Assembly (NCBI RefSeq): GCF_000063445.1
Contig: NC_009464.1
Span: 496,001 to 560,000, forward strand
Reading direction: 5' to 3'
DNA: 64,000 nt
Source of the DNA: Methanocella arvoryzae MRE50
GTDB lineage: Archaea > Halobacteriota > Methanocellia > Methanocellales > Methanocellaceae
The notes under the pieces were generated by a model. The model saw only the letters and a list, made by a program, of their open reading frames with translations. It ran no database searches and had not been told where the DNA came from. Shown here piece after piece: positions 1 to 64,000 of this stretch. Made by a program: the position numbers and the translations under genes. The first letter of the stretch is position 1, and each line of letters opens with the position of its first letter.

Positions 1-873
1 GCTGTGGTGCATATGAAAGAGGATGACCTGTTCAGGATTACGGAGGAGCAGGCTAAGCTGGGCACGAACTTTATGGCTATCCACACCGGCATCAACCGTA
101 TTACTGTGGAGCGGCTGAAGAAGCAGGGCAGGCATGGCGGCCTCTGCAGCAGAGGCGGAGCCTTCATGACTGCCTGGATGATCCACAACGACAAAGAGAA
201 CCCCCTGTACAGCGAGTTCGACTACCTGCTGGAAATCCTGAAAAAGCACGAGGTCACCCTTTCGATGGGTAATGGCATGCGCGCCGGCGCGGTGCACGAT
301 GCGACCGACCGGGCTCAGATTCAGGAGCTGGTGATGAACTCCGAGCTGTCCGACCAGGCCTACGACTTTGGCGTCCAGGTCATAGTGGAAGGCCCCGGCC
401 ACGTCCCCCTGAACGAGATCGAGGCCAACGTTATCCTGATGAAGCGCATGTCGGGGAACAAGCCATTCTACATGCTGGGACCCCTTGTTACGGACATCGC
501 CCCGGGCATGGACAACATAGTGGCCGCAATCGGGGCGTCGATGTCAGCGGCATACGGCGCTGATTTCATCTGCTATGTCACCCCGGCGGAGCACCTGGCG
601 CTGCCCAACGTGGAAGACGTCAAAACCGGCGTCATGTCAGCGAGACTCGCCGCCCACATAGGAGACATGATCAAGTACGGCAAGCGTGACAGGGACCTAG
701 AAATGGCCCACGCCAGGAAGAACCTCGACTGGAACCGCATGTACGAGCTCTCGCTGAACCCGGAACTGGCGAGAGAAATCAGGTCGAGCCGGATGCCGGA
801 AGACAAGGAAGCATGTACAATGTGCGGAGACTACTGTGCGGTAAAAATCGTCCAGCAGACCTTTAACTTCTGA
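1..873 (+). CDS. thiC: Phosphomethylpyrimidine synthase ThiC, 5'-truncated by window edge
   Basis: Radical-SAM enzyme that converts aminoimidazole ribotide to the hydroxymethylpyrimidine phosphate of thiamine. Only about 290 C-terminal codons are in the window; family members run about 430 residues, so roughly a third lies upstream and the GTG at 4 is probably an internal codon. Supporting sequence: the block VEGPGHVPLNEIEAN, the DIAPGMDNI segment, and the C-terminal cysteine cluster CTMCGDYC (CX2CX4C) that binds the [4Fe-4S] cluster, followed by the short tail. A stem-loop starts 25 bases after the stop. Archaea often carry two ThiC paralogues; the visible part cannot say which this is. Confidence 0.95.
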   Translation, partial: AVVHMKEDDLFRITEEQAKLGTNFMAIHTGINRITVERLKKQGRHGGLCSRGGAFMTAWMIHNDKENPLYSEFDYLLEILKKHEVTLSMGNGMRAGAVHDATDRAQIQELVMNSELSDQAYDFGVQVIVEGPGHVPLNEIEANVILMKRMSGNKPFYMLGPLVTDIAPGMDNIVAAIGASMSAAYGADFICYVTPAEHLALPNVEDVKTGVMSARLAAHIGDMIKYGKRDRDLEMAHARKNLDWNRMYELSLNPELAREIRSSRMPEDKEACTMCGDYCAVKIVQQTFNF

Positions 874-1234
874 CCAGAGATGGTATGATCGTTCGCTGGC
901 AGCCGGGGCAACCAGCTACATCCCCGGCTGCAACCGAGGTTCGCAGGGTGTACAAGTAAACTTGCGTTAAATCAAAGAAAGTTTATATGGGTTGAGAACT
1001 TACTTAGCAATCGGAACGGATCGTTCTCCAGGTGTTATACCCCCTTTAAATCAGAATGTCAGTTTGAAAAACGGGACGGGTGGTCTGCCGGCGAGTGTTG
1101 CCGGCACCATTCTTTGTCTGGTTGTGCGTATGTTTAGTCTGGCACGACGATCTTTTGTTCTGCTGCACCGCCGAAGCCCGAGCCGAAGGCTCCATGGTCA
1201 TTAGTATGCTATATACCAGCCGAAGGCTCCGTCA
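874..1234. other. Intergenic region between thiC and the convergent phosphoesterase gene
   Basis: No credible gene. It holds the thiC stem-loop, a TATA-like GTTTATATGG near 980-989, a short inverted repeat GGAACG/CGTTCT near 1013-1027, a GCCGGC pair near 1085-1105, and two copies of AGCCGAAGGCTCC about 40 bases apart (near 1182 and 1219). Each of these can form a four-base stem and lies just 3' of the minus-strand phosphoesterase gene, so they may act as its 3' end signals. The two short overlapping plus-strand ORFs here lack family resemblance and a Shine-Dalgarno motif. Confidence 0.4.
899..931 (+). terminator. Stem-loop after thiC
   Basis: A perfect 10-bp stem (GCAGCCGGGG / CCCCGGCTGC) around a 13-base loop, 25 bases after the thiC stop. 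No strong T-tract follows, so it may protect the 3' end rather than terminate. Confidence 0.5.
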
Positions 1235-1906
1235 TTATTTACCATATTTCAATCTGTCAGCCATCATCTGGGGAAGGCCTGCCTCTTTGATCTTTTCCTG
1301 CACTTTAGTGTAGTCGTAGCTGACCCTGCGCACGGTGAACTCCTGCTTTTCAGTGTCCCATATGCCGTAGCTTGCCCGGGGATCTCCGTCTCTCGGCTGG
1401 CCTACGCTGCCCGGGTTCAGGATGATCTTGCTGCCGCAGACCTTTTTGAGGGGTACGTGAGTGTGTCCGAAGACCACTACCTGAACGTCGTAGGGGTCGA
1501 AAACCTGGCAAAACCGCTCGTGGTCGTTCTCGAAGATGAACTCCTCGAGCCTGCTCGGGCTTCCGTGGTAGATCGTGATGCCGTTCAGATCGATATGGTC
1601 TGGCAGCGTCTCCAGAAATCTCAGGTTGTCTCTGGTGATGTTCTCGGTAGTCCACCGTACTGTCTGTATGGCCACGGGGTTGAACCACTGCGTGTCTCCC
1701 GTGACGACCGCGTTATCGTAGTTGCCCTTGACACACTTAACCCGGTATTTCTTCAGCAGTTCGACGGTCTCGTTAGGGTAAGGATTATAGCCTACAATGT
1801 CGCCTGCACATAAGATAACATCGACGTCCTTCATATCGTCCAGGACCGCCTGTAATGCGACGACATTGGCATGTATGTCCGAAATGAGGCCGATCTTCAT
1901 TTCCAT
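1235..1906 (-). CDS. YfcE/MJ0936-type metallophosphoesterase
   Basis: Small calcineurin-like phosphodiesterase of 223 aa. The metal-binding motifs appear in the usual order: SDIHAN (DxH) near the N-terminus, GDIVGYNP, GNYDNAV (in place of GNHD), a HGSP histidine, and GHTHVP close to residue 150. Family members hydrolyse phosphodiesters or phosphomonoesters with two bound metals; the physiological substrate is unknown. The start is ATG at 1906 or, two codons in, ATG at 1900, which matches homologues beginning MKIGLISD. It lies downstream of the phosphate-transport genes on the same strand, separated by about 110 bases with its own TATA-like element, so a role in phosphate scavenging is only suggestive. 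Confidence 0.88.
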   Translation of the reverse strand: MEMKIGLISDIHANVVALQAVLDDMKDVDVILCAGDIVGYNPYPNETVELLKKYRVKCVKGNYDNAVVTGDTQWFNPVAIQTVRWTTENITRDNLRFLETLPDHIDLNGITIYHGSPSRLEEFIFENDHERFCQVFDPYDVQVVVFGHTHVPLKKVCGSKIILNPGSVGQPRDGDPRASYGIWDTEKQEFTVRRVSYDYTKVQEKIKEAGLPQMMADRLKYGK

Positions 1907-2019
1907 CTCTCAGCTCCAGCTTTTAATTGGCCGCGGTTGTTTAAATATTTGTCAGGCCGTTTTATTTAAAAAGGGCAGGGAAAAGCCGCTTAAACGATAA
2001 CAGGGCAAGTGATCAGGTA

Positions 2020-2673
2020 TTACCTGATCCTCACCCTTTCCCCGGTGACCATGTAGATCGTCCAGGACGCTATGACGCAAGCGTGATCTGCCGATCTCTC
2101 CAGGTACCGGGCGACAAAAGACAGGTGTGACGCTATGTCAATAGTTGACGGATCATTGATCATGACGTTGATCAGCTCTCTCCTGATCCGATCGTACTGG
2201 GCATCTACCACATCGTCCCTCGCGCTCATGGACTTCGCCAGCTCCACGTTCCGGTCCCTGAAGGCGATAAAGCTGTCACGTACCATGGCGTGTACATTTT
2301 CATACATCTCGCAGACGTCCTTGATCTGGGGCAGCAGCTCTTCCCCATCCACCTTTATCGTGATCAGGCCGATATCCCAGGCCAGCCTTGAAAACCGGCG
2401 GCATTCTGTCAGTATTTTCAGGACGGTGCTGATGAACCGCAAGTCCGAGGCCATGGGCTGCTGAGTTGCAAGAAGCTCGATGCACTTGTTTTCCAGCTCG
2501 ATTTCGCGGTCTGCCATCCTATCGCTCTCTTCCATGACCTGTTTAGCCAGCTCAAGATCCTTGTTGACCAGCGACCGGAGCGATCTGGACATCAAACGGA
2601 GGGAGTCTTCCCCCATCTGGAAAAAGTCGTCCTCGAGCTGTTTGATCTGCTGCAAATAGTATTCTCTAGACAT
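2020..2673 (-). CDS. phoU: Phosphate transport regulator PhoU
   Basis: PhoU is a cytoplasmic helical protein that restrains the Pst phosphate transporter. The 217-residue product has the usual two repeats of a three-helix PhoU domain: the acidic metal-binding pattern is visible around VMEESDRMADREIELE in repeat 1 and around SARDDVVDAQYDRIRREL in repeat 2, and YLERSADHACVIA closes the second repeat. It is the last gene of pstS-pstC-pstA-pstB-phoU, 13 bases after pstB, so it is translated from the same message. A second PhoU-family protein fused to a DNA-binding domain sits at the other end of the locus. Confidence 0.95.
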   Translation of the reverse strand: MSREYYLQQIKQLEDDFFQMGEDSLRLMSRSLRSLVNKDLELAKQVMEESDRMADREIELENKCIELLATQQPMASDLRFISTVLKILTECRRFSRLAWDIGLITIKVDGEELLPQIKDVCEMYENVHAMVRDSFIAFRDRNVELAKSMSARDDVVDAQYDRIRRELINVMINDPSTIDIASHLSFVARYLERSADHACVIASWTIYMVTGERVRIR

Positions 2674-2686
2674 GTACCCCTCTCCC

Positions 2687-3445
2687 TCACCCGAACCTGC
2701 CGGTAATGTAGTCCTCAGTACGCCTGTCCGCCGGGTTCTCGAACAGCTTCTTCGTATAGTCGTACTCGATTAGCTCTCCCATCAGGAAAAATGCCGTCCG
2801 GTCAGAGACACGGGCTGCCTGCTGCATGTTATGGGTGACGATGACGATCGTGTATCGCTCCTTCAGCTCTCTCATCAGGTCCTCTATCTTAGACGTCGCG
2901 ATCGGGTCCAGCGCCGAGGCCGGCTCATCCATGAGGATGACTTCCGGCTCGACCGCTAAACACCGGGCAATGCATAAGCGCTGCTGCTGGCCGCCGGAGA
3001 TACTGAGCGCCGAGTCTCGTAGCCTGTCCTTCAGCTCATCCCACAGGGCTGCCTGCTGTAAGCTTCTCTCGACAATATGGTCGAGGGTTTCCCGTTTTCG
3101 GACACCATGAATTCTCGGGCCATAGGCAACATTATCGTAGATAGACATCGGGAACGGGTTGGGCTTCTGGAAGACCATGCCGATGTCCTTGCGTAGCGCA
3201 ACTACGTCGACGTCCCGATCGTATATGTTTTTGCCCCGGAAGCCGAGGGTTCCGGTGATCTTAACTCCGGGCAGCAGGTCGTTCATGCGGTTCATGCACC
3301 GGAGATATGTAGACTTCCCGCACCCTGACGGTCCGATTATCGCTGTGATGCTTTTTTCAGGTATGTCCATATTGATGTTCTTGAGCGCGTGAGCCTTGCC
3401 ATAGTACAGGTTCAGGTCTCTCGACTCGATGACTGCGCTGCCCAT
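2687..3445 (-). CDS. pstB: Phosphate ABC transporter ATP-binding protein PstB
   Basis: ATPase of the high-affinity phosphate importer. The 252 residues contain Walker [10 protein letters not shown], a Q-loop in [10 protein letters not shown], the ABC signature [14 protein letters not shown], Walker [13 protein letters not shown] and the H-loop VTHNMQQA, all in order and at family-typical length (about 250). It begins on the last base of the pstA stop codon (TAATG arrangement), so translation of the two is coupled. Confidence 0.98.
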
Positions 3446-4293
3446 TATCTTCTACCCCCAAGTTTTGCGATATACCTCTTCGTCAAGTAGTTACTGGCGA
3501 TCGTGATGGCCAGGATCATGATAATCAGCACTGCCGCTGTCCCTAATGCATTCTTCATCGACAGGTTTTCCGTGGCCAGGATAAACATGTGGACTGTCAT
3601 CGGCCGGACCGGATCGAAAAGCGACTCCGGCACTCTCGCTACGCTGCCTGCAGTCAGCAGCACTGCAGCCGTCTCGCTGACAGCCCTCCCCATGCCCAGG
3701 ATGACGCCGGTCATAATACCGGGGATGGCGGTCGGCAGCACGACTTTGCGGATGGTCTGCAACTTGCTGGCTCCCAGCGCCAGACTGCCCGATTTGTAGG
3801 AGTCAGGCACGGTCTTGATAGCCTCTTCTGATACCCGCAGGATGATGGGGAGAGCCATGAGAGCGAGCGTCAGACCGCCGGCCAGCAGGGAGAATCCCAT
3901 CCTCAGGTAGTACACGAAGAACAGGTATCCGAACAGGCCAAACATGATCGACGGGATTCCGGCGAGGCTGTCGGCGCCAAACCGGACGATGGTAGCAATC
4001 CTGCTCCTGCCGGCATATTCTGCCATGTAGACGGCTGCTGCGACCGCCAGCGGAGTCGCTACCAGCACGGCGATCAAAGTGATTTCAATTGTGGCCACGA
4101 TCGTGGGGAAGATGCCTCCCGCCCGCTGCATGCCCCGGGGCGACTGGGTCAGAAACTCCAGGCTGACCACGGGCAGGCCGTTGATCAGCACATAGCCGAT
4201 TATGACGAGCAGGATCAGCACGGTCAGGATGCCGCATAGCCAGAGCAGCCCGATGCCGACGTTGTTAACTACGTACCTGTACTGGGCTGCCAT
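3445..4293 (-). CDS. pstA: Phosphate ABC transporter permease PstA
   Basis: Integral membrane half of the phosphate channel, 282 aa with about six hydrophobic segments. The cytoplasmic EAA-type loop that docks on PstB is visible in [20 protein letters not shown]. The N-terminal helix is followed by the PstA-like periplasmic block [11 protein letters not shown]. The gene lies one base after the pstC stop and overlaps pstB by one base, showing tight operon structure. Confidence 0.97.
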
Positions 4294-4294
4294 A

Positions 4295-5158
4295 CTACAT
4301 CCTCCCGGCGTTGAGCCTCTTTTTCTTCGCGGAATATATGATCAAGTTCAGGATCATGATGACGATCAGGAGCACGATACCTATGGAGAACAGCGCATCC
4401 TGGTGCCTGCCCGACGCGTACGACCACTCCAGCGCGATCGCCGCCGTCATCGGCCGGACCATGTCGAGCACTGAAGTCGGGATAAGCGTCGAATTGCCGC
4501 AGACCATCAGAACCGCCATGGTTTCTCCTATCGATCTGCCCATCGCCAGTACTGCCCCTGTGACGATGCCCGATAGCGCGGCGGGCACCACGATGCCCGT
4601 GATGACCTGCCACTCTGTGGCGCCCATGGCCAGCGAGCCTTCCCTTAGTTCCCGGGGCACAGCCCGCAAGGCATCTTCTGAAACACTGATGATGGTGGGC
4701 AGGATCATGATCGCGAGCACTACGCCGCCTGCCAGAATACTGAACCCGTTGCCGCCGAGGTAGTCCCGGATGAGCGGCACCAGCAGGATCAGGCCGAAAA
4801 GGCCATAAACGACCGACGGGATCGCTGCCAGGGTCTCGATGGCCGGCCGGATCACGTCCCGGACGCCCGCTGGAGCCACTTCCGAGATCAGTATGGCACA
4901 GCCCACCCCCAGCGGCAGCGCGATCAGCAGAGACAGGGTCGTAACTGCAAAAGTCCCTATGATCATGGGCAGTATGCCGTACAGATTGTGCTCCGGGCTC
5001 CATTTCAGGCCGCCGACAAAGTTTGCCGGGCCTTCGCTGAGAATCACCGGAAGCCCCTGCGCCACGATAAAGACGATGATGAGGAAGATGGTGACGATAG
5101 AGGATAGGGCACATACCAGAAGGCCTGCTTCTATGATTTTTTCCGTAGTCCTGCTCAT
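4295..5158 (-). CDS. pstC: Phosphate ABC transporter permease PstC
   Basis: Second permease subunit, 287 aa, six predicted membrane helices. The docking loop reads REGSLAMGATEWQVITGI, close to the loop in PstA as expected for a paralogous pair, and IPSVVYGLFGL is the conserved helix region. It starts 35 bases after the pstS stop. A plus-strand-like 281-codon minus frame overlapping it (4269-5114) is a GC-driven shadow. Confidence 0.97.
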   Translation of the reverse strand: MSRTTEKIIEAGLLVCALSSIVTIFLIIVFIVAQGLPVILSEGPANFVGGLKWSPEHNLYGILPMIIGTFAVTTLSLLIALPLGVGCAILISEVAPAGVRDVIRPAIETLAAIPSVVYGLFGLILLVPLIRDYLGGNGFSILAGGVVLAIMILPTIISVSEDALRAVPRELREGSLAMGATEWQVITGIVVPAALSGIVTGAVLAMGRSIGETMAVLMVCGNSTLIPTSVLDMVRPMTAAIALEWSYASGRHQDALFSIGIVLLIVIMILNLIIYSAKKKRLNAGRM

Positions 5159-5193
5159 GAAGTCACCACTGTGATACTTGTCCTGGCAGCGGC

Positions 5194-6039
5194 CTATACA
5201 GTCACCAGCCTGCCCTCTGCCAGGAGCTTCTGCCCTTCTTCGCTCAACGTGTACTCTATGAAGGCTTTCGTTACCGGGTCCGTCGGCTCGCCTTTCGTCA
5301 CGAACAGGAACGGCCTCCGGATCGGATAAGTACCATCCTTGATGGCATCTGCGGAAGGCGCAACACCGTCTACGGCCAGGACCTTCACAGAATCGTCCAG
5401 CGAGCCGTAAGAGATGTACCCTATGGCATTTCTGTCACCAGATACGGTCTGGGTGATACCGCCGGTGCTGCCAAGTGTCACTGCTCTGTCAGTAAGGTTG
5501 GTTTCGCCCATGACGATCTCCTGGAAAGCGGCCCTGGTGCCCGAGCCCGACTCTCTCGTCACGACGGTAACAGGCGCATCGCTGCCCCCGACATCCTTCC
5601 AGTTCGTAACTCTGCCCGCAAAAATATCCTTAATCTGCTGCCGGGTAAGGCTGGATAATGGGTTAGCAGGATTAACGACGACAATGATGCCGTCATACCC
5701 GATGACGATCGCCCGGAGGCCCGAGGCTTTCTCTTCCTCGGTCAGCTCTCTGGAGGACATGCCGATCTGCGCAGTGCCATCCTGAGCAGCTTTGATGCCC
5801 GCCCCGGAGCCGCCGCCAGATACGAGGGCGTCGGCGCCCGGATACTTGACTGAAAAGCTGTCTGCCAGCTCTGTAGCATAAGGTTGGACAGAGGTTGACC
5901 CGATAATTTTAACCCTGCCGGACAGTTCGTCATCCTGCGTAGTTACACCGGGCGGTGCGCTGGTACAGCCGGGCACCAGCATTCCTGCTCCTACGATTGT
6001 GAGAGTTATCAGCGCGATCAATAACTTTTCGCCCATCAT
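5194..6039 (-). CDS. pstS: Phosphate-binding lipoprotein PstS
   Basis: Extracytoplasmic phosphate receptor that feeds PstCAB. An N-terminal hydrophobic helix ends in the lipobox-like VPGC, followed by a low-complexity linker; the binding fold begins at KIIGSTSVQPYATELADSF, a classic PstS opening, with GGGSGAGIKAA and TRESGSGTRAAF as the phosphate-contacting loops. A frame starting at GTG 6051 would place the start codon inside a GGTGA Shine-Dalgarno motif. The ATG at 6039, eight bases behind that motif, is the better start (281 aa). First gene of the pst operon. Confidence 0.95.
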   Translation of the reverse strand: MMGEKLLIALITLTIVGAGMLVPGCTSAPPGVTTQDDELSGRVKIIGSTSVQPYATELADSFSVKYPGADALVSGGGSGAGIKAAQDGTAQIGMSSRELTEEEKASGLRAIVIGYDGIIVVVNPANPLSSLTRQQIKDIFAGRVTNWKDVGGSDAPVTVVTRESGSGTRAAFQEIVMGETNLTDRAVTLGSTGGITQTVSGDRNAIGYISYGSLDDSVKVLAVDGVAPSADAIKDGTYPIRRPFLFVTKGEPTDPVTKAFIEYTLSEEGQKLLAEGRLVTV

Positions 6040-6362
6040 CTGCTCGTTCACCTTCAGAAGCCAGTGCGTCCGCGGCCTGTTAAATATTATCTATGTAGGC
6101 CCGGTAGTCATATTTAGAATATATAGAAAAACGTGAAAAAGGCGCTTTTGCGCGTGAAAACCCGGAGTGCCGGACAGGCATGGTAGCCATTCAGTATATG
6201 CTGAAGCACTATACCTGGCGTCAAATAGCCTGCAAAAATTCAGGATAAAATTGCCGGGGCTTTAAGCCCTCACAATACTCTCGATAGCATGCAGCGGCCT
6301 CAGGTGACAGACGATCTCGCCCCTGCGGCAGGTCGTCGACCGGCCAGTATCCGGCCGGCAGA
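6040..6362 (-). promoter_or_regulatory. Leader and promoter region of the pst operon
   Basis: Minus-strand TATA-like elements lie at 6109-6129 (TCTATATATTC) and 6082-6091, about 75 and 45 bases before the chosen pstS start, with GGTGA at the ribosome-binding position. The rest of the stretch is the 3' flank of the AbrB-PhoU gene. A 66-codon minus-strand ORF (6221-6421) crosses it, but most of it overlaps the regulator out of frame and it has no start signal, so I do not call it a gene. Confidence 0.5.
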
Positions 6363-7376
6363 CTACTTAGGGGTCGAAGAAACTGCCGAGTTGATGGCGA
6401 TTTCAGCAATATTGCAGCCATAATCGCACACCCTGTCGATGCTGTCGAGGATGATCCCCAGCGGCACAGAGATGTCGGAACTCAGCTTCAGCACTTCCTC
6501 GTCGAGCTTTCGGAGCTTTTGCGTAGCTTCCTGTCTCAGGATAAAGGTGGAGTTAGCCTGGTTAATGTTCCTCTTGAACATGGCGTCAATCGCGTTTTCG
6601 ACGAGCTTCATGGACTGCCTGTTGGCGTCCTCGATGTCGGCGAGGACGTCGTCTGGCACAGTTTTATAGCCGATCTGCTGCACCATGTTACAGATCTTGG
6701 CCGAGTGATCCCCGATCCGTTCCAGCGGGGTTGCACAGAGCCTCATGTCCAGGTGCTCTTCCATAGACATGGCGAACTTATCTGCTATGGAGATATTCCT
6801 CATGACCATGCGGAACTGCTTGGAGACGAGCAGAAAGAGCTTATCGACCTCGATGTCGCGGTCGGACACATCTTTGGCAAGGTCGAAGTCCTTTTCCTTC
6901 AGCGCTGTGATCGCGTTTTCCTGCATGGAGCTGACAATCATAAACATGCGCTTGATGCTCTTCTTAACCGATAGCTCGGCGGGGTTCAGGGTGTCCTGGA
7001 GCACGATCTGATCGGAGGTCTCCTCTATGATCTCCGGGCCGATGAGCATGTTGACAGTCTTCCTTACAGTATCGCGCTGCTTTGACAGGATTTTACTGGA
7101 CCGAAGCTCGATAGAGTTGTAGCCGGCGATATAAGCGCCTATGATCTCCCTTATGAGGTTGTCGCCGTCTTTGCCCTCGATGTAGATCGTCTTAGTATGG
7201 TAGACTTCAGGAGCATTTCGAGTCCTGACCGCAAGCGAGCCGTCGGTCTGCGGGATCAGGCTGACTTCGTCGCCTCCTTTCAGGTTGACTTTAGTGGCCC
7301 ATGATTTCGGAAGCGATACGATCAGGGTCGTGCCTCCTGTAACCTGTACTTTCCGTGTCTCCATATTCTCTCTCAT
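6363..7376 (-). CDS. Phosphate uptake regulator: AbrB DNA-binding domain fused to tandem PhoU domains
   Basis: A 337-residue protein. Residues 5-50 are a SpoVT/AbrB swapped-hairpin domain (KVQVTGGTTLIVSLPKSWA) likely to bind DNA; the remainder contains two PhoU-type helical domains, with ALKEKDFDLAKDVSDRDIEVD and LERIGDHSAKICNMV marking the first. This architecture is known in archaea as a phosphate-responsive regulator. It is transcribed toward the pst operon from its own promoter. The neighbourhood suggests it controls pst expression; that is inference. GGTGA lies only three bases before ATG 7376, so ATG 7364 is also possible. Confidence 0.9.
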   Translation of the reverse strand: MRENMETRKVQVTGGTTLIVSLPKSWATKVNLKGGDEVSLIPQTDGSLAVRTRNAPEVYHTKTIYIEGKDGDNLIREIIGAYIAGYNSIELRSSKILSKQRDTVRKTVNMLIGPEIIEETSDQIVLQDTLNPAELSVKKSIKRMFMIVSSMQENAITALKEKDFDLAKDVSDRDIEVDKLFLLVSKQFRMVMRNISIADKFAMSMEEHLDMRLCATPLERIGDHSAKICNMVQQIGYKTVPDDVLADIEDANRQSMKLVENAIDAMFKRNINQANSTFILRQEATQKLRKLDEEVLKLSSDISVPLGIILDSIDRVCDYGCNIAEIAINSAVSSTPK

Positions 7377-7547
7377 AGTTCACCATTAATCTGCATACAT
7401 CTGCATATACCTATATGCTATCTACATAGTGTATATAGTAGTATATAGTCAATATATAGCTTAAATGTTTTTGCAGAGCAGTAAGCGATCGATCAGGATG
7501 ATGTCTACGAAAGTTAGATAATCATAGTCACCCGATACTGTGTGAAC
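7377..7547. promoter_or_regulatory. Divergent promoter between AbrB-PhoU regulator and rlmE
   Basis: Very AT-rich. It contains ATCTGCATA twice in direct repeat (7389-7408) and several TATATAG-like elements between 7412 and 7460, serving promoters on both strands. Repeats next to an AbrB-family regulator gene could be its operator. Confidence 0.5.
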
Positions 7548-8318
7548 ATGCCAGCGAAAAAGAGAGATCATTATTACAACAAAGCTAAGCAGATGGGCTA
7601 TCGCTCGAGAGCGTCGTTCAAGCTGCAGTTCATCAACAAAAAGCATCACATCATCAAGAAAGGCGATACCGTAGTAGACCTCGGAGCGGCCCCCGGCGGG
7701 TGGCTGCAGGTCGCGAAAGAGCTCAACGGAGGCGGCAAAGTAATCGGCGTCGACCTCCAGCGGATAGAGCCCATAGAAGGTGTCGAGACGATCAAGGGAG
7801 ACATGACTTCTCCCGAGACTCAGGCCAGAATCTTCGAGATCGTGGATGAAGTAGATACGGTCATCTGCGATGCCGCACCCAACCTGTCCGGCAACTGGGC
7901 CCTCGACCACGCCAGGTCCATCGATCTGGCCACGGTAGCGCTCGACGTGGCTACGAAGCTCCTTAAGAAAGGAGGCAATTTCGTGGTAAAAGTATTCCAG
8001 GGCGACCTCTATGAGAACTACGTGAAAGAGGTAGGAAAGCGCTTTTCCTACGCCACGACTTACAAGTCCCAGGCATCCCGCCAGCAGAGCGCAGAGATCT
8101 ACGTGATCGGCAAGGGATTCCTCACCACCAGCCTTCGCAAAGGCGACGTCGTGGACGTGACGATCGATGCGATGGGCAAGACCGGCGATGGCATCGCCCA
8201 CGTCGACGACTTCGTGGTCTTCGTCAAAGGCGGCAGCGTCGGCGATAAGCTAAAAATAAAGATCACGGATGTCAAGCCCTCGTTTGCCTTCGCGGACATT
8301 GTGGAAAAAGAAAAATAA
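7548..8318 (+). CDS. rlmE: 23S rRNA 2'-O-methyltransferase RlmE (FtsJ) with C-terminal TRAM domain
   Basis: SAM-dependent rRNA ribose methylase. Motif I is VVDLGAAPGGWLQ; the K-D-K-E catalytic set is represented by the lysine-rich start, CDAAPNLSGNWALDH and NFVVKVFQGD. Residues about 195-256 form a TRAM RNA-binding domain (RKGDVVDVTIDAMGKTGDGI), the usual archaeal fusion. ATG 7548 gives 256 aa; GTG 7542 is an in-frame alternative two codons earlier. A long antisense ORF over this gene (7461-8201) is a shadow. Confidence 0.93.
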   Translation: MPAKKRDHYYNKAKQMGYRSRASFKLQFINKKHHIIKKGDTVVDLGAAPGGWLQVAKELNGGGKVIGVDLQRIEPIEGVETIKGDMTSPETQARIFEIVDEVDTVICDAAPNLSGNWALDHARSIDLATVALDVATKLLKKGGNFVVKVFQGDLYENYVKEVGKRFSYATTYKSQASRQQSAEIYVIGKGFLTTSLRKGDVVDVTIDAMGKTGDGIAHVDDFVVFVKGGSVGDKLKIKITDVKPSFAFADIVEKEK

Positions 8319-8324
8319 CTTATC

Positions 8325-8975
8325 CTATTTTGATCTGATGCCCCGGGCTTCCTTCTGGGCATCGCTGATCTTTTTGAACTTGAGAGCCTTATAGCCGAGG
8401 TAACCGAGGAACACGAGGACGCACAACACAGTGAGGATGTCGACGTAGATCCAGTACTCCTCAATCAGGCTCCAGTTTTCGCCCAGCAGGACGCCCGAAT
8501 AGGCCAGGGCAAAGCACCATGGGACCGAGCCGACGAACGTGGCGATGGTGAAGTTCTTAAAGTCCATCCTGGCAATGCCCGCGGGCAAAGAGATAAACGT
8601 CTTGAAGATAGGCAGGAGCCGCGATATGAAAATCACCCTCGCACCGTACTTCTTGAACCAGGCGTCGGCCACGTCCATCTCGTGCTTCGTGATAAAGAAG
8701 TACTTGCCGTACTTTTCCAGCAGCGGCCGGCCTCCGTAGTAGCCGATCGCGTAGGAGAGCACTGCTCCGATCAGGCTGCCGATGCTGCCCGCCATGCCTA
8801 CCCAGAAGAAGTCCAGCCTGCCCTGCTGAGCGGCGAACCCTGCGAAAGGCATGACGATTTCGCTTGGGACTGGCATACAGGCACTCTCCAGCGTCATCAG
8901 GAACACAACACCCGGGTAGCCGAAAGCGCAAATCAGATCAACTATATACTTGCTGAGGAATTCAAAGAGTACCAA
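8325..8975 (-). CDS. DedA/SNARE-associated family membrane protein
   Basis: A 216-residue inner-membrane protein of the DedA superfamily, thought to act as lipid scramblases or proton-coupled transporters. The conserved N-terminal block MTLESACMPVPSEIVMPFAG, the GSLIGAVLSYAIGYYGGRPL segment and the re-entrant FISRLLPIFKTFISLPAG (R-x-x-P-x-x-R-like) signature are all present. It is convergent with rlmE, with only seven bases between stops. Length is normal for the family; substrate unknown. Confidence 0.92.
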   Translation of the reverse strand: MVLFEFLSKYIVDLICAFGYPGVVFLMTLESACMPVPSEIVMPFAGFAAQQGRLDFFWVGMAGSIGSLIGAVLSYAIGYYGGRPLLEKYGKYFFITKHEMDVADAWFKKYGARVIFISRLLPIFKTFISLPAGIARMDFKNFTIATFVGSVPWCFALAYSGVLLGENWSLIEEYWIYVDILTVLCVLVFLGYLGYKALKFKKISDAQKEARGIRSK

Positions 8976-9097
8976 GCGAACACCACATCTTTTATTTATC
9001 TCTTAATATTTAAACAATGCTGTAAGGGTTGTGAAGCTACACGGTAATGGGCACGACAGACTTTAATATTTTTCCTGCCCCCGGCCGGCTACCAATA

Positions 9098-9150
9098 CTT
9101 TTATTATATAACGCTTATAGAGTAATGCATCTCTAAACAGGCACAGGTGG
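9098..9150 (+). promoter_or_regulatory. mch promoter and ribosome binding site
   Basis: TATA element CTTTTATTATATA at 9098-9110, then AGGTGG at 9145-9150 placed nine bases before the mch ATG at 9160. This implies a leader of roughly 25 bases. Confidence 0.6.
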
Positions 9151-9159
9151 GTTATACCG

Positions 9160-10101
9160 ATGTTCTCCATCAATGAAAATGTGACCGGCTACGTCGATGA
9201 GCTGCTAAATAAAGAAGAAGAGCTGAACGTCAAGTCGCACTACCTGGAAAACCAGGCGACCGTAATCGACTGCGGAGTCAACACGATCGGCAGCATCGGC
9301 GCCGGCATGCTCTATGCCAGCATTGCAATGGGCGGCCTCGGCCGGGTATCCATGGTCCCGGGCATCATCGACGGGCTCTACCTGCAGTTCTCCCAGGTCT
9401 GGATCGACCGCCCCGCCATCGCCTGCCTCGGCTCACAGAAACCTGCGTGGAAGCTGAAAGCGGAAGGCTTCGCCGGTACCGCATTCGGCCCCGCCCGGGC
9501 AAGCGCCCAGAAACCCAAAGCCCTGTACCAGGCGATAAACTACTCGGACGATGCTGAGACCGCTGTCATCAACATAGAGGCCACTGCACTGCCTACGGAG
9601 AAAGAAATAGACAACATTGCAAAACAGTGCTCCACAGATCCGGAATGTGTCGTGGCGCTGGTAGCCCCGCCAGGATCCATCGTCGGCACTTTCATGACCA
9701 GCACGAGAGCGGTAGAATGGGTCATGAACCGCCTGCTACAGCTCGGCTATAACACCAGCGACGTCACCTCCGCTTCCGGAGTCGTACCAGTAGCGCCGCT
9801 GTGCCCCACCGACCAGGAATGCATGGGCTCGGCCCTCGACGCAATCGCGTACTACGGCATGGTTTCGCTTTACGCAAAGGACGCGAACGATGCATTCAAA
9901 TCCGCAACCTCAGACGCGTCAAAAGTGTACGGAAAGAGCTTCAAAGCGCTTCTCAAAGACGCCCAGGGCGACTACTCCAAAGTCGACCCCGCCATGTTCG
10001 GCCCCGCCAGACTCATGGTCAACGGCCTTGACGGATCTCTGAAGACATACGGACGGCTCGATCCTTCGATGCTGCTCACGTCGTTTGGGCTGAAAGTCTG
10101 A
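9160..10101 (+). CDS. mch: Methenyltetrahydromethanopterin cyclohydrolase
   Basis: Catalyses reversible hydrolysis of methenyl-H4MPT to formyl-H4MPT, the third step of CO2 reduction to methane; cytoplasmic. The 313-residue length is family-typical. Recognisable blocks: TVIDCGVNTIGSIGAGMLYA near residue 35, the AIMGG-like ASIAMGGLGRV, and the C-terminal region SGVVPVAPLCPTDQECMGSA with YYGMVSLYA. Stand-alone gene with a strong TATA box and Shine-Dalgarno sequence, as expected of a highly expressed methanogenesis enzyme. This is the clearest methanogen marker in the window. Confidence 0.97.
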   Translation: MFSINENVTGYVDELLNKEEELNVKSHYLENQATVIDCGVNTIGSIGAGMLYASIAMGGLGRVSMVPGIIDGLYLQFSQVWIDRPAIACLGSQKPAWKLKAEGFAGTAFGPARASAQKPKALYQAINYSDDAETAVINIEATALPTEKEIDNIAKQCSTDPECVVALVAPPGSIVGTFMTSTRAVEWVMNRLLQLGYNTSDVTSASGVVPVAPLCPTDQECMGSALDAIAYYGMVSLYAKDANDAFKSATSDASKVYGKSFKALLKDAQGDYSKVDPAMFGPARLMVNGLDGSLKTYGRLDPSMLLTSFGLKV

Positions 10102-10125
10102 CTACTTAAAATTAATTACTTTTTT

Positions 10126-10255
10126 CACCACAGGGGCTCGCAGAGCTACTATTTACCATAGAGGCACAGAGAAACACAGAGGCTTACATTATATTTGGTT
10201 ATTCACCTATCCGTCTATCAAGTAAATCTCTGTGAGTCTCTGTGCCTCTGTGGTA
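10126..10255. repeat. Foldback repeat, family A (CACAGAGGCACAGAGA motif)
   Basis: Left arm 10126-10187 begins CACCACAGG and contains TAGAGGCACAGAGAAACACAG; right arm 10224-10255 is its complement, containing CTCTGTGCCTCTGTGGTA. The arms enclose about 35 AT-rich bases. The same motifs recur at 28932-29164. Lies between the convergent mch and DHH genes. Confidence 0.8.
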
Positions 10256-10263
10256 TACTAGTT

Positions 10264-11241
10264 CTATATCTCTGCAGTGGTTCTTTTTTCACTAATCGCC
10301 CGTCCTATGGCCGCATCTAAGTCGGCGAGGAAGTCATTTAGCCTGTGCTCCGGTATGCGTCCCCCTCCGGCCTGGGGGTGGCCGCCGCCGTGGCCGCCGA
10401 ATTTGACGGCGGAGTCGTTGAGGAGCCGGTTCAGGTCGATACCGTCTTCCGCTCTGACACTGAGGTCGTACATGTGATGTGACGGCCTGAGTTCAGCAGA
10501 TATTCCCACCGGGGTATTTCCGTAGATGCGGGCATAGATAGCTGCCTTAGATATGAACCCGGCTGCGTCCACCACATAGGATAGGTTATTCAGCCTGACG
10601 ACGCTCTGCGCCACCCTGGTTCGCAGGCCCTCCTCAAGGCGGGAAGCGGTGACCGCTTTTTTCACCAGGCCGTCGATGTCTGACGGAATGATGTTTTTCG
10701 ACAGCCTGAACACCAGGTCTCGTTTGCTGTCGAAATTTTTGCGGTCGATCTCGATGCCCTGGGACAGGGTGCCCGAATGGTAGTACAGGCTTCGCTTATC
10801 CCACCGGGTGACAAGCTCCTTAGCCAGAGGAGTATTATCCCGGAAGTCAGCGATTGCTCCGTACATGGCCACCCTGCTCATGTCAGGGCTCAGCTTATCC
10901 TTAAACTGCCAGTAGGTAAGCAGTGAGCCGCAGGCATCCTGATCGTGGACGAGCCATGGCGCGCTGAAGCCTTCGGGCAGCGGGTGGTGATCGATGTAGA
11001 TCAGTTCCCGCTTTGCGGCTAACTCGTTCATTCTTTTCCTTAGCGCCCCGGAAGTCGAGATGTTGATCGCAATGTCGCAAATGATGACCCGGTCATATTC
11101 TTCAGCTTCCTCGGCATCGTCGATCACGGAGACGGGGCTGGTAAAAAAGACTGTGGGATCTTCGCTTGCCGCCACCGCCAGCGCCCCGCTGCAAATACCA
11201 TCGGAATCGGCATGGGTCAGAATGAGTGTCGTCATCGTCAT
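10264..11241 (-). CDS. DHH/DHHA1 family phosphoesterase
   Basis: A 325-residue phosphoesterase of the RecJ/nano-RNase superfamily. Motif I is THADSDGICSGA, motif II lies in IICDIA, motif III is IDHHPLP (the DHH signature), and the C-terminal DHHA1 domain ends with the glycine-rich substrate loop GGHGGGHPQAGG. Archaeal relatives degrade short RNA or single-stranded DNA, or cyclic dinucleotide products; which applies here cannot be read from sequence. First ATG at 11241; ATG 11235 is two codons further in. Confidence 0.9.
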   Translation of the reverse strand: MTMTTLILTHADSDGICSGALAVAASEDPTVFFTSPVSVIDDAEEAEEYDRVIICDIAINISTSGALRKRMNELAAKRELIYIDHHPLPEGFSAPWLVHDQDACGSLLTYWQFKDKLSPDMSRVAMYGAIADFRDNTPLAKELVTRWDKRSLYYHSGTLSQGIEIDRKNFDSKRDLVFRLSKNIIPSDIDGLVKKAVTASRLEEGLRTRVAQSVVRLNNLSYVVDAAGFISKAAIYARIYGNTPVGISAELRPSHHMYDLSVRAEDGIDLNRLLNDSAVKFGGHGGGHPQAGGGRIPEHRLNDFLADLDAAIGRAISEKRTTAEI

Positions 11242-11343
11242 CCATATGGCGGATTAGCTCGAGGCTACATATCCATTATTGCAGGTCTCGCCGGATGAAA
11301 AAGGTGCAATGCGTCGTGGATTATGCAGTATCTTACAGCACTC

Positions 11344-12912
11344 TTACAACACTCGCCCGACGCCCTTGCTCTTTCCCTCGCGGAAAATGAATTTCTGCCC
11401 GGGCTCGACGACGTAAGGCCGGAACTTGAACCGCATCCGGGCTTTGCCATGCTGGCCGGCCATCATGTACCCGGCATCGAGGCCGACGACTTCGATGGCT
11501 TCGCATATGGTCTCAAGGTGGATGACTGGCTCGTACCCTATACCAATCCGGGTCGGGTGGTTGAGAATCAGGATCTCGGCGTCGAACTCCCGGGCGGCCT
11601 CGGGCATATTTTTCGACAGCATCATTCCCCTGACGACCTCGTGGGGCTTGATGCCCTTGATCGCTACGCCGACGATGTCTCCGGCCACGCCTTTGTTGAC
11701 CCGGTAGTGATGCATTTCTATGGACTGCACCTTTACCTTGACAAATGCGCCTTCCTTTGTGGGGCCGAGGAACAAAATGTCGTTCGGGACGACCTCGCCC
11801 TGCTTGATCGTGCCGCTCACCACTACTCCCACGCCTTCCACCTGGTAGATGCGGTCGATGTACATCTGGAAAGGCTCCTTGGAGAGCAGGTTCCGCTTGG
11901 GCAGGCTGAAAATGAGCTGCTCAAGCAAATCGTAGCCCTCTCTGGTGACCGACGAAGTGTGCAGGATAGGCACGACGATGCCTTCAGGCGCCTTGTCACT
12001 CACAATGAAAACGTCGTCCGGTGTCTTGACCCGGAAGGGCACTCTGCCTACAAGCTTCAGCGCGTTGTGGATGCTGGCTTCCGTCTTCTTGATCTGCTCC
12101 GGAGTCGCGACGTCGACCTTGGTGAGAGCGATGATGACAGGCAAATCCATGGCCAGCAAAATGCCGAGGTGCTCTCTCGTAATGTGAGTCACGCCGTCGT
12201 CTGCAGCTACGACAAGTAGCCCGTAGTCCAGCTTCTGCCCGACGATGCCCCGGATGGTCGTGCGCAGCCAGGGCTCATGGCCCACAGTATCTACAAAGGA
12301 GATGATTTTGTCTGACTCTGCGACTACGTTGGCGCTTTCTTTCTTGTTCAGCGGGTTGTTCAGGTGGATGACGCTGTCTCCCTTGATGCCGTAGACTGCG
12401 TATGAAAGATCCGCTGACAGGCCTCTGGAGATCTCGTGGGGCAGCACGTCGAGAAAGATGCGGGTCCTGCCTGCCCCGTCGTCCGACCTTCCCGTGACCA
12501 GCGCGCCCACCAGCGTGCTCTTGCCGTGGTCGACGTGGCCTGCGGTGCCGATCAGGATATGCTCGGAAGACTTTGGAGTGCTCTCTATCGTAATGAGGCC
12601 GACCAGGCCGCCGTTAACCTGGTACTCCTCCCGGCCGGTGACCCTTGCCTCGATCTCGGCGGCAATGCTGTCCAGCACCAGCACGGTTTCCTCGAACTCC
12701 TCCCGGGTGATGCCCTTCATATTGCCCGCATCTGTCACCCCGATAACGTAAACTGCGCTCCCGTTGCCTGCTATGACCCTGTGCTTCATCTGGCAGGCCA
12801 GCGTCTCCATGCGCCTGGAGTTCAGGTGAGTCTCCCGGTTGAGGAACTCCTTGAACTCTATGTTGTCTGTCTCTCCGGCAGAGATCAGGGCCTCCAGTTC
12901 GAGCTTGTTCAT
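11344..12912 (-). CDS. GTPBP1-like translational GTPase
   Basis: A 522-residue EF-Tu-superfamily GTPase. An N-terminal domain of about 115 residues precedes G1 GHVDHGKST, G3 DTVGHEPW and G4 TKVD, then two beta-barrel domains (DRIYQVEGVGVVVSGTIKQG and the C-terminal MRFKFRPYVVEPGQKFIFRE). The G2 region DVLPHEISRGLSADLSYAVYG resembles that of eukaryotic GTPBP1/GTPBP2, with which archaeal members are grouped; those proteins are linked to mRNA turnover and ribosome rescue. Starts right at ATG 12912 with a TATA-rich upstream gap. Confidence 0.88.
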   Translation of the reverse strand: MNKLELEALISAGETDNIEFKEFLNRETHLNSRRMETLACQMKHRVIAGNGSAVYVIGVTDAGNMKGITREEFEETVLVLDSIAAEIEARVTGREEYQVNGGLVGLITIESTPKSSEHILIGTAGHVDHGKSTLVGALVTGRSDDGAGRTRIFLDVLPHEISRGLSADLSYAVYGIKGDSVIHLNNPLNKKESANVVAESDKIISFVDTVGHEPWLRTTIRGIVGQKLDYGLLVVAADDGVTHITREHLGILLAMDLPVIIALTKVDVATPEQIKKTEASIHNALKLVGRVPFRVKTPDDVFIVSDKAPEGIVVPILHTSSVTREGYDLLEQLIFSLPKRNLLSKEPFQMYIDRIYQVEGVGVVVSGTIKQGEVVPNDILFLGPTKEGAFVKVKVQSIEMHHYRVNKGVAGDIVGVAIKGIKPHEVVRGMMLSKNMPEAAREFDAEILILNHPTRIGIGYEPVIHLETICEAIEVVGLDAGYMMAGQHGKARMRFKFRPYVVEPGQKFIFREGKSKGVGRVL

Positions 12913-13037
12913 ATTAAAAGTTCATTAAATATCCTGCCGATATAATCTTTGTGTATATAAATGTACTAAAGGTCGCAAGCACGACCGATCATAGCAAAGT
13001 GCGCAGCGGCTTTCAAGCCCACGTACCGTCAGCAATA

Positions 13038-13067
13038 TTATATATAAAACATAACATTAATCAGGTG
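13038..13067 (+). promoter_or_regulatory. Promoter of the MBL-rhodanese gene
   Basis: TATA element TTATATATAAAA at 13038-13049 and AGGTG at 13063-13067, ahead of ATG 13075. Confidence 0.6.
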
Positions 13068-13074
13068 CCATTTC

Positions 13075-14457
13075 ATGATCCTCCGCAACCTAAAAGCAGA
13101 AGGCCTCGCCCATAACACTTACTTCATCGCTTCCGGGGAAGAAGCGGTCGTCATCGATCCCCGGCGAGAGCCCGCAGACCTGCGGGAGTGCCTCGACCTC
13201 GCCCGTGAAAGTGGCGCTATTATCCGGTATATTCTGGAAACCCACCGAAACGAGGACTTCGTCCACGGCTCCCTTGAACTTGAGAAAATGACGGGTGCAA
13301 CGATCTACCACGGCGCCAGCCTGCCCTTCAAGTACGGCCAGCCGTTGCGGGATGGCGACCGGATCACTTTCGACAAGCTCAGCATTCTGACCATGGAGAC
13401 GCCGGGCCATACCCCGGAAAGCCTGACCTATGTGCTGTACGACCAAAAATACCCTGACGAGCCTCTGGCCACCTTCACTGGAGATGCCCTTTTCGTAAAC
13501 AGCACCGGCCGCATCGATCTGCCAGACGAAAATGAGAAGCACGTAAACGCCGGGAAGCTGTACGACTCTATCCATGGGAAAATACTGCCGCTGGGCGATC
13601 ATGTGGTCATCTATCCGGCGCACGGTGCCGGCTCTGTGTGTGGCTCTGGCATGGGTGACCGGGACTGGAGCACGATCGGCTACGAGAAGCGGACTAATCC
13701 CCACCTGCAGCTCGGGCGGGACGAGTTTATCGAGTACAAGGTCGGCGAGAAGTTCGTCAGGCCGCCCTACTTCCTGAGAATGGAGGACTATAACCTGAAT
13801 GGCCCGCCATTATTGGAGTCCAGGCGCGCTCCCGTCCCTCTGGGGGTACAGACTTTCGACAGGGCCATGAGACAGAAGGGTACGGAAGTAGTGGATATCC
13901 GGCTTCCCCAGGCATTCGGAGGCGGGCACATTCCCGGCTCGTACAGCATCTGGCTGGGCGGGATGGCGCTCTTCCCGGGGTGGCTGTTCGACTATGAAAC
14001 CGAGCTGCTGCTGGTGCCATACGAGGATGAGGACGCGTGGAAGGCCGACAGGCTCCTGTGCAGGATCGGCTTCGACCAGGTATACGGATACCTCGCGGGC
14101 GGCTTCGAGCCGTGGCAAAACGCGGGCATGCCGATAGAGTTCACAGGAGAGCTTCCAGTCGATGCGCTCAAGCCCCTGATGGACACCAGCGACATCCGGC
14201 TGATCGACGTAAGAGAGCCCCGGGAGTGGCAGAACGGCATAGTACCGGGGGCCCTGCTACGATATGTGGGACACCTTAAAACAGATCTGCCTGACGTGCC
14301 CCGGGACCGGCCTGTCGCGGTAATGTGCTCTGTCGGCCACAGGGGGAGCCTGGGCGCCAGCATTCTTCAGAAAGCCGGTTACGGGCAGGTGTATAACGTG
14401 CCCGGAGGGTTTACAGCATGGAGAGCGAGAGATTACCCGGTGAAGCCTGCGAAATAA
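13075..14457 (+). CDS. Metallo-beta-lactamase-fold hydrolase fused to two rhodanese domains
   Basis: A 460-residue protein similar to persulfide dioxygenase/rhodanese fusions of sulfur metabolism. Residues 1-240 are an MBL domain with PGHTPES, FTGDALFV and YPAHGAGS. The first metal motif, however, reads THRNEDF rather than HxHxDH, so metal binding may differ. Rhodanese 1 (about 270-355) has no cysteine at the active loop and should be inactive. Rhodanese 2 (about 365-455) has IRLIDVREPREWQNG and the cysteine loop CSVGHRGS, so it can carry a persulfide. Probable role: handling reactive sulfur; no sulfur genes adjoin it. Confidence 0.85.
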   Translation: MILRNLKAEGLAHNTYFIASGEEAVVIDPRREPADLRECLDLARESGAIIRYILETHRNEDFVHGSLELEKMTGATIYHGASLPFKYGQPLRDGDRITFDKLSILTMETPGHTPESLTYVLYDQKYPDEPLATFTGDALFVNSTGRIDLPDENEKHVNAGKLYDSIHGKILPLGDHVVIYPAHGAGSVCGSGMGDRDWSTIGYEKRTNPHLQLGRDEFIEYKVGEKFVRPPYFLRMEDYNLNGPPLLESRRAPVPLGVQTFDRAMRQKGTEVVDIRLPQAFGGGHIPGSYSIWLGGMALFPGWLFDYETELLLVPYEDEDAWKADRLLCRIGFDQVYGYLAGGFEPWQNAGMPIEFTGELPVDALKPLMDTSDIRLIDVREPREWQNGIVPGALLRYVGHLKTDLPDVPRDRPVAVMCSVGHRGSLGASILQKAGYGQVYNVPGGFTAWRARDYPVKPAK

Positions 14458-14480
14458 CTTGATCTGCAGTTCCCATCTAG

Positions 14481-14490
14481 ATTTATATAC
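14481..14490 (+). promoter_or_regulatory. TATA box of the duplicated small protein gene
   Basis: ATTTATATAC, about 28 bases before ATG 14513. This spacing predicts a nearly leaderless transcript and argues for that start over the ATG at 14501. Confidence 0.5.
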
Positions 14491-14512
14491 CAGCCCGTAT
14501 ATGGTAATAGCC

Positions 14513-14845
14513 ATGAAGACGAAAGTGCTGACACACCAGGGAGTAAACGTATACCGGGTGAACGTGCGTGGCCAGGTGTTCTATAAGAGCGACCTGGTCT
14601 ACGGAGAGGCAGTCGTCGGCAGGACCACAGACGAGGTGGTCAAAAAAATATCGATCAAGCTGGCGGCGGGAGATACCAGGGTACATGTGGCTACCCATGA
14701 AGGTGTCAAGATCTACCAGGTGACGGAGGGCGGAAAAAGTTATTTCTTAAGCGATCCGGTCATGGATGAGACAATCACCGCGGACACAATCGATGAGGTC
14801 GCCCTGCAGATCACCAGAAAACATGCCATGGTGGGCGGATTCTAA
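14513..14845 (+). CDS. Small protein of unknown function with an internal duplication
   Basis: A 110-residue, probably cytoplasmic protein made of two copies of a module of about 52 residues. The shared pattern is VxTHxGVxxYxVxxxGxxYxxSDxV, then ExxxxxTxDEVxxxI. Copy 1 has LTHQGVNVYRVNVRGQVFY and TTDEVVKKI; copy 2 has ATHEGVKIYQVTEGGKSYF and TIDEVALQI. No signal peptide, no membrane segment, no cysteines. The pattern suggests two beta-strand-rich units each followed by a helix. Monocistronic from a TATA box. I do not recognise the family. Confidence 0.75.
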   Translation: MKTKVLTHQGVNVYRVNVRGQVFYKSDLVYGEAVVGRTTDEVVKKISIKLAAGDTRVHVATHEGVKIYQVTEGGKSYFLSDPVMDETITADTIDEVALQITRKHAMVGGF

Positions 14846-14954
14846 GGTCCGCTATCATAGGCTGGCCTGGTTTTAACGGCCAGGATCCGTCCGGCGGAAC
14901 TCAAATCATTAACTAATTAACTGATCAACTGCTATAATAATCTGGTTTACCGAT

Positions 14955-16004
14955 ATGGCTACGTCTGAGAATAGCAGCGGGATAATATCTTACCTGTACG
15001 ACCATAAATGGCCGATTGCTGTGACTATAATAGTCTTACTGATCGTCGCTGCGGTCGCCTTCTTCTTCAGGCCTTTGCTGGACGGCGTCGTCTTCGGGGT
15101 CTTCTTTGCCTACGTGACCCGGCCGATCAAGGACTTCCTCCGCAAATATACAAAATATGCCCCCATGCTGGCGACCTTTTGCATCCTGTTACCGGTCATA
15201 GCGATCTTCTCATTCGCCGCCATAGAACTCAGGAACCAGATCTCCTGGTTCTCCGATCACGGAAACGAGGCGCTGGCGCAGGTCAACGCGGCACTCGAAG
15301 CTCTCGGCGTCCCGGCAGAGCTGGTCGTTCAGCTGAATGACGTTCTGATGAACATCTCTCAGTACGCTTTTGCGTTCGCAGCAACCGTGCCCATCAGGGA
15401 AACCTTTACCTCGCTACTGTTGCTGGGCACCAACGCGCTGGTATCGATCTTCGTCTGCTACTACCTGCTCAAGGACGGCGACAGGATCATCAGCACTATA
15501 ATGAGCCTGACGCCTGCAAGGTTCCAGCCTGCGGTCAGCTTTTTTACAGTTGAAGCTGATCGCATTCTGTTCGGCATATACATAGGCACTTTCTATACGG
15601 CGCTCTTCATCGCCACGATGTCGGCCGTGTTATTCTTCCTGTTCAGCGTCCCGTATCTGGCGCTATGTACGGCTTTCGTCTTCATAGCGGCGATGGTTCC
15701 GATCCTGTCGGGCATGATGGTGTTCATACCGGTCGCCGCATACATGTACATTTACCGGGATCCGGCAATAGGAATCCTTTTCTTCCTGTCGGCCATCATA
15801 TTCGTCTACCTTCCCCCGGACTTCCTCATCAGGCCGTACCTGATCAACAGGGCATCCAACATCCACCCTCTCCTGATCATCATGTCCTTCATCGGCGGAG
15901 GGCTGGCAGGAGGACTTTCAGGCTTTTTCGCGGCCCCGCTGGCCGTGGGACTGCTGATCGCCGTCTACCGCACCTACCTGAAATATGGTGAGGAGTGCAA
16001 ATGA
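14955..16004 (+). CDS. AI-2E family transporter (TqsA/PerM type permease)
   Basis: Integral membrane protein of 349 aa with about eight hydrophobic segments. The family shape is clear: three N-terminal segments (first at about 15-35), a soluble amphipathic stretch (residues 95-130), then LLLGTNALVSIFVCYYLLKDGDRI and the C-terminal block FLIRPYLINRASNIHPLL, a recognisable AI-2E signature. Members export small molecules or ions; true autoinducer transport should not be assumed in a methanogen. The stop overlaps the start of the next gene (ATGA), so the two are co-translated. Confidence 0.9.
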   Translation: MATSENSSGIISYLYDHKWPIAVTIIVLLIVAAVAFFFRPLLDGVVFGVFFAYVTRPIKDFLRKYTKYAPMLATFCILLPVIAIFSFAAIELRNQISWFSDHGNEALAQVNAALEALGVPAELVVQLNDVLMNISQYAFAFAATVPIRETFTSLLLLGTNALVSIFVCYYLLKDGDRIISTIMSLTPARFQPAVSFFTVEADRILFGIYIGTFYTALFIATMSAVLFFLFSVPYLALCTAFVFIAAMVPILSGMMVFIPVAAYMYIYRDPAIGILFFLSAIIFVYLPPDFLIRPYLINRASNIHPLLIIMSFIGGGLAGGLSGFFAAPLAVGLLIAVYRTYLKYGEECK

Positions 16005-16291
16005 GTTCCTGTCCCATATGTAGTACACCTATGAAAAAAGAGCGAAGAGAAATCCGGAAAGGCATTTTCGCCCAGGTGGAAGTATGCCCAAAATGCGAAG
16101 AAGAATGGGTGGACGAGAAAGGATACGATGAAATATACAGCCAGATGTTTACCCGGAAAACCTTTAAGATCGGCGGAAGCCTGGCCGTCAGGATACCGGT
16201 AGAGCTGGCCAACATCATCGGCCTGAAGGAAGGCACTGATGTCAGGATCGATGTGAAAGACAAGAAACTTGTGATTGAGCCGATCACTTGA
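16001..16291 (+). CDS. YgiT-type zinc-ribbon protein with AbrB/MazE DNA-binding domain
   Basis: A 96-residue regulator or antitoxin-like protein. Residues 1-30 hold two CxxC knuckles (CPICSTPM and CPKCEEEW) that should bind zinc; residues 45-95 form an AbrB/MazE swapped hairpin (FKIGGSLAVRIPVELANIIG). Such proteins are often antitoxins, yet no toxin gene adjoins it. ATG 16001 overlaps the stop of the AI-2E permease gene by four bases, so it may regulate or be dosage-coupled to that permease. An upstream GTG at 15995 is less likely. Confidence 0.8.
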   Translation: MSSCPICSTPMKKERREIRKGIFAQVEVCPKCEEEWVDEKGYDEIYSQMFTRKTFKIGGSLAVRIPVELANIIGLKEGTDVRIDVKDKKLVIEPIT

Positions 16292-16364
16292 TCAAATATT
16301 TTCGCCTCGCTTAATCTTCGCGCTTATCTATCCCCCGGCCAGATTTACTCTACGGAGGTATAAC

Positions 16365-18716
16365 ATGCGCACGACATCGTCGGCGACATTGTCGGCGACA
16401 GGCATGATTGTAGATCTGTGGCACAGGCCATCGACCGATTCACAGCACGGCGCCTACCTGCTCTGGCTGCGGACGGCGGACGGCATCATATGCGTCGAAG
16501 ACCGGGAGTTCCGCCCATCCTTCTCCGTCATCCCGTCTACTCAGGCCCGGCTGGTGGAGCAAGTCGTGGCGCAGCACGAGAACGTCGCCCGGGCCGAGAC
16601 GGCCTGCCGGTATCCGTCGATCTATGCGGCGGACCAGGTTCCTGTGATAAGGGCCTTCATGCTGGACGAGCGCCGGGCGGAGGAGACCATGCGGGAAATC
16701 CGGGCCCGGGCGCCTGCAGAGGTCCGGTTTGCAGAGTGGAAGCTGCTGCCTGAATTGCAGTGGTACTACCTCCGCCGGATACCGCCGCACTCGCTCGTCG
16801 CGATCGAGGCAGAGGGCGGCGTCCTGCAGAGCATCGAGTATATCGGCCCGGCCGATTCCGAAGCGTTGAAGGTGATGGCTATTTACCCTGCCTTCACCAC
16901 CAGAGTGCCGGCGAACTGCCGCATCCAGTCGATCACCCTGCGCTATGGCAAGGAGGAAGTAGCGATATCGGGCAGGGAAGAGGATGTGCTGGCCGAGATG
17001 CAGCGGCGGCTCGATGCCTGCGACCCGGATGCCATCGCCATCTTCGACGCCGACTGGGAAACACTGCCCCTGCTGGGGCTGCGGGCGCAGGATAACAATA
17101 TGCGCCTGCGATTAGGCCGCCTGCCGGATCCCACGAAACTTTACCCGCCCCGTGGAGCGGTGCGCCACTGGCAGGCGAAGCAGGTTCGTACCCCCGGCCG
17201 CATCCTGCTCGACCTGTGGAAAGATGCAAGGACCGACGCCGACCTCAAGCGCACCGGGCTCGACCTCGACGACGTCTACGGCGCCGAGTTCCATGATCGG
17301 CAAAAGAGCCCTGCGTCGATGGTCTACGACCTGGCCAGGGAACGGCTGCCCATGCTCATGTCGTGGTGCCACCGGTGCCTGATGCCGCTGGATTCCGTAT
17401 GCAGGGAGAAGCACGGCTTCATGAACGCCTCCTCGGTGAATTCCACCCTCATAGAGTCCACGGTGATACCGGACGAGCCGGAGTACCCCGAGGGCTTCAA
17501 AACGCCCCTTACAGAGCAGCTAAAGGAGAACGGCGGCCTTGTAATAACACCGGAGGCCGGACTGCATGAGAACGTGGCCATCGTGGACTTCTCATCGCTA
17601 TTCCCCCGGATCTTCGTCAAGCACAACATCAGCCCCGAGACGATCAACTGCAGGCACCCGGAGTGCCGTGCACACGGTGAGCGTGTCCCCTTCCTCGACT
17701 TCCACATCTGCCGGAAACGTAAGGGTGTCTACCCCGTGGTGTTCGGCAAAGTGCTCGCCGAGCGGGACGCGGTGAAGGCAAAGCTGAAAAGCCTCGACCC
17801 GGCCTCGGAAGAGTACCGGAAGCTCGAAATGCTCTACAAGTCGCTAAAAATGCAGCTGGTCAGCCCGTACGGGTACATGCAGTTCGCGCTGAACAATTTC
17901 AGGAGCGTCGACGGCAACCGCTCCATCCCGGCATACGGCCGGCACTACCTGCTCCGGGCCAGAGACATCGCCGAGGACGCGGGCTTCAATGTGATCTACG
18001 CCGACACGGACTCGCTCTTCATCCAGGGCGGAGACAGGGAATTGTACACTGCGTTCTGCAATCGCATCAGCGCCGACTTCGGCCTGGAGCTGAAACTCGA
18101 GCACGTCTGCCGGTGGGTGCTCTTCCTGCCAGAGCACCCCGGGGGCAAAAAAGGGCTGAAGAAGAAGTACTTCGCCAGTGTGGACGGGGAAGTCCTCGTC
18201 CGGGGCCTTGAGGTCAGGAGGCAGGACCGGGCGGCGATCACGAAAAAAGTGCAGGAGCACGTGCTGGAGATACTGGCCTCGGCGAACGATGCGACAGAGT
18301 TCCGGGCCATGATCCCGAAAGTCGCCGCCTACGTCCGGGGAGAGGTCGCCCGCATCCAGGCGGGCAACGTCACGCCCGAGGAACTCGCCATAGTGCGCAA
18401 GCTGTCCCATCGCCCGGAGGAGTACAAAGCGCTGCCGCATCACGCTGTCGCTGCAGAGGCTCTGGCCGCGAAGGGGCGCTCGGTGAGGGTGGGCGGCAAG
18501 GTCGAGTACATCGTCACAGGGACGAATAAGGCTACCCCGCTGGCGCTGGCCGGGAATGACCCGGAGTACGACGTCGCCTCGTACGTCGAAAACACCGTAC
18601 ACCCGATCTACATGCTCCTGAGGGAGTTCGGGCTGAAATACGAGGATTTACTGCCCGGGCCGAAACAGGTCGGGCTGGATGCATTTATGGGAGCTGATAG
18701 CATATGCCAGGTTTGA
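16365..18716 (+). CDS. Divergent family B DNA polymerase lacking recognisable exonuclease motifs
   Basis: A 783-residue B-family polymerase. The start is ATG 16365, five bases after a perfect GGAGGT. Polymerase motif A is VDFSSLFPRIF (near residue 407), motif B is KMQLVSPYGYM (near 495, with Val where the usual Asn stands), and motif C is YADTDSLF (near 546), so both catalytic Asp positions are present. The 3'-5' exonuclease looks lost: where Exo I (FDIE) should be the sequence reads VMAIYPAF, Exo II is IFDADWETLP, and no Exo III YxxxD is seen, although the linker GRILLDLWKDAR is kept. This is consistent with the PolB2-type paralogues linked to lesion bypass; that assignment is inference. Confidence 0.85.
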   Translation: MRTTSSATLSATGMIVDLWHRPSTDSQHGAYLLWLRTADGIICVEDREFRPSFSVIPSTQARLVEQVVAQHENVARAETACRYPSIYAADQVPVIRAFMLDERRAEETMREIRARAPAEVRFAEWKLLPELQWYYLRRIPPHSLVAIEAEGGVLQSIEYIGPADSEALKVMAIYPAFTTRVPANCRIQSITLRYGKEEVAISGREEDVLAEMQRRLDACDPDAIAIFDADWETLPLLGLRAQDNNMRLRLGRLPDPTKLYPPRGAVRHWQAKQVRTPGRILLDLWKDARTDADLKRTGLDLDDVYGAEFHDRQKSPASMVYDLARERLPMLMSWCHRCLMPLDSVCREKHGFMNASSVNSTLIESTVIPDEPEYPEGFKTPLTEQLKENGGLVITPEAGLHENVAIVDFSSLFPRIFVKHNISPETINCRHPECRAHGERVPFLDFHICRKRKGVYPVVFGKVLAERDAVKAKLKSLDPASEEYRKLEMLYKSLKMQLVSPYGYMQFALNNFRSVDGNRSIPAYGRHYLLRARDIAEDAGFNVIYADTDSLFIQGGDRELYTAFCNRISADFGLELKLEHVCRWVLFLPEHPGGKKGLKKKYFASVDGEVLVRGLEVRRQDRAAITKKVQEHVLEILASANDATEFRAMIPKVAAYVRGEVARIQAGNVTPEELAIVRKLSHRPEEYKALPHHAVAAEALAAKGRSVRVGGKVEYIVTGTNKATPLALAGNDPEYDVASYVENTVHPIYMLLREFGLKYEDLLPGPKQVGLDAFMGADSICQV

Positions 18717-18928
18717 GTTTGATGAAGGCCCACAAGCGGTGGGAAGGGTACAGGCAGACGCTGGATAAGAAGAGAAGAGAAATCTTCGACTATATCTTTT
18801 TCGAGCTTGCCGGGCGTCGGGAGGAGACGCTGGTGAACCACCCGGACCAGAGCGAGGCGGCTATGATGAATGCGATGATCGAGATGGAAATGCGGCTGAG
18901 AGAGCTTGAGTCTAAGGTTCAAAAGTAG
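18704..18928 (+). CDS. Small helical protein overlapping the polymerase gene
   Basis: A 74-residue, charged, helix-rich ORF that begins inside the last 13 bases of the polymerase gene, so translation is probably coupled. ATG 18704 or ATG 18722 could start it. The C-terminal MMNAMIEMEMRLRELESKV is a likely coiled coil. No known domain is recognised. Its overlap with the polymerase suggests an accessory subunit or regulator, which is inference only. It ends just before a convergent glycosyltransferase gene. Confidence 0.6.
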   Translation: MPGLSLMKAHKRWEGYRQTLDKKRREIFDYIFFELAGRREETLVNHPDQSEAAMMNAMIEMEMRLRELESKVQK

Positions 18929-18930
18929 TA

Positions 18931-19638
18931 CTACCGGATCGGCTCATACCCTCCGTGCCCCTTGCGCCCGCCATGTACTTTGATAGTGTTAGTAACGTGA
19001 AACGCGACGAACCGGGCATAGCCCCACTCGCGCACTCTCCGCATAGAAACGTACACCAGGGAGTCGGGATTAAAGACAAACCGCCCGTACCGCTTGATAC
19101 GTTTGCATAGCTCGATGTCCTCTCCCGTAACCAGCGACTCGTCGAATCCGCCCGCCTTATCAAACGCTTCCCGGGTGACGGCAAAGTTGGCCCCGGCTAC
19201 GGCCGGGTTGTTGATCCTGGCCATGAACTTCGAATAGGGCGCGTTCACGTACCTGCAAAAGCCGTTCTCAAACCTGTTTCCGTCCATCGGCATCAGGTTC
19301 CCGTACATGCCGACGACGTCTTTTTCCTCGAAGCTCGACGCGATGCTGGACAGCCAGCCGGGCGGCATGTATGTATCGGCGTCCGAAAATGCGAGTACAG
19401 GGTACTTCGCAGCTTTTGCGCCGATCTGCCTGCCACTGGCGATCGTGTCGCACTTGGGGTGCCTGATCACTAGATCGGCGTACTTATCCGCGATGGCGGC
19501 CGTATTGTCGGTACTGCAGTCATCGGAAATGATGATCTCGTAGTCCCCGCGGTAGTCCTGACAGGAAAGTGACTTCAGGCACCTCTCGATATAATTCTCT
19601 TCGTTGTAGGCCGGAATGACGACTGAGATCCCCACCAT
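18931..19638 (-). CDS. Family 2 glycosyltransferase
   Basis: GT-A fold transferase using a nucleotide sugar. From ATG 19638 (GGTGA a few bases upstream) the product is 235 aa and opens directly with VVIPAYNEENYIERCL. Other features: EIIISDDCSTDNT, the DxD-like FSDADTYMP for the metal, NFAVTREAFDKAGGFDES, and the catalytic GEDIELCKR. No membrane segment, so it is cytosolic or peripheral, with substrate probably a lipid or a protein-linked glycan. A longer frame from 19722 adds 28 residues without family similarity. Convergent with the small ORF to its left. Confidence 0.88.
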   Translation of the reverse strand: MVGISVVIPAYNEENYIERCLKSLSCQDYRGDYEIIISDDCSTDNTAAIADKYADLVIRHPKCDTIASGRQIGAKAAKYPVLAFSDADTYMPPGWLSSIASSFEEKDVVGMYGNLMPMDGNRFENGFCRYVNAPYSKFMARINNPAVAGANFAVTREAFDKAGGFDESLVTGEDIELCKRIKRYGRFVFNPDSLVYVSMRRVREWGYARFVAFHVTNTIKVHGGRKGHGGYEPIR

Positions 19639-19802
19639 TGAATTCACCGTATCGCTGAGTGTTGCACAGGCGGATGACCTTCTCAGATCTTCTCGCCGCG
19701 CCATGCGTATAATAAATCCCATGATTAATAATCGTGCTGGTATCGGGCGGCATACTTACAACTATTTCACTTTGTAACGCTAAGTTATCTCTTGAAGTTG
19801 AG

Positions 19803-21344
19803 ATGATGGCGAATACCGACGACAAAAAACACCGCGCTATTCTGCAGAGAATTGCCCGAAAGGCTATGCTGGAAAGGGGCCTGCTCCCGGAATTCTCTAA
19901 GAAGGCGCTGGCCGAGCTGGACCGGATCGATGCGCCCGCATCCCCGACCGGGGCATCGATACGTGATCTCAGGGACCTTCTCTGGTGCTCCATTGACAAC
20001 GACGATTCGCTCGACCTGGACCAGCTTACGGTGGCCGAAGCCATGCCCTCGGGAGCCGTGAAGGTCCGGGTCGCCATCGCTGACGTGGATGCCCTGGTCA
20101 GGAAGCGGTCTGAAATAGACAACCATGCGCGTCAGAACACTACCTCTGTCTACACGGCTGCTGAAATTTTCCCGATGCTGCCCCCGAAGCTCTCCAACGA
20201 TCTGACTTCTCTAAATAAGGGGTCGGACCGCCTGGCAGTCGTCGTCGAAATGGTTTTCGCCCCGGACGGAACGCTTCAGAGCTCGGACGTTTATCGGGCG
20301 ATGGTGCGTAATCACGCCAAGCTTGCTTACAATAGTGTGGCCGCCTGGCTGGAGGGCACCGGGCCGGCGCCGCAGGAGCTCGTTGCCGTCGACGGCCTCG
20401 CCGAGAACATCCGGCTCCAGGACCGGGTGGCTCAAACATTAAAGGCCAACAGGTACAGGCAGGGCTCGCTTGAGCTGGAAACGATCAAGGCGCACCCGGT
20501 CTTTGACAGTGATAGGCTCAAAGATCTGGAAAAGGACGAGAGCAACCGGGCCAAAGATGTAATAGCGGAATTCATGATCGCTGCCAACGGCGTGACTACC
20601 CGATATCTTACGGCCAGAAAGTTTCCGACCCTGCAACGCGTGGTGCGTGTTCCTAAGCGGTGGGGCCGGATTGTCGAGATTGCGGCAAAGATGGGCTACC
20701 GGCTGCCCAGGAAGCCCGACTCGGAAGCCCTGGAGCTGTTTCTGGCCTCGGCCAAAGCTGCGGACCCCATTCGCTTCCCCGATCTTTCGCTCAGCGTCAT
20801 CAAGCTGCTGGGCTCCGGAGAATACGTCGTCCAGCGGCCGGGAGAGCGCCCGATCGGGCACTTCGGCCTCGCCGTCAGGGACTATAATCATTCCACTGCC
20901 CCGAACCGCCGGTACCCGGATCTGATCACCCAGCGGCTGCTGAAAGCCGCCATAGCCGGATCGTCTTCACCTTACAGTGTCGGGGAACTGGAAGATCTGG
21001 CGAGGCACTGCACTGAACAGGAGGATGACGCCAGCAAGATCGAGCGACAGGTGGGTAAATCCGCAGCCGCCCTGCTGCTGGAATCGAGGATCGGCGAGCA
21101 GTTCGATGCAGTCGTCACCGGTGTCACAGATCACGGGACGTGGGTCCGGATCTTCAATCCCCCTGTCGAGGGAAAGCTGGAGCATGGCTACGAAGGCGTG
21201 GACGTAGGCGACCTGGTCCGGGTGCAACTGATAGGTACGGACGTGGAGCGCGGGTTTATCGATTTCAAGAGGGTGAAGACTGGTAAACTGCATGGGCATA
21301 GGGACCACTCTGTGCTGGAGACCGGGCCAGGCACTTTACAGTAG
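19803..21344 (+). CDS. RNase R/RNase II family exoribonuclease
   Basis: A 513-residue 3'-5' exoribonuclease. The RNB catalytic domain carries SIDNDDSLDLDQL, equivalent to the DDxxSxDxD metal site, ADVDALVRKRSEID, the MLPPKLSNDLTSLN loop and the C-terminal RNB signature RYPDLITQRLL. A compact S1 RNA-binding domain follows at about 450-505 (FDAVVTGVTDHGTWVRIF). There is no N-terminal cold-shock pair, so it is shorter than bacterial RNase R. Start ATG 19803 or 19806; upstream residues back to 19734 are not conserved-looking. Divergent from the glycosyltransferase gene. Confidence 0.9.
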   Translation: MMANTDDKKHRAILQRIARKAMLERGLLPEFSKKALAELDRIDAPASPTGASIRDLRDLLWCSIDNDDSLDLDQLTVAEAMPSGAVKVRVAIADVDALVRKRSEIDNHARQNTTSVYTAAEIFPMLPPKLSNDLTSLNKGSDRLAVVVEMVFAPDGTLQSSDVYRAMVRNHAKLAYNSVAAWLEGTGPAPQELVAVDGLAENIRLQDRVAQTLKANRYRQGSLELETIKAHPVFDSDRLKDLEKDESNRAKDVIAEFMIAANGVTTRYLTARKFPTLQRVVRVPKRWGRIVEIAAKMGYRLPRKPDSEALELFLASAKAADPIRFPDLSLSVIKLLGSGEYVVQRPGERPIGHFGLAVRDYNHSTAPNRRYPDLITQRLLKAAIAGSSSPYSVGELEDLARHCTEQEDDASKIERQVGKSAAALLLESRIGEQFDAVVTGVTDHGTWVRIFNPPVEGKLEHGYEGVDVGDLVRVQLIGTDVERGFIDFKRVKTGKLHGHRDHSVLETGPGTLQ

Positions 21345-21391
21345 TCCAGAACCGGGATCTGCTGAACAGGCTAAACCTGGCGGCCAAAGAA

Positions 21392-21658
21392 GTGTCCAGG
21401 CAGATGGAAATGGAGAATTTCAAGGAACTGGGGAGCGATGAGACGTACGACTGCCTGCACGGCGCTCGGACGCTGGTCATCGTCTCGGGTGACAGGACCT
21501 GCCCTGTCCCCCTCGATGCCGACTGGGCTGAGTTGAGTAAAGAGCTGAAACTACCGGAAAACTACCGGCCTTACGATTCGGCCGTGTTCGGGTATAAGAA
21601 TGGGCCTGCTCCTGAAGCGCCGGAGAGGAAGCCTGATCTTATCACCTATATCAGATAA
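21392..21658 (+). CDS. Hypothetical protein after the RNase gene
   Basis: A frame of 88 codons whose only start candidates are GTG 21392 and ATG 21404. It begins 47 bases after the RNase stop and ends before a T-rich stretch. The frame stays open upstream to 21302 with protein-like sequence (QNRDLLNRLNLAAKE) but no start codon, so the true start, or a sequencing frameshift joining it to something upstream, is unclear. Content includes LVIVSGDRTCPVPLDADWAEL. No family recognised. Confidence 0.5.
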   Translation: MSRQMEMENFKELGSDETYDCLHGARTLVIVSGDRTCPVPLDADWAELSKELKLPENYRPYDSAVFGYKNGPAPEAPERKPDLITYIR

Positions 21659-21754
21659 TTTTTTTATATACAGTCAATGAGTGGTAAGCCGTAACCGCTC
21701 TTAACTACTTTTTTCTAAAATATTTACTTCCTTTATGACGCCGCAGATCAGCTG

Positions 21755-22624
21755 TCAGTCCGCTTTGTCATTCAGGTCGATGGTGAGCCTGTAAAACCCG
21801 GGCGGCATCTCTTCCGGCACTGTCACGTAAAAGTCCTGCACGACCTTTTCACCAGTCTTGAGCTCGAGGTTCAGGTCTGTCGTATAGTCTACCGGGTAGT
21901 CGATCCAGAACCCAAAGAGCTTGGTTGCGACCTTGATGGTCAGAGTCTCCTGAGTGATGGTGTCGTTCAGGTTGATGATCGTAGCGCGTAGCCTGGCGGT
22001 ATCGCCCTGATAGTAGTAGGCCTGCCCGAACGTGGTCTTGTCGGGAATGATCGTGCCTTTGCCGATCCGGAGGACCGGTATGTCGGTCATCTGCAGCTTC
22101 GAGTAATCCTCGGGCTTCAGCGGCGTGATATGCTCGGTCCCGCTCGTGAACGGGTTCGGTGCCGGAGTTGCAGTAGGAGCCGGAGTAGAGGTCGGAATCG
22201 GGGTGATCACGGGAGTGACCGTCGGCGTGGTAGTCGGGGTCGGGGTTTCCGTGGGTACCGGCTCATCCGTCGGCGTCGGAGTTGCAGGGTCCGCCGGTGT
22301 CGCTGTCGGCGAGGCGGCAGGCGTAACGGTAGGCAGGATAGTAGGTGTCACTACAGGTGTGACCGTGACTATACTTACAGGCGTTGCCGTCGGATCCAGA
22401 TATATGGGAGTTACGGCAGGATCTGGTGTGGCAGTCGGACCAGGTACTGTGCCCTGGGTCCAGCCAGGGTTTGGCGCCCGAGTGTTGTCCGAAGTGAGAG
22501 TCTGGTAGACACTCAAGGCTCCGACGGCTAAGGCCAGGATCATCGCTCCCATGACGGCCGTGACCAGTAGGATTGCCACAATAAGTAGAGTAGATGGTTT
22601 CTCCGGGGATGTTTTCTCGTCCAA
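21755..22624 (-). CDS. Membrane-anchored surface protein with Thr/Pro-rich stalk
   Basis: A 289-residue protein of unknown function. Residues 12-40 form one membrane helix (STLLIVAILLVTAVMGAMIL) with a short cytoplasmic N-terminus, so the rest should lie outside the cell. Residues about 50-165 are a mucin-like stalk of repeated T-P, A-T-P and V-T-P units with almost no hydrophobic side chains, a likely glycosylation target. The C-terminal 120 residues look like a beta-sandwich of the type that stores hydrophobic strands (GDTARLRATIINLNDTIT, EEMPPGFYRLTIDLND). Monocistronic. Confidence 0.75.
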   Translation of the reverse strand: MDEKTSPEKPSTLLIVAILLVTAVMGAMILALAVGALSVYQTLTSDNTRAPNPGWTQGTVPGPTATPDPAVTPIYLDPTATPVSIVTVTPVVTPTILPTVTPAASPTATPADPATPTPTDEPVPTETPTPTTTPTVTPVITPIPTSTPAPTATPAPNPFTSGTEHITPLKPEDYSKLQMTDIPVLRIGKGTIIPDKTTFGQAYYYQGDTARLRATIINLNDTITQETLTIKVATKLFGFWIDYPVDYTTDLNLELKTGEKVVQDFYVTVPEEMPPGFYRLTIDLNDKAD

Positions 22625-22756
22625 TGGATCACCACGTACTAATGATCTTTACTGCTGTGAAGCGGACCGAAAGCCAGTATGCCTTAGCCATATAAATTCC
22701 AGATGGATAAGGGTATGGCGTATTGCTTATATAACCCTGTCTGTCCTTTCTGAAAC

Positions 22757-24196
22757 TCAGTAGTGGCTGTTCTGCTGGTGGGCGGTGTGCCGCTCAACGA
22801 TCGGCGCCGCCTCTTCGAGCTTCTTCGTCTGTGCCAGGTTATACATCAGCGCGGCAGTAGTCTTGATGCCGTTGTAATAGTTCTCCAGCCGGAAGTGTTC
22901 GTTGGGAGAGTGCTCTCCATCCTCAGGATCTGCGAAGCCGATCAGCAGGATATCCTCGATCTCCAGCCATTTCTTCATCGTCAGCACTACGCCGATGCTG
23001 CCTCCCGAGCGAATGAAGACAGGCTCTTTGCCGAACCCGTACTCTACTGCAGCTTTAGCAGACTTGATCGCATGGCTGTCCTGGGAAACGATGACCGGCT
23101 CGGACGCGGCGTGTCTGGTGATCTTCACGGTAACGCCGGGCGGCGTAACTTTGCGCACATGTTCCTCAAACAGCCTGACGATCTTCTCTGCGCTCTGGTC
23201 AGGCACTATACGCATGCTGACCTTGGCGCCTGCCGTCGACGGGATGATCGTTTTGGAGCCCTCCTCCTGGTAGCCGCCCCAGATGCCGTTGATCTCCACG
23301 GTCGGCCTGGCCCAGGTGCTCTCTAAAAACGTGTATCCTTCTTCGGGCACCAGCGTGCATGCCCCGGTCAGCTCGCAGACGGATTCCGCGCTGAAAGGCA
23401 GCTCGGCCAGCTGTTTTCTCTCCCGGGTCGAGATGTCCCGTACATCATCGTAGAAGCCGGGGATCAGAGATTTGCCGTTGCCGTCCCTCATCGAACTGAT
23501 GATCTGAACTAAAGCAGTGGCCGGATTGGTGATGCCGCCGCCGTAGACGCCGGAGTGGACGTCCATCTTCGGGCCGGTGACGTCGAGCTGCATGTAGACG
23601 AGGCCGCGGAGGCCGTATTCGATGGCGGGCCGGTCTTTGCTGAACTTGGCGCCGTCTGATACTGCGATGACGTCGGCTTTGAGCAGTTCCCTGTGCTGGC
23701 TGACGAACGCTTCCATGTTGGGGCTGCCCAGCTCTTCCTCGCCCTCGAAGAACAGCTTGACGTTGAGCGGCAGCTTTCCCTCGGTGGAAAGGATAGACTC
23801 GATAGCCTTGATATAAGTGAAGAGCTGCCCTTTGTCATCCGAAGCTCCCCTGCCGTAGATCGTCTCATCCCGTATTTCAGGAGAGAACGGTGGCGAATGC
23901 CAGTCCTTCACATCCCCTTCAGGCTGGACGTCGTAGTGGCCGTAGATGAGCAAAGTCGGGGCTGCAAGGTCACTGCACATTTCTGCGAAGACGACCGGGT
24001 GGCCGGGCGTCTCGTAGATCCGGCCGTTAAAGCCTAAGCGAGAAACGTGGGCGAGAAGCCACTCTGCCGCTCTCCGCACGTCTCCGGCGTGGCTGGCAGT
24101 CATGCTGTCGCTCGGAATGGCGATCAGCTGCATTAGCTCGTCCGTATAGCGTTCCATGTTGTCGTCTATGTGCCTCAAAACCTGCTCCGGTAACAC
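22757..24196 (-). CDS. M20 family metallopeptidase (dipeptidase/CNDP type)
   Basis: Zinc exopeptidase of 479 aa. Metal and catalytic motifs are in order: LLIYGHYDVQPEG (His ligand and catalytic Asp), GASDDKGQ (bridging Asp), FEGEEELGSPN (Glu pair), VSDGAKF (Asp ligand) and the C-terminal GEHSPNEHF (His ligand). The central dimerisation (lid) domain spans about 195-360. Length and motif spacing match the carnosinase-like branch. No signal peptide, so it acts inside the cell, probably in peptide turnover. Monocistronic. Confidence 0.92.
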   Translation of the reverse strand: MLPEQVLRHIDDNMERYTDELMQLIAIPSDSMTASHAGDVRRAAEWLLAHVSRLGFNGRIYETPGHPVVFAEMCSDLAAPTLLIYGHYDVQPEGDVKDWHSPPFSPEIRDETIYGRGASDDKGQLFTYIKAIESILSTEGKLPLNVKLFFEGEEELGSPNMEAFVSQHRELLKADVIAVSDGAKFSKDRPAIEYGLRGLVYMQLDVTGPKMDVHSGVYGGGITNPATALVQIISSMRDGNGKSLIPGFYDDVRDISTRERKQLAELPFSAESVCELTGACTLVPEEGYTFLESTWARPTVEINGIWGGYQEEGSKTIIPSTAGAKVSMRIVPDQSAEKIVRLFEEHVRKVTPPGVTVKITRHAASEPVIVSQDSHAIKSAKAAVEYGFGKEPVFIRSGGSIGVVLTMKKWLEIEDILLIGFADPEDGEHSPNEHFRLENYYNGIKTTAALMYNLAQTKKLEEAAPIVERHTAHQQNSHY

Positions 24197-24304
24197 TATA
24201 ATATCTCCTGTTTGCCAGAATATACCCTATACTTTAAATCCGTTCTCATAAACAAATGCCCTGTCGCAACCATAGTACCGGGAACAACTGCCACCACTCC
24301 ACCA

Positions 24305-25150
24305 CTATCCGCGTTTACCCGGACCAGTCTTTCTAAGGCTCTGCAGGTAAGTCTTCCTCACCATAGCACGCTTTCTGCGTTCCGCCTCTTCTCTGGTGAT
24401 GCTCATCTCCTGCTCAATGCCGGCGGTGATGACGCCGATGGGCAGTGCCATCGCCACTATTTCCAGGAACGACAGTATCACGCCAGCCACTTTGCCCGCA
24501 GGAGTGATCGGATAAAGCCCGGCAAACCCCGCCGAGGTCATGGCACTGACACCCCACAATAATGCGCTGAAAATATTGGCGAACTGAGCGGGCTGGGCTT
24601 CGTGTTCCAGGTAGAACATGATGGCGGCGGAAACCAGCAGCAGGACGAACTGGATGACCAGCGTGATCAGTAAGAATTCCCGCTGTTTGACAATCACGCG
24701 CTCGATCAGGTCCAGGGAATCGGAGTACCGGGCCAGCTTGGCGAGACGGGCCAGCCGGAACAGGCGTAGCGTCCTGATGACGAGGAAGTCGAACGGCAGT
24801 ACGATCGGCAGGTAGTACGGCAGGATCGCCATGAGGTCTGTGACGGCCAGGATATTGGTCGTCATGTAGCGGATGCGGCCCTTGATCGGCTCCCCGTATA
24901 TGGGATCCTCGGTGCATACCCACAGGCGGAGCAGGTACTCGATGGTAAAGACAACGACCGAGAAGGCTTCCAGGTACGAGAAAAGCCACTCGTAGGTGAT
25001 AGAGACCTCTTTGAAGGTCTGGAGCATGAAGGCAATGAGGTTCACTACCAGGAGGATGATAAGAAAAACGTTGAGCACCCTCGTTGCAGTATCCTGAGTA
25101 TTCTCGATGTTCAGGATCTCGTAGAGCCGGCGTTTTAAGACAGGGAGCAT
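24305..25150 (-). CDS. Voltage-gated-like ion channel with non-canonical selectivity filter
   Basis: A six-helix channel subunit of 281 aa. S4 is complete, with a positive residue at every third position (R126, R129, R132, R135, K138, R141 in VIRTLRLFRLARLAKLAR). The pore loop FSALLWGVSAMTSAGFAG aligns with potassium-channel FxxLWWAxxTMTTVGYGD, but residues 205-211 read TSAGFAG where TTVGYGD is expected. The downstream YPITPAGKVAGV is as in KvAP-type channels. A basic amphipathic C-terminal tail follows S6. Ion selectivity cannot be assumed to be potassium. Confidence 0.85.
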   Translation of the reverse strand: MLPVLKRRLYEILNIENTQDTATRVLNVFLIILLVVNLIAFMLQTFKEVSITYEWLFSYLEAFSVVVFTIEYLLRLWVCTEDPIYGEPIKGRIRYMTTNILAVTDLMAILPYYLPIVLPFDFLVIRTLRLFRLARLAKLARYSDSLDLIERVIVKQREFLLITLVIQFVLLLVSAAIMFYLEHEAQPAQFANIFSALLWGVSAMTSAGFAGLYPITPAGKVAGVILSFLEIVAMALPIGVITAGIEQEMSITREEAERRKRAMVRKTYLQSLRKTGPGKRG

Positions 25151-25392
25151 CGGCTTCGACCAGCCAATAGTATTGATAAATAATTATATATCTGTACGCG
25201 GGGCTTTAGGTGTATACCTGTGCCATAGACCATTGAAAAATGGGTGCCCGACATGATACTGCCTCGTCCGGCACTCAAATCGATAGTTAGGCTATAATTA
25301 TGTCCTGTTTTAGCATTCAGACATTTTTTCTATAACTACGGCGCGAATTGAAGTTAAAATAAGCCTTAAATTATAATCACGCGTAGTATTGT

Positions 25393-27384
25393 ATGTGTGA
25401 GCTGATCTGTGTGAAGCCGTTAAACCGCAATGTGATGTTCAGTGCCCTCATGACCGTAGCGTTATTATCATGCGTAGCACTGCTGGCCATTTCCGCCTCC
25501 GGCAGCAAGCCGTTTGAGCCGATCGTTTACTATCAGTGGCAACCGCAAGATGCAGTAGGCCTGGAAACCTTCAAGTCAGGCACAGACCTGATCGAGGCGT
25601 TCAGGAACTCTACGGAGCCGGCCTACTGGGAATATGCAGATGATGTCCGATCTCCGGCGGGTATGCCCATGCTGGGCACTGCACCCGCTGCATCCACAGG
25701 ATGGAGTAAAGCCGGCGACATGACTGCTGGCAAGGACTATTCCACTACTAACGTGCAGGTGGCCGGAGTGGATGAGGCCGACATCATCAAGACCGACGGC
25801 AGTAACATCTATCTTGTCAGCAACGGCCGGCTCATCATCGCAAAAGCTTACCCGCCCGGGGATGCAAAAATCCTGTCTAACACCAGCTTCGGCAACTTTA
25901 CCCCGAATGAGCTGTTCGTCAGTGGCGACCGTCTGCTGCTCTTCGGCAGTGGCAGGGAAGACTCTTACGAACCGTGGGTCCGTGTCGACGGCAAAAGCAT
26001 TATGCCGCCCCGCCCGCTCTCCTCGTTTACCTCCGCCCGGCTGATGGATATATCCGATCTGTCTAACCCCCGGGTAGTCAAGACAATCGATATCGAAGGC
26101 AACTATATGACCGCCCGGATGATCGGCGACTACGCTTATTTCGTGATCAACACCCGGCCATACATCGCCCGCCCGGAGGTTAAAACACCGGACGAGATAA
26201 TACCCCTGTACCGCGTGGGATCGGGGGATTTCCAGCCTGTTGCGGAAGCCACTGATATCCGGTATATCCCTCCCAGGTCCATCTCCAGCTTCGTCACTAT
26301 CTGCTCGCTATCGATGAAGGGGGATGGCGGCGACCTGGTTAAGGAGACGATCGCCGGCTCGGGACAAGAACTCTATGCCTCGCCCGACAACCTCTACATT
26401 ACAAAGTCGAGCAGCCCGTACTACTACCGGGAAGGCTCTTCGGGCAACGAAACCACTTCCATCGTGAAGTTCCACCTGTCCGGCGGGCAGATCACCTCCG
26501 CAGGCAGCGGCAAAGTGCCCGGCCATTTACTCAACCAGTTCTCTATGGACGAGCATGAGGGATACTTCAGGATAGCGACCACAAGAGGCGACCTGTTCGA
26601 TGACAGGAACCCGTCGACTAACAACATCTACGTTCTCGACAGCGCCATGAACACCGTCGGCTCGCTCGAAGGCCTGGCGCCCGGCGAAAAAATCTACTCT
26701 ACGAGATTCATGGGCTCCCGGTGCTACATGGTGACCTTCAAGAAAGTAGACCCGCTGTTCGTCATCGACCTCTCCGACCCCCGGAACCCGAAAGTGCTGG
26801 GCAAGCTGAAGATACCGGGGTACAGCGACTACCTGCACCCCTACGATGAGACACACATCATCGGCATCGGAAAGGAAGCGATCGACGCCGGCGAGGATAA
26901 GACCTCGAGCAGGGGCCTGGATTTCGCATGGTACCAGGGCGTCAAGATGGCGCTGTTCGACGTCAGCGACGTGGAGCACCCGAAAGAGCTCCACAAAGTA
27001 GTCATTGGCGACCGCGGCACCGACTCCCCGGTACTGACCGACCACCGGGCCTTCCTGTTCGACAGGAACACCGGCCTGCTGGTGCTGCCTGTAACTGTCG
27101 CAGAGATCCAGGGCGAGAGAACCAGCGATAACCAGTATGGTGACTTTGTGTTCCAGGGCGCCTACGTGTACGACCTCAGCTTAGCGAACGGCTTCGTGCT
27201 CCGGGGTAAAGTGACCCAGTACGAGTCGGACGAGCCGTTCAAGAAAAGCGGGCTCTACTTCCACGGGGACAGGTCAATCATGAGAAGCCTGTTCATTAAG
27301 GACGTGCTTTACACTATGTCCCAGAGCAGGCTGCAGCTGAACGATCTGGATACTCTGGAGAAGCTTAGGGCCATTGCGCTTTAA
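25393..27384 (+). CDS. Secreted beta-propeller domain protein
   Basis: A 663-residue extracellular protein of the archaeal/bacterial beta-propeller family (Beta_propel, PF09826). A signal peptide (SALMTVALLSCVALLAIS) is followed by the family hallmark VDEADIIKTDGSNIYLVSNG and by several propeller-blade strands (DISDLSNPRVVKTIDIEG, VIDLSDPRNPKVLGKLKI). Function of the family is unknown; some members bind or cleave at the cell surface. A TATA-like TAAATTATAATC at 25367-25378 sits too close to ATG 25393, so GTG 25411 may be the real start. A T-rich tract follows the stop. Confidence 0.88.
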   Translation: MCELICVKPLNRNVMFSALMTVALLSCVALLAISASGSKPFEPIVYYQWQPQDAVGLETFKSGTDLIEAFRNSTEPAYWEYADDVRSPAGMPMLGTAPAASTGWSKAGDMTAGKDYSTTNVQVAGVDEADIIKTDGSNIYLVSNGRLIIAKAYPPGDAKILSNTSFGNFTPNELFVSGDRLLLFGSGREDSYEPWVRVDGKSIMPPRPLSSFTSARLMDISDLSNPRVVKTIDIEGNYMTARMIGDYAYFVINTRPYIARPEVKTPDEIIPLYRVGSGDFQPVAEATDIRYIPPRSISSFVTICSLSMKGDGGDLVKETIAGSGQELYASPDNLYITKSSSPYYYREGSSGNETTSIVKFHLSGGQITSAGSGKVPGHLLNQFSMDEHEGYFRIATTRGDLFDDRNPSTNNIYVLDSAMNTVGSLEGLAPGEKIYSTRFMGSRCYMVTFKKVDPLFVIDLSDPRNPKVLGKLKIPGYSDYLHPYDETHIIGIGKEAIDAGEDKTSSRGLDFAWYQGVKMALFDVSDVEHPKELHKVVIGDRGTDSPVLTDHRAFLFDRNTGLLVLPVTVAEIQGERTSDNQYGDFVFQGAYVYDLSLANGFVLRGKVTQYESDEPFKKSGLYFHGDRSIMRSLFIKDVLYTMSQSRLQLNDLDTLEKLRAIAL

Positions 27385-27439
27385 GCTTCTTTTTACTTTT
27401 TTCAAAGCATATATCTCACTACAGCTCGTATAACTGATC

Positions 27440-28120
27440 ATGCAAGACTACGCCGCCGCATCGAACGTTTTGATCACGAAGCTGGAGCTGAAGCGCTCCC
27501 CAATTGCTATTACTCTCCTGCCCGAGCGCCCGCCCATGGAGAAACTGACCGAGCCCGTCAGGCTGTGCGAGATGTGGGCTAAGGCGATGGAGGGCGAGAC
27601 TGTCTACGCCACGGAGAAGGAGGAAACCTGCGGGGGCGGAGCCTATTATATGGGCCTGGCTGAAATGTCGCCTGTACAGCGGAACGGCACTCTGTTATCC
27701 AGATTGTATCCTCTTTACGCTACACCCATGGCAGCAGTCCGCACCAATGAGCGCAGCCCCCGGATTCCCTTCGGTACAGCTCTGGCCACCGTCTGCTGCC
27801 CGCTGGAGAAAGCCGAAGGCGACATAGACGTCGTGATGATCGTCTGCAATTCTCTGGCGGCCATGAAGCTCGTCGACGCGGCGGTGTTTGAGACGGGCGG
27901 GTACGTATCAGGCATGACCGGTCCGGCAACCTGTTCTGTCGCCTTCGCTCACCCCTACCTTTCCGGCGAGGTCAACTACTGCATGGCCGACGTCGGGGCG
28001 AGGGAGTACATGAAACTGGCGCCGGACGAGATGATCGTGAGCATTCCGGGCGATCGGCTTGCAGAAGTAGTCAGAAACCTCGAACGTACCACCGGGAGTA
28101 TACTATATGACCGGCTGTAA
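27440..28120 (+). CDS. DUF169 family protein
   Basis: A 226-residue cytoplasmic protein of the DUF169 family. Typical features: KLELKRSPIAITLLPERP near the N-terminus, RLCEMWAKAMEG, a cysteine-containing EETCGGGAYYMGL loop, and the C-terminal DEMIVSIPGDRLAEV. The family is common in anaerobes and often lies beside redox or ArsR-linked genes; its reaction is unknown. TATA AGCATATATC at 27406 supports the start. The next gene begins 14 bases before this stop, so both are co-translated. Confidence 0.88.
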   Translation: MQDYAAASNVLITKLELKRSPIAITLLPERPPMEKLTEPVRLCEMWAKAMEGETVYATEKEETCGGGAYYMGLAEMSPVQRNGTLLSRLYPLYATPMAAVRTNERSPRIPFGTALATVCCPLEKAEGDIDVVMIVCNSLAAMKLVDAAVFETGGYVSGMTGPATCSVAFAHPYLSGEVNYCMADVGAREYMKLAPDEMIVSIPGDRLAEVVRNLERTTGSILYDRL

Positions 28121-28925
28121 GATCACCTGCCTGGTCAACAACACCGCAGCCCCGGGCTACAAGGCAGAGCACGGCATCTCTTTCCACATCGAATCCAGCT
28201 GCCTCAGAATGCTGTACGATACGGGCCAGAGCGGCGACGTACTGCTACACAACGCAAAAACTGCCGGCATAGACTTCGGGTGGCTGGGGCTCATCATACT
28301 CAGTCACGGACACTATGATCATACCGGCGGGCTGCTGAAGGCGCTGGAAAAATCGGGCACGATCAAGGTCATGGCCCACGAAGCGGCCTTCAACCAGAAG
28401 TTCGCCCTCAGAGAAGGGAAGCCCGAAAGCATCGGCATACCCTTCAATGTGAAATCTCTGTGGAACTACTGTGACATTGTCCTTCAGCGGGGGCCTTACA
28501 CGATCTGCGGAGGCCTCTGGGCTACTGGCGAGATCCCCCGGGTGACGCCTTTCGAGCCGCCCAGCAGCCGGTTCATGGAAGAGCACAAAGGCGCCATGTT
28601 CACGGACCAACTCAAGGACGACCAGTCCATCGTTGTCGACACGAACGATGGCCTCATGCTAATCACCGGCTGCTGCCACTCCGGCGTGGTAAACACGATA
28701 CTACAGGTCAAAGCCCTGTTCGGCCGGTATCCCACCACCATCGTCGGAGGCCTCCACATGGAAAGCGCCGACGATGCCCGCATTACAGCCACAGTCGAAG
28801 CGCTGAAAGAAGCCGGCGTCAAAAAGGCCATCCTCGGCCACTGCTCTGGCACTAAGATCATGGATGCTTTACGAACGGCAGGCGTCGAGGTCGTGGCGCT
28901 CGAAGCTGGCATGCGCATCCTTTAA
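28107..28925 (+). CDS. MBL-fold hydrolase of the methanopterin-biosynthesis-like family
   Basis: A 272-residue metallo-beta-lactamase fold enzyme. The metal motif is intact (SHGHYDHTGG), with LITGCCHSGVVNT, GGLHMES and ILGHCSGTK providing further ligands and the family signature. It is of the type annotated as 7,8-dihydropterin-6-methyl-4-(beta-D-ribofuranosyl)aminobenzene-5'-phosphate synthase, a methanopterin-related step, but this superfamily is over-annotated. Overlaps DUF169 by 14 bases. The 3' flank is a family A foldback repeat. Confidence 0.85.
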   Translation: MTGCKITCLVNNTAAPGYKAEHGISFHIESSCLRMLYDTGQSGDVLLHNAKTAGIDFGWLGLIILSHGHYDHTGGLLKALEKSGTIKVMAHEAAFNQKFALREGKPESIGIPFNVKSLWNYCDIVLQRGPYTICGGLWATGEIPRVTPFEPPSSRFMEEHKGAMFTDQLKDDQSIVVDTNDGLMLITGCCHSGVVNTILQVKALFGRYPTTIVGGLHMESADDARITATVEALKEAGVKKAILGHCSGTKIMDALRTAGVEVVALEAGMRIL

Positions 28926-28931
28926 CGTATT

Positions 28932-29164
28932 CACCACAAAGACGCACGGTGAAACAGTTCACCACAGAGGCACAGAGACTCACAGAGACTCACAGAGTAC
29001 TGGTTACCACAGAGACACAGAGACTCACAGAGACTCACAGAGAATTATCTATCAAGTGATTGATATAGTATAATCTATTAAAAGATCTCTGTGCGTCTCC
29101 GTGCCCTCTGTGCCTCTGTGGTAAAACCTCTGTGCGTCTCCGTGCCCTCTGTGCCTCTGTGGTA
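28932..29164. repeat. Foldback repeat, family A, two-fold amplified
   Basis: Left arm (28932-29042) has two copies of a unit containing CACAGAGACTCACAGAGACT. Right arm is a 41-base direct repeat starting at 29087 and again at 29128, each containing CTCTGTGCCTCTGTGGTAAAA. The arms are mutually complementary in motif, separated by an AT-rich spacer (29043-29083). Related to 10126-10255. Confidence 0.85.
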
Positions 29165-29185
29165 AAAAAGAGGTATTGCCATTTT

Positions 29186-29773
29186 TTATTCGAGCAGTAG
29201 CAGAGCGAAAGTAGGCAACTGCGCAGCATTCAATATATTCCTGTCAGCCACGACGTGGGTGTCGAGCCCTGCGTTTTTGGCCGTAGCGAAGACGTCGATG
29301 CCGGCTGATTCGAGAGAAGGCCTGGTGTCTACCGGGAACTTGCAGCCCTTGTTGTCGTACAGCGCGCAGACATCGCATTTGCGGCACCGGTGGGCGCCAT
29401 AGGCGAAGGCTTTGTAGTACCCGGCGAGGAAGGCGTGGCGTTCCATTTCATAGATCGCTTTGCAGACGTGCAGGCTGAGCTTGTCCATCGTCCTGTTGAT
29501 GTCTTTGGGCGGATAAGTGTCGAAGTCGAGGTAACCGTCGTACCGGAGGAGGTAGGCGGTTGTGTACTCGTCCAGGACCTTTCTGGTCTCTTCTGGAGAA
29601 GGACTGTACGGCGGGCAGGCGAGCCTGGTGCCGTAGTTTTTACACCCGAACTGGCACTTGAGGCGTACCCAGTGGGCGGTGACGATATCTGCCGGCTTGA
29701 TTTTGACGAACGCCGAGGCGCCGCTGTCGAAGGCCATCCGCCTCAGCTCTTCTTCGATCATTGGTCCTGTCAT
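29186..29773 (-). CDS. DUF2284 predicted metal-binding protein
   Basis: A 195-residue cysteine-rich protein. Two clusters are seen: CQFGCKNYGTRLACPPYSP (about residues 39-57) and HRCRKCDVCALYDNKGC (about 129-145), the signature of DUF2284, which is expected to bind metal or an iron-sulfur cluster. Common in methanogens and other anaerobes; function unknown. It follows the repeat region and is convergent with the MBL gene. Confidence 0.9.
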   Translation of the reverse strand: MTGPMIEEELRRMAFDSGASAFVKIKPADIVTAHWVRLKCQFGCKNYGTRLACPPYSPSPEETRKVLDEYTTAYLLRYDGYLDFDTYPPKDINRTMDKLSLHVCKAIYEMERHAFLAGYYKAFAYGAHRCRKCDVCALYDNKGCKFPVDTRPSLESAGIDVFATAKNAGLDTHVVADRNILNAAQLPTFALLLLE

Positions 29774-29915
29774 GAGATCACTAATAGTAATCCGTTGCCA
29801 TATAGAAATACATTTTTTACCATGCTACATGCTACTCACTGTCAGGGATTAGCTCGATTTTACGGGAGCAGAGACTATATGTATATCAAGACTAATCTAG
29901 ACTACTGGTTGTATT

Positions 29916-30143
29916 ATGGCAGACTTGAAAAACGTCGCCAGAGATAAGTTTAAGCAACGGGTAGTACAGACGGTTACGGGCATAATTGCGATCATCGGAG
30001 TGACGCTATGGTTTTTAGGCCAGTGGTGGGGTCCGTACCTCGCCGCGGCATCGATCATCTTATTTACAGTAGCGACGCTGCGCTGTATGGACGATGAAGC
30101 GGTCCTTAAAAGAGAGCACTTTGCGCAGCTCGCAAAAAAGTAA
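29916..30143 (+). CDS. Small two-helix membrane protein
   Basis: A 75-residue protein with a charged N-terminus (KNVARDKFKQR), two hydrophobic segments (about 20-36 and 40-55: VTGIIAIIGVTLWFLGQWW and YLAAASIILFTVATLR) and a charged C-terminus. A TATA-like ACTATATGTATATC precedes it. No family recognised; could be a small stress or cell-envelope protein. Converges on the pyruvate-kinase-like gene. Confidence 0.6.
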   Translation: MADLKNVARDKFKQRVVQTVTGIIAIIGVTLWFLGQWWGPYLAAASIILFTVATLRCMDDEAVLKREHFAQLAKK

Positions 30144-30154
30144 TCCGGATTTAT

Positions 30155-30748
30155 TCATTTCCTGGACTTGTCCCTGGGCAGGCAGATGAACTCCCGCACC
30201 TGCAGGTCGAAGAAGCTGTTTGAGTGTGCAGGCTTGATGACACATGCAGTGTCGACGCCAGGCCAGTTGCCGCCGAGGGCGATGATCTCAGTCTCTTCAT
30301 CTACAGGCACGTAGCCGCCATCTGCCGCCATAAGGCTGATTTCCACACATACCTTTGTCCCGACGCTGATCAGGGTGCGCAAGGCTTCAGCAATCGTTTC
30401 CACCCGGGAAGCGCCGCCGAGCCTTCTCGAGATCGAGCGCTCGACTCCGGATAGCGCGTGGGACATTTCCACGACGGTTATGCCCATTTCTCTCAGCTCA
30501 CTGAGGTACCGGTCTTCCAGGTCTCGCTCTCCCGGGCCGGAGAAGCCCACATGGTGACCTACGACGATCACTTTTACGCCCGTGCCGGCAAACGCCTTTG
30601 CCGCTTTCACGCCGGTTTCGCCGCTGACGCTGGCCACGACGACATACTTAATCCCCAGTTCCTTCGCCCTTTCCACTGCCAGCCGGATCGTGTCATCCGT
30701 GTTCTGCCCGCCCGGCTTCTCGAAGTAAACGATGTCCCGCTTGATCAT
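30155..30748 (-). CDS. Pyruvate kinase alpha/beta (C-terminal) domain-like protein
   Basis: A 197-residue stand-alone version of the C-terminal domain of pyruvate kinase. It begins IVYFEKPGGQNTDDTIRLAV, typical of the archaeal stand-alone group, continues with VVVASVSGETGVKAAKAF, then GHHVGFSGPGE and a conserved SLMAADGGYVPVDEETEIIAL block. There is no catalytic barrel, so it is not a pyruvate kinase; the group has unknown function and may bind nucleotides or phosphorylated ligands. Length fits the family. Confidence 0.85.
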   Translation of the reverse strand: MIKRDIVYFEKPGGQNTDDTIRLAVERAKELGIKYVVVASVSGETGVKAAKAFAGTGVKVIVVGHHVGFSGPGERDLEDRYLSELREMGITVVEMSHALSGVERSISRRLGGASRVETIAEALRTLISVGTKVCVEISLMAADGGYVPVDEETEIIALGGNWPGVDTACVIKPAHSNSFFDLQVREFICLPRDKSRK

Positions 30749-30840
30749 GATTAGAAGATTGTCCGGGGGTGAAATAAAGGTTACTTATTAGTTCACACAA
30801 TATAAAACGATTGCTACGCTGTACTATCCACTATTACAGG

Positions 30841-31290
30841 GATACTCGAAAACAGCTGTCTCTATGTTGGTGAACGTACACGAACGCTGCGCTGTACCGG
30901 CTATCACATTACTATGATACTCTCAAACGGTTATCTCTGTGGAGGTGAACGTACACGAACGCTGCGCTGTACCGGCTATCACATTACTATGATACTCTCA
31001 AACTGTTATCTCTGTGGAGGTGAACGTACACGAACGCTGCGCTGTACCGGCTATCACATTACTATGATACTCTCAAACGGTTATCTCTGTGGAGGTGAAC
31101 GTACACGAACGCTGCGCTGTACCGGCTATCACATTACTATGATACTCTCAAACTGTTATCTCTGTGGAGGTGAACGTACACGAACGCTGCGCTGTACCGG
31201 CTATCACATTACTATGATACTCTCAAACTGTTATCTCTGTGGAGGTGAACGTACACGAACGCTGCGCTGTGCTAAACCACACAGATGCCA
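30841..31290 (+). repeat. Tandem array of a 75-bp repeat (six units)
   Basis: Units start at 30841, 30916, 30991, 31066, 31141 and 31216. The first is diverged in its left half, the middle four are nearly identical, and the sixth departs after 31270 into the adjoining foldback element. The only regular difference among the rest is AAACGG versus AAACTG. Each unit ends near CGAACGCTGCGCTGT, the terminal motif of the foldback element. Because 75 is divisible by three, the array stays open as a 144-codon ORF; this is not evidence of coding. There are no unique spacers, so it is not a CRISPR array. Confidence 0.95.
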
Positions 31291-31529
31291 CAGATTCCAA
31301 TTGATTCCACAGATTTCTCTGCTGAATCCACAGAATACTACACGATAGCACAGAAGGAACATGCAATGCTATTCGATCACTGATAGCAATCATAAGAGTA
31401 CTATAGTAATAGATCAGATTATTTTTTAGTTATCTGTGGAATCAACCGTAATCTGTGCAATCGATCGTAATCTGTGGATTCTGTTTCAATCTGTGGCATC
31501 TGTGAGGGTCTGGCACAGCGCAGCGTTCG
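31256..31529 (-). repeat. Foldback element, family B, copy 1 (inverted relative to copy 2)
   Basis: Ends are a perfect 17-bp inverted repeat, CGAACGCTGCGCTGTGC at 31256-31272 and its complement at 31513-31529. Inside, CACAGA motifs start at 31280, 31289, 31308, 31329 and 31349, and the complement TCTGTG starts at 31433, 31452, 31471, 31490 and 31499: spacing 9 then about 20 from each end, mirrored. The centre is AT-rich (31380-31430). Its reverse complement matches 50161-50427 over the full length. Homology also continues for tens of bases beyond both ends. Confidence 0.93.
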
Positions 31530-31652
31530 TCTTGCTGTCTCGAGAGAGCCTGTACAACAATAAAACGCACAGCCCAGCATTCATATTGTCGTGTAGTTTC
31601 TGGATAAGCACGAGAACTATATGTAACTGGATGCTATAGATCGTCCCGTCTT

Positions 31653-32417
31653 ATGCGCATCATCGGCTACTCATCGATAGATAAGGCACTCGTCGTCGCC
31701 CCGGGGCCGAAGGTACTCGATATTTCTTCCGGGATAGCCATGACGCTGACCGGTCGGGGCTGTGCGGGACGGTGGGATGGAGATAAGTATATCCCTTGCG
31801 ACAGCTCTGTGGCGCCTTACTGTCAGCGATGTGTTGGGGCTGCCGACGCGTGCGTGATTTGCCGGGGGGAGTGTCGCAAGCCTGAAAAGACCTGCAATGA
31901 GGAGCACTCTGTCTATCTGGCGGTATTTGCACCTTCGACTATCAAGGTCGGGGTGTCGAGGACTTACCGTCTGGAGACTCGCCTGAACGAGCAGGGAGCG
32001 GACGAGGGGTATGAGATTGCCCGGTTCCCCGACGGCGAGGCAGCGAGAAGGCTGGAGAGGGAGCTGAGTGCAAAATACCCTGACAGGCTGGGGTTCACTG
32101 ATAAAATCAAGGCAGGATGTATTGACAGGGCTGCCATCGATGCTACTATCACCGATTTTACGCCGATCCGGCGCTTCAGCTTCAAGTACTTTCCCCGGGA
32201 GTTATGGATGGCACCGATCTTGATCAAGCCCGACGTCGGTATGACTGTTTCCGGAACGGTGTTCGGCGTCAAAGGGCAGGCGCTGGTGCTGGAAAAGTAC
32301 GATACGCTGTACGCTATGAGCCTCGACAGCCTGATCGGGTACGACTGGGAAGAGGTCCAGTGCAACAGTGGTCAAAAAAGAAAAGGAAGCCTGCAGGTTT
32401 CCCTGTCAGGCTTTTAG
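31653..32417 (+). CDS. DUF2797 domain protein
   Basis: A 254-residue protein of the DUF2797 family. The cysteine cluster CQRCVGAADACVICRGEC (about residues 49-66) probably binds zinc; the central segment YLAVFAPSTIKVGVSRTYRL resembles the GIY-YIG-like core proposed for this family, followed by RLNEQGADEGYEIARF. Function is unknown; a nuclease role is only a fold-based guess. It lies immediately after the family B foldback element with a TATA-like sequence between. Confidence 0.82.
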   Translation: MRIIGYSSIDKALVVAPGPKVLDISSGIAMTLTGRGCAGRWDGDKYIPCDSSVAPYCQRCVGAADACVICRGECRKPEKTCNEEHSVYLAVFAPSTIKVGVSRTYRLETRLNEQGADEGYEIARFPDGEAARRLERELSAKYPDRLGFTDKIKAGCIDRAAIDATITDFTPIRRFSFKYFPRELWMAPILIKPDVGMTVSGTVFGVKGQALVLEKYDTLYAMSLDSLIGYDWEEVQCNSGQKRKGSLQVSLSGF

Positions 32418-32438
32418 CCTTGTCTGTCTGTCTGTAGT

Positions 32439-32915
32439 TTAGCGCTGTTGTTCCGGCACCCGGGCGTCCTGGGCGGGCTGCGGTTCCGCAGGTATTTCTA
32501 CGATGCGGTATTCTCTCTCGATCTTGTTGCCGCGCCGTTCCAGGAAGCCCTCGTTGTGCAAACGGGAGAGGTACGTGGATACTGTGCTGATCTTGATCTC
32601 TTCGTTATAGGTTCGCCAATACCGGTCTTTAACGTCGATTGTGTTGAACCATGCGCCGCGGTATTCGAATTTTAAAAATAATTTCAGCCGTTCCTTGATG
32701 GTCATCCGGTCGCTTGACAGGTCTCTGATGTCTTTCGCCATGACGGATGTGGCTTGGGCCTGAGGCGCCTGAGACGAGGTACTTGCGCCGCCAAATGTCT
32801 GGCGGATCGAGTTGATCGCCCTTTCAAGCTCATCGGCTTTCAGGTCTTCTCCGAGGATGGTGAAAGCTGTTATTTTACCACTCTGGTTATCCAGGCTGAT
32901 CTTAATATCAACCAT
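32439..32915 (-). CDS. Winged-helix protein, putative transcription regulator
   Basis: A 158-residue protein. An N-terminal beta-rich segment (residues 1-40) is joined by a Gln/Ala/Ser-rich linker to a winged-helix-like domain at about 70-140 (STVSTYLSRLHNEGFLERRG looks like the recognition helix and wing). The tail is P/Q-rich. No family name recognised. The 728-base non-coding region upstream is packed with direct and inverted repeats, which suggests, but does not show, autoregulation. Confidence 0.7.
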   Translation of the reverse strand: MVDIKISLDNQSGKITAFTILGEDLKADELERAINSIRQTFGGASTSSQAPQAQATSVMAKDIRDLSSDRMTIKERLKLFLKFEYRGAWFNTIDVKDRYWRTYNEEIKISTVSTYLSRLHNEGFLERRGNKIEREYRIVEIPAEPQPAQDARVPEQQR

Positions 32916-33643
32916 GTTACAGCCCTCCCTTAGTCCTCACTGATTATCTGATGACATTAAGAGGCGATCCCCCTACAGGACCGCCTCTAAATCACTTTTC
33001 CAATCCATCCCTACTATTTGCCGTTTTGCGTTTTTTCCAATCCATCCCTTATGACCCACAGCCAAAGACTGCGAGTTTGCCGTTTTGCGTTTTGGTTGTA
33101 TGATTGTAAACGCACCTCAATACCCGGGTGTTTGCCGTTTATGCACAATTACTGCCCAATCCATCCCCATGTCTCAGGCGTAATCGTTGATTACCTACCT
33201 ACCATACCATATCAGACGCAGTTAACTGTCATTGTGCTACACAGCTTGCTGCGTACTACATATCCATAGTAGTATCTCCAATTATATAAGCTTTTCGAGG
33301 AAAACCGGTTATTTTATTAGTGCTTAAGACTTAAGCACAAAATAACACAAGTTTTACCTTATAATCCGTAGGATTTTCGAGTATTTATAGGTTCACCTGT
33401 TCACAGGTTATAGCGCTACGCCGGGCGATCGGTAGCTCAGTGAAACCAGAATCTGTGGTTACCTGTATAATACTGCAAGACAGAAAATCAGGGCTTAAAT
33501 TTGTGGCAATATTTAAAAATACGACATAACTACAAACATTAGTGGAAGCACATTCACAGTGTGTTCACAATTTTTGAGGTGTTGTGAACAAGTGTAAAAA
33601 CAGTTTATTCGCCCGTTCTCGGGATGCCATGGATATAAATCGC
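32916..33643. promoter_or_regulatory. Long non-coding region with direct and inverted repeats
   Basis: A hairpin GAGGCG/CGCCTC at 32961-32987. Direct repeats: TTTTCCAATCCATCCCT at 32996-33012 and again near 33033-33049, with a diverged copy near 33154; TTTGCCGTTTTGCGTTTT at 33017-33034 and 33076-33093, with a shortened copy at 33131. A perfect palindrome GTGCTTAAG-A-CTTAAGCAC at 33320-33338, flanked by TTATTTT/AAAATAA. An inverted repeat TGTTCACAA/TTGTGAACA at 33562-33590. No convincing ORF or tRNA. Confidence 0.6.
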
Positions 33644-34642
33644 TCAGGTCAAAATCTTTGACAGGTCGACGTTACGGGCGACTTCATCCTTGATCGTCTT
33701 GATCTTCTTCTCGTCCGTCGGGTCGATGCGGGCGATCATGCGGTCGACGATCTCCGAAGCTGACAGCGTGTCTTCTTTTACGGAAATCATGGGCACGCCG
33801 AGGAACCTCGCCCGGTTTATGACTTCCTGGGCGGGCAGGAGACCACCAGTCAGGATGATGCAGGACGTGGACGTATTCAGGGCGGAGAGCAATATGTCGC
33901 TGCGGTCGCCGCCCGTAATCACGGCTTTATTGCGGGCGCGCTCGAAGTACCGGAGCGCCGATTCCCGGGACATGGCGCCGATTAGTGTCTTCTCTACGAT
34001 GTTGCTCAGGTTTTCGCTGCCGGTCAGGACTATGCCGTTGAGCTCTTCGACGATCTCGAAGACGTGCAGCGTCCGCAAGGACGGCGTATACGGGATCATA
34101 CCCACCACAGGTATGCCTTTGCTGATAAGGAAATTTTCGAGGCCCACATCGTTGCACAGGTTCAGGATAACGCCTTTCAGGGGTATCTTCCTGTAGTCGA
34201 GGTAGTCTTTGATCATGGCCACCCGGTCCAGCGACTCAGGAGTAGCGTCAGAGAGCAGGATCAGGTCCGACTTGAACCGTTCTACGATATCGTAACAGGA
34301 CAACCCGTAGAGGAAGCCCATAGTTACATTCTCCATACCTTCGATGATCATCAGCTCTTTATCCCTGGCGACTTTCTGGTAAGCCTCGACAATATGATCC
34401 ATGGTAAGCGAGGGCATTTTCTCCCGGGGGAACGGGCACAGATCGCCCGGGTTTGCCTCGAAGTCGACCAGAGCCTGCATCAGGTAAGCGTCTTCCTCCA
34501 CCCTCTGGCCGTTGACAGTGATCATCTTTTCCTGGAACGGCTTGAAAAAGCCGGTGTACACCCGGGAATTCAAAGCGATGCCCAGCGTGATCACCGTCTT
34601 GCCACTTTTCGGGTTGATGGAACTGATAAAAACGGACTTCAT
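33644..34642 (-). CDS. BioD-like P-loop/DRTGG domain protein
   Basis: A 332-residue soluble protein. The N-terminal half is a dethiobiotin-synthetase-like P-loop ATPase (FISSINPKSGKTVITLG, with IIEGMENVTMGFLYGL as the second strand-loop). The C-terminal half, from about 210, resembles the DRTGG domain (VLTGSENLSNIVEKTLIGAM, AVITGGDRSDILLSAL). The same pairing forms the N-terminus of long bacterial phosphotransacetylases, but the PTA catalytic domain is absent here. Likely nucleotide-binding regulator. Monocistronic. Confidence 0.85.
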   Translation of the reverse strand: MKSVFISSINPKSGKTVITLGIALNSRVYTGFFKPFQEKMITVNGQRVEEDAYLMQALVDFEANPGDLCPFPREKMPSLTMDHIVEAYQKVARDKELMIIEGMENVTMGFLYGLSCYDIVERFKSDLILLSDATPESLDRVAMIKDYLDYRKIPLKGVILNLCNDVGLENFLISKGIPVVGMIPYTPSLRTLHVFEIVEELNGIVLTGSENLSNIVEKTLIGAMSRESALRYFERARNKAVITGGDRSDILLSALNTSTSCIILTGGLLPAQEVINRARFLGVPMISVKEDTLSASEIVDRMIARIDPTDEKKIKTIKDEVARNVDLSKILT

Positions 34643-34985
34643 CCTTTTGCCTGCCAGGCTATATATGGCCGCGATTGTATTAACCCTTTCCGTTTTTAAA
34701 CAGGATAAGCAGAGTAGAAGGAGGCTGGATGACGCGTTGCCCGGGAGGGGCTACCAGATCGTACCGCAACACGGCCAGTACGATAGTATCTGACTCCGGA
34801 TAAGGACTCATAACATATTTACCGACGGCATTTTGCCCCTAATCAGGTTATAACTCACATTTACCTTTTATTTTTGAAAACAGAGCTATATATGAGCGTT
34901 TTTCGCATTTTAAGCTCAAAATATTTTTAACAAGGCTTTTCGAACATCGTATCGAACCAACGTAACAGGAGGCATAGTTGACAGC
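34643..34985 (+). promoter_or_regulatory. Intergenic region and promoter of the secreted V-P-rich protein
   Basis: TATA-like elements GCTATATATGA at 34885-34895 and AAAATATTTTTAAC at 34918-34931 lie before the gene at 34986, and GGAGG is at 34968-34972. Near 34717-34724 an unusually good AAGGAGG precedes a 24-codon ORF (34729-34803), too short to support. The rest of the gap shows nothing clear. Confidence 0.45.
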
Positions 34986-35573
34986 ATGATGAAAAAATTG
35001 TTTGTTCTGGCGTTAGTAACGCTGGCAGCGCTCGTATTCGCTGGTCCCGCGATGGCCCAGTATGGCATGGGTGCAGGTTTAGCGGCAGCGGGCGGCGCAG
35101 GTCCGGCAGGTGGCGTTTCTTATGGAGCACCCCAGGATTGTGTCGCGACTGTATCATGTAACATTCCCGCTACGCAGATGGTCCCCTATATGACTACTAC
35201 CTGCGATATGCAGACGGTGAACTACCCGGTGACCGTACCAAAGCAGACTACCGTTACCGTGCCAAGGACAGTAGTTGTGCCGGAGCAGGTGCCGGTGACC
35301 ACCTACGAGACTGCCTGTGCACAGGCTCAGGTACCTGTGCAGGTGCCCGCAGTCGCATACCAGCCCGTGACTACGATGATCCCGCAGACCAAGACGTTCT
35401 GCCTCGGTAACGCACCCGCTGGCGCCGGCATAGGCGCGGCCTGCCCGTCCGGCCCTGCCGCCGCTGGCGGTAGCGGCGTAGGCCTCGGCGCAGCAGCTGC
35501 AGGTCAGAGCCCCGGCATGATGGGAGCGGGAGCGGGAGCGGCAGGAGCTCCTGCCACTGCCCCTGTCAGATAG
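34986..35573 (+). CDS. Secreted V-P-rich and Gly/Ala-rich protein
   Basis: A 195-residue exported protein. A signal peptide MMKKLFVLALVTLAALVFAG ends with AMA just before QYGMG. The mature part has a glycine/alanine-rich head, a central region of imperfect V-P-V repeats (YPVTVPKQTTVTVP, QVPVQVPAVAYQPVT) holding six of the protein's cysteines (counting the one shortly before it), and a Gly/Ala-rich tail. Such composition points to a structural surface or matrix protein. No domain recognised. Followed by a strong terminator. Confidence 0.75.
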   Translation: MMKKLFVLALVTLAALVFAGPAMAQYGMGAGLAAAGGAGPAGGVSYGAPQDCVATVSCNIPATQMVPYMTTTCDMQTVNYPVTVPKQTTVTVPRTVVVPEQVPVTTYETACAQAQVPVQVPAVAYQPVTTMIPQTKTFCLGNAPAGAGIGAACPSGPAAAGGSGVGLGAAAAGQSPGMMGAGAGAAGAPATAPVR

Positions 35574-35642
35574 ACTGGTCCGGTGATAAGATAACGACGA
35601 ACGGCTCAACAGTTGTGGCTAAAGATTAACAAATGCGACGGC

Positions 35643-35722
35643 TACGGCCCGCCCGGATAATAAGGCTACCCTTCCGAAACTGTATCTGCGGGCGGGCCGT
35701 ACAAGCCACACCGCTTTTTTAT
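35643..35722 (+). terminator. Terminator after the V-P-rich protein gene
   Basis: A 13-bp perfect stem, TACGGCCCGCCCG at 35643-35655 and its complement at 35689-35701, followed by a T-tract (CTTTTTTATTTT, about 35712-35723). Confidence 0.75.
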
Positions 35723-35793
35723 TTTCTCCTCTTTTCCTCCCCCTCTCAGGCGGAAGGTATAAAAGCTAATAGTAGTTAGACTGTGTGATCGTA

Positions 35794-36039
35794 ATGTATA
35801 TCCCGATCGCATTTTACAAAAACAGCCTTGTCCTGATAGACAGTATGGATACTTTTGCGCTGTACTTCTGCTCCAGCGTCAAACAGAAGATGAGGCCGGC
35901 TCCGGGCGATAGCCCTGCAGGCTACGACGGCGAAGGCATACCCTCTGAGCATGACGCTGACGATGAGATCGTCGGCGGAGAGGGCTTCACATCAGACGAC
36001 TCTTTCGCAGACTCGTTTGATGATGACGACGACCTGTAA
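35794..36039 (+). CDS. Small acidic protein, unknown function
   Basis: An 81-residue protein from ATG 35794, with TATAAAAG at 35759-35766 placing transcription start close to the ATG. The N-terminal half is hydrophobic with two cysteines (FALYFCSSV); the C-terminal half is strongly acidic and ends in five Asp residues and Leu. No family recognised. The stop codon lies inside a 42-bp perfect palindrome, which probably ends both this and the convergent MTH865-like transcript. Confidence 0.55.
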   Translation: MYIPIAFYKNSLVLIDSMDTFALYFCSSVKQKMRPAPGDSPAGYDGEGIPSEHDADDEIVGGEGFTSDDSFADSFDDDDDL

Positions 36040-36068
36040 AAGGTCGTACGACCTTTTACAGGTCGTCG
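36027..36068. terminator. 42-bp perfect palindrome between convergent genes
   Basis: Two 21-base halves, perfectly complementary with no loop, centred on CGTACG at 36047/36048. It spans the stop codon of the small acidic ORF and lies 14 bases from the stop of the minus-strand MTH865-like gene. Probable bidirectional terminator; can also extrude as a cruciform. Confidence 0.75.
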
Positions 36069-36081
36069 ACCTGTTAAGGCC

Positions 36082-36399
36082 CTACTTTTGCCCGACTTCG
36101 CACCTGCTCAAGAGTGCTGCCGCAGCATCCCCGGGAGTCTTTATCGGAAACAGGCTGTCGTCGATCTGCGGGATCAGGTCGTGGATGGAAGTTTCCTTGC
36201 CCTTGTACCTGCACTTGATCGGCGTACCATACGGATAGATTTCCATAAGCTCCTTTTTACTCTCTATAGGGAACTTCACGCCGCATGAGATAAGCTGCTC
36301 AACAATGTTGGCTTTTATGGCGTCCATCTCGCTGATCGATTCCGGAGTGCCGGACGGCGCGCCAAGTATTGAAGGGTCCTCTGCCATTTCATTCACCAA
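36082..36399 (-). CDS. MTH865-like family protein
   Basis: A 105-residue protein. From residue 26 it follows the MTH865 pattern of methanogens: an opening helix (AIKANIVEQLISCGVKFPI), a middle loop with KCRYKGKETSIHDLIPQI, and the final FPIKTPGDAAAALL. The structural family has an EF-hand-like helical fold without a known activity. An N-terminal extension of about 25 polar residues is unusual for the family (about 80 residues). TATA ATTATATGCAG lies upstream on the minus strand. Confidence 0.8.
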   Translation of the reverse strand: MVNEMAEDPSILGAPSGTPESISEMDAIKANIVEQLISCGVKFPIESKKELMEIYPYGTPIKCRYKGKETSIHDLIPQIDDSLFPIKTPGDAAAALLSRCEVGQK

Positions 36400-36486
36400 T
36401 ATCTACTTATTAATCTGCATATAATTATAATATTTACCGTGATAATAGCTCGGCAAATTAAAAAAGAGTACAAACTATATTGGTGT

Positions 36487-37782
36487 TTACTCCATACAGC
36501 GAGGATTTGCTTTCATGTATTCACGCAGCACGGTCGTCGCATAGCTGCCGCTGGTGAGGAAGAACCGGGCCCTGACGGAGCCGCCTTCGACATCGAGCGA
36601 CGGGCTGACCGGCAGCACCATTGCTCTCCAGATACCATGCGAGCTCAGCTCTGGCATCAGGGGAATCTCAAAGTTGTCCGGGGTTACCTTCGCATCATCC
36701 AGCACCTTTCTGGAAACTTCGTCCAGCAGGTCGATGCGGGTGCTTTTTCCCACGAGCGGCAGGACCAGCGTGACCCTCTTCCGCTTGTATAGATAATTGA
36801 TGTCCGGCCTGTTCTTTTTCGTTACCTGCTCCACCCTGGAGACGTCCGGCTTACCGTCGGGACCGTTAAAGCAGACAGTATCACCTTCCTGCGGCGTAGT
36901 TATAGACATCCCCAGCAGCAGCCGCTGACTGAGCATCCTGTTGAACAGATAAGACTGATACGCGCTCACAAACATCTTCATCAGAGTGCCGGGCAGCGAT
37001 CTGAAAGCCCCTGCATAATCTCCCGGCCTCTCGATCAGCCTGTGCATCATCGTGCGCTCGTACCTCAGGTTCAGTGCATACATGTCCAGGCCTTTCTTGA
37101 AGTCCCTCGTCCTGAAAACATAATCACGGGCTTCTATGTTCTCGGGGTTTTCATCCGGAAACGAGCGGGCGATATAGTCCATAGCTGCCCCCTCCAGATC
37201 CCCCCGGATCAGCTTCTCTCCGACGAGGTGGGTGATAGGGCGCCGGATACCAAAGCGCTGGTACCCGAAGAAGTTGGGGACTCCGCCGGTAGCGCTGATT
37301 TCACCAGTGATCGAGTCGAGCCTGGCCCGGATTTCGGGCTCCGCCATGGCGACGCCAGAGATGCGGATGTCGAAGTTGTTACCCTCAAGATCGCCCAGCA
37401 CCAGTGGCCTGCTCGACCTGCCGACAGGGGTAAGCCGAATCCGGGGCAGCGTGATCTTTTTCAGGTCGTCCTCGGTCACACCGTAGATGCTGATAAGCTG
37501 CGTGGTGATCGCCCGCTTGTCTTTGGTGCCAGCCAGGCCGATCCTGTCGTCGCTGATGCCCAGCTGCCGGGACAGGTCGCGGATCAGGTGGTGAGTCTCC
37601 CAGTTCTCCTTGGTCAGCCGCGCTACCAGGTAGCCGCCGGTTTCCCCGGTTTTAAAAGCCGGCACTTCCTCCACGGCAAAATCGGAAGGGCTGTCCCGCA
37701 GCCTGCCTCCGATACCGTCGGTGCCGGTGAGGTAAGCTTCGATCCCCATCAGGCGCTCGATCTCGTACGGGCTGAGTTTCAT
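36487..37782 (-). CDS. truD: tRNA pseudouridine(13) synthase TruD
   Basis: Modifies U13 in tRNA. The 431-residue length suits the archaeal form. The catalytic Asp is in LAGTKDKRAITTQ (D88); other TruD blocks are FAVEEVPAF near residue 35, NFFGYQRFG and the C-terminal insertion with MKMFVSAYQSYLFNRMLSQRL. It is separated by four bases from the next minus-strand gene upstream (SecB-like) and belongs to a truD / SecB-like / pth2 cluster. Confidence 0.95.
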   Translation of the reverse strand: MKLSPYEIERLMGIEAYLTGTDGIGGRLRDSPSDFAVEEVPAFKTGETGGYLVARLTKENWETHHLIRDLSRQLGISDDRIGLAGTKDKRAITTQLISIYGVTEDDLKKITLPRIRLTPVGRSSRPLVLGDLEGNNFDIRISGVAMAEPEIRARLDSITGEISATGGVPNFFGYQRFGIRRPITHLVGEKLIRGDLEGAAMDYIARSFPDENPENIEARDYVFRTRDFKKGLDMYALNLRYERTMMHRLIERPGDYAGAFRSLPGTLMKMFVSAYQSYLFNRMLSQRLLLGMSITTPQEGDTVCFNGPDGKPDVSRVEQVTKKNRPDINYLYKRKRVTLVLPLVGKSTRIDLLDEVSRKVLDDAKVTPDNFEIPLMPELSSHGIWRAMVLPVSPSLDVEGGSVRARFFLTSGSYATTVLREYMKANPRCME

Positions 37783-37786
37783 GGCA

Positions 37787-38242
37787 TCACGCGTGGTACT
37801 GGTCGAACTTGTCAGCAGGGGGCACTGCTCCCTCTGCCGGGCGCTGGAAATTGATGACCGGCATGGGCACTGCGGGAGGCAGGCTCAGGTTCTGGGACAG
37901 CAGTAGCGCCAGGGGAATAATCCTGGCCATCATATTGTTGGCGATCTCATTCTGGACTTGTACGTCGGCATGGCCCTCATCCCAGTTCTTTTTCTCCTGT
38001 GCGGGGTTACCTCCGATTTTGTCGCAGAAGCCTTCAAAGCGGATGTAGCCGATGGATGGATTCAGGTAGTTGATCGCCACCGTGTACTCCACCCGGAGCA
38101 CTTCGCCTGCCTGAGCTTTGTTTACTGTCGGATTCCTGAGGTTTATGTCGTAGTTGACGTTGATGTTCCTGAACTTCGAGAGCTCTTCCAGCGGCACGTG
38201 CCGCGCCGACTCGATCTTGCTGATACTGAATCCTACGATCAT
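37787..38242 (-). CDS. Conserved archaeal protein, possibly SecB-like
   Basis: A 151-residue protein from ATG 38242, eight bases after the pth2 stop. A longer frame reaching 38581 overlaps pth2 out of frame and should be dismissed. The pattern FRNINVNYDINLRNPTVN, then VEYTVAINYLNPSIGYIRFEG, then a helix ending in LLLSQNLSLPPAVPMP, resembles the SecB-type beta-sheet plus helix of small archaeal chaperone-like proteins; this is inferred from pattern only. Confidence 0.7.
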   Translation of the reverse strand: MIVGFSISKIESARHVPLEELSKFRNINVNYDINLRNPTVNKAQAGEVLRVEYTVAINYLNPSIGYIRFEGFCDKIGGNPAQEKKNWDEGHADVQVQNEIANNMMARIIPLALLLSQNLSLPPAVPMPVINFQRPAEGAVPPADKFDQYHA

Positions 38243-38250
38243 GTCTATCC

Positions 38251-38598
38251 CTACATTAGCTTGAGATGCCCGACGATTTTGTCCAGCCTGTCCGAATCTG
38301 CAGGCCCCATGCCTAGCGCAGTAATGGTGCCGGGTGGCACGCAGGTGAGCCCCGCATCCTGAATGAGAGCCGTGGGGATGTCCGCCCGTCTGGCCTCTTC
38401 CTTGAACCTGAACAGCTCTTCCACCGAGTTCACCTTCAGGACAATCTTCTTCTGCCCTTCCCGCTTCCAGGCTTCCAGCACCGAAGGCTTCGCCCATTCT
38501 GCGGCGGAGATCGCTGCGTGGGCTACCTGTACGGCCATCTTGCCTTTGGGCAGCTTGAGGTCTTCTCTGACCAGTATGCACTGCTTATATTCCGTCAT
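38251..38598 (-). CDS. pth2: Peptidyl-tRNA hydrolase, archaeal type
   Basis: Releases tRNA from prematurely dropped peptidyl-tRNA. The 115-residue length is standard. Core residues: QCILVREDLKLPKGKMAVQVAHAA at the N-terminus (Lys and His of the active site), TALIQDAGLTCVPPGTITALGMGP toward the C-terminus. First gene of the pth2 / SecB-like / truD cluster. Confidence 0.97.
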   Translation of the reverse strand: MTEYKQCILVREDLKLPKGKMAVQVAHAAISAAEWAKPSVLEAWKREGQKKIVLKVNSVEELFRFKEEARRADIPTALIQDAGLTCVPPGTITALGMGPADSDRLDKIVGHLKLM

Positions 38599-38920
38599 TC
38601 TCGTTACCGGCTATGGTCGCTCTGGAAACTTTTTGTACGGCCGGGCAGGCCGCTCCATGGCTATGCCGGGGCTGCTGCCTGAGCATACAATATGTTTCAA
38701 GAAGGACTACATATGCTCTTGTGGCTTTTCTAATATATATTGACTGCCACGCCGGCTGACACCCCGGCCAGATATAATATATAATGTACCGCATATGCAA
38801 ATTTATATTTAATATAACTGCTTTAAAGTAATAGAATGTCAAGTAAGCACTTGCTACTCATACCGATAAATTAATTACACGCCGGCTTACTTACCGCATA
38901 CAACAAATGATGGGATAACG
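38599..38920. promoter_or_regulatory. Divergent AT-rich promoter region
   Basis: Lies between pth2 (minus) and the geranylgeranyl reductase gene (plus). A strong TATA sequence ATTTATATTTAATATAAC at 38800-38817 and TATAATATATAATG at 38773-38786 are the main features. No ORF with support. Confidence 0.45.
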
Positions 38921-40105
38921 ATGGACTATGACGTCATAGTCGTGGGCGCGGGGCCTGCGGGCTCCATGGCCGCAAAATACGCTGCGCTGAACGGCGCGAA
39001 AACACTGCTGCTCGAAGAACACGGGCAGGTAGGCTCCCCCGTAGCATGCACTGGCCTGATCAGCAGAAACGCGCTGGACGAGTGCGAACTTGGAGAAGGC
39101 AGCTTTATCAACAAGCGGATCCGCGGCGCCTTCGTACACTCTCCCAACAATCACAACATCCTGCTTGACGGTAAGCGGACTATGGCTTACGTAGTCGAGC
39201 GTAAGATCATGGACAGGGAGATGGCCCGGCGTGCCGTAAATGCCGGGGCGGAAATCCTGATAAGCACGAAAGCTGAAGGGATCACTCCGGTTCCGGGGGG
39301 CATATCGGTTAAAGTCACAGGGCCCGACGGCACGGAAGATATCACAGCAAGCGTCGTAATCGGTGCGGATGGTGTCAAGAGCAAGGTCGCCCGGGCCGCA
39401 GGCCTGGGCAACCTGCCCCACGTCTGCTCGGCGATCCAGGTGGAGGCGACTTACGAGCCCCGGAACCCCGATTTTGTAGAGATGTTCTCAGGGAGCCGAT
39501 ATGCTCCTAAGCACTTTGCATGGGCCGTGCCCACGTCGGGCGATTGCTGCCGGGTGGGCCTGATCTCGGACGAGCACGCGCACGAGTATCTCCAGCGGCT
39601 GCTGACCGAGCACGAGATCGTCTCGAAGAAGGCGAGGTCGGCGGTCGACCTGATCATGGGCGGCGTGCCCGTGGGCACGCTGAAGCGCACGGTCACCGAT
39701 AACATCATGATCGTAGGCGACGCCGCTGGACAGGTAAAGCCCATCTCTTATGGCGGCATATATACCGGCGCCAGGTGTGCCCGCATCGCCGGAGAAGTCG
39801 CTGCGAAGGCGGCGCTTGCCGGGGATGCCAGCTCGGCACGGCTCATGGAGTACGAGCGGCGGTGGCGGGCGGACATCGGAAGGGAACTGATGATGATGAT
39901 GCGGTTCCGTCAGATGTATGGCCGCATGACCGATCAGGATCTCGACGAGGCACTGGCCCTGCTTGACGACCCGGAGATCTCCGAGGTCATGACGAAGTAC
40001 GGTGACATAGACCGGCCTTCGAAGCTCGCTTTTGAGCTGCTGAAGCTGTCTAAAAATAGGGGTATGTGGCGGCTGATGGGCCTGCTGGTAAAACTATTGT
40101 TTTGA
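38921..40105 (+). CDS. Geranylgeranyl reductase family flavoprotein
   Basis: A 394-residue FAD enzyme that probably saturates the geranylgeranyl chains of archaeal ether lipids or related isoprenoids. The Rossmann start is VIVVGAGPAGSMAAKYAA; the substrate-side motif is SPVACTGLISR; NIMIVGDAAGQVKPISYGGIYTG gives the second FAD contact (GDAAG). The expected YxWxFP-type motif is HFAWAVPTSGD. Membrane-associated in the family. Several paralogues exist in methanogens, so exact substrate (phospholipid versus quinone-like) is unsettled. Confidence 0.9.
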   Translation: MDYDVIVVGAGPAGSMAAKYAALNGAKTLLLEEHGQVGSPVACTGLISRNALDECELGEGSFINKRIRGAFVHSPNNHNILLDGKRTMAYVVERKIMDREMARRAVNAGAEILISTKAEGITPVPGGISVKVTGPDGTEDITASVVIGADGVKSKVARAAGLGNLPHVCSAIQVEATYEPRNPDFVEMFSGSRYAPKHFAWAVPTSGDCCRVGLISDEHAHEYLQRLLTEHEIVSKKARSAVDLIMGGVPVGTLKRTVTDNIMIVGDAAGQVKPISYGGIYTGARCARIAGEVAAKAALAGDASSARLMEYERRWRADIGRELMMMMRFRQMYGRMTDQDLDEALALLDDPEISEVMTKYGDIDRPSKLAFELLKLSKNRGMWRLMGLLVKLLF

Positions 40106-40244
40106 GTTTGGTAAACTCAGCCGTGACCGGAACCGGCGCTCTCGCGCCGTGCTCCTGCCGCTATTTACTCTCAGCGTGCGCCAGCACGCCAGCGTCAGCA
40201 CGCCGGCAAAACATTATTATCGGATGTCCCCCATGTAACCACCG

Positions 40245-41342
40245 ATGGCTGTTATCCGCGAAGGCAAAGTAGCGATCGAGATGGGCGAAGGCGTCTTCTA
40301 CAATCCCCGGATGGAGATGAACCGGGACCTAAACGTAGCCTGCCTGACCTGTCTTCCGGACGTAACTACCTACGTCGACGCGATGGCCGCCTCGGGCATC
40401 AGGGGCATCAGGGTCAAGAAAGAGGTACCCCGGGAAATCGACGTCACGATCAACGACTGGGATGCCGGCGCATACGAACTGCTCAAGAGGAATGCAGAGG
40501 CCAACGGAGTCACAGTGAACGCGACTAACAGAGGCGCAAACACACTGCTTTCTTCCACGCAGTACGACTTTGTCGACATCGATCCGTTCGGCACGCCCTC
40601 TCCGTATATCGACTCAGTCTGCCGATCGGCTAAGCGGTTCATGGGAGTCACCGCAACCGATACTGCACCGCTCTGCGGAGCCCACCTGCGGTCGGGCATG
40701 CGAAAATATGGCGCCTTCCCGGTCAAGACCGAGTACTACCCGGAGATCGGGCTGCGGGTGCTCATGGGTAAAGTCGTGCGGGAGCAGGCCAAGTACGACA
40801 GGGCGGTGCGACCGCTACTATGCCATTCTACAGAGCACTACGTCCGGCTGTACCTGGCCGTAGACCACGGGGTCGTCCCCGCGGATCGGATGCTGGATCA
40901 GATTGGCTTCATCCTCGACTGCGGCAAGTGCCATTACCGGGAGACCATCCCCGGGCTGGCTGTGCAGGTGCCCGACCGGTGCCCGAACTGCGGCGGCAAG
41001 GCGAGGCTGGCCGGGCCGCTCTGGCTCGGGCCGATCAAGGACAACAGTTTCGTCAGCCAGGTGCTGAACGTCATCAACACAGGGGAGTTCGGCAGAAAGG
41101 TCCGGGCGGCACGGCTGCTGGAGCTGATCCTCGGCGAGATCGACGTGCCGACGTTCTACGATCACCACCGCGTGTGCCAGGACTTGCGGGCGACCCCGAC
41201 AACCATCGACGTGCTCATCGAGGCGCTGCGGGGCGCAGGCTTCCAGGCATCCCGCACTCATTTCTCGGGCATCGGTTTCAAGACCGACGCGCCGGTCAAC
41301 ATCGTGAAAAGTATCGTTCTGGAGCTTTCTCCCCGATCGTAG
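40245..41342 (+). CDS. trm1: tRNA (guanine(26)-N2)-dimethyltransferase Trm1
   Basis: Makes N2,N2-dimethylguanosine at tRNA position 26. The 365-residue product has the N-terminal VFYNPRMEMNRDLNVACL, the catalytic DIDPFGTPSPYIDS (motif IV), and a C-terminal zinc-binding region with CGKCHYRE and CPNCGGKARLAGPLWLG. Length and domain order match archaeal Trm1. Short gap (about 140 bases) after the flavoprotein gene, containing GC-rich hairpins. Confidence 0.95.
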   Translation: MAVIREGKVAIEMGEGVFYNPRMEMNRDLNVACLTCLPDVTTYVDAMAASGIRGIRVKKEVPREIDVTINDWDAGAYELLKRNAEANGVTVNATNRGANTLLSSTQYDFVDIDPFGTPSPYIDSVCRSAKRFMGVTATDTAPLCGAHLRSGMRKYGAFPVKTEYYPEIGLRVLMGKVVREQAKYDRAVRPLLCHSTEHYVRLYLAVDHGVVPADRMLDQIGFILDCGKCHYRETIPGLAVQVPDRCPNCGGKARLAGPLWLGPIKDNSFVSQVLNVINTGEFGRKVRAARLLELILGEIDVPTFYDHHRVCQDLRATPTTIDVLIEALRGAGFQASRTHFSGIGFKTDAPVNIVKSIVLELSPRS

Positions 41343-41477
41343 AAATATTGTTCCATAAATACTCCGATCTGCGACAATTTTCTCTGAGATTATTGAAAAC
41401 TTTGCATAAACAGAGCCTCATTAAAAATTACCGATGTATAATTACGTTTAAGCAATACGGGGCTTTGAGGACGAAAA

Positions 41478-41486
41478 TTTATATAA
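41478..41486 (+). promoter_or_regulatory. TATA box of the membrane protein/MoxR/vWA operon
   Basis: TTTATATAA, about 50 bases before ATG 41536; GGTGGGTG at the ribosome binding position (41527-41534). Confidence 0.5.
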
Positions 41487-41535
41487 TGTTATGCGCTGAT
41501 TATATGAATTAGCCAGTTTAGCTCCTGGTGGGTGT

Positions 41536-42600
41536 ATGGTCAGTCTAATACAAGTATTTGAAATAGTCCTCGTGTTGCTGCTATCGACCGCGATAGTGGC
41601 ATCGATACCGAAGTTTCGTGAGTTAGTCAACGGTAAAGCCAAAATACTCCTCTACCTGGTGCTTGGGCTGATCCTCTTTACGTTAGTCGGCATTGGGTAC
41701 AATGTCATACAGGATATACATGTTTCAGAACTCATGGCTAATGCCATAGCAAACGATCCTGCAGCTGACACATCCATAATAGGTAAGGATGCAGTATCCA
41801 TCTTATGGCCTTACGTACAGTTCTTCCCGCTGTTCATCATGTCGATCGCCCTTGCGGGCGTCGTGCTGGTTACATATATGGAAGGCGAGTTATACGGGTA
41901 CATCTTCGCGGGCACGGGCTTCGCAACCCTGCTCCCCGATGCGCTGAGGTACATGGGTAACGGGCGCTACGACCTGCTGCTGCTCGGCTTTGCGCTGTGG
42001 GCCATCATCCCGGTCGTATGGGTCTTCTTCTACAAGGAGATATCCCGGGAAACCCCCACGCTCAGGGAGCGGGCCTGGGGAGCCATCAAGGCATCGATCT
42101 TCTCGTATCCAGTGTACGTGGCCACGGCTGCTGTGGCGGTCTTCGGCGAATCGCCAAGGATGATTTCTCAGAGCATGTTTGCCGGCCTCGGGGCCATATC
42201 CGGCGACATCGGCACCTTCATTCTCCTGTCACTGTGGTTCTATCTTCTTCTCACGGTCATCATTGTCTCTATCATGTTCGTCATACACGACCTCCTGATG
42301 CACGTCTTCAACGTCCGCAGGACGGTCACGAACAAAGGCATCAAGTACGAGATCGTCCACCCTATCGCGGAGATCATCGCTCAGGAAGAGCCGAAGATCG
42401 ACGCTTACAAGGGCCTGATCGAAGAGATGGAAGTCTTTTACAAGTACATGGACCGGGTGGACCGGCTCAGGGCCGCTTCCACGATTGCCCGGTTCAAGAG
42501 CGAGTATAACACGATCGCCGCCCGCCACGACGAGGGATCCAAAGCCGAGGCGGAGAGGCTGATCAAGCTGGTAGACCAGGAATTTAAGAAGAAGTACTGA
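41536..42600 (+). CDS. Polytopic membrane protein, first gene of the MoxR-vWA cluster
   Basis: A 354-residue protein. About seven hydrophobic segments fill residues 5-260 (for instance VFEIVLVLLLSTAIVASI, YLVLGLILFTLVGIGYNV, FFPLFIMSIALAGVVLVTYM, LWFYLLLTVIIVSIMFVI). The last 95 residues are charged and helical, cytosolic by the positive-inside rule, ending KLVDQEFKKKY. No domain recognised. It is followed after 41 bases by MoxR and then vWA, as in MoxR systems where a membrane partner anchors the ATPase. Confidence 0.75.
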   Translation: MVSLIQVFEIVLVLLLSTAIVASIPKFRELVNGKAKILLYLVLGLILFTLVGIGYNVIQDIHVSELMANAIANDPAADTSIIGKDAVSILWPYVQFFPLFIMSIALAGVVLVTYMEGELYGYIFAGTGFATLLPDALRYMGNGRYDLLLLGFALWAIIPVVWVFFYKEISRETPTLRERAWGAIKASIFSYPVYVATAAVAVFGESPRMISQSMFAGLGAISGDIGTFILLSLWFYLLLTVIIVSIMFVIHDLLMHVFNVRRTVTNKGIKYEIVHPIAEIIAQEEPKIDAYKGLIEEMEVFYKYMDRVDRLRAASTIARFKSEYNTIAARHDEGSKAEAERLIKLVDQEFKKKY

Positions 42601-42641
42601 GGTAAGCCAAAAACGGAAAACAGAAAGTGTGAGGAATCGGG

Positions 42642-43520
42642 ATGGTACTGTTCAAGCGAGACGACATAATAAAGATCATAGAAACCTGCCAGATCAAAGG
42701 GCAGGACGAAGCGATTATCAGAGCGCTCATGTACCTGAATCTCGGGTACCCGATCATGCTGTACGGGCCTCCCGGCAACGGGAAGACGACGATCGCGGAG
42801 CACATCCTGAGATACGCTTCCCGGGGCGACGACTACTACCGGATGGAAGCGACCGAGGGTATGACAGAGTACCACACCATCGGAGGGTTCCACCCGCTCT
42901 CGATGTCGGGTAATGCCGAGCTTTCCCGGCAGTTCATCTACAAGGACGGCATCGTGACTCGCGCCCTGCAGGAAAATAAGAACCTGCTGATCGACGAGTT
43001 CACCAGGGCTCCTGCGACAGCCTACTCCGGCCTGTTCATGCTGCTCTCCACAGGAGTGCTGCACCTCGAGTACAGGGAACTGACCCTCCAGCGGCCCAAA
43101 GACTGGGTGCTGGTCGTGACGGCCAACCTGGGCGACGAGGGCACGTTCAAAATGAGCGCAGCCTTAAAACGCCGTTTCATACCCATCTTCATTGGGTACA
43201 CGAGCCGCTTCACCGAAGAGAAGATCATCAAGAGCTACACCCCAGGCCTGCAGCCTGTCCTGATCAACGCCATCCTGGACTTCGCGGAAGAGACCAGGCG
43301 GCTCTGGCAGGAAGAGAAATCCCTGCCCCAGGGCCTGTCGACCGACGGCGTTATCAAGATGGCACGGTACTGCGATATCTCCATAGAGGAAGGCCTGGAC
43401 GCCAAGACGGCATTCATCGACTCCGCCATGCATCAGGGCGTGATCATTGCCGATGAGACGGATTACGTCTCGCTGCAGACGGTGAACGAGCTGGCGCTGA
43501 AGATCGCGAGCAGGCTGTAA
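42642..43520 (+). CDS. MoxR family AAA+ ATPase
   Basis: A 292-residue AAA+ ATPase. Walker A is GPPGNGKTT, Walker B is LLIDEFTRAP, sensor 1 is VVTANLGDEGTF, and the arginine-finger region follows in ALKRRFIPIFIGY. MoxR ATPases act as chaperones that assemble or activate partner proteins with vWA proteins. It is three bases before the vWA gene and 41 bases after the membrane protein gene. Confidence 0.92.
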   Translation: MVLFKRDDIIKIIETCQIKGQDEAIIRALMYLNLGYPIMLYGPPGNGKTTIAEHILRYASRGDDYYRMEATEGMTEYHTIGGFHPLSMSGNAELSRQFIYKDGIVTRALQENKNLLIDEFTRAPATAYSGLFMLLSTGVLHLEYRELTLQRPKDWVLVVTANLGDEGTFKMSAALKRRFIPIFIGYTSRFTEEKIIKSYTPGLQPVLINAILDFAEETRRLWQEEKSLPQGLSTDGVIKMARYCDISIEEGLDAKTAFIDSAMHQGVIIADETDYVSLQTVNELALKIASRL

Positions 43521-43523
43521 CTT

Positions 43524-44429
43524 ATGATCTTTCCAGACGAGAAACGCTTGCGCATCGCCTGCGCCAGGTGCATGGCAGATCCCTCGAATATCCGGGCATA
43601 CGATACGCTGGTCACTGGATGCCGCTCCATCGGCAGAAACCTTCTCCGGTTTTACCACATCATACCACCTACTTCCGAGCGGATGATCTACAAAACCTAT
43701 GATGGTACCGGCATTATCAGCTACCACAAGACCATCGCCGAGTTCTGCAACAAGGGTAAAAGTATGGATGGTATGCTCACCTACCGGCGCATCAGGGACA
43801 TTAAAAAGGTGAGGCTGGCGCTGCTTTACGATGATTCTAACTCGATGACTTCCTGGTGGCGAAAGCAGGCCCTCCAGCAGAACATCGAGGAGGCTGACGC
43901 GCCGCAGACTTATGCCAAGCTGGCGTGCCTGTCGCTGATGGAGGGGCTGGGCAGGGACATGGAGATCAACCTCTGGAAGTTCGGCAACGAAGCCACGGGC
44001 CCGTTCAATCTCAGCTCCAACATGTATAAGGAGATTATTACCAGTAACGGCTCGGGTGGCACCCGGCTCGACCTCGCGCTCCAGTCCATGATCGATAACG
44101 GCTGGCATCGGCGGCCGGGAGTCAAGATAGCGATCATCCTGACGGACGGCATACCTGAGATAGGCCGCAGCGTCTATGCAGAGGACGTCATCGTCAACGT
44201 CCGATCGCTCGACCTGATCAAGAAGCTCCTGCAAAACAAAGTCCACGTGCTGTACCTCCAGCTACTCACTGACGAGTCCAGGAAATTCAAGAAGAGCGGC
44301 GGCTACACGCTGCTGGAGTTCGGCAACGACGTCCGGCGCATGGGCTGCGAGTACATGACCATCAATAACAAGGAGAGCCTTATGGAATCGCTCTTCAAAG
44401 GCCTCAATATGGTCAGCAGAAAAATATAG
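43524..44429 (+). CDS. vWA domain protein, MoxR partner
   Basis: A 301-residue cytoplasmic protein. The N-terminal 90 residues are helical; the von Willebrand A domain begins at LALLYDDSNSMTSWW, where DxSxS forms the metal-ion-dependent adhesion site, and continues with SGGTRLDLAL and IAIILTDGIPEIG (the third MIDAS Asp). No signal peptide. Directly after the MoxR gene (three-base gap), as is typical for this ATPase-vWA pair. The antisense ORF at 43164-44246 is a shadow. Confidence 0.9.
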   Translation: MIFPDEKRLRIACARCMADPSNIRAYDTLVTGCRSIGRNLLRFYHIIPPTSERMIYKTYDGTGIISYHKTIAEFCNKGKSMDGMLTYRRIRDIKKVRLALLYDDSNSMTSWWRKQALQQNIEEADAPQTYAKLACLSLMEGLGRDMEINLWKFGNEATGPFNLSSNMYKEIITSNGSGGTRLDLALQSMIDNGWHRRPGVKIAIILTDGIPEIGRSVYAEDVIVNVRSLDLIKKLLQNKVHVLYLQLLTDESRKFKKSGGYTLLEFGNDVRRMGCEYMTINNKESLMESLFKGLNMVSRKI

Positions 44430-44486
44430 TCTTTTTATTCGCAAAAAGATTTTTCTGATTCCAGACTAAATTACTACCCGGTGATC

Positions 44487-45863
44487 ATGCTGATACAAGC
44501 TGTAGGCCGGGCGCTGGAAGGCCGGGCCGATTACTATGACATCCGGCTGCTGGATGTCACTGGTACAGTGATAGAAACTCGCAAAGGCGAGGTTACCAGG
44601 GCTATCTCTGGTAAAGATTCCGGCGCCTGCGTCAGGGTATTATACGACGGCGCCTGGGGCTTTGCCACAACCTCTGATCGCTCAGAGCAGGCCCTGTGCA
44701 ATGCTGCAGAGAGGGCAGCGAAAATCGCTAAGGGCATCAGCGAGGGCATCAAGGACAAAGCCCGCCTGGCCCCGGTGACAGCGGTGACGGACGAGGCTGT
44801 CATCCAGATGAAGCGCAGCTTCCTGGACGAGCCCGTGGAAACCAAGCTGGAGTACCTGAAGTCGGCTTACGACGCCGTGAAGAAGTACGACTTCGTGACT
44901 AACGCCATGGTCAGCTACAAGGATACGTACACGATCCAGGAGTTCTATTCCTCGGAGGGAGCCGCTATTAAGACAGAGGTGCCCCGGATTCTCTGGACCA
45001 TTGAGCTCGTTGGCAAGAGGGATAGCCATATCCAGTCCGTGCGCCGGAGAATCGGGCGGGCTGTCGGGCTGGAAGCCTTCGACGGGGATCAGCACCTGAA
45101 AGAGGCGGACGCTGCAGTTGCTTCTGTGGTGGCGCTGCTGAGCGCCAGGGCTCCGCCGGCAGGGACAATGCCCGTAATTGCAGACCCGGGCCTGGTAGGC
45201 GTGTTCGCCCATGAGGCTGTCGGCCACGCCTCCGAGGGCGACCTGGTAGCTACAGGCAACTCGTGCTTTGAAGGAATGATCGGCAAGGAGATCGGAAACC
45301 CTGGCATCACCATCAAGGACGACGCCACGCTGCCGGGCCTTTTCGGCAGCTACATCTACGATGACGAAGGCGTGCGCACCAGAACCAAAGTTCTGATCAA
45401 GGACGGAGTCCTCACCGACTTTATTCTCAACAGGGAGTCTGCAGCCCGCCTCAACATGGAGCCGAACGGCGGAGCGAGAGCTGAATCGTACCACAGCCGC
45501 CCCATCGTGCGGATGAGCAACACCCACATCGAAACCGGAGACGCCACTTTCCAGGAGATGCTGGAGGGCGTCAAGAAAGGCGTCTACGTCAAGGGATCCA
45601 GGGGCGGCCAGGTGAACACTTCCCAGGGCTTCTTCCAGTTTAATGCACAAGAAGCGTACATGATAGAGAACGGGGAAATCACTCACCCCCTCCGGGACGT
45701 ATCGCTGTCGGGCAGAACCCTCGACATCCTGAAGCTGATCGACCTCGTGGGCAAGGATGCAGAGATGGGCCACGCTGGCATCTGTGGTAAAGGCCAGTCG
45801 GTAACGGTAGACGATGGCGGACCACACATCAGGATATCGCAATGCGTAGTAGGAGGCCAGTAG
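44487..45863 (+). CDS. tldD: TldD family metalloprotease subunit
   Basis: A 458-residue zinc protease subunit. The metal motif is FAHEAVGHASEGD (HExxxH, near residue 241), with a further GSRGGQVNTSQGFFQF and the TldD C-terminal block LDILKLIDLVGKDAEMG. TldD pairs with PmbA/TldE, here encoded next; the bacterial pair processes microcin precursor and degrades CcdA. ATG 44487 is preferred over GTG 44481. About 57 bases after the vWA gene, with a T-rich stretch between, so it may have partly separate transcription. Confidence 0.95.
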   Translation: MLIQAVGRALEGRADYYDIRLLDVTGTVIETRKGEVTRAISGKDSGACVRVLYDGAWGFATTSDRSEQALCNAAERAAKIAKGISEGIKDKARLAPVTAVTDEAVIQMKRSFLDEPVETKLEYLKSAYDAVKKYDFVTNAMVSYKDTYTIQEFYSSEGAAIKTEVPRILWTIELVGKRDSHIQSVRRRIGRAVGLEAFDGDQHLKEADAAVASVVALLSARAPPAGTMPVIADPGLVGVFAHEAVGHASEGDLVATGNSCFEGMIGKEIGNPGITIKDDATLPGLFGSYIYDDEGVRTRTKVLIKDGVLTDFILNRESAARLNMEPNGGARAESYHSRPIVRMSNTHIETGDATFQEMLEGVKKGVYVKGSRGGQVNTSQGFFQFNAQEAYMIENGEITHPLRDVSLSGRTLDILKLIDLVGKDAEMGHAGICGKGQSVTVDDGGPHIRISQCVVGGQ

Positions 45864-47222
45864 ATGAAGGAAGAACTACTGCAAGTGGCAGAGAAAGTTA
45901 TGAATGCTGCCAGGGCAGCCGGAGTCGAATGCGAGGCGCTGGTGCAGAAGAAGCGCTTCACATCCGTCGCGGTGGAGGCGGGAAAGGTCACTTTCGGCTC
46001 CCAGGACGGGGATTATGGCATAGGCCTCCGCATCATCAGGGATCGCCGTACAGGATACGCCTACTGCGACGAGGCCTCCATAGACTACGGCCTGAAGCAG
46101 GCCATCCAGGCAGCACGTTTTGGCAAACCCGGCAATTACGAGTTCCACGCCAACGCAAGGTATGACGGCACCCGGTCTATCTACGATAATAAGCTGGCGA
46201 CTCTGGTGGTCGAAGACGGGATCGAGATGGCCAGAGACATGATCGAGGCGGGATCCTTCGATTCCCGGGCGACGCCTTCCAGAGGCGGACTGTCTTTCGG
46301 CACGGCTTCCTTCGCAGTCGCCAATACGAACGGCATTATGGTCTACGATGAGGGAACATTCATTGGCGGCCACGTGATGTCTGTGCTGAAAGATGGAGGA
46401 ATCGTCGTCAATGGCGACGAGGGAGAATCTTCCCGCAGGCTCAGCTTCAGCGTCGAAGAAGTGGGGCGTAAAGCCACTGAAAAAGCAATCGCGCAGCTGG
46501 GGCAGAAGGGACTTGAAACCGGGACTATGGACGTCATTCTGCGCCCGGACGCAGCCTTCGACCTGTTCAGCAGCACCGTACTGCCCGCCCTTTACGGCGA
46601 TAACGTGCGCAAGGGCGAATCCGTGTACTCCGGCAGACTGGGGGAGAAGGTTGCCTCGGACACATTCTCCATAGTGGACGATGGCACTCACCATAAAGGC
46701 CTAAACACGTTTATCATGGACGAGGAGGGCTACCCCAGCCAGCGGACAGTGATCATGGATAAGGGTGTCCTGAGCAACCTGCTATATGATCAGTTTTCAG
46801 CGGCAGAGGCGGGCGCAAAGCCCACCGGCAGCGCCATGCACACCGAGCGGAATGAGTCTGGTACCACGTATAAGGTGCCTCCGACTACGTGTGCCCGAAA
46901 CATCGTCTTCGAAGGAGATACCATGACAGAAGAAGAGATGATCAGGGGCGTCCGAGATGGCATAATCATAGAGCACGTCCTTGGCGCACATACGGCTAAC
47001 CGGGTCAGCGGCGACTTCTCCGTAGCCATCTACGCCGGGTACCGGATCAAGGACGGACAGATAGCTCATCCACTCAAGGGCGGCATGATAGGCGGCAATC
47101 TGCCGGCGCTGTTGCAGCACGCCACCATAGCGGATAACTATAAGCTGGTAGAAGCAGGCATGTCAGCGGCTGCGGGGTACATCCCGAGCGTTAAGCTAGA
47201 GAAAGTCAGAGTCTCTGGATAA
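45864..47222 (+). CDS. pmbA: PmbA/TldE family subunit
   Basis: A 452-residue partner of TldD that lacks the metal motif. Recognisable PmbA blocks: FTSVAVEAGKVTFGSQDGDYG, LRIIRDRRTGYAYCD, the long RPDAAFDLFSSTVLPAL, and VLGAHTANRVSGDFSVAI (a family signature). The ATG touches the tldD stop (TAG ATG), so they are co-translated as a heterodimer. The clear family member with no catalytic residues fits the structural role of TldE. Confidence 0.94.
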   Translation: MKEELLQVAEKVMNAARAAGVECEALVQKKRFTSVAVEAGKVTFGSQDGDYGIGLRIIRDRRTGYAYCDEASIDYGLKQAIQAARFGKPGNYEFHANARYDGTRSIYDNKLATLVVEDGIEMARDMIEAGSFDSRATPSRGGLSFGTASFAVANTNGIMVYDEGTFIGGHVMSVLKDGGIVVNGDEGESSRRLSFSVEEVGRKATEKAIAQLGQKGLETGTMDVILRPDAAFDLFSSTVLPALYGDNVRKGESVYSGRLGEKVASDTFSIVDDGTHHKGLNTFIMDEEGYPSQRTVIMDKGVLSNLLYDQFSAAEAGAKPTGSAMHTERNESGTTYKVPPTTCARNIVFEGDTMTEEEMIRGVRDGIIIEHVLGAHTANRVSGDFSVAIYAGYRIKDGQIAHPLKGGMIGGNLPALLQHATIADNYKLVEAGMSAAAGYIPSVKLEKVRVSG

Positions 47223-47362
47223 AGGATATTTGCGCTGCTACCCCCGTTTAATGGTTCGGTGCAGCGCCGTTACTTTTTCTATACATAGCGGCCGGCTTGC
47301 CAAACCATAATATCTTATTAATTTATTTGTGCTATTGATTATAATTCTACTTATCGCCATAA

Positions 47363-47374
47363 ATTTTATATAAA
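47363..47374 (+). promoter_or_regulatory. TATA box of the surface protein gene
   Basis: TTTTATATAAAA; the likely transcription start (about 47394) falls after the first in-frame ATG at 47389, which argues for the downstream start at 47425. Confidence 0.6.
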
Positions 47375-47424
47375 AGTAATAACATATAATGAAAAAGGTT
47401 GAGATGCAACCACCTGGGGAGTCC

Positions 47425-48555
47425 ATGATGCGACGAATAATCATTATCTCTGTGCTCATCATCTTATTGTCACATTCTGTCGTGGGCATCGCGAATGCGG
47501 CGGGCAGCGGTGTGAAAGTCTTCGCGCCGACAGAGACCTTTATAGAAGCCGACACGCTGCCATACACCTATAACAGCTCATTCGTCGTATTAAACGATGG
47601 CCAGCAGGACGGAGTCTACGTGATCAGGGTTACTGTCGACGACCCGGTCGCCATCACCTGGATTAATGTGACACCGGCCGCATTCGTCCTGTCTCCTGGC
47701 GAGTCGAAACTGGTCCACTTCGAGATAAACATCAGCAACGAACAGGCAAAAACAGGTAAATACAACATTATATTTACGCCGACCCTGCTGCCCCGCAATG
47801 TCGAGCCTTACCTGGATACATTTGCGCAGTATGTATCGATAGTCGACTACTACAATCTGACCCTGGTCGTTCCTCCGATTAACGGGTTCGCCGCAGGCAT
47901 AGTCGAAGGCGGAACACCGGTCGTATTCCAGGATATCCCGGGGAGGGTGAACCTTGTCCAGTACTCCAGGCCGCTCGACGGAAACAGGGACGTGATAGAG
48001 ATAGACCGGGCTATCCGCATCAACGCCCCGACAGCTGCCACAGTACAGGAACCGACATCCATATCCCTGTCAGTATTCGAAGGCCTCAGCAACAGGGGCA
48101 TAGACCTGATCGCAGTATCCCCGGAGGGGATCTTCTATCCCATCACCAGTGAAGACTTCACCTTCACCAGCGAAGGCAAATGGGGCATCATTGCCACAGC
48201 CGGCGATCAGATGCTGCTGGGCAAACCCATTACCATCAATAAAGGCGGAGCTCAGCTGGTGATGCCCGGCATGGACACCATCCTGGCCGCCATATCGTTC
48301 ATACTGCTGCTGTCCATCGTGCCCATCTGGTTCCTGACCCGCCGGTCCAGAACAGACCCATATCAGGATATTACCTTCAAAGCGTACGTCATCCGCAAGT
48401 ACATCGACCACTTCGACTCCGAAAAGCTGAAGCGAGCGGTAGGCTACATAGAAGACGAGTACTACGACCTGATCTCAAAAGACGCCCCCGGCGACAGAGA
48501 GCAGGCCCGTGCCTCCATCGACGAGCTAAGAACGCTGACAAGGCTGGAGTCCTGA
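47425..48555 (+). CDS. Surface protein with Ig-like domain, C-terminal membrane helix and cytosolic tail
   Basis: A 376-residue protein. ATG 47425 (GGGGAG just upstream) starts a signal peptide RIIIISVLIILLSHSVVGI with cleavage near ANA-AGS. The outside part (about 25-290) has NEW3-like beta domains (PAAFVLSPGESKLVHFEINI) and N-glycosylation-type NxS/T sites. A membrane helix at about 295-315 (ILAAISFILLLSIVPIWFL) precedes a basic, helical cytosolic tail of about 60 residues. Follows pmbA by about 200 bases with its own promoter; could be a receptor-like partner. Confidence 0.75.
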   Translation: MMRRIIIISVLIILLSHSVVGIANAAGSGVKVFAPTETFIEADTLPYTYNSSFVVLNDGQQDGVYVIRVTVDDPVAITWINVTPAAFVLSPGESKLVHFEINISNEQAKTGKYNIIFTPTLLPRNVEPYLDTFAQYVSIVDYYNLTLVVPPINGFAAGIVEGGTPVVFQDIPGRVNLVQYSRPLDGNRDVIEIDRAIRINAPTAATVQEPTSISLSVFEGLSNRGIDLIAVSPEGIFYPITSEDFTFTSEGKWGIIATAGDQMLLGKPITINKGGAQLVMPGMDTILAAISFILLLSIVPIWFLTRRSRTDPYQDITFKAYVIRKYIDHFDSEKLKRAVGYIEDEYYDLISKDAPGDREQARASIDELRTLTRLES

Positions 48556-48589
48556 GTATTCCTACAGCAGAGACGCACAGAGCGACTTT

Positions 48590-49960
48590 TTAGGGCTTTA
48601 TTTTATTGAGTATGCCGTCGGCGGCCTCGATTCCCGTAGCTGCAGCCGGCACTATACCTCTTGTTAAGCCTGCGCCGTCGCCTGCTACAAATAAGTTGTC
48701 GACGTTGACGACTTCGAAGTGCTCTCTGGTGTCGGGACGGATGGCGGCGAACTTGATCTCGGGGGCATAGAGCAGGGTGGTGTCTGATGCAACCCCGGGA
48801 ACGACTCGATCGAGCATGTCCAGGCCCTCTATGATGTTGGTGACTACTCTGTGTGGTAATGCCATGGATATATCGCCAGGAGTGACAGCTTTGAGTGTCG
48901 GCTGGACGAAGCTGCGCTGCAGCCGGGACCAGGTGGACCGGCGGCCGCGCCGCAGGTCTCCGAGCCTCTGGAGGATGGGCTTTCCGCCGCCGATGGTCTT
49001 AGCCTGCTGAGCGATGGTGGCGCCGTACTCGTTCGTGTTCTCAAGCGGCTCTGTAAGAGCGATCTTGGTCAAGAACGAGAAGTTGGTGTTGTTCGACCGG
49101 CAGGTGCGCTGGGAGTGCCCGTTGGCGCCTACGCCTGCCTCGTAGGTATCCTGCACCACGAAGCCGTAGGGGCAGGTGCAGAAAGTCCTGACCATGTCAT
49201 CGTAAGTGGGCGTATACATCCTGAACTTGGGATCCCAGTTGACCTGCACCGCCTCTTCGTAGACCAGAGATGGGACCTCGACCCTGACCCCTACGTCGAT
49301 AGGCATGTACTTGAGGGGCACCCCGAACTTTTTCAGCTCTTCCCCGAGCCAGGTGCTGGCCGATCTCCCCGGGGCCAGAAGCACATAGTCTGCCCGGATT
49401 TTCTTTCCGCCGGCTATAACGCCTGAAACTTTACCGTCATCCACGGCTACGCCGGATACGAGGGTGTTCAGCAGAAATTTGACGCCCCTCTCTTTCAGGT
49501 CGGCCTCCATCGAGCCGATCACTTTCGGGAGCATGTCGCTGCCGATGTGCTTTTGCCTGATGGGTATGAACTCGATGCCGCTCGCCGCAGCCCGGGTCGC
49601 TAACGCAGACGGTGGCACGTGCGGGTCCTCGGGGGGAGCGCCGTGCTTGATAAAGTACTGGTCTACCTCTTCGATGAGCTCTTCAGCCCGCCTGTTGGTG
49701 ACAAACTCCGCCCAGTCCCCGCCCACCTGCGAGCTCAGGTTCAGCTTGCCGTCCGACATGCCCCCGGCCCCGCCTACTCCTGCGGTCACACTGCAGACGT
49801 TACAATAAATACAGTCCTTACCCTTCATCACCTGACAGGAGCGCTGGCCGATATCCTTGCCTTTCTCGACGATGGTCACATTTGCGCTCTCTGCCAGCTT
49901 ATGGGCTGCCAGAAGGCCTCCCGGCCCGGCTCCGACGATGATCACTTTAGGCTTAGCCAA
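48590..49960 (-). CDS. FAD-dependent dehydrogenase (COG2509-like)
   Basis: A 456-residue flavoprotein. FAD binding starts at VIIVGAGPGGLLAAHKLA; NVTIVEKGKDIGQRSC and a cysteine cluster CIYCNVCSVTAGVGGAGGMSD follow, then NLFVAGDGAGLTRGIVPAAATG at the C-terminus. The cysteine-rich segment could ligate iron or form a redox disulfide. Members are uncharacterised dehydrogenases, sometimes assigned to geranylgeranyl reductase-like functions. Convergent with the surface protein gene. Confidence 0.85.
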   Translation of the reverse strand: MAKPKVIIVGAGPGGLLAAHKLAESANVTIVEKGKDIGQRSCQVMKGKDCIYCNVCSVTAGVGGAGGMSDGKLNLSSQVGGDWAEFVTNRRAEELIEEVDQYFIKHGAPPEDPHVPPSALATRAAASGIEFIPIRQKHIGSDMLPKVIGSMEADLKERGVKFLLNTLVSGVAVDDGKVSGVIAGGKKIRADYVLLAPGRSASTWLGEELKKFGVPLKYMPIDVGVRVEVPSLVYEEAVQVNWDPKFRMYTPTYDDMVRTFCTCPYGFVVQDTYEAGVGANGHSQRTCRSNNTNFSFLTKIALTEPLENTNEYGATIAQQAKTIGGGKPILQRLGDLRRGRRSTWSRLQRSFVQPTLKAVTPGDISMALPHRVVTNIIEGLDMLDRVVPGVASDTTLLYAPEIKFAAIRPDTREHFEVVNVDNLFVAGDGAGLTRGIVPAAATGIEAADGILNKIKP

Positions 49961-50552
49961 GCTATAGCTCCTGTTCCTGTCTGCTATACAACTGTATGCC
50001 GTGATGACGGTACATTATAGATTTTCTTGCGGCGATATAAATAATTTCTGGGATATTTCGGGAATTATGTGGACAATGAATTGCCTTTACCTGGCAAATC
50101 GACAAAAAAGAAAGCTGTGCTGTGCGTTTCTGGTTGCTTAAGTGTGGTGAGACAGCAAGACGAACGCTGCGCTGTGCCAGACCCTCACAGATGCCACAGA
50201 TTGATACAGAATCCACAGATTTCTATGGATAGCACAGATTACGATGGATTCCACAGATAACTAAAAAATATTCTGATCGAGTACTCTTAGGATTGCTATC
50301 GATGATCTAATAGTATTAGCGTATTCCATCTGTGATATCGAGTAGTAATCTGTGGATCCAGCAGAGAAATCTGTGGAATCAATCAGGATCTGTGGCATCT
50401 GTGAGGATTAGCACAGCGCAGCGTTCGACAACGTTCACCCACACACAGACAACTATTCACAGGTATCCCTGCAATAGAGACAGCCGACACAGCGCAGGGT
50501 TAGTACAACTCGGTAGAGGCGGACACAGCAATCGCTGCATCCGCATTTTATC
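49961..50552. other. Intergenic region holding foldback element B copy 2
   Basis: Apart from the element and its flanks, nothing supports a gene. Two minus genes lie either side. Short plus-strand ORFs here derive from the repeat. Confidence 0.6.
50161..50427 (+). repeat. Foldback element, family B, copy 2
   Basis: Same element as 31256-31529 in opposite orientation. The 17-bp ends CGAACGCTGCGCTGTGC (50161-50177) and its complement (50411-50427) are identical to those of copy 1. CACAGA motifs start at 50186, 50195, 50214, 50233 and 50252; the complement starts at 50329, 50349, 50370, 50389 and 50398. Homology goes beyond the ends: GAGACAGCAAGA to the left and one degraded unit of the 75-bp repeat to the right, up to about 50500. 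Confidence 0.93.
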
Positions 50553-51794
50553 TTACTGGGAAGCGCGCTCAGATTCGCCGGGAGCGCCCAGTTTTTTGCC
50601 CATCAGCGCCATGGCACCTGCGCATCCGGCTGCGATGACGGCGGAGCCGATATAGGGCAGCGTCATGCTGATCATGTAGGCTGCGCCACCCACGGACGGG
50701 CCGAGGACTCTGCCGATGCTGTTGAAGGAGCCGAGTAAGCCCATCATGGCGCCGATCCGGTCGGGCGGGGCCTGCTTTGAGACCAGCGTGTTGACCGCTG
50801 GGTTGACAAGGTTCATTCCGACGCCCATCACGCTGACGGTGATGACTAGCGTGGCCAGACCCATAGAGAACGGCATGCACATCATGCCGACGGCCACGAG
50901 GATGAGCCCGAAGACCATCGTGTTTTTCTCCCCGTACTTCTGGATGAGCGGCCCTACTGCCAGCTGGCTGATGACGCTCATGATACCCATGATCGTGAAG
51001 ATGATGCCCATGACGTTGGGGCCGGTCAGCGTCATAGTGAAGTTCAGCACGGGCATGCTGGAAGCGGCCTCTGTGAGGCTGAACTTATCCATGATGAAGT
51101 AAGTTGCCGTGCCGTCCAGGCAGGCGCCCGCAAAGCTCACCATCAGCATAATGAAGAAGATCATCCCGAGAGGAGTCTTCAGTGTGTCGAGCAGTGCAAC
51201 CTTCGGCCCTTTGCTGATGTGCTTCCCTTTCTGCAGGGACTCCGGGAGCAGTACCGCGCCCATGAGCATGGTTGCCAGAGCGATAGCAGCGGCCGCGAAG
51301 AACGGCACCGTCAGGCCCCAGCCGGCCAGGATGCTCGAGATCGCCGGGCCTACGATGATGCCCAGCCCGGAGGCGGCACCCATGAAGCCCATCAGCTTGC
51401 CCCGGTCTTCCGGGCTGCTGATGTCGGTCACGTAGGCCAGCACCGCAGGCCATATGCCCGCGGAGAGCAGGCCGCCGAGAATCTGGGCGGCGAACAGCAT
51501 CCACAGCTGAGTCGAGAACCCGGTCAGGATGAACGACAGGGCGAACCCGAACAGGCCGATCAGCATGACCGGCTTTCTCCCGATCCTGTCCGACAGCTTA
51601 CCCCAGGTAGGAGCGCAGAGGAACTGCATAAGCGACATAGTCGCCATCAGCAGCCCCAGATCGAGGGCGGAAGCGCCCATATCCTTGGTGAGATATCCGA
51701 ACACCGGCACGACGATGCCGAAGCCGAGTGTGAAGATGAACATTGAAACTAGAAGAACTATTAATTGTTGAGCCTTGAGCTCCATTTTTACCAC
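50553..51794 (-). CDS. Major facilitator superfamily transporter
   Basis: A 413-residue permease with about 12 hydrophobic segments. The hallmark loop between helices 2 and 3 is GKLSDRIGRKPVML (GxxxDRxGRR-type), repeated weakly between 8 and 9 (GPLIQKYGEKNTMV), and helix 5 has GPAISSILAGWGL. Most similar in pattern to drug/proton antiporters of the DHA1 branch. Substrate not predictable. Neighbours a small membrane protein gene on the same strand. Confidence 0.92.
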   Translation of the reverse strand: MVKMELKAQQLIVLLVSMFIFTLGFGIVVPVFGYLTKDMGASALDLGLLMATMSLMQFLCAPTWGKLSDRIGRKPVMLIGLFGFALSFILTGFSTQLWMLFAAQILGGLLSAGIWPAVLAYVTDISSPEDRGKLMGFMGAASGLGIIVGPAISSILAGWGLTVPFFAAAAIALATMLMGAVLLPESLQKGKHISKGPKVALLDTLKTPLGMIFFIMLMVSFAGACLDGTATYFIMDKFSLTEAASSMPVLNFTMTLTGPNVMGIIFTIMGIMSVISQLAVGPLIQKYGEKNTMVFGLILVAVGMMCMPFSMGLATLVITVSVMGVGMNLVNPAVNTLVSKQAPPDRIGAMMGLLGSFNSIGRVLGPSVGGAAYMISMTLPYIGSAVIAAGCAGAMALMGKKLGAPGESERASQ

Positions 51795-51982
51795 CAGCGG
51801 TTTATGCTATCAGGGATGCTACGAAATGTGCTTCTACTATATAGCTTTGATCAAAAACCTGAGTGTAACTATTCACTGTGGTACATCACGATACTGTTCA
51901 ATACAGGAGAGGGAGGGACGGTGGCTAACGTAATAAAAGAGCTGGCAACTTGCCGAGAAGCAGATATCAGGATAAGATACGT

Positions 51983-52267
51983 CTACTTCGTGAGCTTTTT
52001 CGCCAGGTAGTTGTAGAGCAGGGCAAAGACGAAGCCGCCAATCAGGCCATCGAAGAATCCCCATACTCCGCCGAGGATACTCCCGATCACAGTTGGCTCA
52101 TAGCCTAAGTAGAATGAGCCCACCACGTCCACGAATTTTAGCCCGTACCCGAACAGTGCTGCTGTAAGGCCTGTCACCAGTACGGCCAGGCCCCATAGTA
52201 TTCCTGCCGTCAGCCCGAGCGCCGTCGGCCTAAGTTCGGCAACCATCCCACGCACCGTATTTATCAT
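51983..52267 (-). CDS. Small membrane protein (holin-like family)
   Basis: A 94-residue protein with two or three hydrophobic segments, rich in Gly/Leu/Phe (GLTAGILWGLAVLVTGLTAA, IGSILGGVWGFFDGLIGGFV), ending in LYNYLAKKLTK. It resembles small archaeal and bacterial proteins often annotated as 'bacteriophage holin', although nothing phage-like is nearby and that label should not be taken literally. Opposite the P-type ATPase gene; the upstream gap is short. Confidence 0.65.
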   Translation of the reverse strand: MINTVRGMVAELRPTALGLTAGILWGLAVLVTGLTAALFGYGLKFVDVVGSFYLGYEPTVIGSILGGVWGFFDGLIGGFVFALLYNYLAKKLTK

Positions 52268-52337
52268 TGAATGCCGCAGAGATAGAGGTATCCTGTACTT
52301 TTTACAGGATTAACCGTAGTAAACGGTTTTAGGCGGC

Positions 52338-54893
52338 ATGCGAATTTTCACCTGTATGGCGGACTCGAAAGCGCCTGAGGCCGGTACTCGGCCGTTCTGG
52401 AGTGTGCCTCTGTCGGAGCTTTACATCCACCTCGGCTCCCGCCCGGAAGGGCTGAGGAGGGCGGAGGCCGAAGAGCGCCTGATGTCGATCGGCCCGAACA
52501 GGATCAAGCCAGTTAAGGGAGGCAACTCAGCCCGCCTATTCCTGAGCCAGTTCACCAGTCCCATCGTTCTCATCCTGCTGTTCGCCGCCGGCCTGTCGTT
52601 TTACCTGGGCGACATTCCAGATTCGGTCATTATTGCGGCCATAGTACTCGTTAGCGGCGCTCTGGGCTTCTGGCAGGAGTACGAAGCTTCAAACGCCGTA
52701 GAAGACTTGCTAGCCAGAGTACGGCTGAAAGCGAGAGTATTCAGAGACGGGCAGGAAGTGGAGGTGCCTTTTGAAGAGGTAGTGCCGGGGGACGTCGTCA
52801 TCCTTAATGCCGGAGATGGCGTGCCCGGCGACAGCGTGATCATCGACGCCAGGGACCTGTTCGTCGACGAAGCTGCGCTGACGGGGGAATCATATCCGGC
52901 AGAGAAATTTCCCGGAGTACTTCCGGGAGAGACGCCGCCGGCAGCGCGCTCGAACGTGCTGTTTATGGGCACTCACGTGAACAGCGGCACTGCCAGAGCG
53001 CTCGTAGTCAGGACAGGAAGATCGACCGAATTTGGCCGGGTATCCAGTCGGCTGATCTTACGGCAGCCCCCCACAGAGTTTGAACAGGGCGTCCGGCACT
53101 TCGGGTATCTCCTCATGGAGCTAACCCTGCTGCTAATCTTCGCAATATTCGCGATCAACGTCTTTCTGCACCGGCCGGTACTGGACTCTTTTATCTTTTC
53201 CCTGGCGCTGGCCGTTGGACTGACGCCGCAGCTCCTGCCCGCCATCATCAGCATCAACCTGGCGCAGGGCGCCAAAAAGATGGCCCGCCATAAAGTGATC
53301 GTTAAACAGCTCTCTGCCATTGAGAACTTCGGCAGCATGAACGTCCTCTGCTCGGATAAAACCGGCACTATCACCGAAGGTAAGGTTCGGTTTCACTCTG
53401 CCTCTGGCATCGATGGCAGGCACAGCGATAAGGCCCAGCTATACGCTTACCTGAACTCGTATTTCGAGAAAAGCTTTACCAGCCCGATAGACGATGCCTT
53501 ACTCTCAGCCTGCAGAAAGGACATATCGAAGTTCAAAGTGCTCGACGAAGTGCCTTACGATTTCGCCAGGAAACGGCTTAGTGTCCTGGTCTCGGACGGC
53601 AAGTCGAACGTTTTGATCACCAAAGGCGCCCTGAACAAGGTGCTGGAAACATGCGCTTCGGCGGAACTCCCTGACGGGAAGATCGTTCCCAGGGAGGCTG
53701 CAGCCGGCAGGATCGATGAGCTCTACCGGACTCTCAGCAGAGAAGGCTTACGCACGCTGGGGATCGCGTATAAGGATGCCGGCAACAGGGTATCAGTAAC
53801 CAAAGACGACGAGGTTGCTATGACATTCCTGGGGATTGTCGCCTTTAACGATCCCATCAAGTCTCACATTGTCGATACAGTCCGGGACATGAAACGGCAG
53901 GGCGTAGCCCTGAAGATCTTCACCGGGGACAACAGGCTGGTAGCGGCCTGCATTAGCGAGCGGCTCGGGCTCCGGCCTGGCATTATCACGGGCCCGGAGA
54001 TGTACCACATGACCGATGAAGCCCTGTGGGCGAGAGTCAACGACGTAGATGTTTTCGCCGAGGTCGAGCCGAACCAGAAGGAGCGCATCATCCACGTCCT
54101 AAAGATGGCGGGACACGTCGTCGGCTACATGGGAGATGGAATCAACGATGCGCCAGCCCTGCATGTGGCAGACGTAGGTATCTCGGTGGACAGTGCTGTC
54201 GACGTGGCGAAGGAAGCGGCAGCTATCGTGCTGCTCGAAAATGACCTCAAGGTACTGACTGACGGTATTGAAGAAGGTCGAAAGACCTTTGCTAATACCC
54301 TGAAGTACGTGTTCATGGCCACCAGCGCCAACTTCGGCAACATGTTCAGTATGGCGGGAGCTTCATTGATCCTGCCGTTTCTGCCGCTGCTCCCCAAGCA
54401 GATCCTGCTGACGAACCTGCTGACAGATTTTCCGGAAATGACCATCGCCACAGACTCGGTTGACAGCGAGCTGGTAGAGGTGCCGCGCAGGTGGAACATA
54501 GAATTCATCAAAAAGTTCATGCTCGTGTTCGGCCTCGTAAGCTCAATTTTCGATTTCGCTACCTTCGGAGTGCTGCTTCTGCTGCTGAACGCCACGCCTG
54601 ATCAGTTAAGGACCGGGTGGTTCGTCGAATCAGTCATTTCAGCCAGCCTTATCGTGCTGGTCATCCGCACCAGGCGGCCGTTCTTCCAGAGTAAGCCGAG
54701 CAGGTACTTAGTTGCAGCTACGCTGCTTATAGCATTGCTAGTCCTTATACTGCCCTACTCACCGCTGGCATGGCTGATGGGATTCGTGCCACTGCCAGCC
54801 CATTTCCTGATGGCACTGGCAGTCATCATAGTCCTTTACATCGGACTGGCAGAGGTGGCAAAAGCAGTATTTTATCGATATGTGAAATTTTAA
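52338..54893 (+). CDS. Cation-transporting P-type ATPase, MgtA-like
   Basis: An 851-residue P-type ATPase of the P3B/magnesium type. Actuator loop LTGESYPAEK, phosphorylation site CSDKTGTITEGK (Asp near residue 341), hinge GDGINDAP near 598, and the segment LLTNLLTDFPEMTIATDSVD, which lines the ion path in MgtA-like pumps. Four N-terminal and six C-terminal helices frame these domains. ATG 52356, six codons in, is an alternative start. Substrate magnesium is inferred from this branch, not shown. Confidence 0.9.
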   Translation: MRIFTCMADSKAPEAGTRPFWSVPLSELYIHLGSRPEGLRRAEAEERLMSIGPNRIKPVKGGNSARLFLSQFTSPIVLILLFAAGLSFYLGDIPDSVIIAAIVLVSGALGFWQEYEASNAVEDLLARVRLKARVFRDGQEVEVPFEEVVPGDVVILNAGDGVPGDSVIIDARDLFVDEAALTGESYPAEKFPGVLPGETPPAARSNVLFMGTHVNSGTARALVVRTGRSTEFGRVSSRLILRQPPTEFEQGVRHFGYLLMELTLLLIFAIFAINVFLHRPVLDSFIFSLALAVGLTPQLLPAIISINLAQGAKKMARHKVIVKQLSAIENFGSMNVLCSDKTGTITEGKVRFHSASGIDGRHSDKAQLYAYLNSYFEKSFTSPIDDALLSACRKDISKFKVLDEVPYDFARKRLSVLVSDGKSNVLITKGALNKVLETCASAELPDGKIVPREAAAGRIDELYRTLSREGLRTLGIAYKDAGNRVSVTKDDEVAMTFLGIVAFNDPIKSHIVDTVRDMKRQGVALKIFTGDNRLVAACISERLGLRPGIITGPEMYHMTDEALWARVNDVDVFAEVEPNQKERIIHVLKMAGHVVGYMGDGINDAPALHVADVGISVDSAVDVAKEAAAIVLLENDLKVLTDGIEEGRKTFANTLKYVFMATSANFGNMFSMAGASLILPFLPLLPKQILLTNLLTDFPEMTIATDSVDSELVEVPRRWNIEFIKKFMLVFGLVSSIFDFATFGVLLLLLNATPDQLRTGWFVESVISASLIVLVIRTRRPFFQSKPSRYLVAATLLIALLVLILPYSPLAWLMGFVPLPAHFLMALAVIIVLYIGLAEVAKAVFYRYVKF

Positions 54894-55002
54894 GGCGGCC
54901 ATAGACAACTACTGACAGAGCTATCGACTTTTAGGTAATCGTAATCTTATTAACCGATTAGGGCCAATAATAACTGCCATTTATGGCAATAGTGTGATAT
55001 CC

Positions 55003-55407
55003 ATGAGGAAACTGATCATTCTTGTCTCGATAATTGCCCTGACAGCCCTGGTTTGCGGCTGTTGTTCGGTCTGTAACTTCAGCAAAAGCATCAATACAGG
55101 CATGTCGAAGAAAACTTACACCCTGGATGGTTATACCTTCGAGGGAGTTGAGGTCGGCCTGAACGAAGGAAACGTATTAAAATACACCGTCAATTCGAAT
55201 GGCCCGTCGGTAGACATATACATCGTCGATGAGGATAACTACAAGCTCCTGCAGGCAAACTCCGAGGAGTGGGATTATATATACTATGATTATGCCGAGC
55301 CCTCAGTGTCCGGAGAATTCACGGCCTATGAAGATGGTACCTACTACTTCGTAATAGACAACTATAACGATGAGACTGCCATCGTGAGCACTGATCTCAG
55401 CTGGTAA
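55003..55407 (+). CDS. Secreted lipoprotein-like small protein
   Basis: A 134-residue protein from ATG 55003. The hydrophobic signal ends at LVCGCC, a lipobox-like cysteine cluster, followed by two more cysteines, so it may be lipid-anchored outside. The rest is a beta-rich acidic domain with a tail reminiscent of GOLD/emp24-type sandwiches (YEDGTYYFVIDNYNDETA). No firm family. GTG 54994 is a less likely start. Monocistronic. Confidence 0.65.
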   Translation: MRKLIILVSIIALTALVCGCCSVCNFSKSINTGMSKKTYTLDGYTFEGVEVGLNEGNVLKYTVNSNGPSVDIYIVDEDNYKLLQANSEEWDYIYYDYAEPSVSGEFTAYEDGTYYFVIDNYNDETAIVSTDLSW

Positions 55408-55484
55408 GTGGAGCGAATCGCAGGTAGCCCGGGATGCGGCTTGCAGCTTACAGCATCAAGCCGCTTTTCGCTACTTCTTCTTTT

Positions 55485-56156
55485 TTAGTCCAGCACGTTC
55501 TTCTTGAACTCGTCCCAGCCGATACGGTCGATGAAAGCGCCCATGCGTTCTCGCTCCTTCCCGTTGGTCCGGTAGTACTGGATGATCTTTTCGGCGAGCG
55601 TCTTCGCCTGGTCAATAGTAAGCCCGTCCACCAGCTCTCTGCCGATCCGGGGAGTCCTGCCCCCGTCTCCGCCGACTATGCACTTGAAGCCTTTGCCGGT
55701 GCCGAGGAAGCCAAGGTCCTTCAGCCAGGATTCTCCGCAACTGTTAGGACAGCCGGAGACGCCGATCTTGAACTTGGAGGGCGTGGTCATGCCATGGTAC
55801 GCGGAGTCAAGCGCCAGGCCCAGTCCTACGCTGTCCTGTACGCCCCTCTTGCAGAAGGTGGTGCCGGGGCAGACTTTGATGCTCCTGACACACATGCCCA
55901 CGGCTGCGCCCGGCTTGATCCCCAGGTCTGTCCAGGCTTTGTCGATGTCTTCTTCCTTGAGCCCGACAATTGCGATGCGCTGAGCACCAGTGATCTTGAT
56001 GGCAGCGGCGTGATATTTATCTGCCACGTCTGCGAGCTTTCTCAGGGTGTTGGAATCGCAGATGCCTCCCGCAATATGGGGTGCGATGGCGTAGGTTTCC
56101 TTATCCCTCTGTAAAATGGCGGCTTTATCCAGTAAGTCCTTCTTTGTGATCATCAT
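55485..56156 (-). CDS. Small siroheme/[4Fe-4S] sulfite-reductase-like protein
   Basis: A 223-residue member of the nitrite/sulfite reductase superfamily. A ferredoxin-like half is followed by the siroheme-cluster ligands: CX5C at C96-C102 (CPGTTFC) and CX3C at C136-C140 (CPNSC). Methanogens have several such small proteins (Dsr-like proteins) with uncertain roles; sulfite or nitrite reduction, or siroheme-like chemistry, are possible. No partner electron-carrier gene is adjacent. Confidence 0.87.
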   Translation of the reverse strand: MMITKKDLLDKAAILQRDKETYAIAPHIAGGICDSNTLRKLADVADKYHAAAIKITGAQRIAIVGLKEEDIDKAWTDLGIKPGAAVGMCVRSIKVCPGTTFCKRGVQDSVGLGLALDSAYHGMTTPSKFKIGVSGCPNSCGESWLKDLGFLGTGKGFKCIVGGDGGRTPRIGRELVDGLTIDQAKTLAEKIIQYYRTNGKERERMGAFIDRIGWDEFKKNVLD

Positions 56157-56242
56157 ATCAACTCTTGGAAAATGCTAGATTGCAATATAGTCGCAAGAGT
56201 ATTATAAGTAGCATTTATATAATTCTTTTTACAAAATAGTCG

Positions 56243-56258
56243 GGCGGCCTGTGCCGCC
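56243..56258 (-). terminator. Stem-loop after the 49-residue protein gene
   Basis: GGCGGC/GCCGCC stem with a four-base loop, directly past the stop at 56260 on the minus strand. Confidence 0.5.
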
Positions 56259-56259
56259 A

Positions 56260-56409
56260 CTAAACACCGTGCACGACTTTCTCACTCACTATATCCCCGT
56301 CCTTCAACTCGTAGATATAAGTCCTGTTGGTGTTCACACAGTAGTTCACAGCCACGATCATACTGTCGTCGTCTGTTGCAATAGTCTGCCTTTCAAGTGT
56401 CTGTTCCAT
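56260..56409 (-). CDS. Very small conserved-looking protein
   Basis: A 49-residue ORF starting at ATG 56409, with GGTGA a few bases upstream, so the start is well supported. A longer frame to 56628 exists but the extra part has no ribosome site and no family look. The peptide has VAVNYCVNTNRTYIYELKDG, consistent with a tiny beta-hairpin protein. Unknown function; it is downstream of a compact hairpin-rich gap and before the reductase gene. Confidence 0.6.
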   Translation of the reverse strand: MEQTLERQTIATDDDSMIVAVNYCVNTNRTYIYELKDGDIVSEKVVHGV

Positions 56410-56765
56410 CTGTATCACCGTTTGTGTTCTGGAAGCAGACTGTAATATAAAAATCACATTATTTAATGCTGGCCAAGGATTTTTCAAAAATATCGGTGAT
56501 AACCCCTGTGAAAAAGCGGAGTTCAGGAGCAAGGTATAAATACGCCAGGCGAAAAATGGCCCGGAGCAGTTGCTTTTGCTATCCAGGCGGTTAGTAGTCC
56601 TGCAAAGCCCGGATAGATGCACGATCAACGTGCAAATTCACCTCAGGCTCCCGACCATTAATACTACTACCACTACGACAGGCGCACCAGAACTTCTTCT
56701 ACAGTCCTGCCTGCCACACAGGGCATGAGGGATACGATAACCCTGATGCCCGGTGCGATAAATTA
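56410..56765. other. Intergenic region between small protein and glutaredoxin genes
   Basis: A plus-strand TATA-like GGTATAAATACG is present near 56534-56545, without a credible ORF after it, so a small RNA is possible. A hairpin at 56721-56751 follows the glutaredoxin gene on the minus strand. Confidence 0.35.
56721..56751 (-). terminator. Stem-loop after the glutaredoxin-like gene
   Basis: GGGCATgAGGG pairs with CCCTgATGCCC around a nine-base loop (one G-G mismatch), 15 bases beyond the stop at 56766. Confidence 0.5.
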
Positions 56766-57011
56766 TCACTTATTTTCGGCAAGCAGCTTATCTACTTCCG
56801 CCGGGTCGAAGCCGATGAGCTTCTTATCCCCCATCACCAGGAGCGGGGTAACCCTGACCTTGTAGACCTTCGTCAGCTCGTTGAACGCGTCTTTACTGGC
56901 TGTAATATCCATGTCCTCGAACTCGACTCTCTTCTTCTTCAGGTACTCTTTCAGATCGTTGCACGCCGGGCATGTCGGCTGAGAAAAAACTCTTACCTTT
57001 GCTGCCATCAT
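56766..57011 (-). CDS. Glutaredoxin-like thioredoxin-fold protein
   Basis: An 81-residue cytosolic redox protein. The active-site motif is CPAC (C14-x2-C17) in VFSQPTCPACNDLKEYL, with the cis-proline segment VRVTPLLVMGDKKLIGFDP near the C-terminus. Small size fits archaeal glutaredoxin/thioredoxin hybrids (NrdH-like). GGAGAG before ATG 57011 supports the start; ATG 57008 is the next codon. Confidence 0.9.
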   Translation of the reverse strand: MMAAKVRVFSQPTCPACNDLKEYLKKKRVEFEDMDITASKDAFNELTKVYKVRVTPLLVMGDKKLIGFDPAEVDKLLAENK

Positions 57012-57204
57012 TGATCTCTCCAGACGGTTGTCTCTGCTAAGATAAATCCTTATTGGCCTGCTCTACACCATGTTCTCATGCACTCTCATGGCCCTCCCCT
57101 CACCGCGATTTGCCCGGGACAACATTTTACAGAGGCCGGCCTTCACTTCACATGCGGGGCATAATCCACACATATCACTATAGTGTCCCGGGAGAGGTGA
57201 AACT

Positions 57205-57381
57205 ATGGCAGAAGAAAAGGGTGAGATGACTGTCGAGGAAGCAGGCCGTAAGGGCGGCCACAAGGGCGGAGAGAAGGTGAAGGAAAAGTACGGCCCCGAA
57301 TTCTATTCGAAGATCGGCCATAAAGGCGGGCAGAAGGTCAAGGAGCTTATTGAGAAGGGCAAAGAGGAAGAGAGCAGGTAA
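57205..57381 (+). CDS. KGG-repeat stress protein
   Basis: A 58-residue, highly charged protein. It contains two KGG-type repeats, GRKGGHKGGEKV and KIGHKGGQKV, each preceded by a helical segment, as in general-stress proteins of the KGG family (desiccation or stress linked). GGTGA at 57196-57200, four bases before the ATG, supports translation. The protein is probably disordered or helical. No neighbouring gene suggests a specific process. Confidence 0.85.
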   Translation: MAEEKGEMTVEEAGRKGGHKGGEKVKEKYGPEFYSKIGHKGGQKVKELIEKGKEEESR

Positions 57382-57474
57382 GCTCCTTTACTATCCAGTT
57401 CTGGCTCTGGATTATCGTACTACCCGGCGGCCTGCAGAAAAGTATTTGCAGGGCGAGCCCGATACCACGTACCG

Positions 57475-57795
57475 ATGGTCACCAGAAAGCCGGCAGAGCC
57501 AGGGCTTAAACAAAAGATCACAAGGCCGATAACGTCTAAGCTGACAGAGGATACCAGGAGCCTGTCGCCTTTTCGCACGGCAAGCGATCTCATGAAGGAG
57601 GAAAAGAGCTGCTCGGAGAACGAGCGGCGCCTCCAGCGCTGGGCGGAACTGATGATCCGCGACAGGAAGCTGGCGCCAGGCTGGAAAGAAGACCGGGACG
57701 CCATGGCAACCGTCAGGTGGATCAGCGACAGGAACGCGGCTATGCCGGAGGCTGTAAAGCCGAAGAAAAGTAAGGCCCGCTCAGGCGAAGATTGA
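57475..57795 (+). CDS. Hypothetical charged protein
   Basis: A 106-residue ORF from ATG 57475, rich in Lys, Arg and Glu, with a helical middle (NERRLQRWAELMIRDRKLAPGW) and a basic tail (KPKKSKARSG). No ribosome-binding site is evident before the ATG, about 94 bases after the KGG stop. No family recognised; could be a nucleic-acid-binding protein. Coding potential is judged mainly by codon preference like its neighbours. Confidence 0.5.
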   Translation: MVTRKPAEPGLKQKITRPITSKLTEDTRSLSPFRTASDLMKEEKSCSENERRLQRWAELMIRDRKLAPGWKEDRDAMATVRWISDRNAAMPEAVKPKKSKARSGED

Positions 57796-57897
57796 GTGTG
57801 GTGGCTGACAGCAGCTACAGCTGATAACAGTCACAGCCGATAGCAGCCGCAAGTATTCTTTATATATCAGCAGGCGTTATGATATTCCTGAACTCTG

Positions 57898-59361
57898 ATG
57901 TCCGACGTTTTCGAGATCACTGAAAAGGACCTTTTAGGCAGAATTGGCAAGCTATACACGCCGCATGGTATAGTGGAGACACCGACAGTAATGCCGGTGA
58001 TCAACCCCAACCTGCGACTGATCGAGCCCCGTGAGCTGAAGAGATACGGGGCCCAGATGCTCATCACTAACTCTTATATTATTTATCGTACGGAGCGCCT
58101 AAGAGAGGCGGCACTGTCTAAAGGCCTGCACGAGATGCTGGACTTCGACGGGCCGATCATGACGGACTCCGGCTCGTTCCAGCTCTCGGTCTACGGCTCG
58201 GTAGAAGTTGACAACCCGGGCATCGTATCGTTCGAGCGGGACATCGGCACAGACATCGGGGTGCCGCTGGACATCCCTACACCGCCTGACGTGCCTTACG
58301 CCCGTGCCCGGGAAGAGCTTGAGATCACGCTGGCCAGGGAGGCCGAGGCTAAAGCATACAAAGGCGACATGCTGCTGGCCGGCCCGGTGCAGGGCTCCAC
58401 CCATCTCGACCTCAGAGAGGAGGCGGCGAGGCGGACGTACGAGATCGGGTTCGACATTTACCCGCTCGGGGCGGTCGTGCCACTGATGGAAACTTACAGG
58501 TATAAAGACATGGTAGACGTGATCGTCCGATCAAAGATGGGGCTTGGCCCGGACGCAGTCGTCCACCTGTTTGGCGCGGGCCACCCGATGATGCTTGCGC
58601 TGGCAGTGGCCCTGGGCTGCGACCTGTTCGACAGCGCCGCTTACGCGCTCTACGCTAAAGACGGACGGTACCTGACAGTCGACGGTACATACCACATCGG
58701 CCAGCTGACCCACCTGCCGTGCTCCTGCCCCGTATGCATGGCTCACACGGCGAAGGAGATCGCAGGCATGGACGACGCCACGAGGACAAGGCTGCTCGCC
58801 GAGCACAACCTCTATGTGACCTTTGCCGAAATCCGCCTTATCAAGCAGAGCATCCTCGACGGGGACCTGATGGAGCTGGTAGAGCGCAGGTGCAGGAGCC
58901 ACCCCAGAATGCTGTCCGGCTTAAAGCAGATGATGAATTACTCGGCGTACATAGAGAAGTTCGACCGGGTGACGAAATCGTCATTCTTCTACCTGGGCCC
59001 GGAGTCTGCCCGCCGGCCGGAAGTCATACACTATAACCGGCTTCTGAAAAACCTGCAGGTAAGCGGAAAAGTTCTCATCACGACCAGGCGGGACGTGGAC
59101 TCCAGAGGCTTCGACAGGGTATTTCACGTCAAGGCGCCCTTCGGCGTATTTCCCGAGGAGCTGAGCGAAAGCTACCCGATCGGCCAGTCGGAGGTCATAC
59201 CCGAGCTCGACTGCGAAGCCCGGGAGGCCGCACTGCAGAACATCGCCGACTTCATCAGTTCCCATCCCGGCACGCAATTTACTTTCGCCTACGACCAGCC
59301 CTGGGAATGCCAGTCCATAGAGCGGCTGGCAGCAATCGCCGGCCTGATAAGGCTCGGGTAA
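57898..59361 (+). CDS. tgtA: Archaeosine tRNA-guanine transglycosylase
   Basis: Exchanges G15 of archaeal tRNAs for preQ0, a precursor of archaeosine. The 487 residues hold the TGT barrel: LRLIEPRELKRYGAQMLITN, the active-site Asp in PIMTDSGSFQLSVYG, GPVQGSTHLDLREEAA, and the zinc ligands CSCPVCMAH. A C1-like region follows, but the RNA-binding PUA domain of the long archaeal form is absent, so it may be encoded separately (the split-gene arrangement known in several archaea). Confidence 0.95.
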   Translation: MSDVFEITEKDLLGRIGKLYTPHGIVETPTVMPVINPNLRLIEPRELKRYGAQMLITNSYIIYRTERLREAALSKGLHEMLDFDGPIMTDSGSFQLSVYGSVEVDNPGIVSFERDIGTDIGVPLDIPTPPDVPYARAREELEITLAREAEAKAYKGDMLLAGPVQGSTHLDLREEAARRTYEIGFDIYPLGAVVPLMETYRYKDMVDVIVRSKMGLGPDAVVHLFGAGHPMMLALAVALGCDLFDSAAYALYAKDGRYLTVDGTYHIGQLTHLPCSCPVCMAHTAKEIAGMDDATRTRLLAEHNLYVTFAEIRLIKQSILDGDLMELVERRCRSHPRMLSGLKQMMNYSAYIEKFDRVTKSSFFYLGPESARRPEVIHYNRLLKNLQVSGKVLITTRRDVDSRGFDRVFHVKAPFGVFPEELSESYPIGQSEVIPELDCEAREAALQNIADFISSHPGTQFTFAYDQPWECQSIERLAAIAGLIRLG

Positions 59362-59447
59362 GCCGGCTTTTCTTCTTTTTTACCGCTCTCCTGCTACCGA
59401 AGCTATATCAATTGATGCGCTTATTAGATAATGACTGTGTGATTTTT

Positions 59448-60485
59448 ATGGGCTACGACATCGATCTCGAAATAAGCAGCTACGAACAGGCGGTTAAGAC
59501 CAGACCCGGGGATGCGGATGCCAGGCGAGCCCTGGGGCTGGCCTACGGCATTAAAGGCCGCTATAGCGATGCAGTGCGGGAACTTGAAGAAGCGGCGAAG
59601 CTGAGGCCGGACAGTGCCGAGATCCACTACAGCCTTGGCATCGCCTACGATGCCCTCGGCGAGACGAAAAAGGCGTCCCAGGAGTTCCGCAAGGCTGTCG
59701 AGCTGAAAGACGATTACGTAGAGGCGAGGCTGAGCCTGGCCATCACCCTCAACGAGCTCGGGCTGGTCGACGACGCGCTCCCGGTCTTCACAGAGCTTGT
59801 CAAGCAGGCGCCCAACCTGCCGGAAGCCCGGGTGGGCTTTGCCATCTCCCTGATGGCCGCCGGATACCTGGACGATGCCATCGAGATGCTGCAGGAAGCA
59901 GTCAAGCTCAACCCGGAGTACTTCGACGCCTACATGCTGCTGGCCGGCGCTTATGCAGATAAGGGAGACCTGCGGGAAGCGGAAAACGCCTACAAGCAGG
60001 CAGTCAAAGCCAACCCCTCCAGCCCCGATGCATATTACAACCTTGCAGTCACCCAGTCCGAGAGAAACCTGCTCACCGAAGCCATCCAGAACTACCGCAT
60101 CGCAATCCAGCACAGCCCGGACTTTCTGGAAGCCCATTACAACCTGGGCCTGCTGCTCGATGATAAAGGCCTGGTAGACGAGGCGATCAGGGAATACGAG
60201 ACGACTCTGGACCTGGACCCTGATTTCCCGGATGCCTACAACCGCCTGGGCTGGGACTACGCCAGGATGGGCGACCCGGCAAAAGCCCGGGAATTCTACG
60301 AGAAAGCCATCGCCCTCGACGAGCACTTCGTCCAGGCACACCTAAACCTCGGCAGCCTCTTCCTGGAACAGAAACAATACGAGGATGCCATACGGGAGTT
60401 TGAAACAGTGCAGAAGATCGACCCCGACAACGGGGAGGCCAAAAACTATCTGGCTACAGCAAGGTATAAGCTCGGAATAATATAA
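59448..60485 (+). CDS. Tetratricopeptide repeat protein
   Basis: A 345-residue protein made of about ten 34-residue TPR units from near the start (SYEQAVKTRPGDADARRALG) to the end. Each has the small-residue pattern of helix A/B, for example AHYNLGLLLDDKGLVDEAI. No signal or membrane helix; a protein-interaction scaffold. ATG 59448 is preferred; a longer frame from 59307 overlaps tgtA. Convergent with another TPR gene, with an inverted repeat between. Confidence 0.85.
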   Translation: MGYDIDLEISSYEQAVKTRPGDADARRALGLAYGIKGRYSDAVRELEEAAKLRPDSAEIHYSLGIAYDALGETKKASQEFRKAVELKDDYVEARLSLAITLNELGLVDDALPVFTELVKQAPNLPEARVGFAISLMAAGYLDDAIEMLQEAVKLNPEYFDAYMLLAGAYADKGDLREAENAYKQAVKANPSSPDAYYNLAVTQSERNLLTEAIQNYRIAIQHSPDFLEAHYNLGLLLDDKGLVDEAIREYETTLDLDPDFPDAYNRLGWDYARMGDPAKAREFYEKAIALDEHFVQAHLNLGSLFLEQKQYEDAIREFETVQKIDPDNGEAKNYLATARYKLGII

Positions 60486-60518
60486 CAGGTAGATTTCCAG
60501 CCCGATTGTTTCCTTATG

Positions 60519-60588
60519 CCTGAACGAACGCCGTGCTGCGACGCCAAATGCTGGAGACAGCCATCAGCCGGCCCGGCACGACGTTCGT
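60519..60588. terminator. Inverted repeat between convergent TPR genes
   Basis: Left arm CGAACGCCGTGCTGCG (about 60524-60539) and right arm CGGCACGACGTTCG (about 60575-60588) are imperfectly complementary. The arms resemble the 17-bp ends of foldback element B. Likely shared 3' signal. Confidence 0.45.
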
Positions 60589-60598
60589 CATATCCGTA

Positions 60599-61696
60599 CT
60601 ATTTATTCTCAACCGCTTTGATCGCGCTCTCCAGGGAAGGATCGAGCTTTAAGGCTTTCTCATAGTTCTGTTTCGCCTCTTTCTCGAACCCAAGCTTAGA
60701 GAACGCATTTCCCAGCTCAAGATACGCAATAGCGCTCTCTGGACGAGCCTCTGCCGCTGATGCCAGTTCCCTGATCGCCTCCTCGTACCTGCCGAGGGTC
60801 ATGTGGACTCTGCCCAGGCTCAGGTTGGCCTCGTACATGCCAGGCTGGACGGCCAGCGCCTCCCGGTATTCCTTGACCGCCTCGCCCATCAGGCCTTTCT
60901 GCTCGTACACCTGGGCCAGCTTCAGGTGGGCCTCCTCAAGGTAGGGGTTGAGTCGGATCGCTTCCCGGAACTCGAAAGCCGCCTCGTTCAGCTTGCCGTC
61001 GGTAAACAGGTTGCTGCCCATCGCCATATGCGGATCCGGGAATTCAGGGTCGAGCCGGATAGCCTCTGCAAACTCAGTATTTGCAGGGTCCAGGTCCCCT
61101 TTCATGCTCAGGGCCAGGCCGAGGTCGAAGTGGCACACGGCATCCTGAGGCTTTTCTGCTATGGCGTGCCGGAAAGCGGCGATCGCCTCGTCCAGCCTGC
61201 CCTGCAGGCCATAGGTCCTGCCAAGAGCAGTATACGCATCTGCGTAGGAGGGCTTGAGCGAGATAGTCTTTTTCAGTTCTTCGATTGCCTCATCGTCCCT
61301 GTCCATGCGCAGGTAAACTAGACCGAGCCGATAGTGGGCGAGATGCTGCTGCGGGTCGATTTCCAGTGATCTTTGCAGTTCGGCGAGGGCTTCGTCCAGC
61401 CTGCCCAGGCAGTAGTACAGGTTACCGAGATCACTGTGCGCTCCGGGATGTTTATCGTCTATCCTCAGGGCGTCCTTGAAGCTCTTCTCCGCTTCTTCCA
61501 AATTACCCGTAGCGCACTGCACGCAGGCTAACCCATAGTAGGCATCTGTGCAGTCTGGCTTCAGCTTGAGGGCTTTATGAAAATGTGCTAAGGCATTGTC
61601 GTACTGGCCGCTCATGGCATAGACGTTGCCCGAGGCTACGAGCCCTTCGGGGCTGTTCCTGTCCTCGATCTCTTTCTTGTTATAGTCCCTGAGCAT
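60599..61696 (-). CDS. Tetratricopeptide repeat protein
   Basis: A 365-residue protein with about ten TPR units (for example AHYRLGLVYLRMDRDDEAI and AVCHFDLGLALSMKGDLDPA). Soluble, no catalytic domain. It is a paralogue of the convergent TPR gene but more divergent at the N-terminus (LRDYNKKEIEDRN). Both likely mediate protein complexes; the partner is unknown. Confidence 0.85.
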   Translation of the reverse strand: MLRDYNKKEIEDRNSPEGLVASGNVYAMSGQYDNALAHFHKALKLKPDCTDAYYGLACVQCATGNLEEAEKSFKDALRIDDKHPGAHSDLGNLYYCLGRLDEALAELQRSLEIDPQQHLAHYRLGLVYLRMDRDDEAIEELKKTISLKPSYADAYTALGRTYGLQGRLDEAIAAFRHAIAEKPQDAVCHFDLGLALSMKGDLDPANTEFAEAIRLDPEFPDPHMAMGSNLFTDGKLNEAAFEFREAIRLNPYLEEAHLKLAQVYEQKGLMGEAVKEYREALAVQPGMYEANLSLGRVHMTLGRYEEAIRELASAAEARPESAIAYLELGNAFSKLGFEKEAKQNYEKALKLDPSLESAIKAVENK

Positions 61697-61753
61697 GAGT
61701 AATAGATAGACTTTTTAGGCTATGTACTTTAAGGTAAAAAAGAAGGAAACAGG

Positions 61754-62065
61754 TCATTTTTTAGTGACCTTGGTTTCCTTGAGGACGACCTTCGCGATCA
61801 GGAATACCACGAACGCGATGATCATGAAGTTGATCAGGTTGCTCGTAAACGAGCCGTACTTCAGTGCAACCGGCCCGATCACGGCTGTGGCGTTCTTCCA
61901 GTCCGAGCCGGTAGATGCCAGCAGCGGATTGATGCAAGGCATAATAATATCGTTCACCAGTGACTGCACCAGAGTCGTTACTGTAGCGCCCATGATGAAC
62001 GCGACGGCAAGCCCGACTACTTTATATTCCTCGAGAAATTCCCGGAACTCCTGAATAATACCCAT
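61754..62065 (-). CDS. mscL: Large-conductance mechanosensitive channel MscL
   Basis: Membrane tension valve released under hypo-osmotic shock. From ATG 62065 it is 103 aa, beginning MGIIQEFREFLEEYKVVGL, then the gate helix (VAFIMGATVTTLVQSLVNDI) and a second helix (LINFMIIAFVVFLIAKVV), as in short archaeal MscL. A frame from 62131 adds 22 poorly conserved residues over a TATA-like sequence (AAAAGTATATC) and should be shortened. Divergent from rps8e. Confidence 0.85.
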   Translation of the reverse strand: MGIIQEFREFLEEYKVVGLAVAFIMGATVTTLVQSLVNDIIMPCINPLLASTGSDWKNATAVIGPVALKYGSFTSNLINFMIIAFVVFLIAKVVLKETKVTKK

Positions 62066-62262
62066 ATAGACCGCGACTACTGTTTTAACCATTTGTTGAT
62101 ATACTTTTAGGGGATATGCCACAAGTACCATAATAGATCATACAATGTAGCAGAGCAGCCGGATAGCCCCGCTCGTCCCCCGGACATTCGCCCAATATCT
62201 ATTTATACATCTTTCAACATTAGACGGATAGACTTTAACGGAATACCACCCCAAAAAGCCTA

Positions 62263-62321
62263 AATTATATATCCTATAAGTGCGTTACTAAGGTGGTACT
62301 CTCATTACAAATCACCGAGGT
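62263..62321 (+). promoter_or_regulatory. rps8e promoter and ribosome binding site
   Basis: TATA AAATTATATATCC near 62262-62274 and GAGGT at 62317-62321 before ATG 62329. Confidence 0.6.
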
Positions 62322-62328
62322 TAACATT

Positions 62329-62706
62329 ATGAAGTATCAGGGCAAATCCACCAGAAAGGCCACCGGCGGCAGGCTCAGGCTGAACCGCAGCAAGAGAAAG
62401 TTCGAGCTCGGCAGGGACTTCACTATCCCCGTCATCGGTGCCCAGAAGCTTAAGGTCCTCAACGTCACCGGCAACGGCAGCAAGGTCAGAGTACTCAAGA
62501 GCGATGTCGTCAATGTCACCGACCCGAAGACTGGCAAGACCCAGAAAGTCAAGATGACGACTGTGACCGAGAACCCGGCCAACAAGAACTACGTGCGCAG
62601 GAACTTCCTGACCAAGGGCACATTCGTGACCACTGAGCTTGGCAAGGCCAGGATCACCAACCGCCCGGGACAGGACGGCTGCATCAACGCAGTTTTAGTT
62701 GCTTAA
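62329..62706 (+). CDS. rps8e: Ribosomal protein S8e
   Basis: A 125-residue small-subunit protein. From ATG 62329 (GAGGT seven bases upstream) it starts MKYQGKSTRKATGGRLRLNR, an S8e signature, then LGRDFTIPVIGAQKLKVLNV and ends with GKARITNRPGQDGCINAVLV. The ORF frame could be read 12 codons further upstream, but those are not part of the family. Followed by a hairpin and a family C foldback repeat. Confidence 0.97.
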   Translation: MKYQGKSTRKATGGRLRLNRSKRKFELGRDFTIPVIGAQKLKVLNVTGNGSKVRVLKSDVVNVTDPKTGKTQKVKMTTVTENPANKNYVRRNFLTKGTFVTTELGKARITNRPGQDGCINAVLVA

Positions 62707-62883
62707 GTTTAACGTATAAATAGGCGACTATAGGTCGCCTGATAATCCCTTTTTAGATGTTATCTCTGACATGCGATAGCTATCGCCGAGCCTTCACCCT
62801 CGTGATGTGGCCAACGACAGCATGTCCAGTATGTTATTCATAAAACATTTTGGACAATTCCTTCACCGGGATATTCGCCTGTT

Positions 62884-62907
62884 GAACGCCTGCATTCGCA
62901 GGCGTTC
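62884..62907 (+). terminator. Perfect stem-loop downstream of rps8e
   Basis: GAACGCCTGC / GCAGGCGTTC, 10-bp stem with a four-base loop. It lies about 180 bases past the rps8e stop and is not followed by a T-tract. Confidence 0.4.
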
Positions 62908-62939
62908 TCAAGGCGATTCCTGACAGCCGACTTTCCCTC

Positions 62940-63190
62940 TCAAATCCTCCGGCCCCTCACCTTCCTCCTCTCAGACCTCTTAGACCTCCCTGACCTCCCA
63001 GTTTGAAAAGTCTCCCGGACCTCCGGGCACTCCCCAACCTCAAATTTTCCAGGTGCGTGTGCGCAAGCCGGACAGCAGGGAGGTTTCGGAGGCCATGGAG
63101 ATCAGAGAGAACGATCTCAGGGAGAGGTCAGGGAGGTCAGGAGATCAGAGAGGAGTATGGTGAGGAACCGGAGGCCGGGGAGGACTTGAT
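62940..63190. repeat. Foldback repeat, family C (GGAGGTCAGGGAGGTCAG motif)
   Basis: Left arm 62947-63001 (CCTCCGG..CCTCACC..CTCCTCTC..GACCTCCCTGACCTCC) and right arm 63117-63178 (GGTCAGGGAGGTCAGGAG..GGTGAGG..CCGGAGG) are imperfectly complementary in the same order, around a loop of about 115 bases. The gap 62707-63315 has no supported ORF. Confidence 0.75.
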
Positions 63191-63315
63191 GACGAATATC
63201 CAAAAAGTTATAGTAAAAAGTATACTTCCCGGCCTTCAGTGGCGGCCTGGCCTGCTCGAAATTGCAGTATGGCCGAGAGCGTTAGCCGGGCAGTAAAACG
63301 GGAAAAAATTAGTTT

Positions 63316-64000
63316 TTAAGCCTTCTTGATCGGCTTCACCGGCACCAGCATCGGCACTTCTTCGCCCCGGAGAGTCTTCTTTATGTTCTCCACCTTCAGC
63401 AGGCTAAGGACGTCTCTCAGGTAGTCGAGCAGCTCCGGCATCATCGACAGTACAGCGTATGAGATGACGACTAAAGCGATAAGCGAGCCGAGCTCTGCGA
63501 GCACATTGTGAGCCCAGAAGAAGCTGGTGAACTCCGCGGGCTTGCCGGACCACTGCATCACAGTCTCGGGCATGATCTGGAACCACTGGCCGCCGAACGC
63601 CGCCACGACGAATACGTCCCTGATCAGGTTTAAGATATAGATGACTGGCACTGACACAAGGAAAGCCTTGAGCATGCGCTCAGTCTCCACCCTGATGCAG
63701 AAAATTACGCCGATGAAGATCGCGATGCTCTGGATAGCAGTACAGGCGAGAATAATTTGCACGGCCTGTCCGTTGAGGTAGATTATGTCCAGCCCATCCC
63801 GTATGGCCGGGAAGCCAAGCGCTGTCAGTGACGCCATGGTCAGGGTGGTCGTGAGCCCGATCAGCCAGTTGCTCAGCCAGGGCAGGAACGCGAACGGGGC
63901 GTAGAACAGGCTACTGATCGCCACGCTACGGGTGATTACCATGAGCGATTTACGCTGGAACCTGATCATGATATATGCAGCGTAGAGAGTCAGAGGCACG
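63316..64000 (-). CDS. artA: Archaeosortase (exosortase family), 5'-truncated by window edge
   Basis: Integral membrane transpeptidase that trims C-terminal sorting signals of surface proteins. The visible 227 residues have several hydrophobic segments and the archaeosortase core: catalytic Cys in ILACTAIQSIA (C86), Arg in LNLIRDVFVV (R127), and His in FWAHNVLAELGSL (H164). The N-terminus continues past the window; the GTG at 63999 is likely an internal codon. No PGF-CTERM-like substrate was recognised among the surface proteins in this window. Confidence 0.85.
   Translation of the reverse strand, partial: VPLTLYAAYIMIRFQRKSLMVITRSVAISSLFYAPFAFLPWLSNWLIGLTTTLTMASLTALGFPAIRDGLDIIYLNGQAVQIILACTAIQSIAIFIGVIFCIRVETERMLKAFLVSVPVIYILNLIRDVFVVAAFGGQWFQIMPETVMQWSGKPAEFTSFFWAHNVLAELGSLIALVVISYAVLSMMPELLDYLRDVLSLLKVENIKKTLRGEEVPMLVPVKPIKKA

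Follow-up and report, generated by a model that had tools for sequence, protein, structure and literature searches.

A dispersed foldback family of Methanocella arvoryzae, probably mobile, shares its arm design with repeats framing genes of the GxxExxY family

A gene-free inverted repeat in the genome of Methanocella arvoryzae MRE50, built of two mirrored arrays of a short motif around an AT-rich centre, raises the question of whether it is a mobile element, a piece of DNA used by the host, or the source of a structured RNA. The locus lies in a stretch of 64,000 nucleotides (contig NC_009464.1, positions 496,001 to 560,000; hereafter the window, in whose numbering coordinates are given unless a genome is named). 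The original prediction had described a duplicated element of about 270 bp, and re-reading of the window located both copies in opposite orientation and with identical inverted 17-bp cores: copy 1 at 31256..31529 (plus strand, 274 bp from core to core) and copy 2 at 50161..50427 (minus strand, 267 bp). The two copies are real, but they are two of about 43 full-length copies in the genome.

Copy 1 consists of an inner left core, CGAACGCTGCGCTGTGC (31256..31272, plus strand), a left arm with five CACAGA motifs (31280..31354, plus strand), an AT-rich loop (31355..31432, no strand), a right arm with five TCTGTG motifs (31433..31504, minus strand) and the inverted inner right core (31513..31529, minus strand). 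The five motifs on either side of the AT-rich centre were confirmed in both copies, copy 2 having the motif layout of copy 1 in reverse orientation, and gene prediction found no gene within either of them, again as predicted. The CACAGA motifs of copy 1 start at positions 25, 34, 53, 74 and 94 from the left end and their TCTGTG mirrors at 26, 35, 54, 73 and 92 from the right end; therefore, the spacings are 9, 19, 21 and 20 bp on the left and 9, 19, 19 and 19 bp on the right. With longer spacings of 19-21 bp and no constant two helical turns, the proposal of a protein bound along one face of the DNA is weak, and it is further weakened by the gain or loss of whole 19-20-bp units in one arm only.

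The 17-bp repeats had been taken for the termini of the element. They are indeed identical inverted cores, but the outer ends lie beyond them, with further cores and linkers of 36 bp or about 58 bp. To the left of copy 1 extends a tandem array of 75-bp units, each a core plus a type-B linker (30808..31255, plus strand), with cores at 30881, 30956, 31031, 31106 and 31181 and a degenerate core at 30808, and to its right a type-A' linker with a degenerate core at 31567-31583 (31530..31583, minus strand). The outer parts of copy 2 are a type-A linker with a degenerate core on the left (50109..50160) and a type-B linker with a degenerate core on the right (50428..50503), both without strand.

A single search of the whole genome (G000; 3,179,916 bases in one contig) returned about 40 matches, and reading of the neighbouring sequence at each locus gave 43 full-length copies. 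These span 244-303 bp, with a consensus of 267 bp, and their lengths cluster near 245, 265 and 284 bp because right arms above all have shed or acquired units of 19-20 bp. Allowing A or T at base four, the 17-mer core was counted 88 times on one strand and 80 times on the other, and the same pattern read backwards does not occur in the genome. Cores almost always point inward (>>> centre <<<), and the linkers outside the inner cores are of three kinds, A and A', with a unit length of about 53 bp, and B, whose units measure 73-76 bp; when loci are oriented by their centre, the left arm nearly always carries A' or B. A second subfamily, with core CGATCGCTGCGCTGTGC and a centre of about 150 bp, has the A linkers in common with the main family; this subfamily and the outer ends are described from the stretches around the matches, which are a sample and not the complete set. 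Since one centre can stand in several outer contexts and one linker can accompany several centres, the cores look like junctions between modules. Side features were also seen at some loci: the flank of the second subfamily carries a GC-rich hairpin of its own (GACGCCTGCNNNNGCAGGCGTCC; L067, L070, L075, L076, L050 and similar), and four copies (L063, L068, L077 and L079, near positions 237669, 951071, 1859652 and 2123275 of the genome) share one kind of interrupting sequence, starting CAGTATCCMCGTG, which is possibly an insertion sequence favouring these foldbacks.

The family is confined to one species. Counting copies in the genome and its relatives, recording empty sites and looking for target duplications had been proposed as checks of mobility, and the first of them gave about 43 full copies here and none in 59 further genomes from the phylum, among them one congeneric genome and two of the same family, all of which lack both element and core. 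Plasmid and phage or viral sequences searched contained no match to the element, and a viral or plasmid origin of the family was dropped. Among 84,980 species genomes, the core joined to CACAGAT had four scattered matches in unrelated bacteria, about the chance expectation.

As to placement, none of 61 centres from both subfamilies overlaps a predicted gene. Copy 1 occupies the intergenic region 30749..31652 (no strand), flanked by two divergent genes (30155-30748 and 31653-32417). The same gene pair is present in three relatives (G001, G002 and G003), where about 0.1 kb separates the genes, versus 0.9 kb in M. arvoryzae; the site is thus empty in all three, and copy 1 has been inserted since divergence from them. 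The neighbours of copy 2 show no synteny in the relatives. Around the copies of this genome no recurring target duplication was found, shared 8-mers falling at no one position.

The dispersed copies in a single species, their intergenic position and the empty site of copy 1 support the non-autonomous mobile element put forward in the original prediction, which is further backed by the sister species G003, where foldbacks of this design carry exact 8-bp target duplications (see below). Like MITEs, the family is short (a consensus well under 600 bp), gene-free and bounded by inverted cores, with 43 dispersed intergenic copies and an empty site in relatives; it differs from them in the nested core-plus-linker arrays beyond the inner ends, in its heptad arms, and in that neither a duplication nor a parent insertion sequence was found, no transposase sharing ends with the element having been found in this genome among ISL3 and Y1, the two families tested. 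Indeed, the five ISL3 elements of the genome contain no core and do not match the foldback, and ISL3 was rejected as the mobiliser in M. arvoryzae because its ends differ from those of the query family.

A connection with a coding sequence emerged at L109 (G000:1938273), a gene of the GxxExxY family (TIGR04256, PF13366). Upstream of it lies a full query-family element, with its left arm and an extra arm and linker, and about 22 bp past the stop codon lies a query-family arm that ends in a core and matches the family consensus at 95% of its terminal 60 bp. Searches with TIGR04256 gave four matches in M. arvoryzae, of which only this one is framed by query-family arms, and 2-7 per relative. When the upstream and downstream 600 bp of archaeal GxxExxY genes with enough flank were compared (E<1e-4), inverted repeats were detected for 26 of 36 genes, versus 1 of 95 control genes treated identically; about a quarter of the archaeal genes had none detected. 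Heptad-like arrays, many of which start with AACC, make up the arms; their heptads include CACAGAG, CGCAGAG, CACGGAA, CGCGAAT, CGCCAAG and CACAAAG, and at some loci only 2-4 bp separate gene and arm on both sides. Outside one archaeal phylum the sample is small, with seven plasmid and two viral-contig cases, of which five of nine have inverted repeats (Gemmatirosa, Bernardetia and Bacteroides plasmids and both viral contigs); in IMG/VR, GxxExxY occurs at two loci only. Foldbacks of this design often frame GxxExxY genes in archaea and in some bacteria, a pattern pointing to a kind of mobile element that has gone unrecognised. Two further loci of M. arvoryzae, the GxxExxY gene L118 (G000:2969604) and the remnant L160 (G000:2777107), each have heptad arrays of the GCCAAG type close by, which represent a third design of foldback in the genome. 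On a Sphingomonas parapaucimobilis plasmid (L171), a GxxExxY gene lies between fabD and fabG, with no inverted repeat detected.

All four GxxExxY genes tested match both TIGR04256 and PF13366 (PDDEXK_3). Thirty GxxExxY sequences share the invariant residues G-x-G-x-x-E-x-x-Y, D77, E87-x-K89 and Q101-xxx-Y105, which is the pattern of nucleases of the RecB/Cas4/lambda-exonuclease type. An AlphaFold model (pLDDT 94) has its best PDB matches, with weak E values of 0.003-0.02, in lambda exonuclease and in SSO0001, a Cas4 protein. By motif and modelled fold, GxxExxY is therefore a predicted PD-(D/E)XK, Cas4-like nuclease; to our knowledge, it is a named family with no assigned function. A literature search, which reached few subscription journals, found no description of GxxExxY as part of a mobile unit, nor of this repeat family in Methanocella, of which an earlier description may exist. 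One paper notes a GxxExxY domain call beside a reverse transcriptase (PMC8934634).

The sister species G003 carries gene-bearing and gene-less foldbacks side by side. Two GxxExxY units with unrelated flanks share 98.6% identity over 643 bp, and three other units are 90-95% identical over 764-790 bp at unrelated sites. About 40 gene-less foldbacks at additional sites carry the arm of the latter group and are composed of core GTTATGCCGTCGTTGAGTG, AACC, a CACAG-type array, a loop and the mirror image. Among seven young gene-less copies with both outer ends, six show exact 8-bp AT-rich duplications (p=2e-4 versus re-pairing), and the seventh has a duplication off by one base. Given these duplications, a DDE transposase is the likely mover of the G003 foldbacks. 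Their ends (GGTTCTT...TTTGGGAT; GGTTCTTGTGCGTTTTTGGGAT) resemble those of the ISL3 copies of M. arvoryzae (GGTTCTTCTCCCTGTTTGGGAT), which also show an 8-bp duplication, and no ISL3 transposase was detectable in G003. ISL3-like ends with an 8-bp duplication, the marks of an ISL3-derived MITE, are thus found in the G003 family, whereas the query family has ends that are not ISL3-like and no such duplication. Two of the three gene-bearing foldbacks of G003 end at the core without ISL3-type outer ends and the third (L112) keeps one, as an outer linker, so gene-bearing and gene-less forms may move by different routes.

Taken together, each copy in the window is probably a non-autonomous, MITE-like foldback mobile element, from a widespread class in which the arms are heptad arrays and the loop can house a GxxExxY gene. 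The functional unit would be core, CACAGA array, loop, TCTGTG array and inverted core, nested in extra core-plus-linker units. Copies in M. arvoryzae may have spread in trans through some transposase acting on the cores or on the outer ends and linkers, and the GxxExxY nuclease might recognise or cut the hairpin arms, either as a second mobility function or as a passenger living in the arms; that GxxExxY itself moves the elements is inferred. A bolder form of the proposal, offered tentatively, is that archaeal and bacterial GxxExxY genes alike form the coding portion of an unrecognised class of mobile elements, in which inverted heptad arrays frame a small Cas4-like nuclease, that this enzyme targets the hairpin or cruciform made by its own arms, and that gene-less families like the present one derive from this class. 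A competing account, which we regard as a realistic though less likely one, makes the foldbacks ordinary MITEs mobilised by an insertion sequence, GxxExxY being an occasional loop passenger with no part in movement. The ISL3-like ends and 8-bp duplications in G003, typical of DDE transposition and not of a PD-(D/E)XK enzyme, fit this account, as does the ISL3-type linker on one side of L112. However, the query family has neither those ends nor detectable duplications, the ISL3 transposase is now undetectable in G003, and the heptad arrays frame GxxExxY in unrelated lineages, in some cases with gaps of no more than 2-4 bp at either side, a closer fit than chance passengers would lead one to expect.

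Other alternatives were weighed as well. The elements could be domesticated, with cores and CACAGA arrays bound by a host protein, or acting as terminators or insulators at gene ends, and kept by selection. Non-consensus bases amount to 0.6% in the inner 17-bp cores and 2.9% in the CACAGA motifs, versus 13.0% in spacers and 12.4% in the loop, and private mutations per 1000 bases number 4.8 in cores, 6.3 in motifs, 11.3 in spacers and 15.0 in the loop. This depletion in cores and motifs suggests that constraint has acted on the copies after their origin, though gene conversion could contribute. Moreover, both neighbours were called for 40 long-centre copies, and of these 20 lie between convergent, 14 between co-directional and 6 between divergent genes; among window gaps of 60 bp or more, a small baseline, convergent ones make up 19% (p=1.4e-5). 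Given this preference for convergent gene ends and the unusual conservation of the cores, an insulator or terminator role is conceivable, and core conservation could reflect host function instead. We nevertheless consider domestication unlikely: a congeneric species does without the element, neither window copy lies in a convergent gap, entire motif units are gained or lost within one arm, and avoidance of promoters would also yield a 3'-end bias. The idea of a long hairpin transcript, as a source of structured or small RNA, draws on the strong predicted fold, which for both window copies is much more stable than in dinucleotide shuffles (RNA z -11.4), but DNA folding parameters give the same result (z -11.9 and -14.6). 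In an alignment of 25 copies, compensatory change was seen at one of 61 consensus pairs and the covariation term was slightly unfavourable, invariant pairs being uninformative either way. Motif pairs are nearly invariant and the two arms have spacers that are not complementary to each other, so the conservation observed is one of sequence and not of base pairing. An Rfam search with the element gave no match, and an RNA gene was set aside as very improbable. A REPIN-like element moved by a RAYT (Y1 transposase) would share with the query family short palindrome-like, inverted cores in mosaic intergenic arrays, specific to the species; however, M. arvoryzae has no Y1_Tnp gene, and the family differs from REP, BIME and REPIN sequences in its convergent nested arrangement (>>> centre <<<) and long heptad arms. 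This possibility, the most improbable considered, is refuted unless the RAYT comes from outside.

The preferred reading, a mobile foldback, has a parallel of design in eukaryotes. Foldback transposons such as Drosophila FB and Galileo have long inverted repeats made of tandem subrepeats in variable number, and the query arms likewise are inverted tandem subrepeats whose number varies, a likeness of design; the query element is much smaller, and archaeal. For the CACAGAG-type dispersed repeats of several prokaryotic genomes examined, no explanation was found in the literature searched. The present data tie such repeats to GxxExxY, the repeats being foldback arms and the predicted nuclease gene lying between them. 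GxxExxY thereby gains a testable role, that of a nuclease directed at hairpins within a mobile element, and the origin of the repeats, the roughly 43 copies described here among them, becomes testable too.

Two other repeats were noted in the window. Another foldback family, in whose arrays CACAGAG/CTCTGTG motifs recur every 8-10 bp, is present at 28961-29170 and 10135-10256; it has tens of copies in M. arvoryzae (95 match rows), with fragments in G003 and one in G001. At 36029-36077 lies a short palindromic repeat, ACGACCTGTTAAAGGTCGT, with a period of 19 bp.
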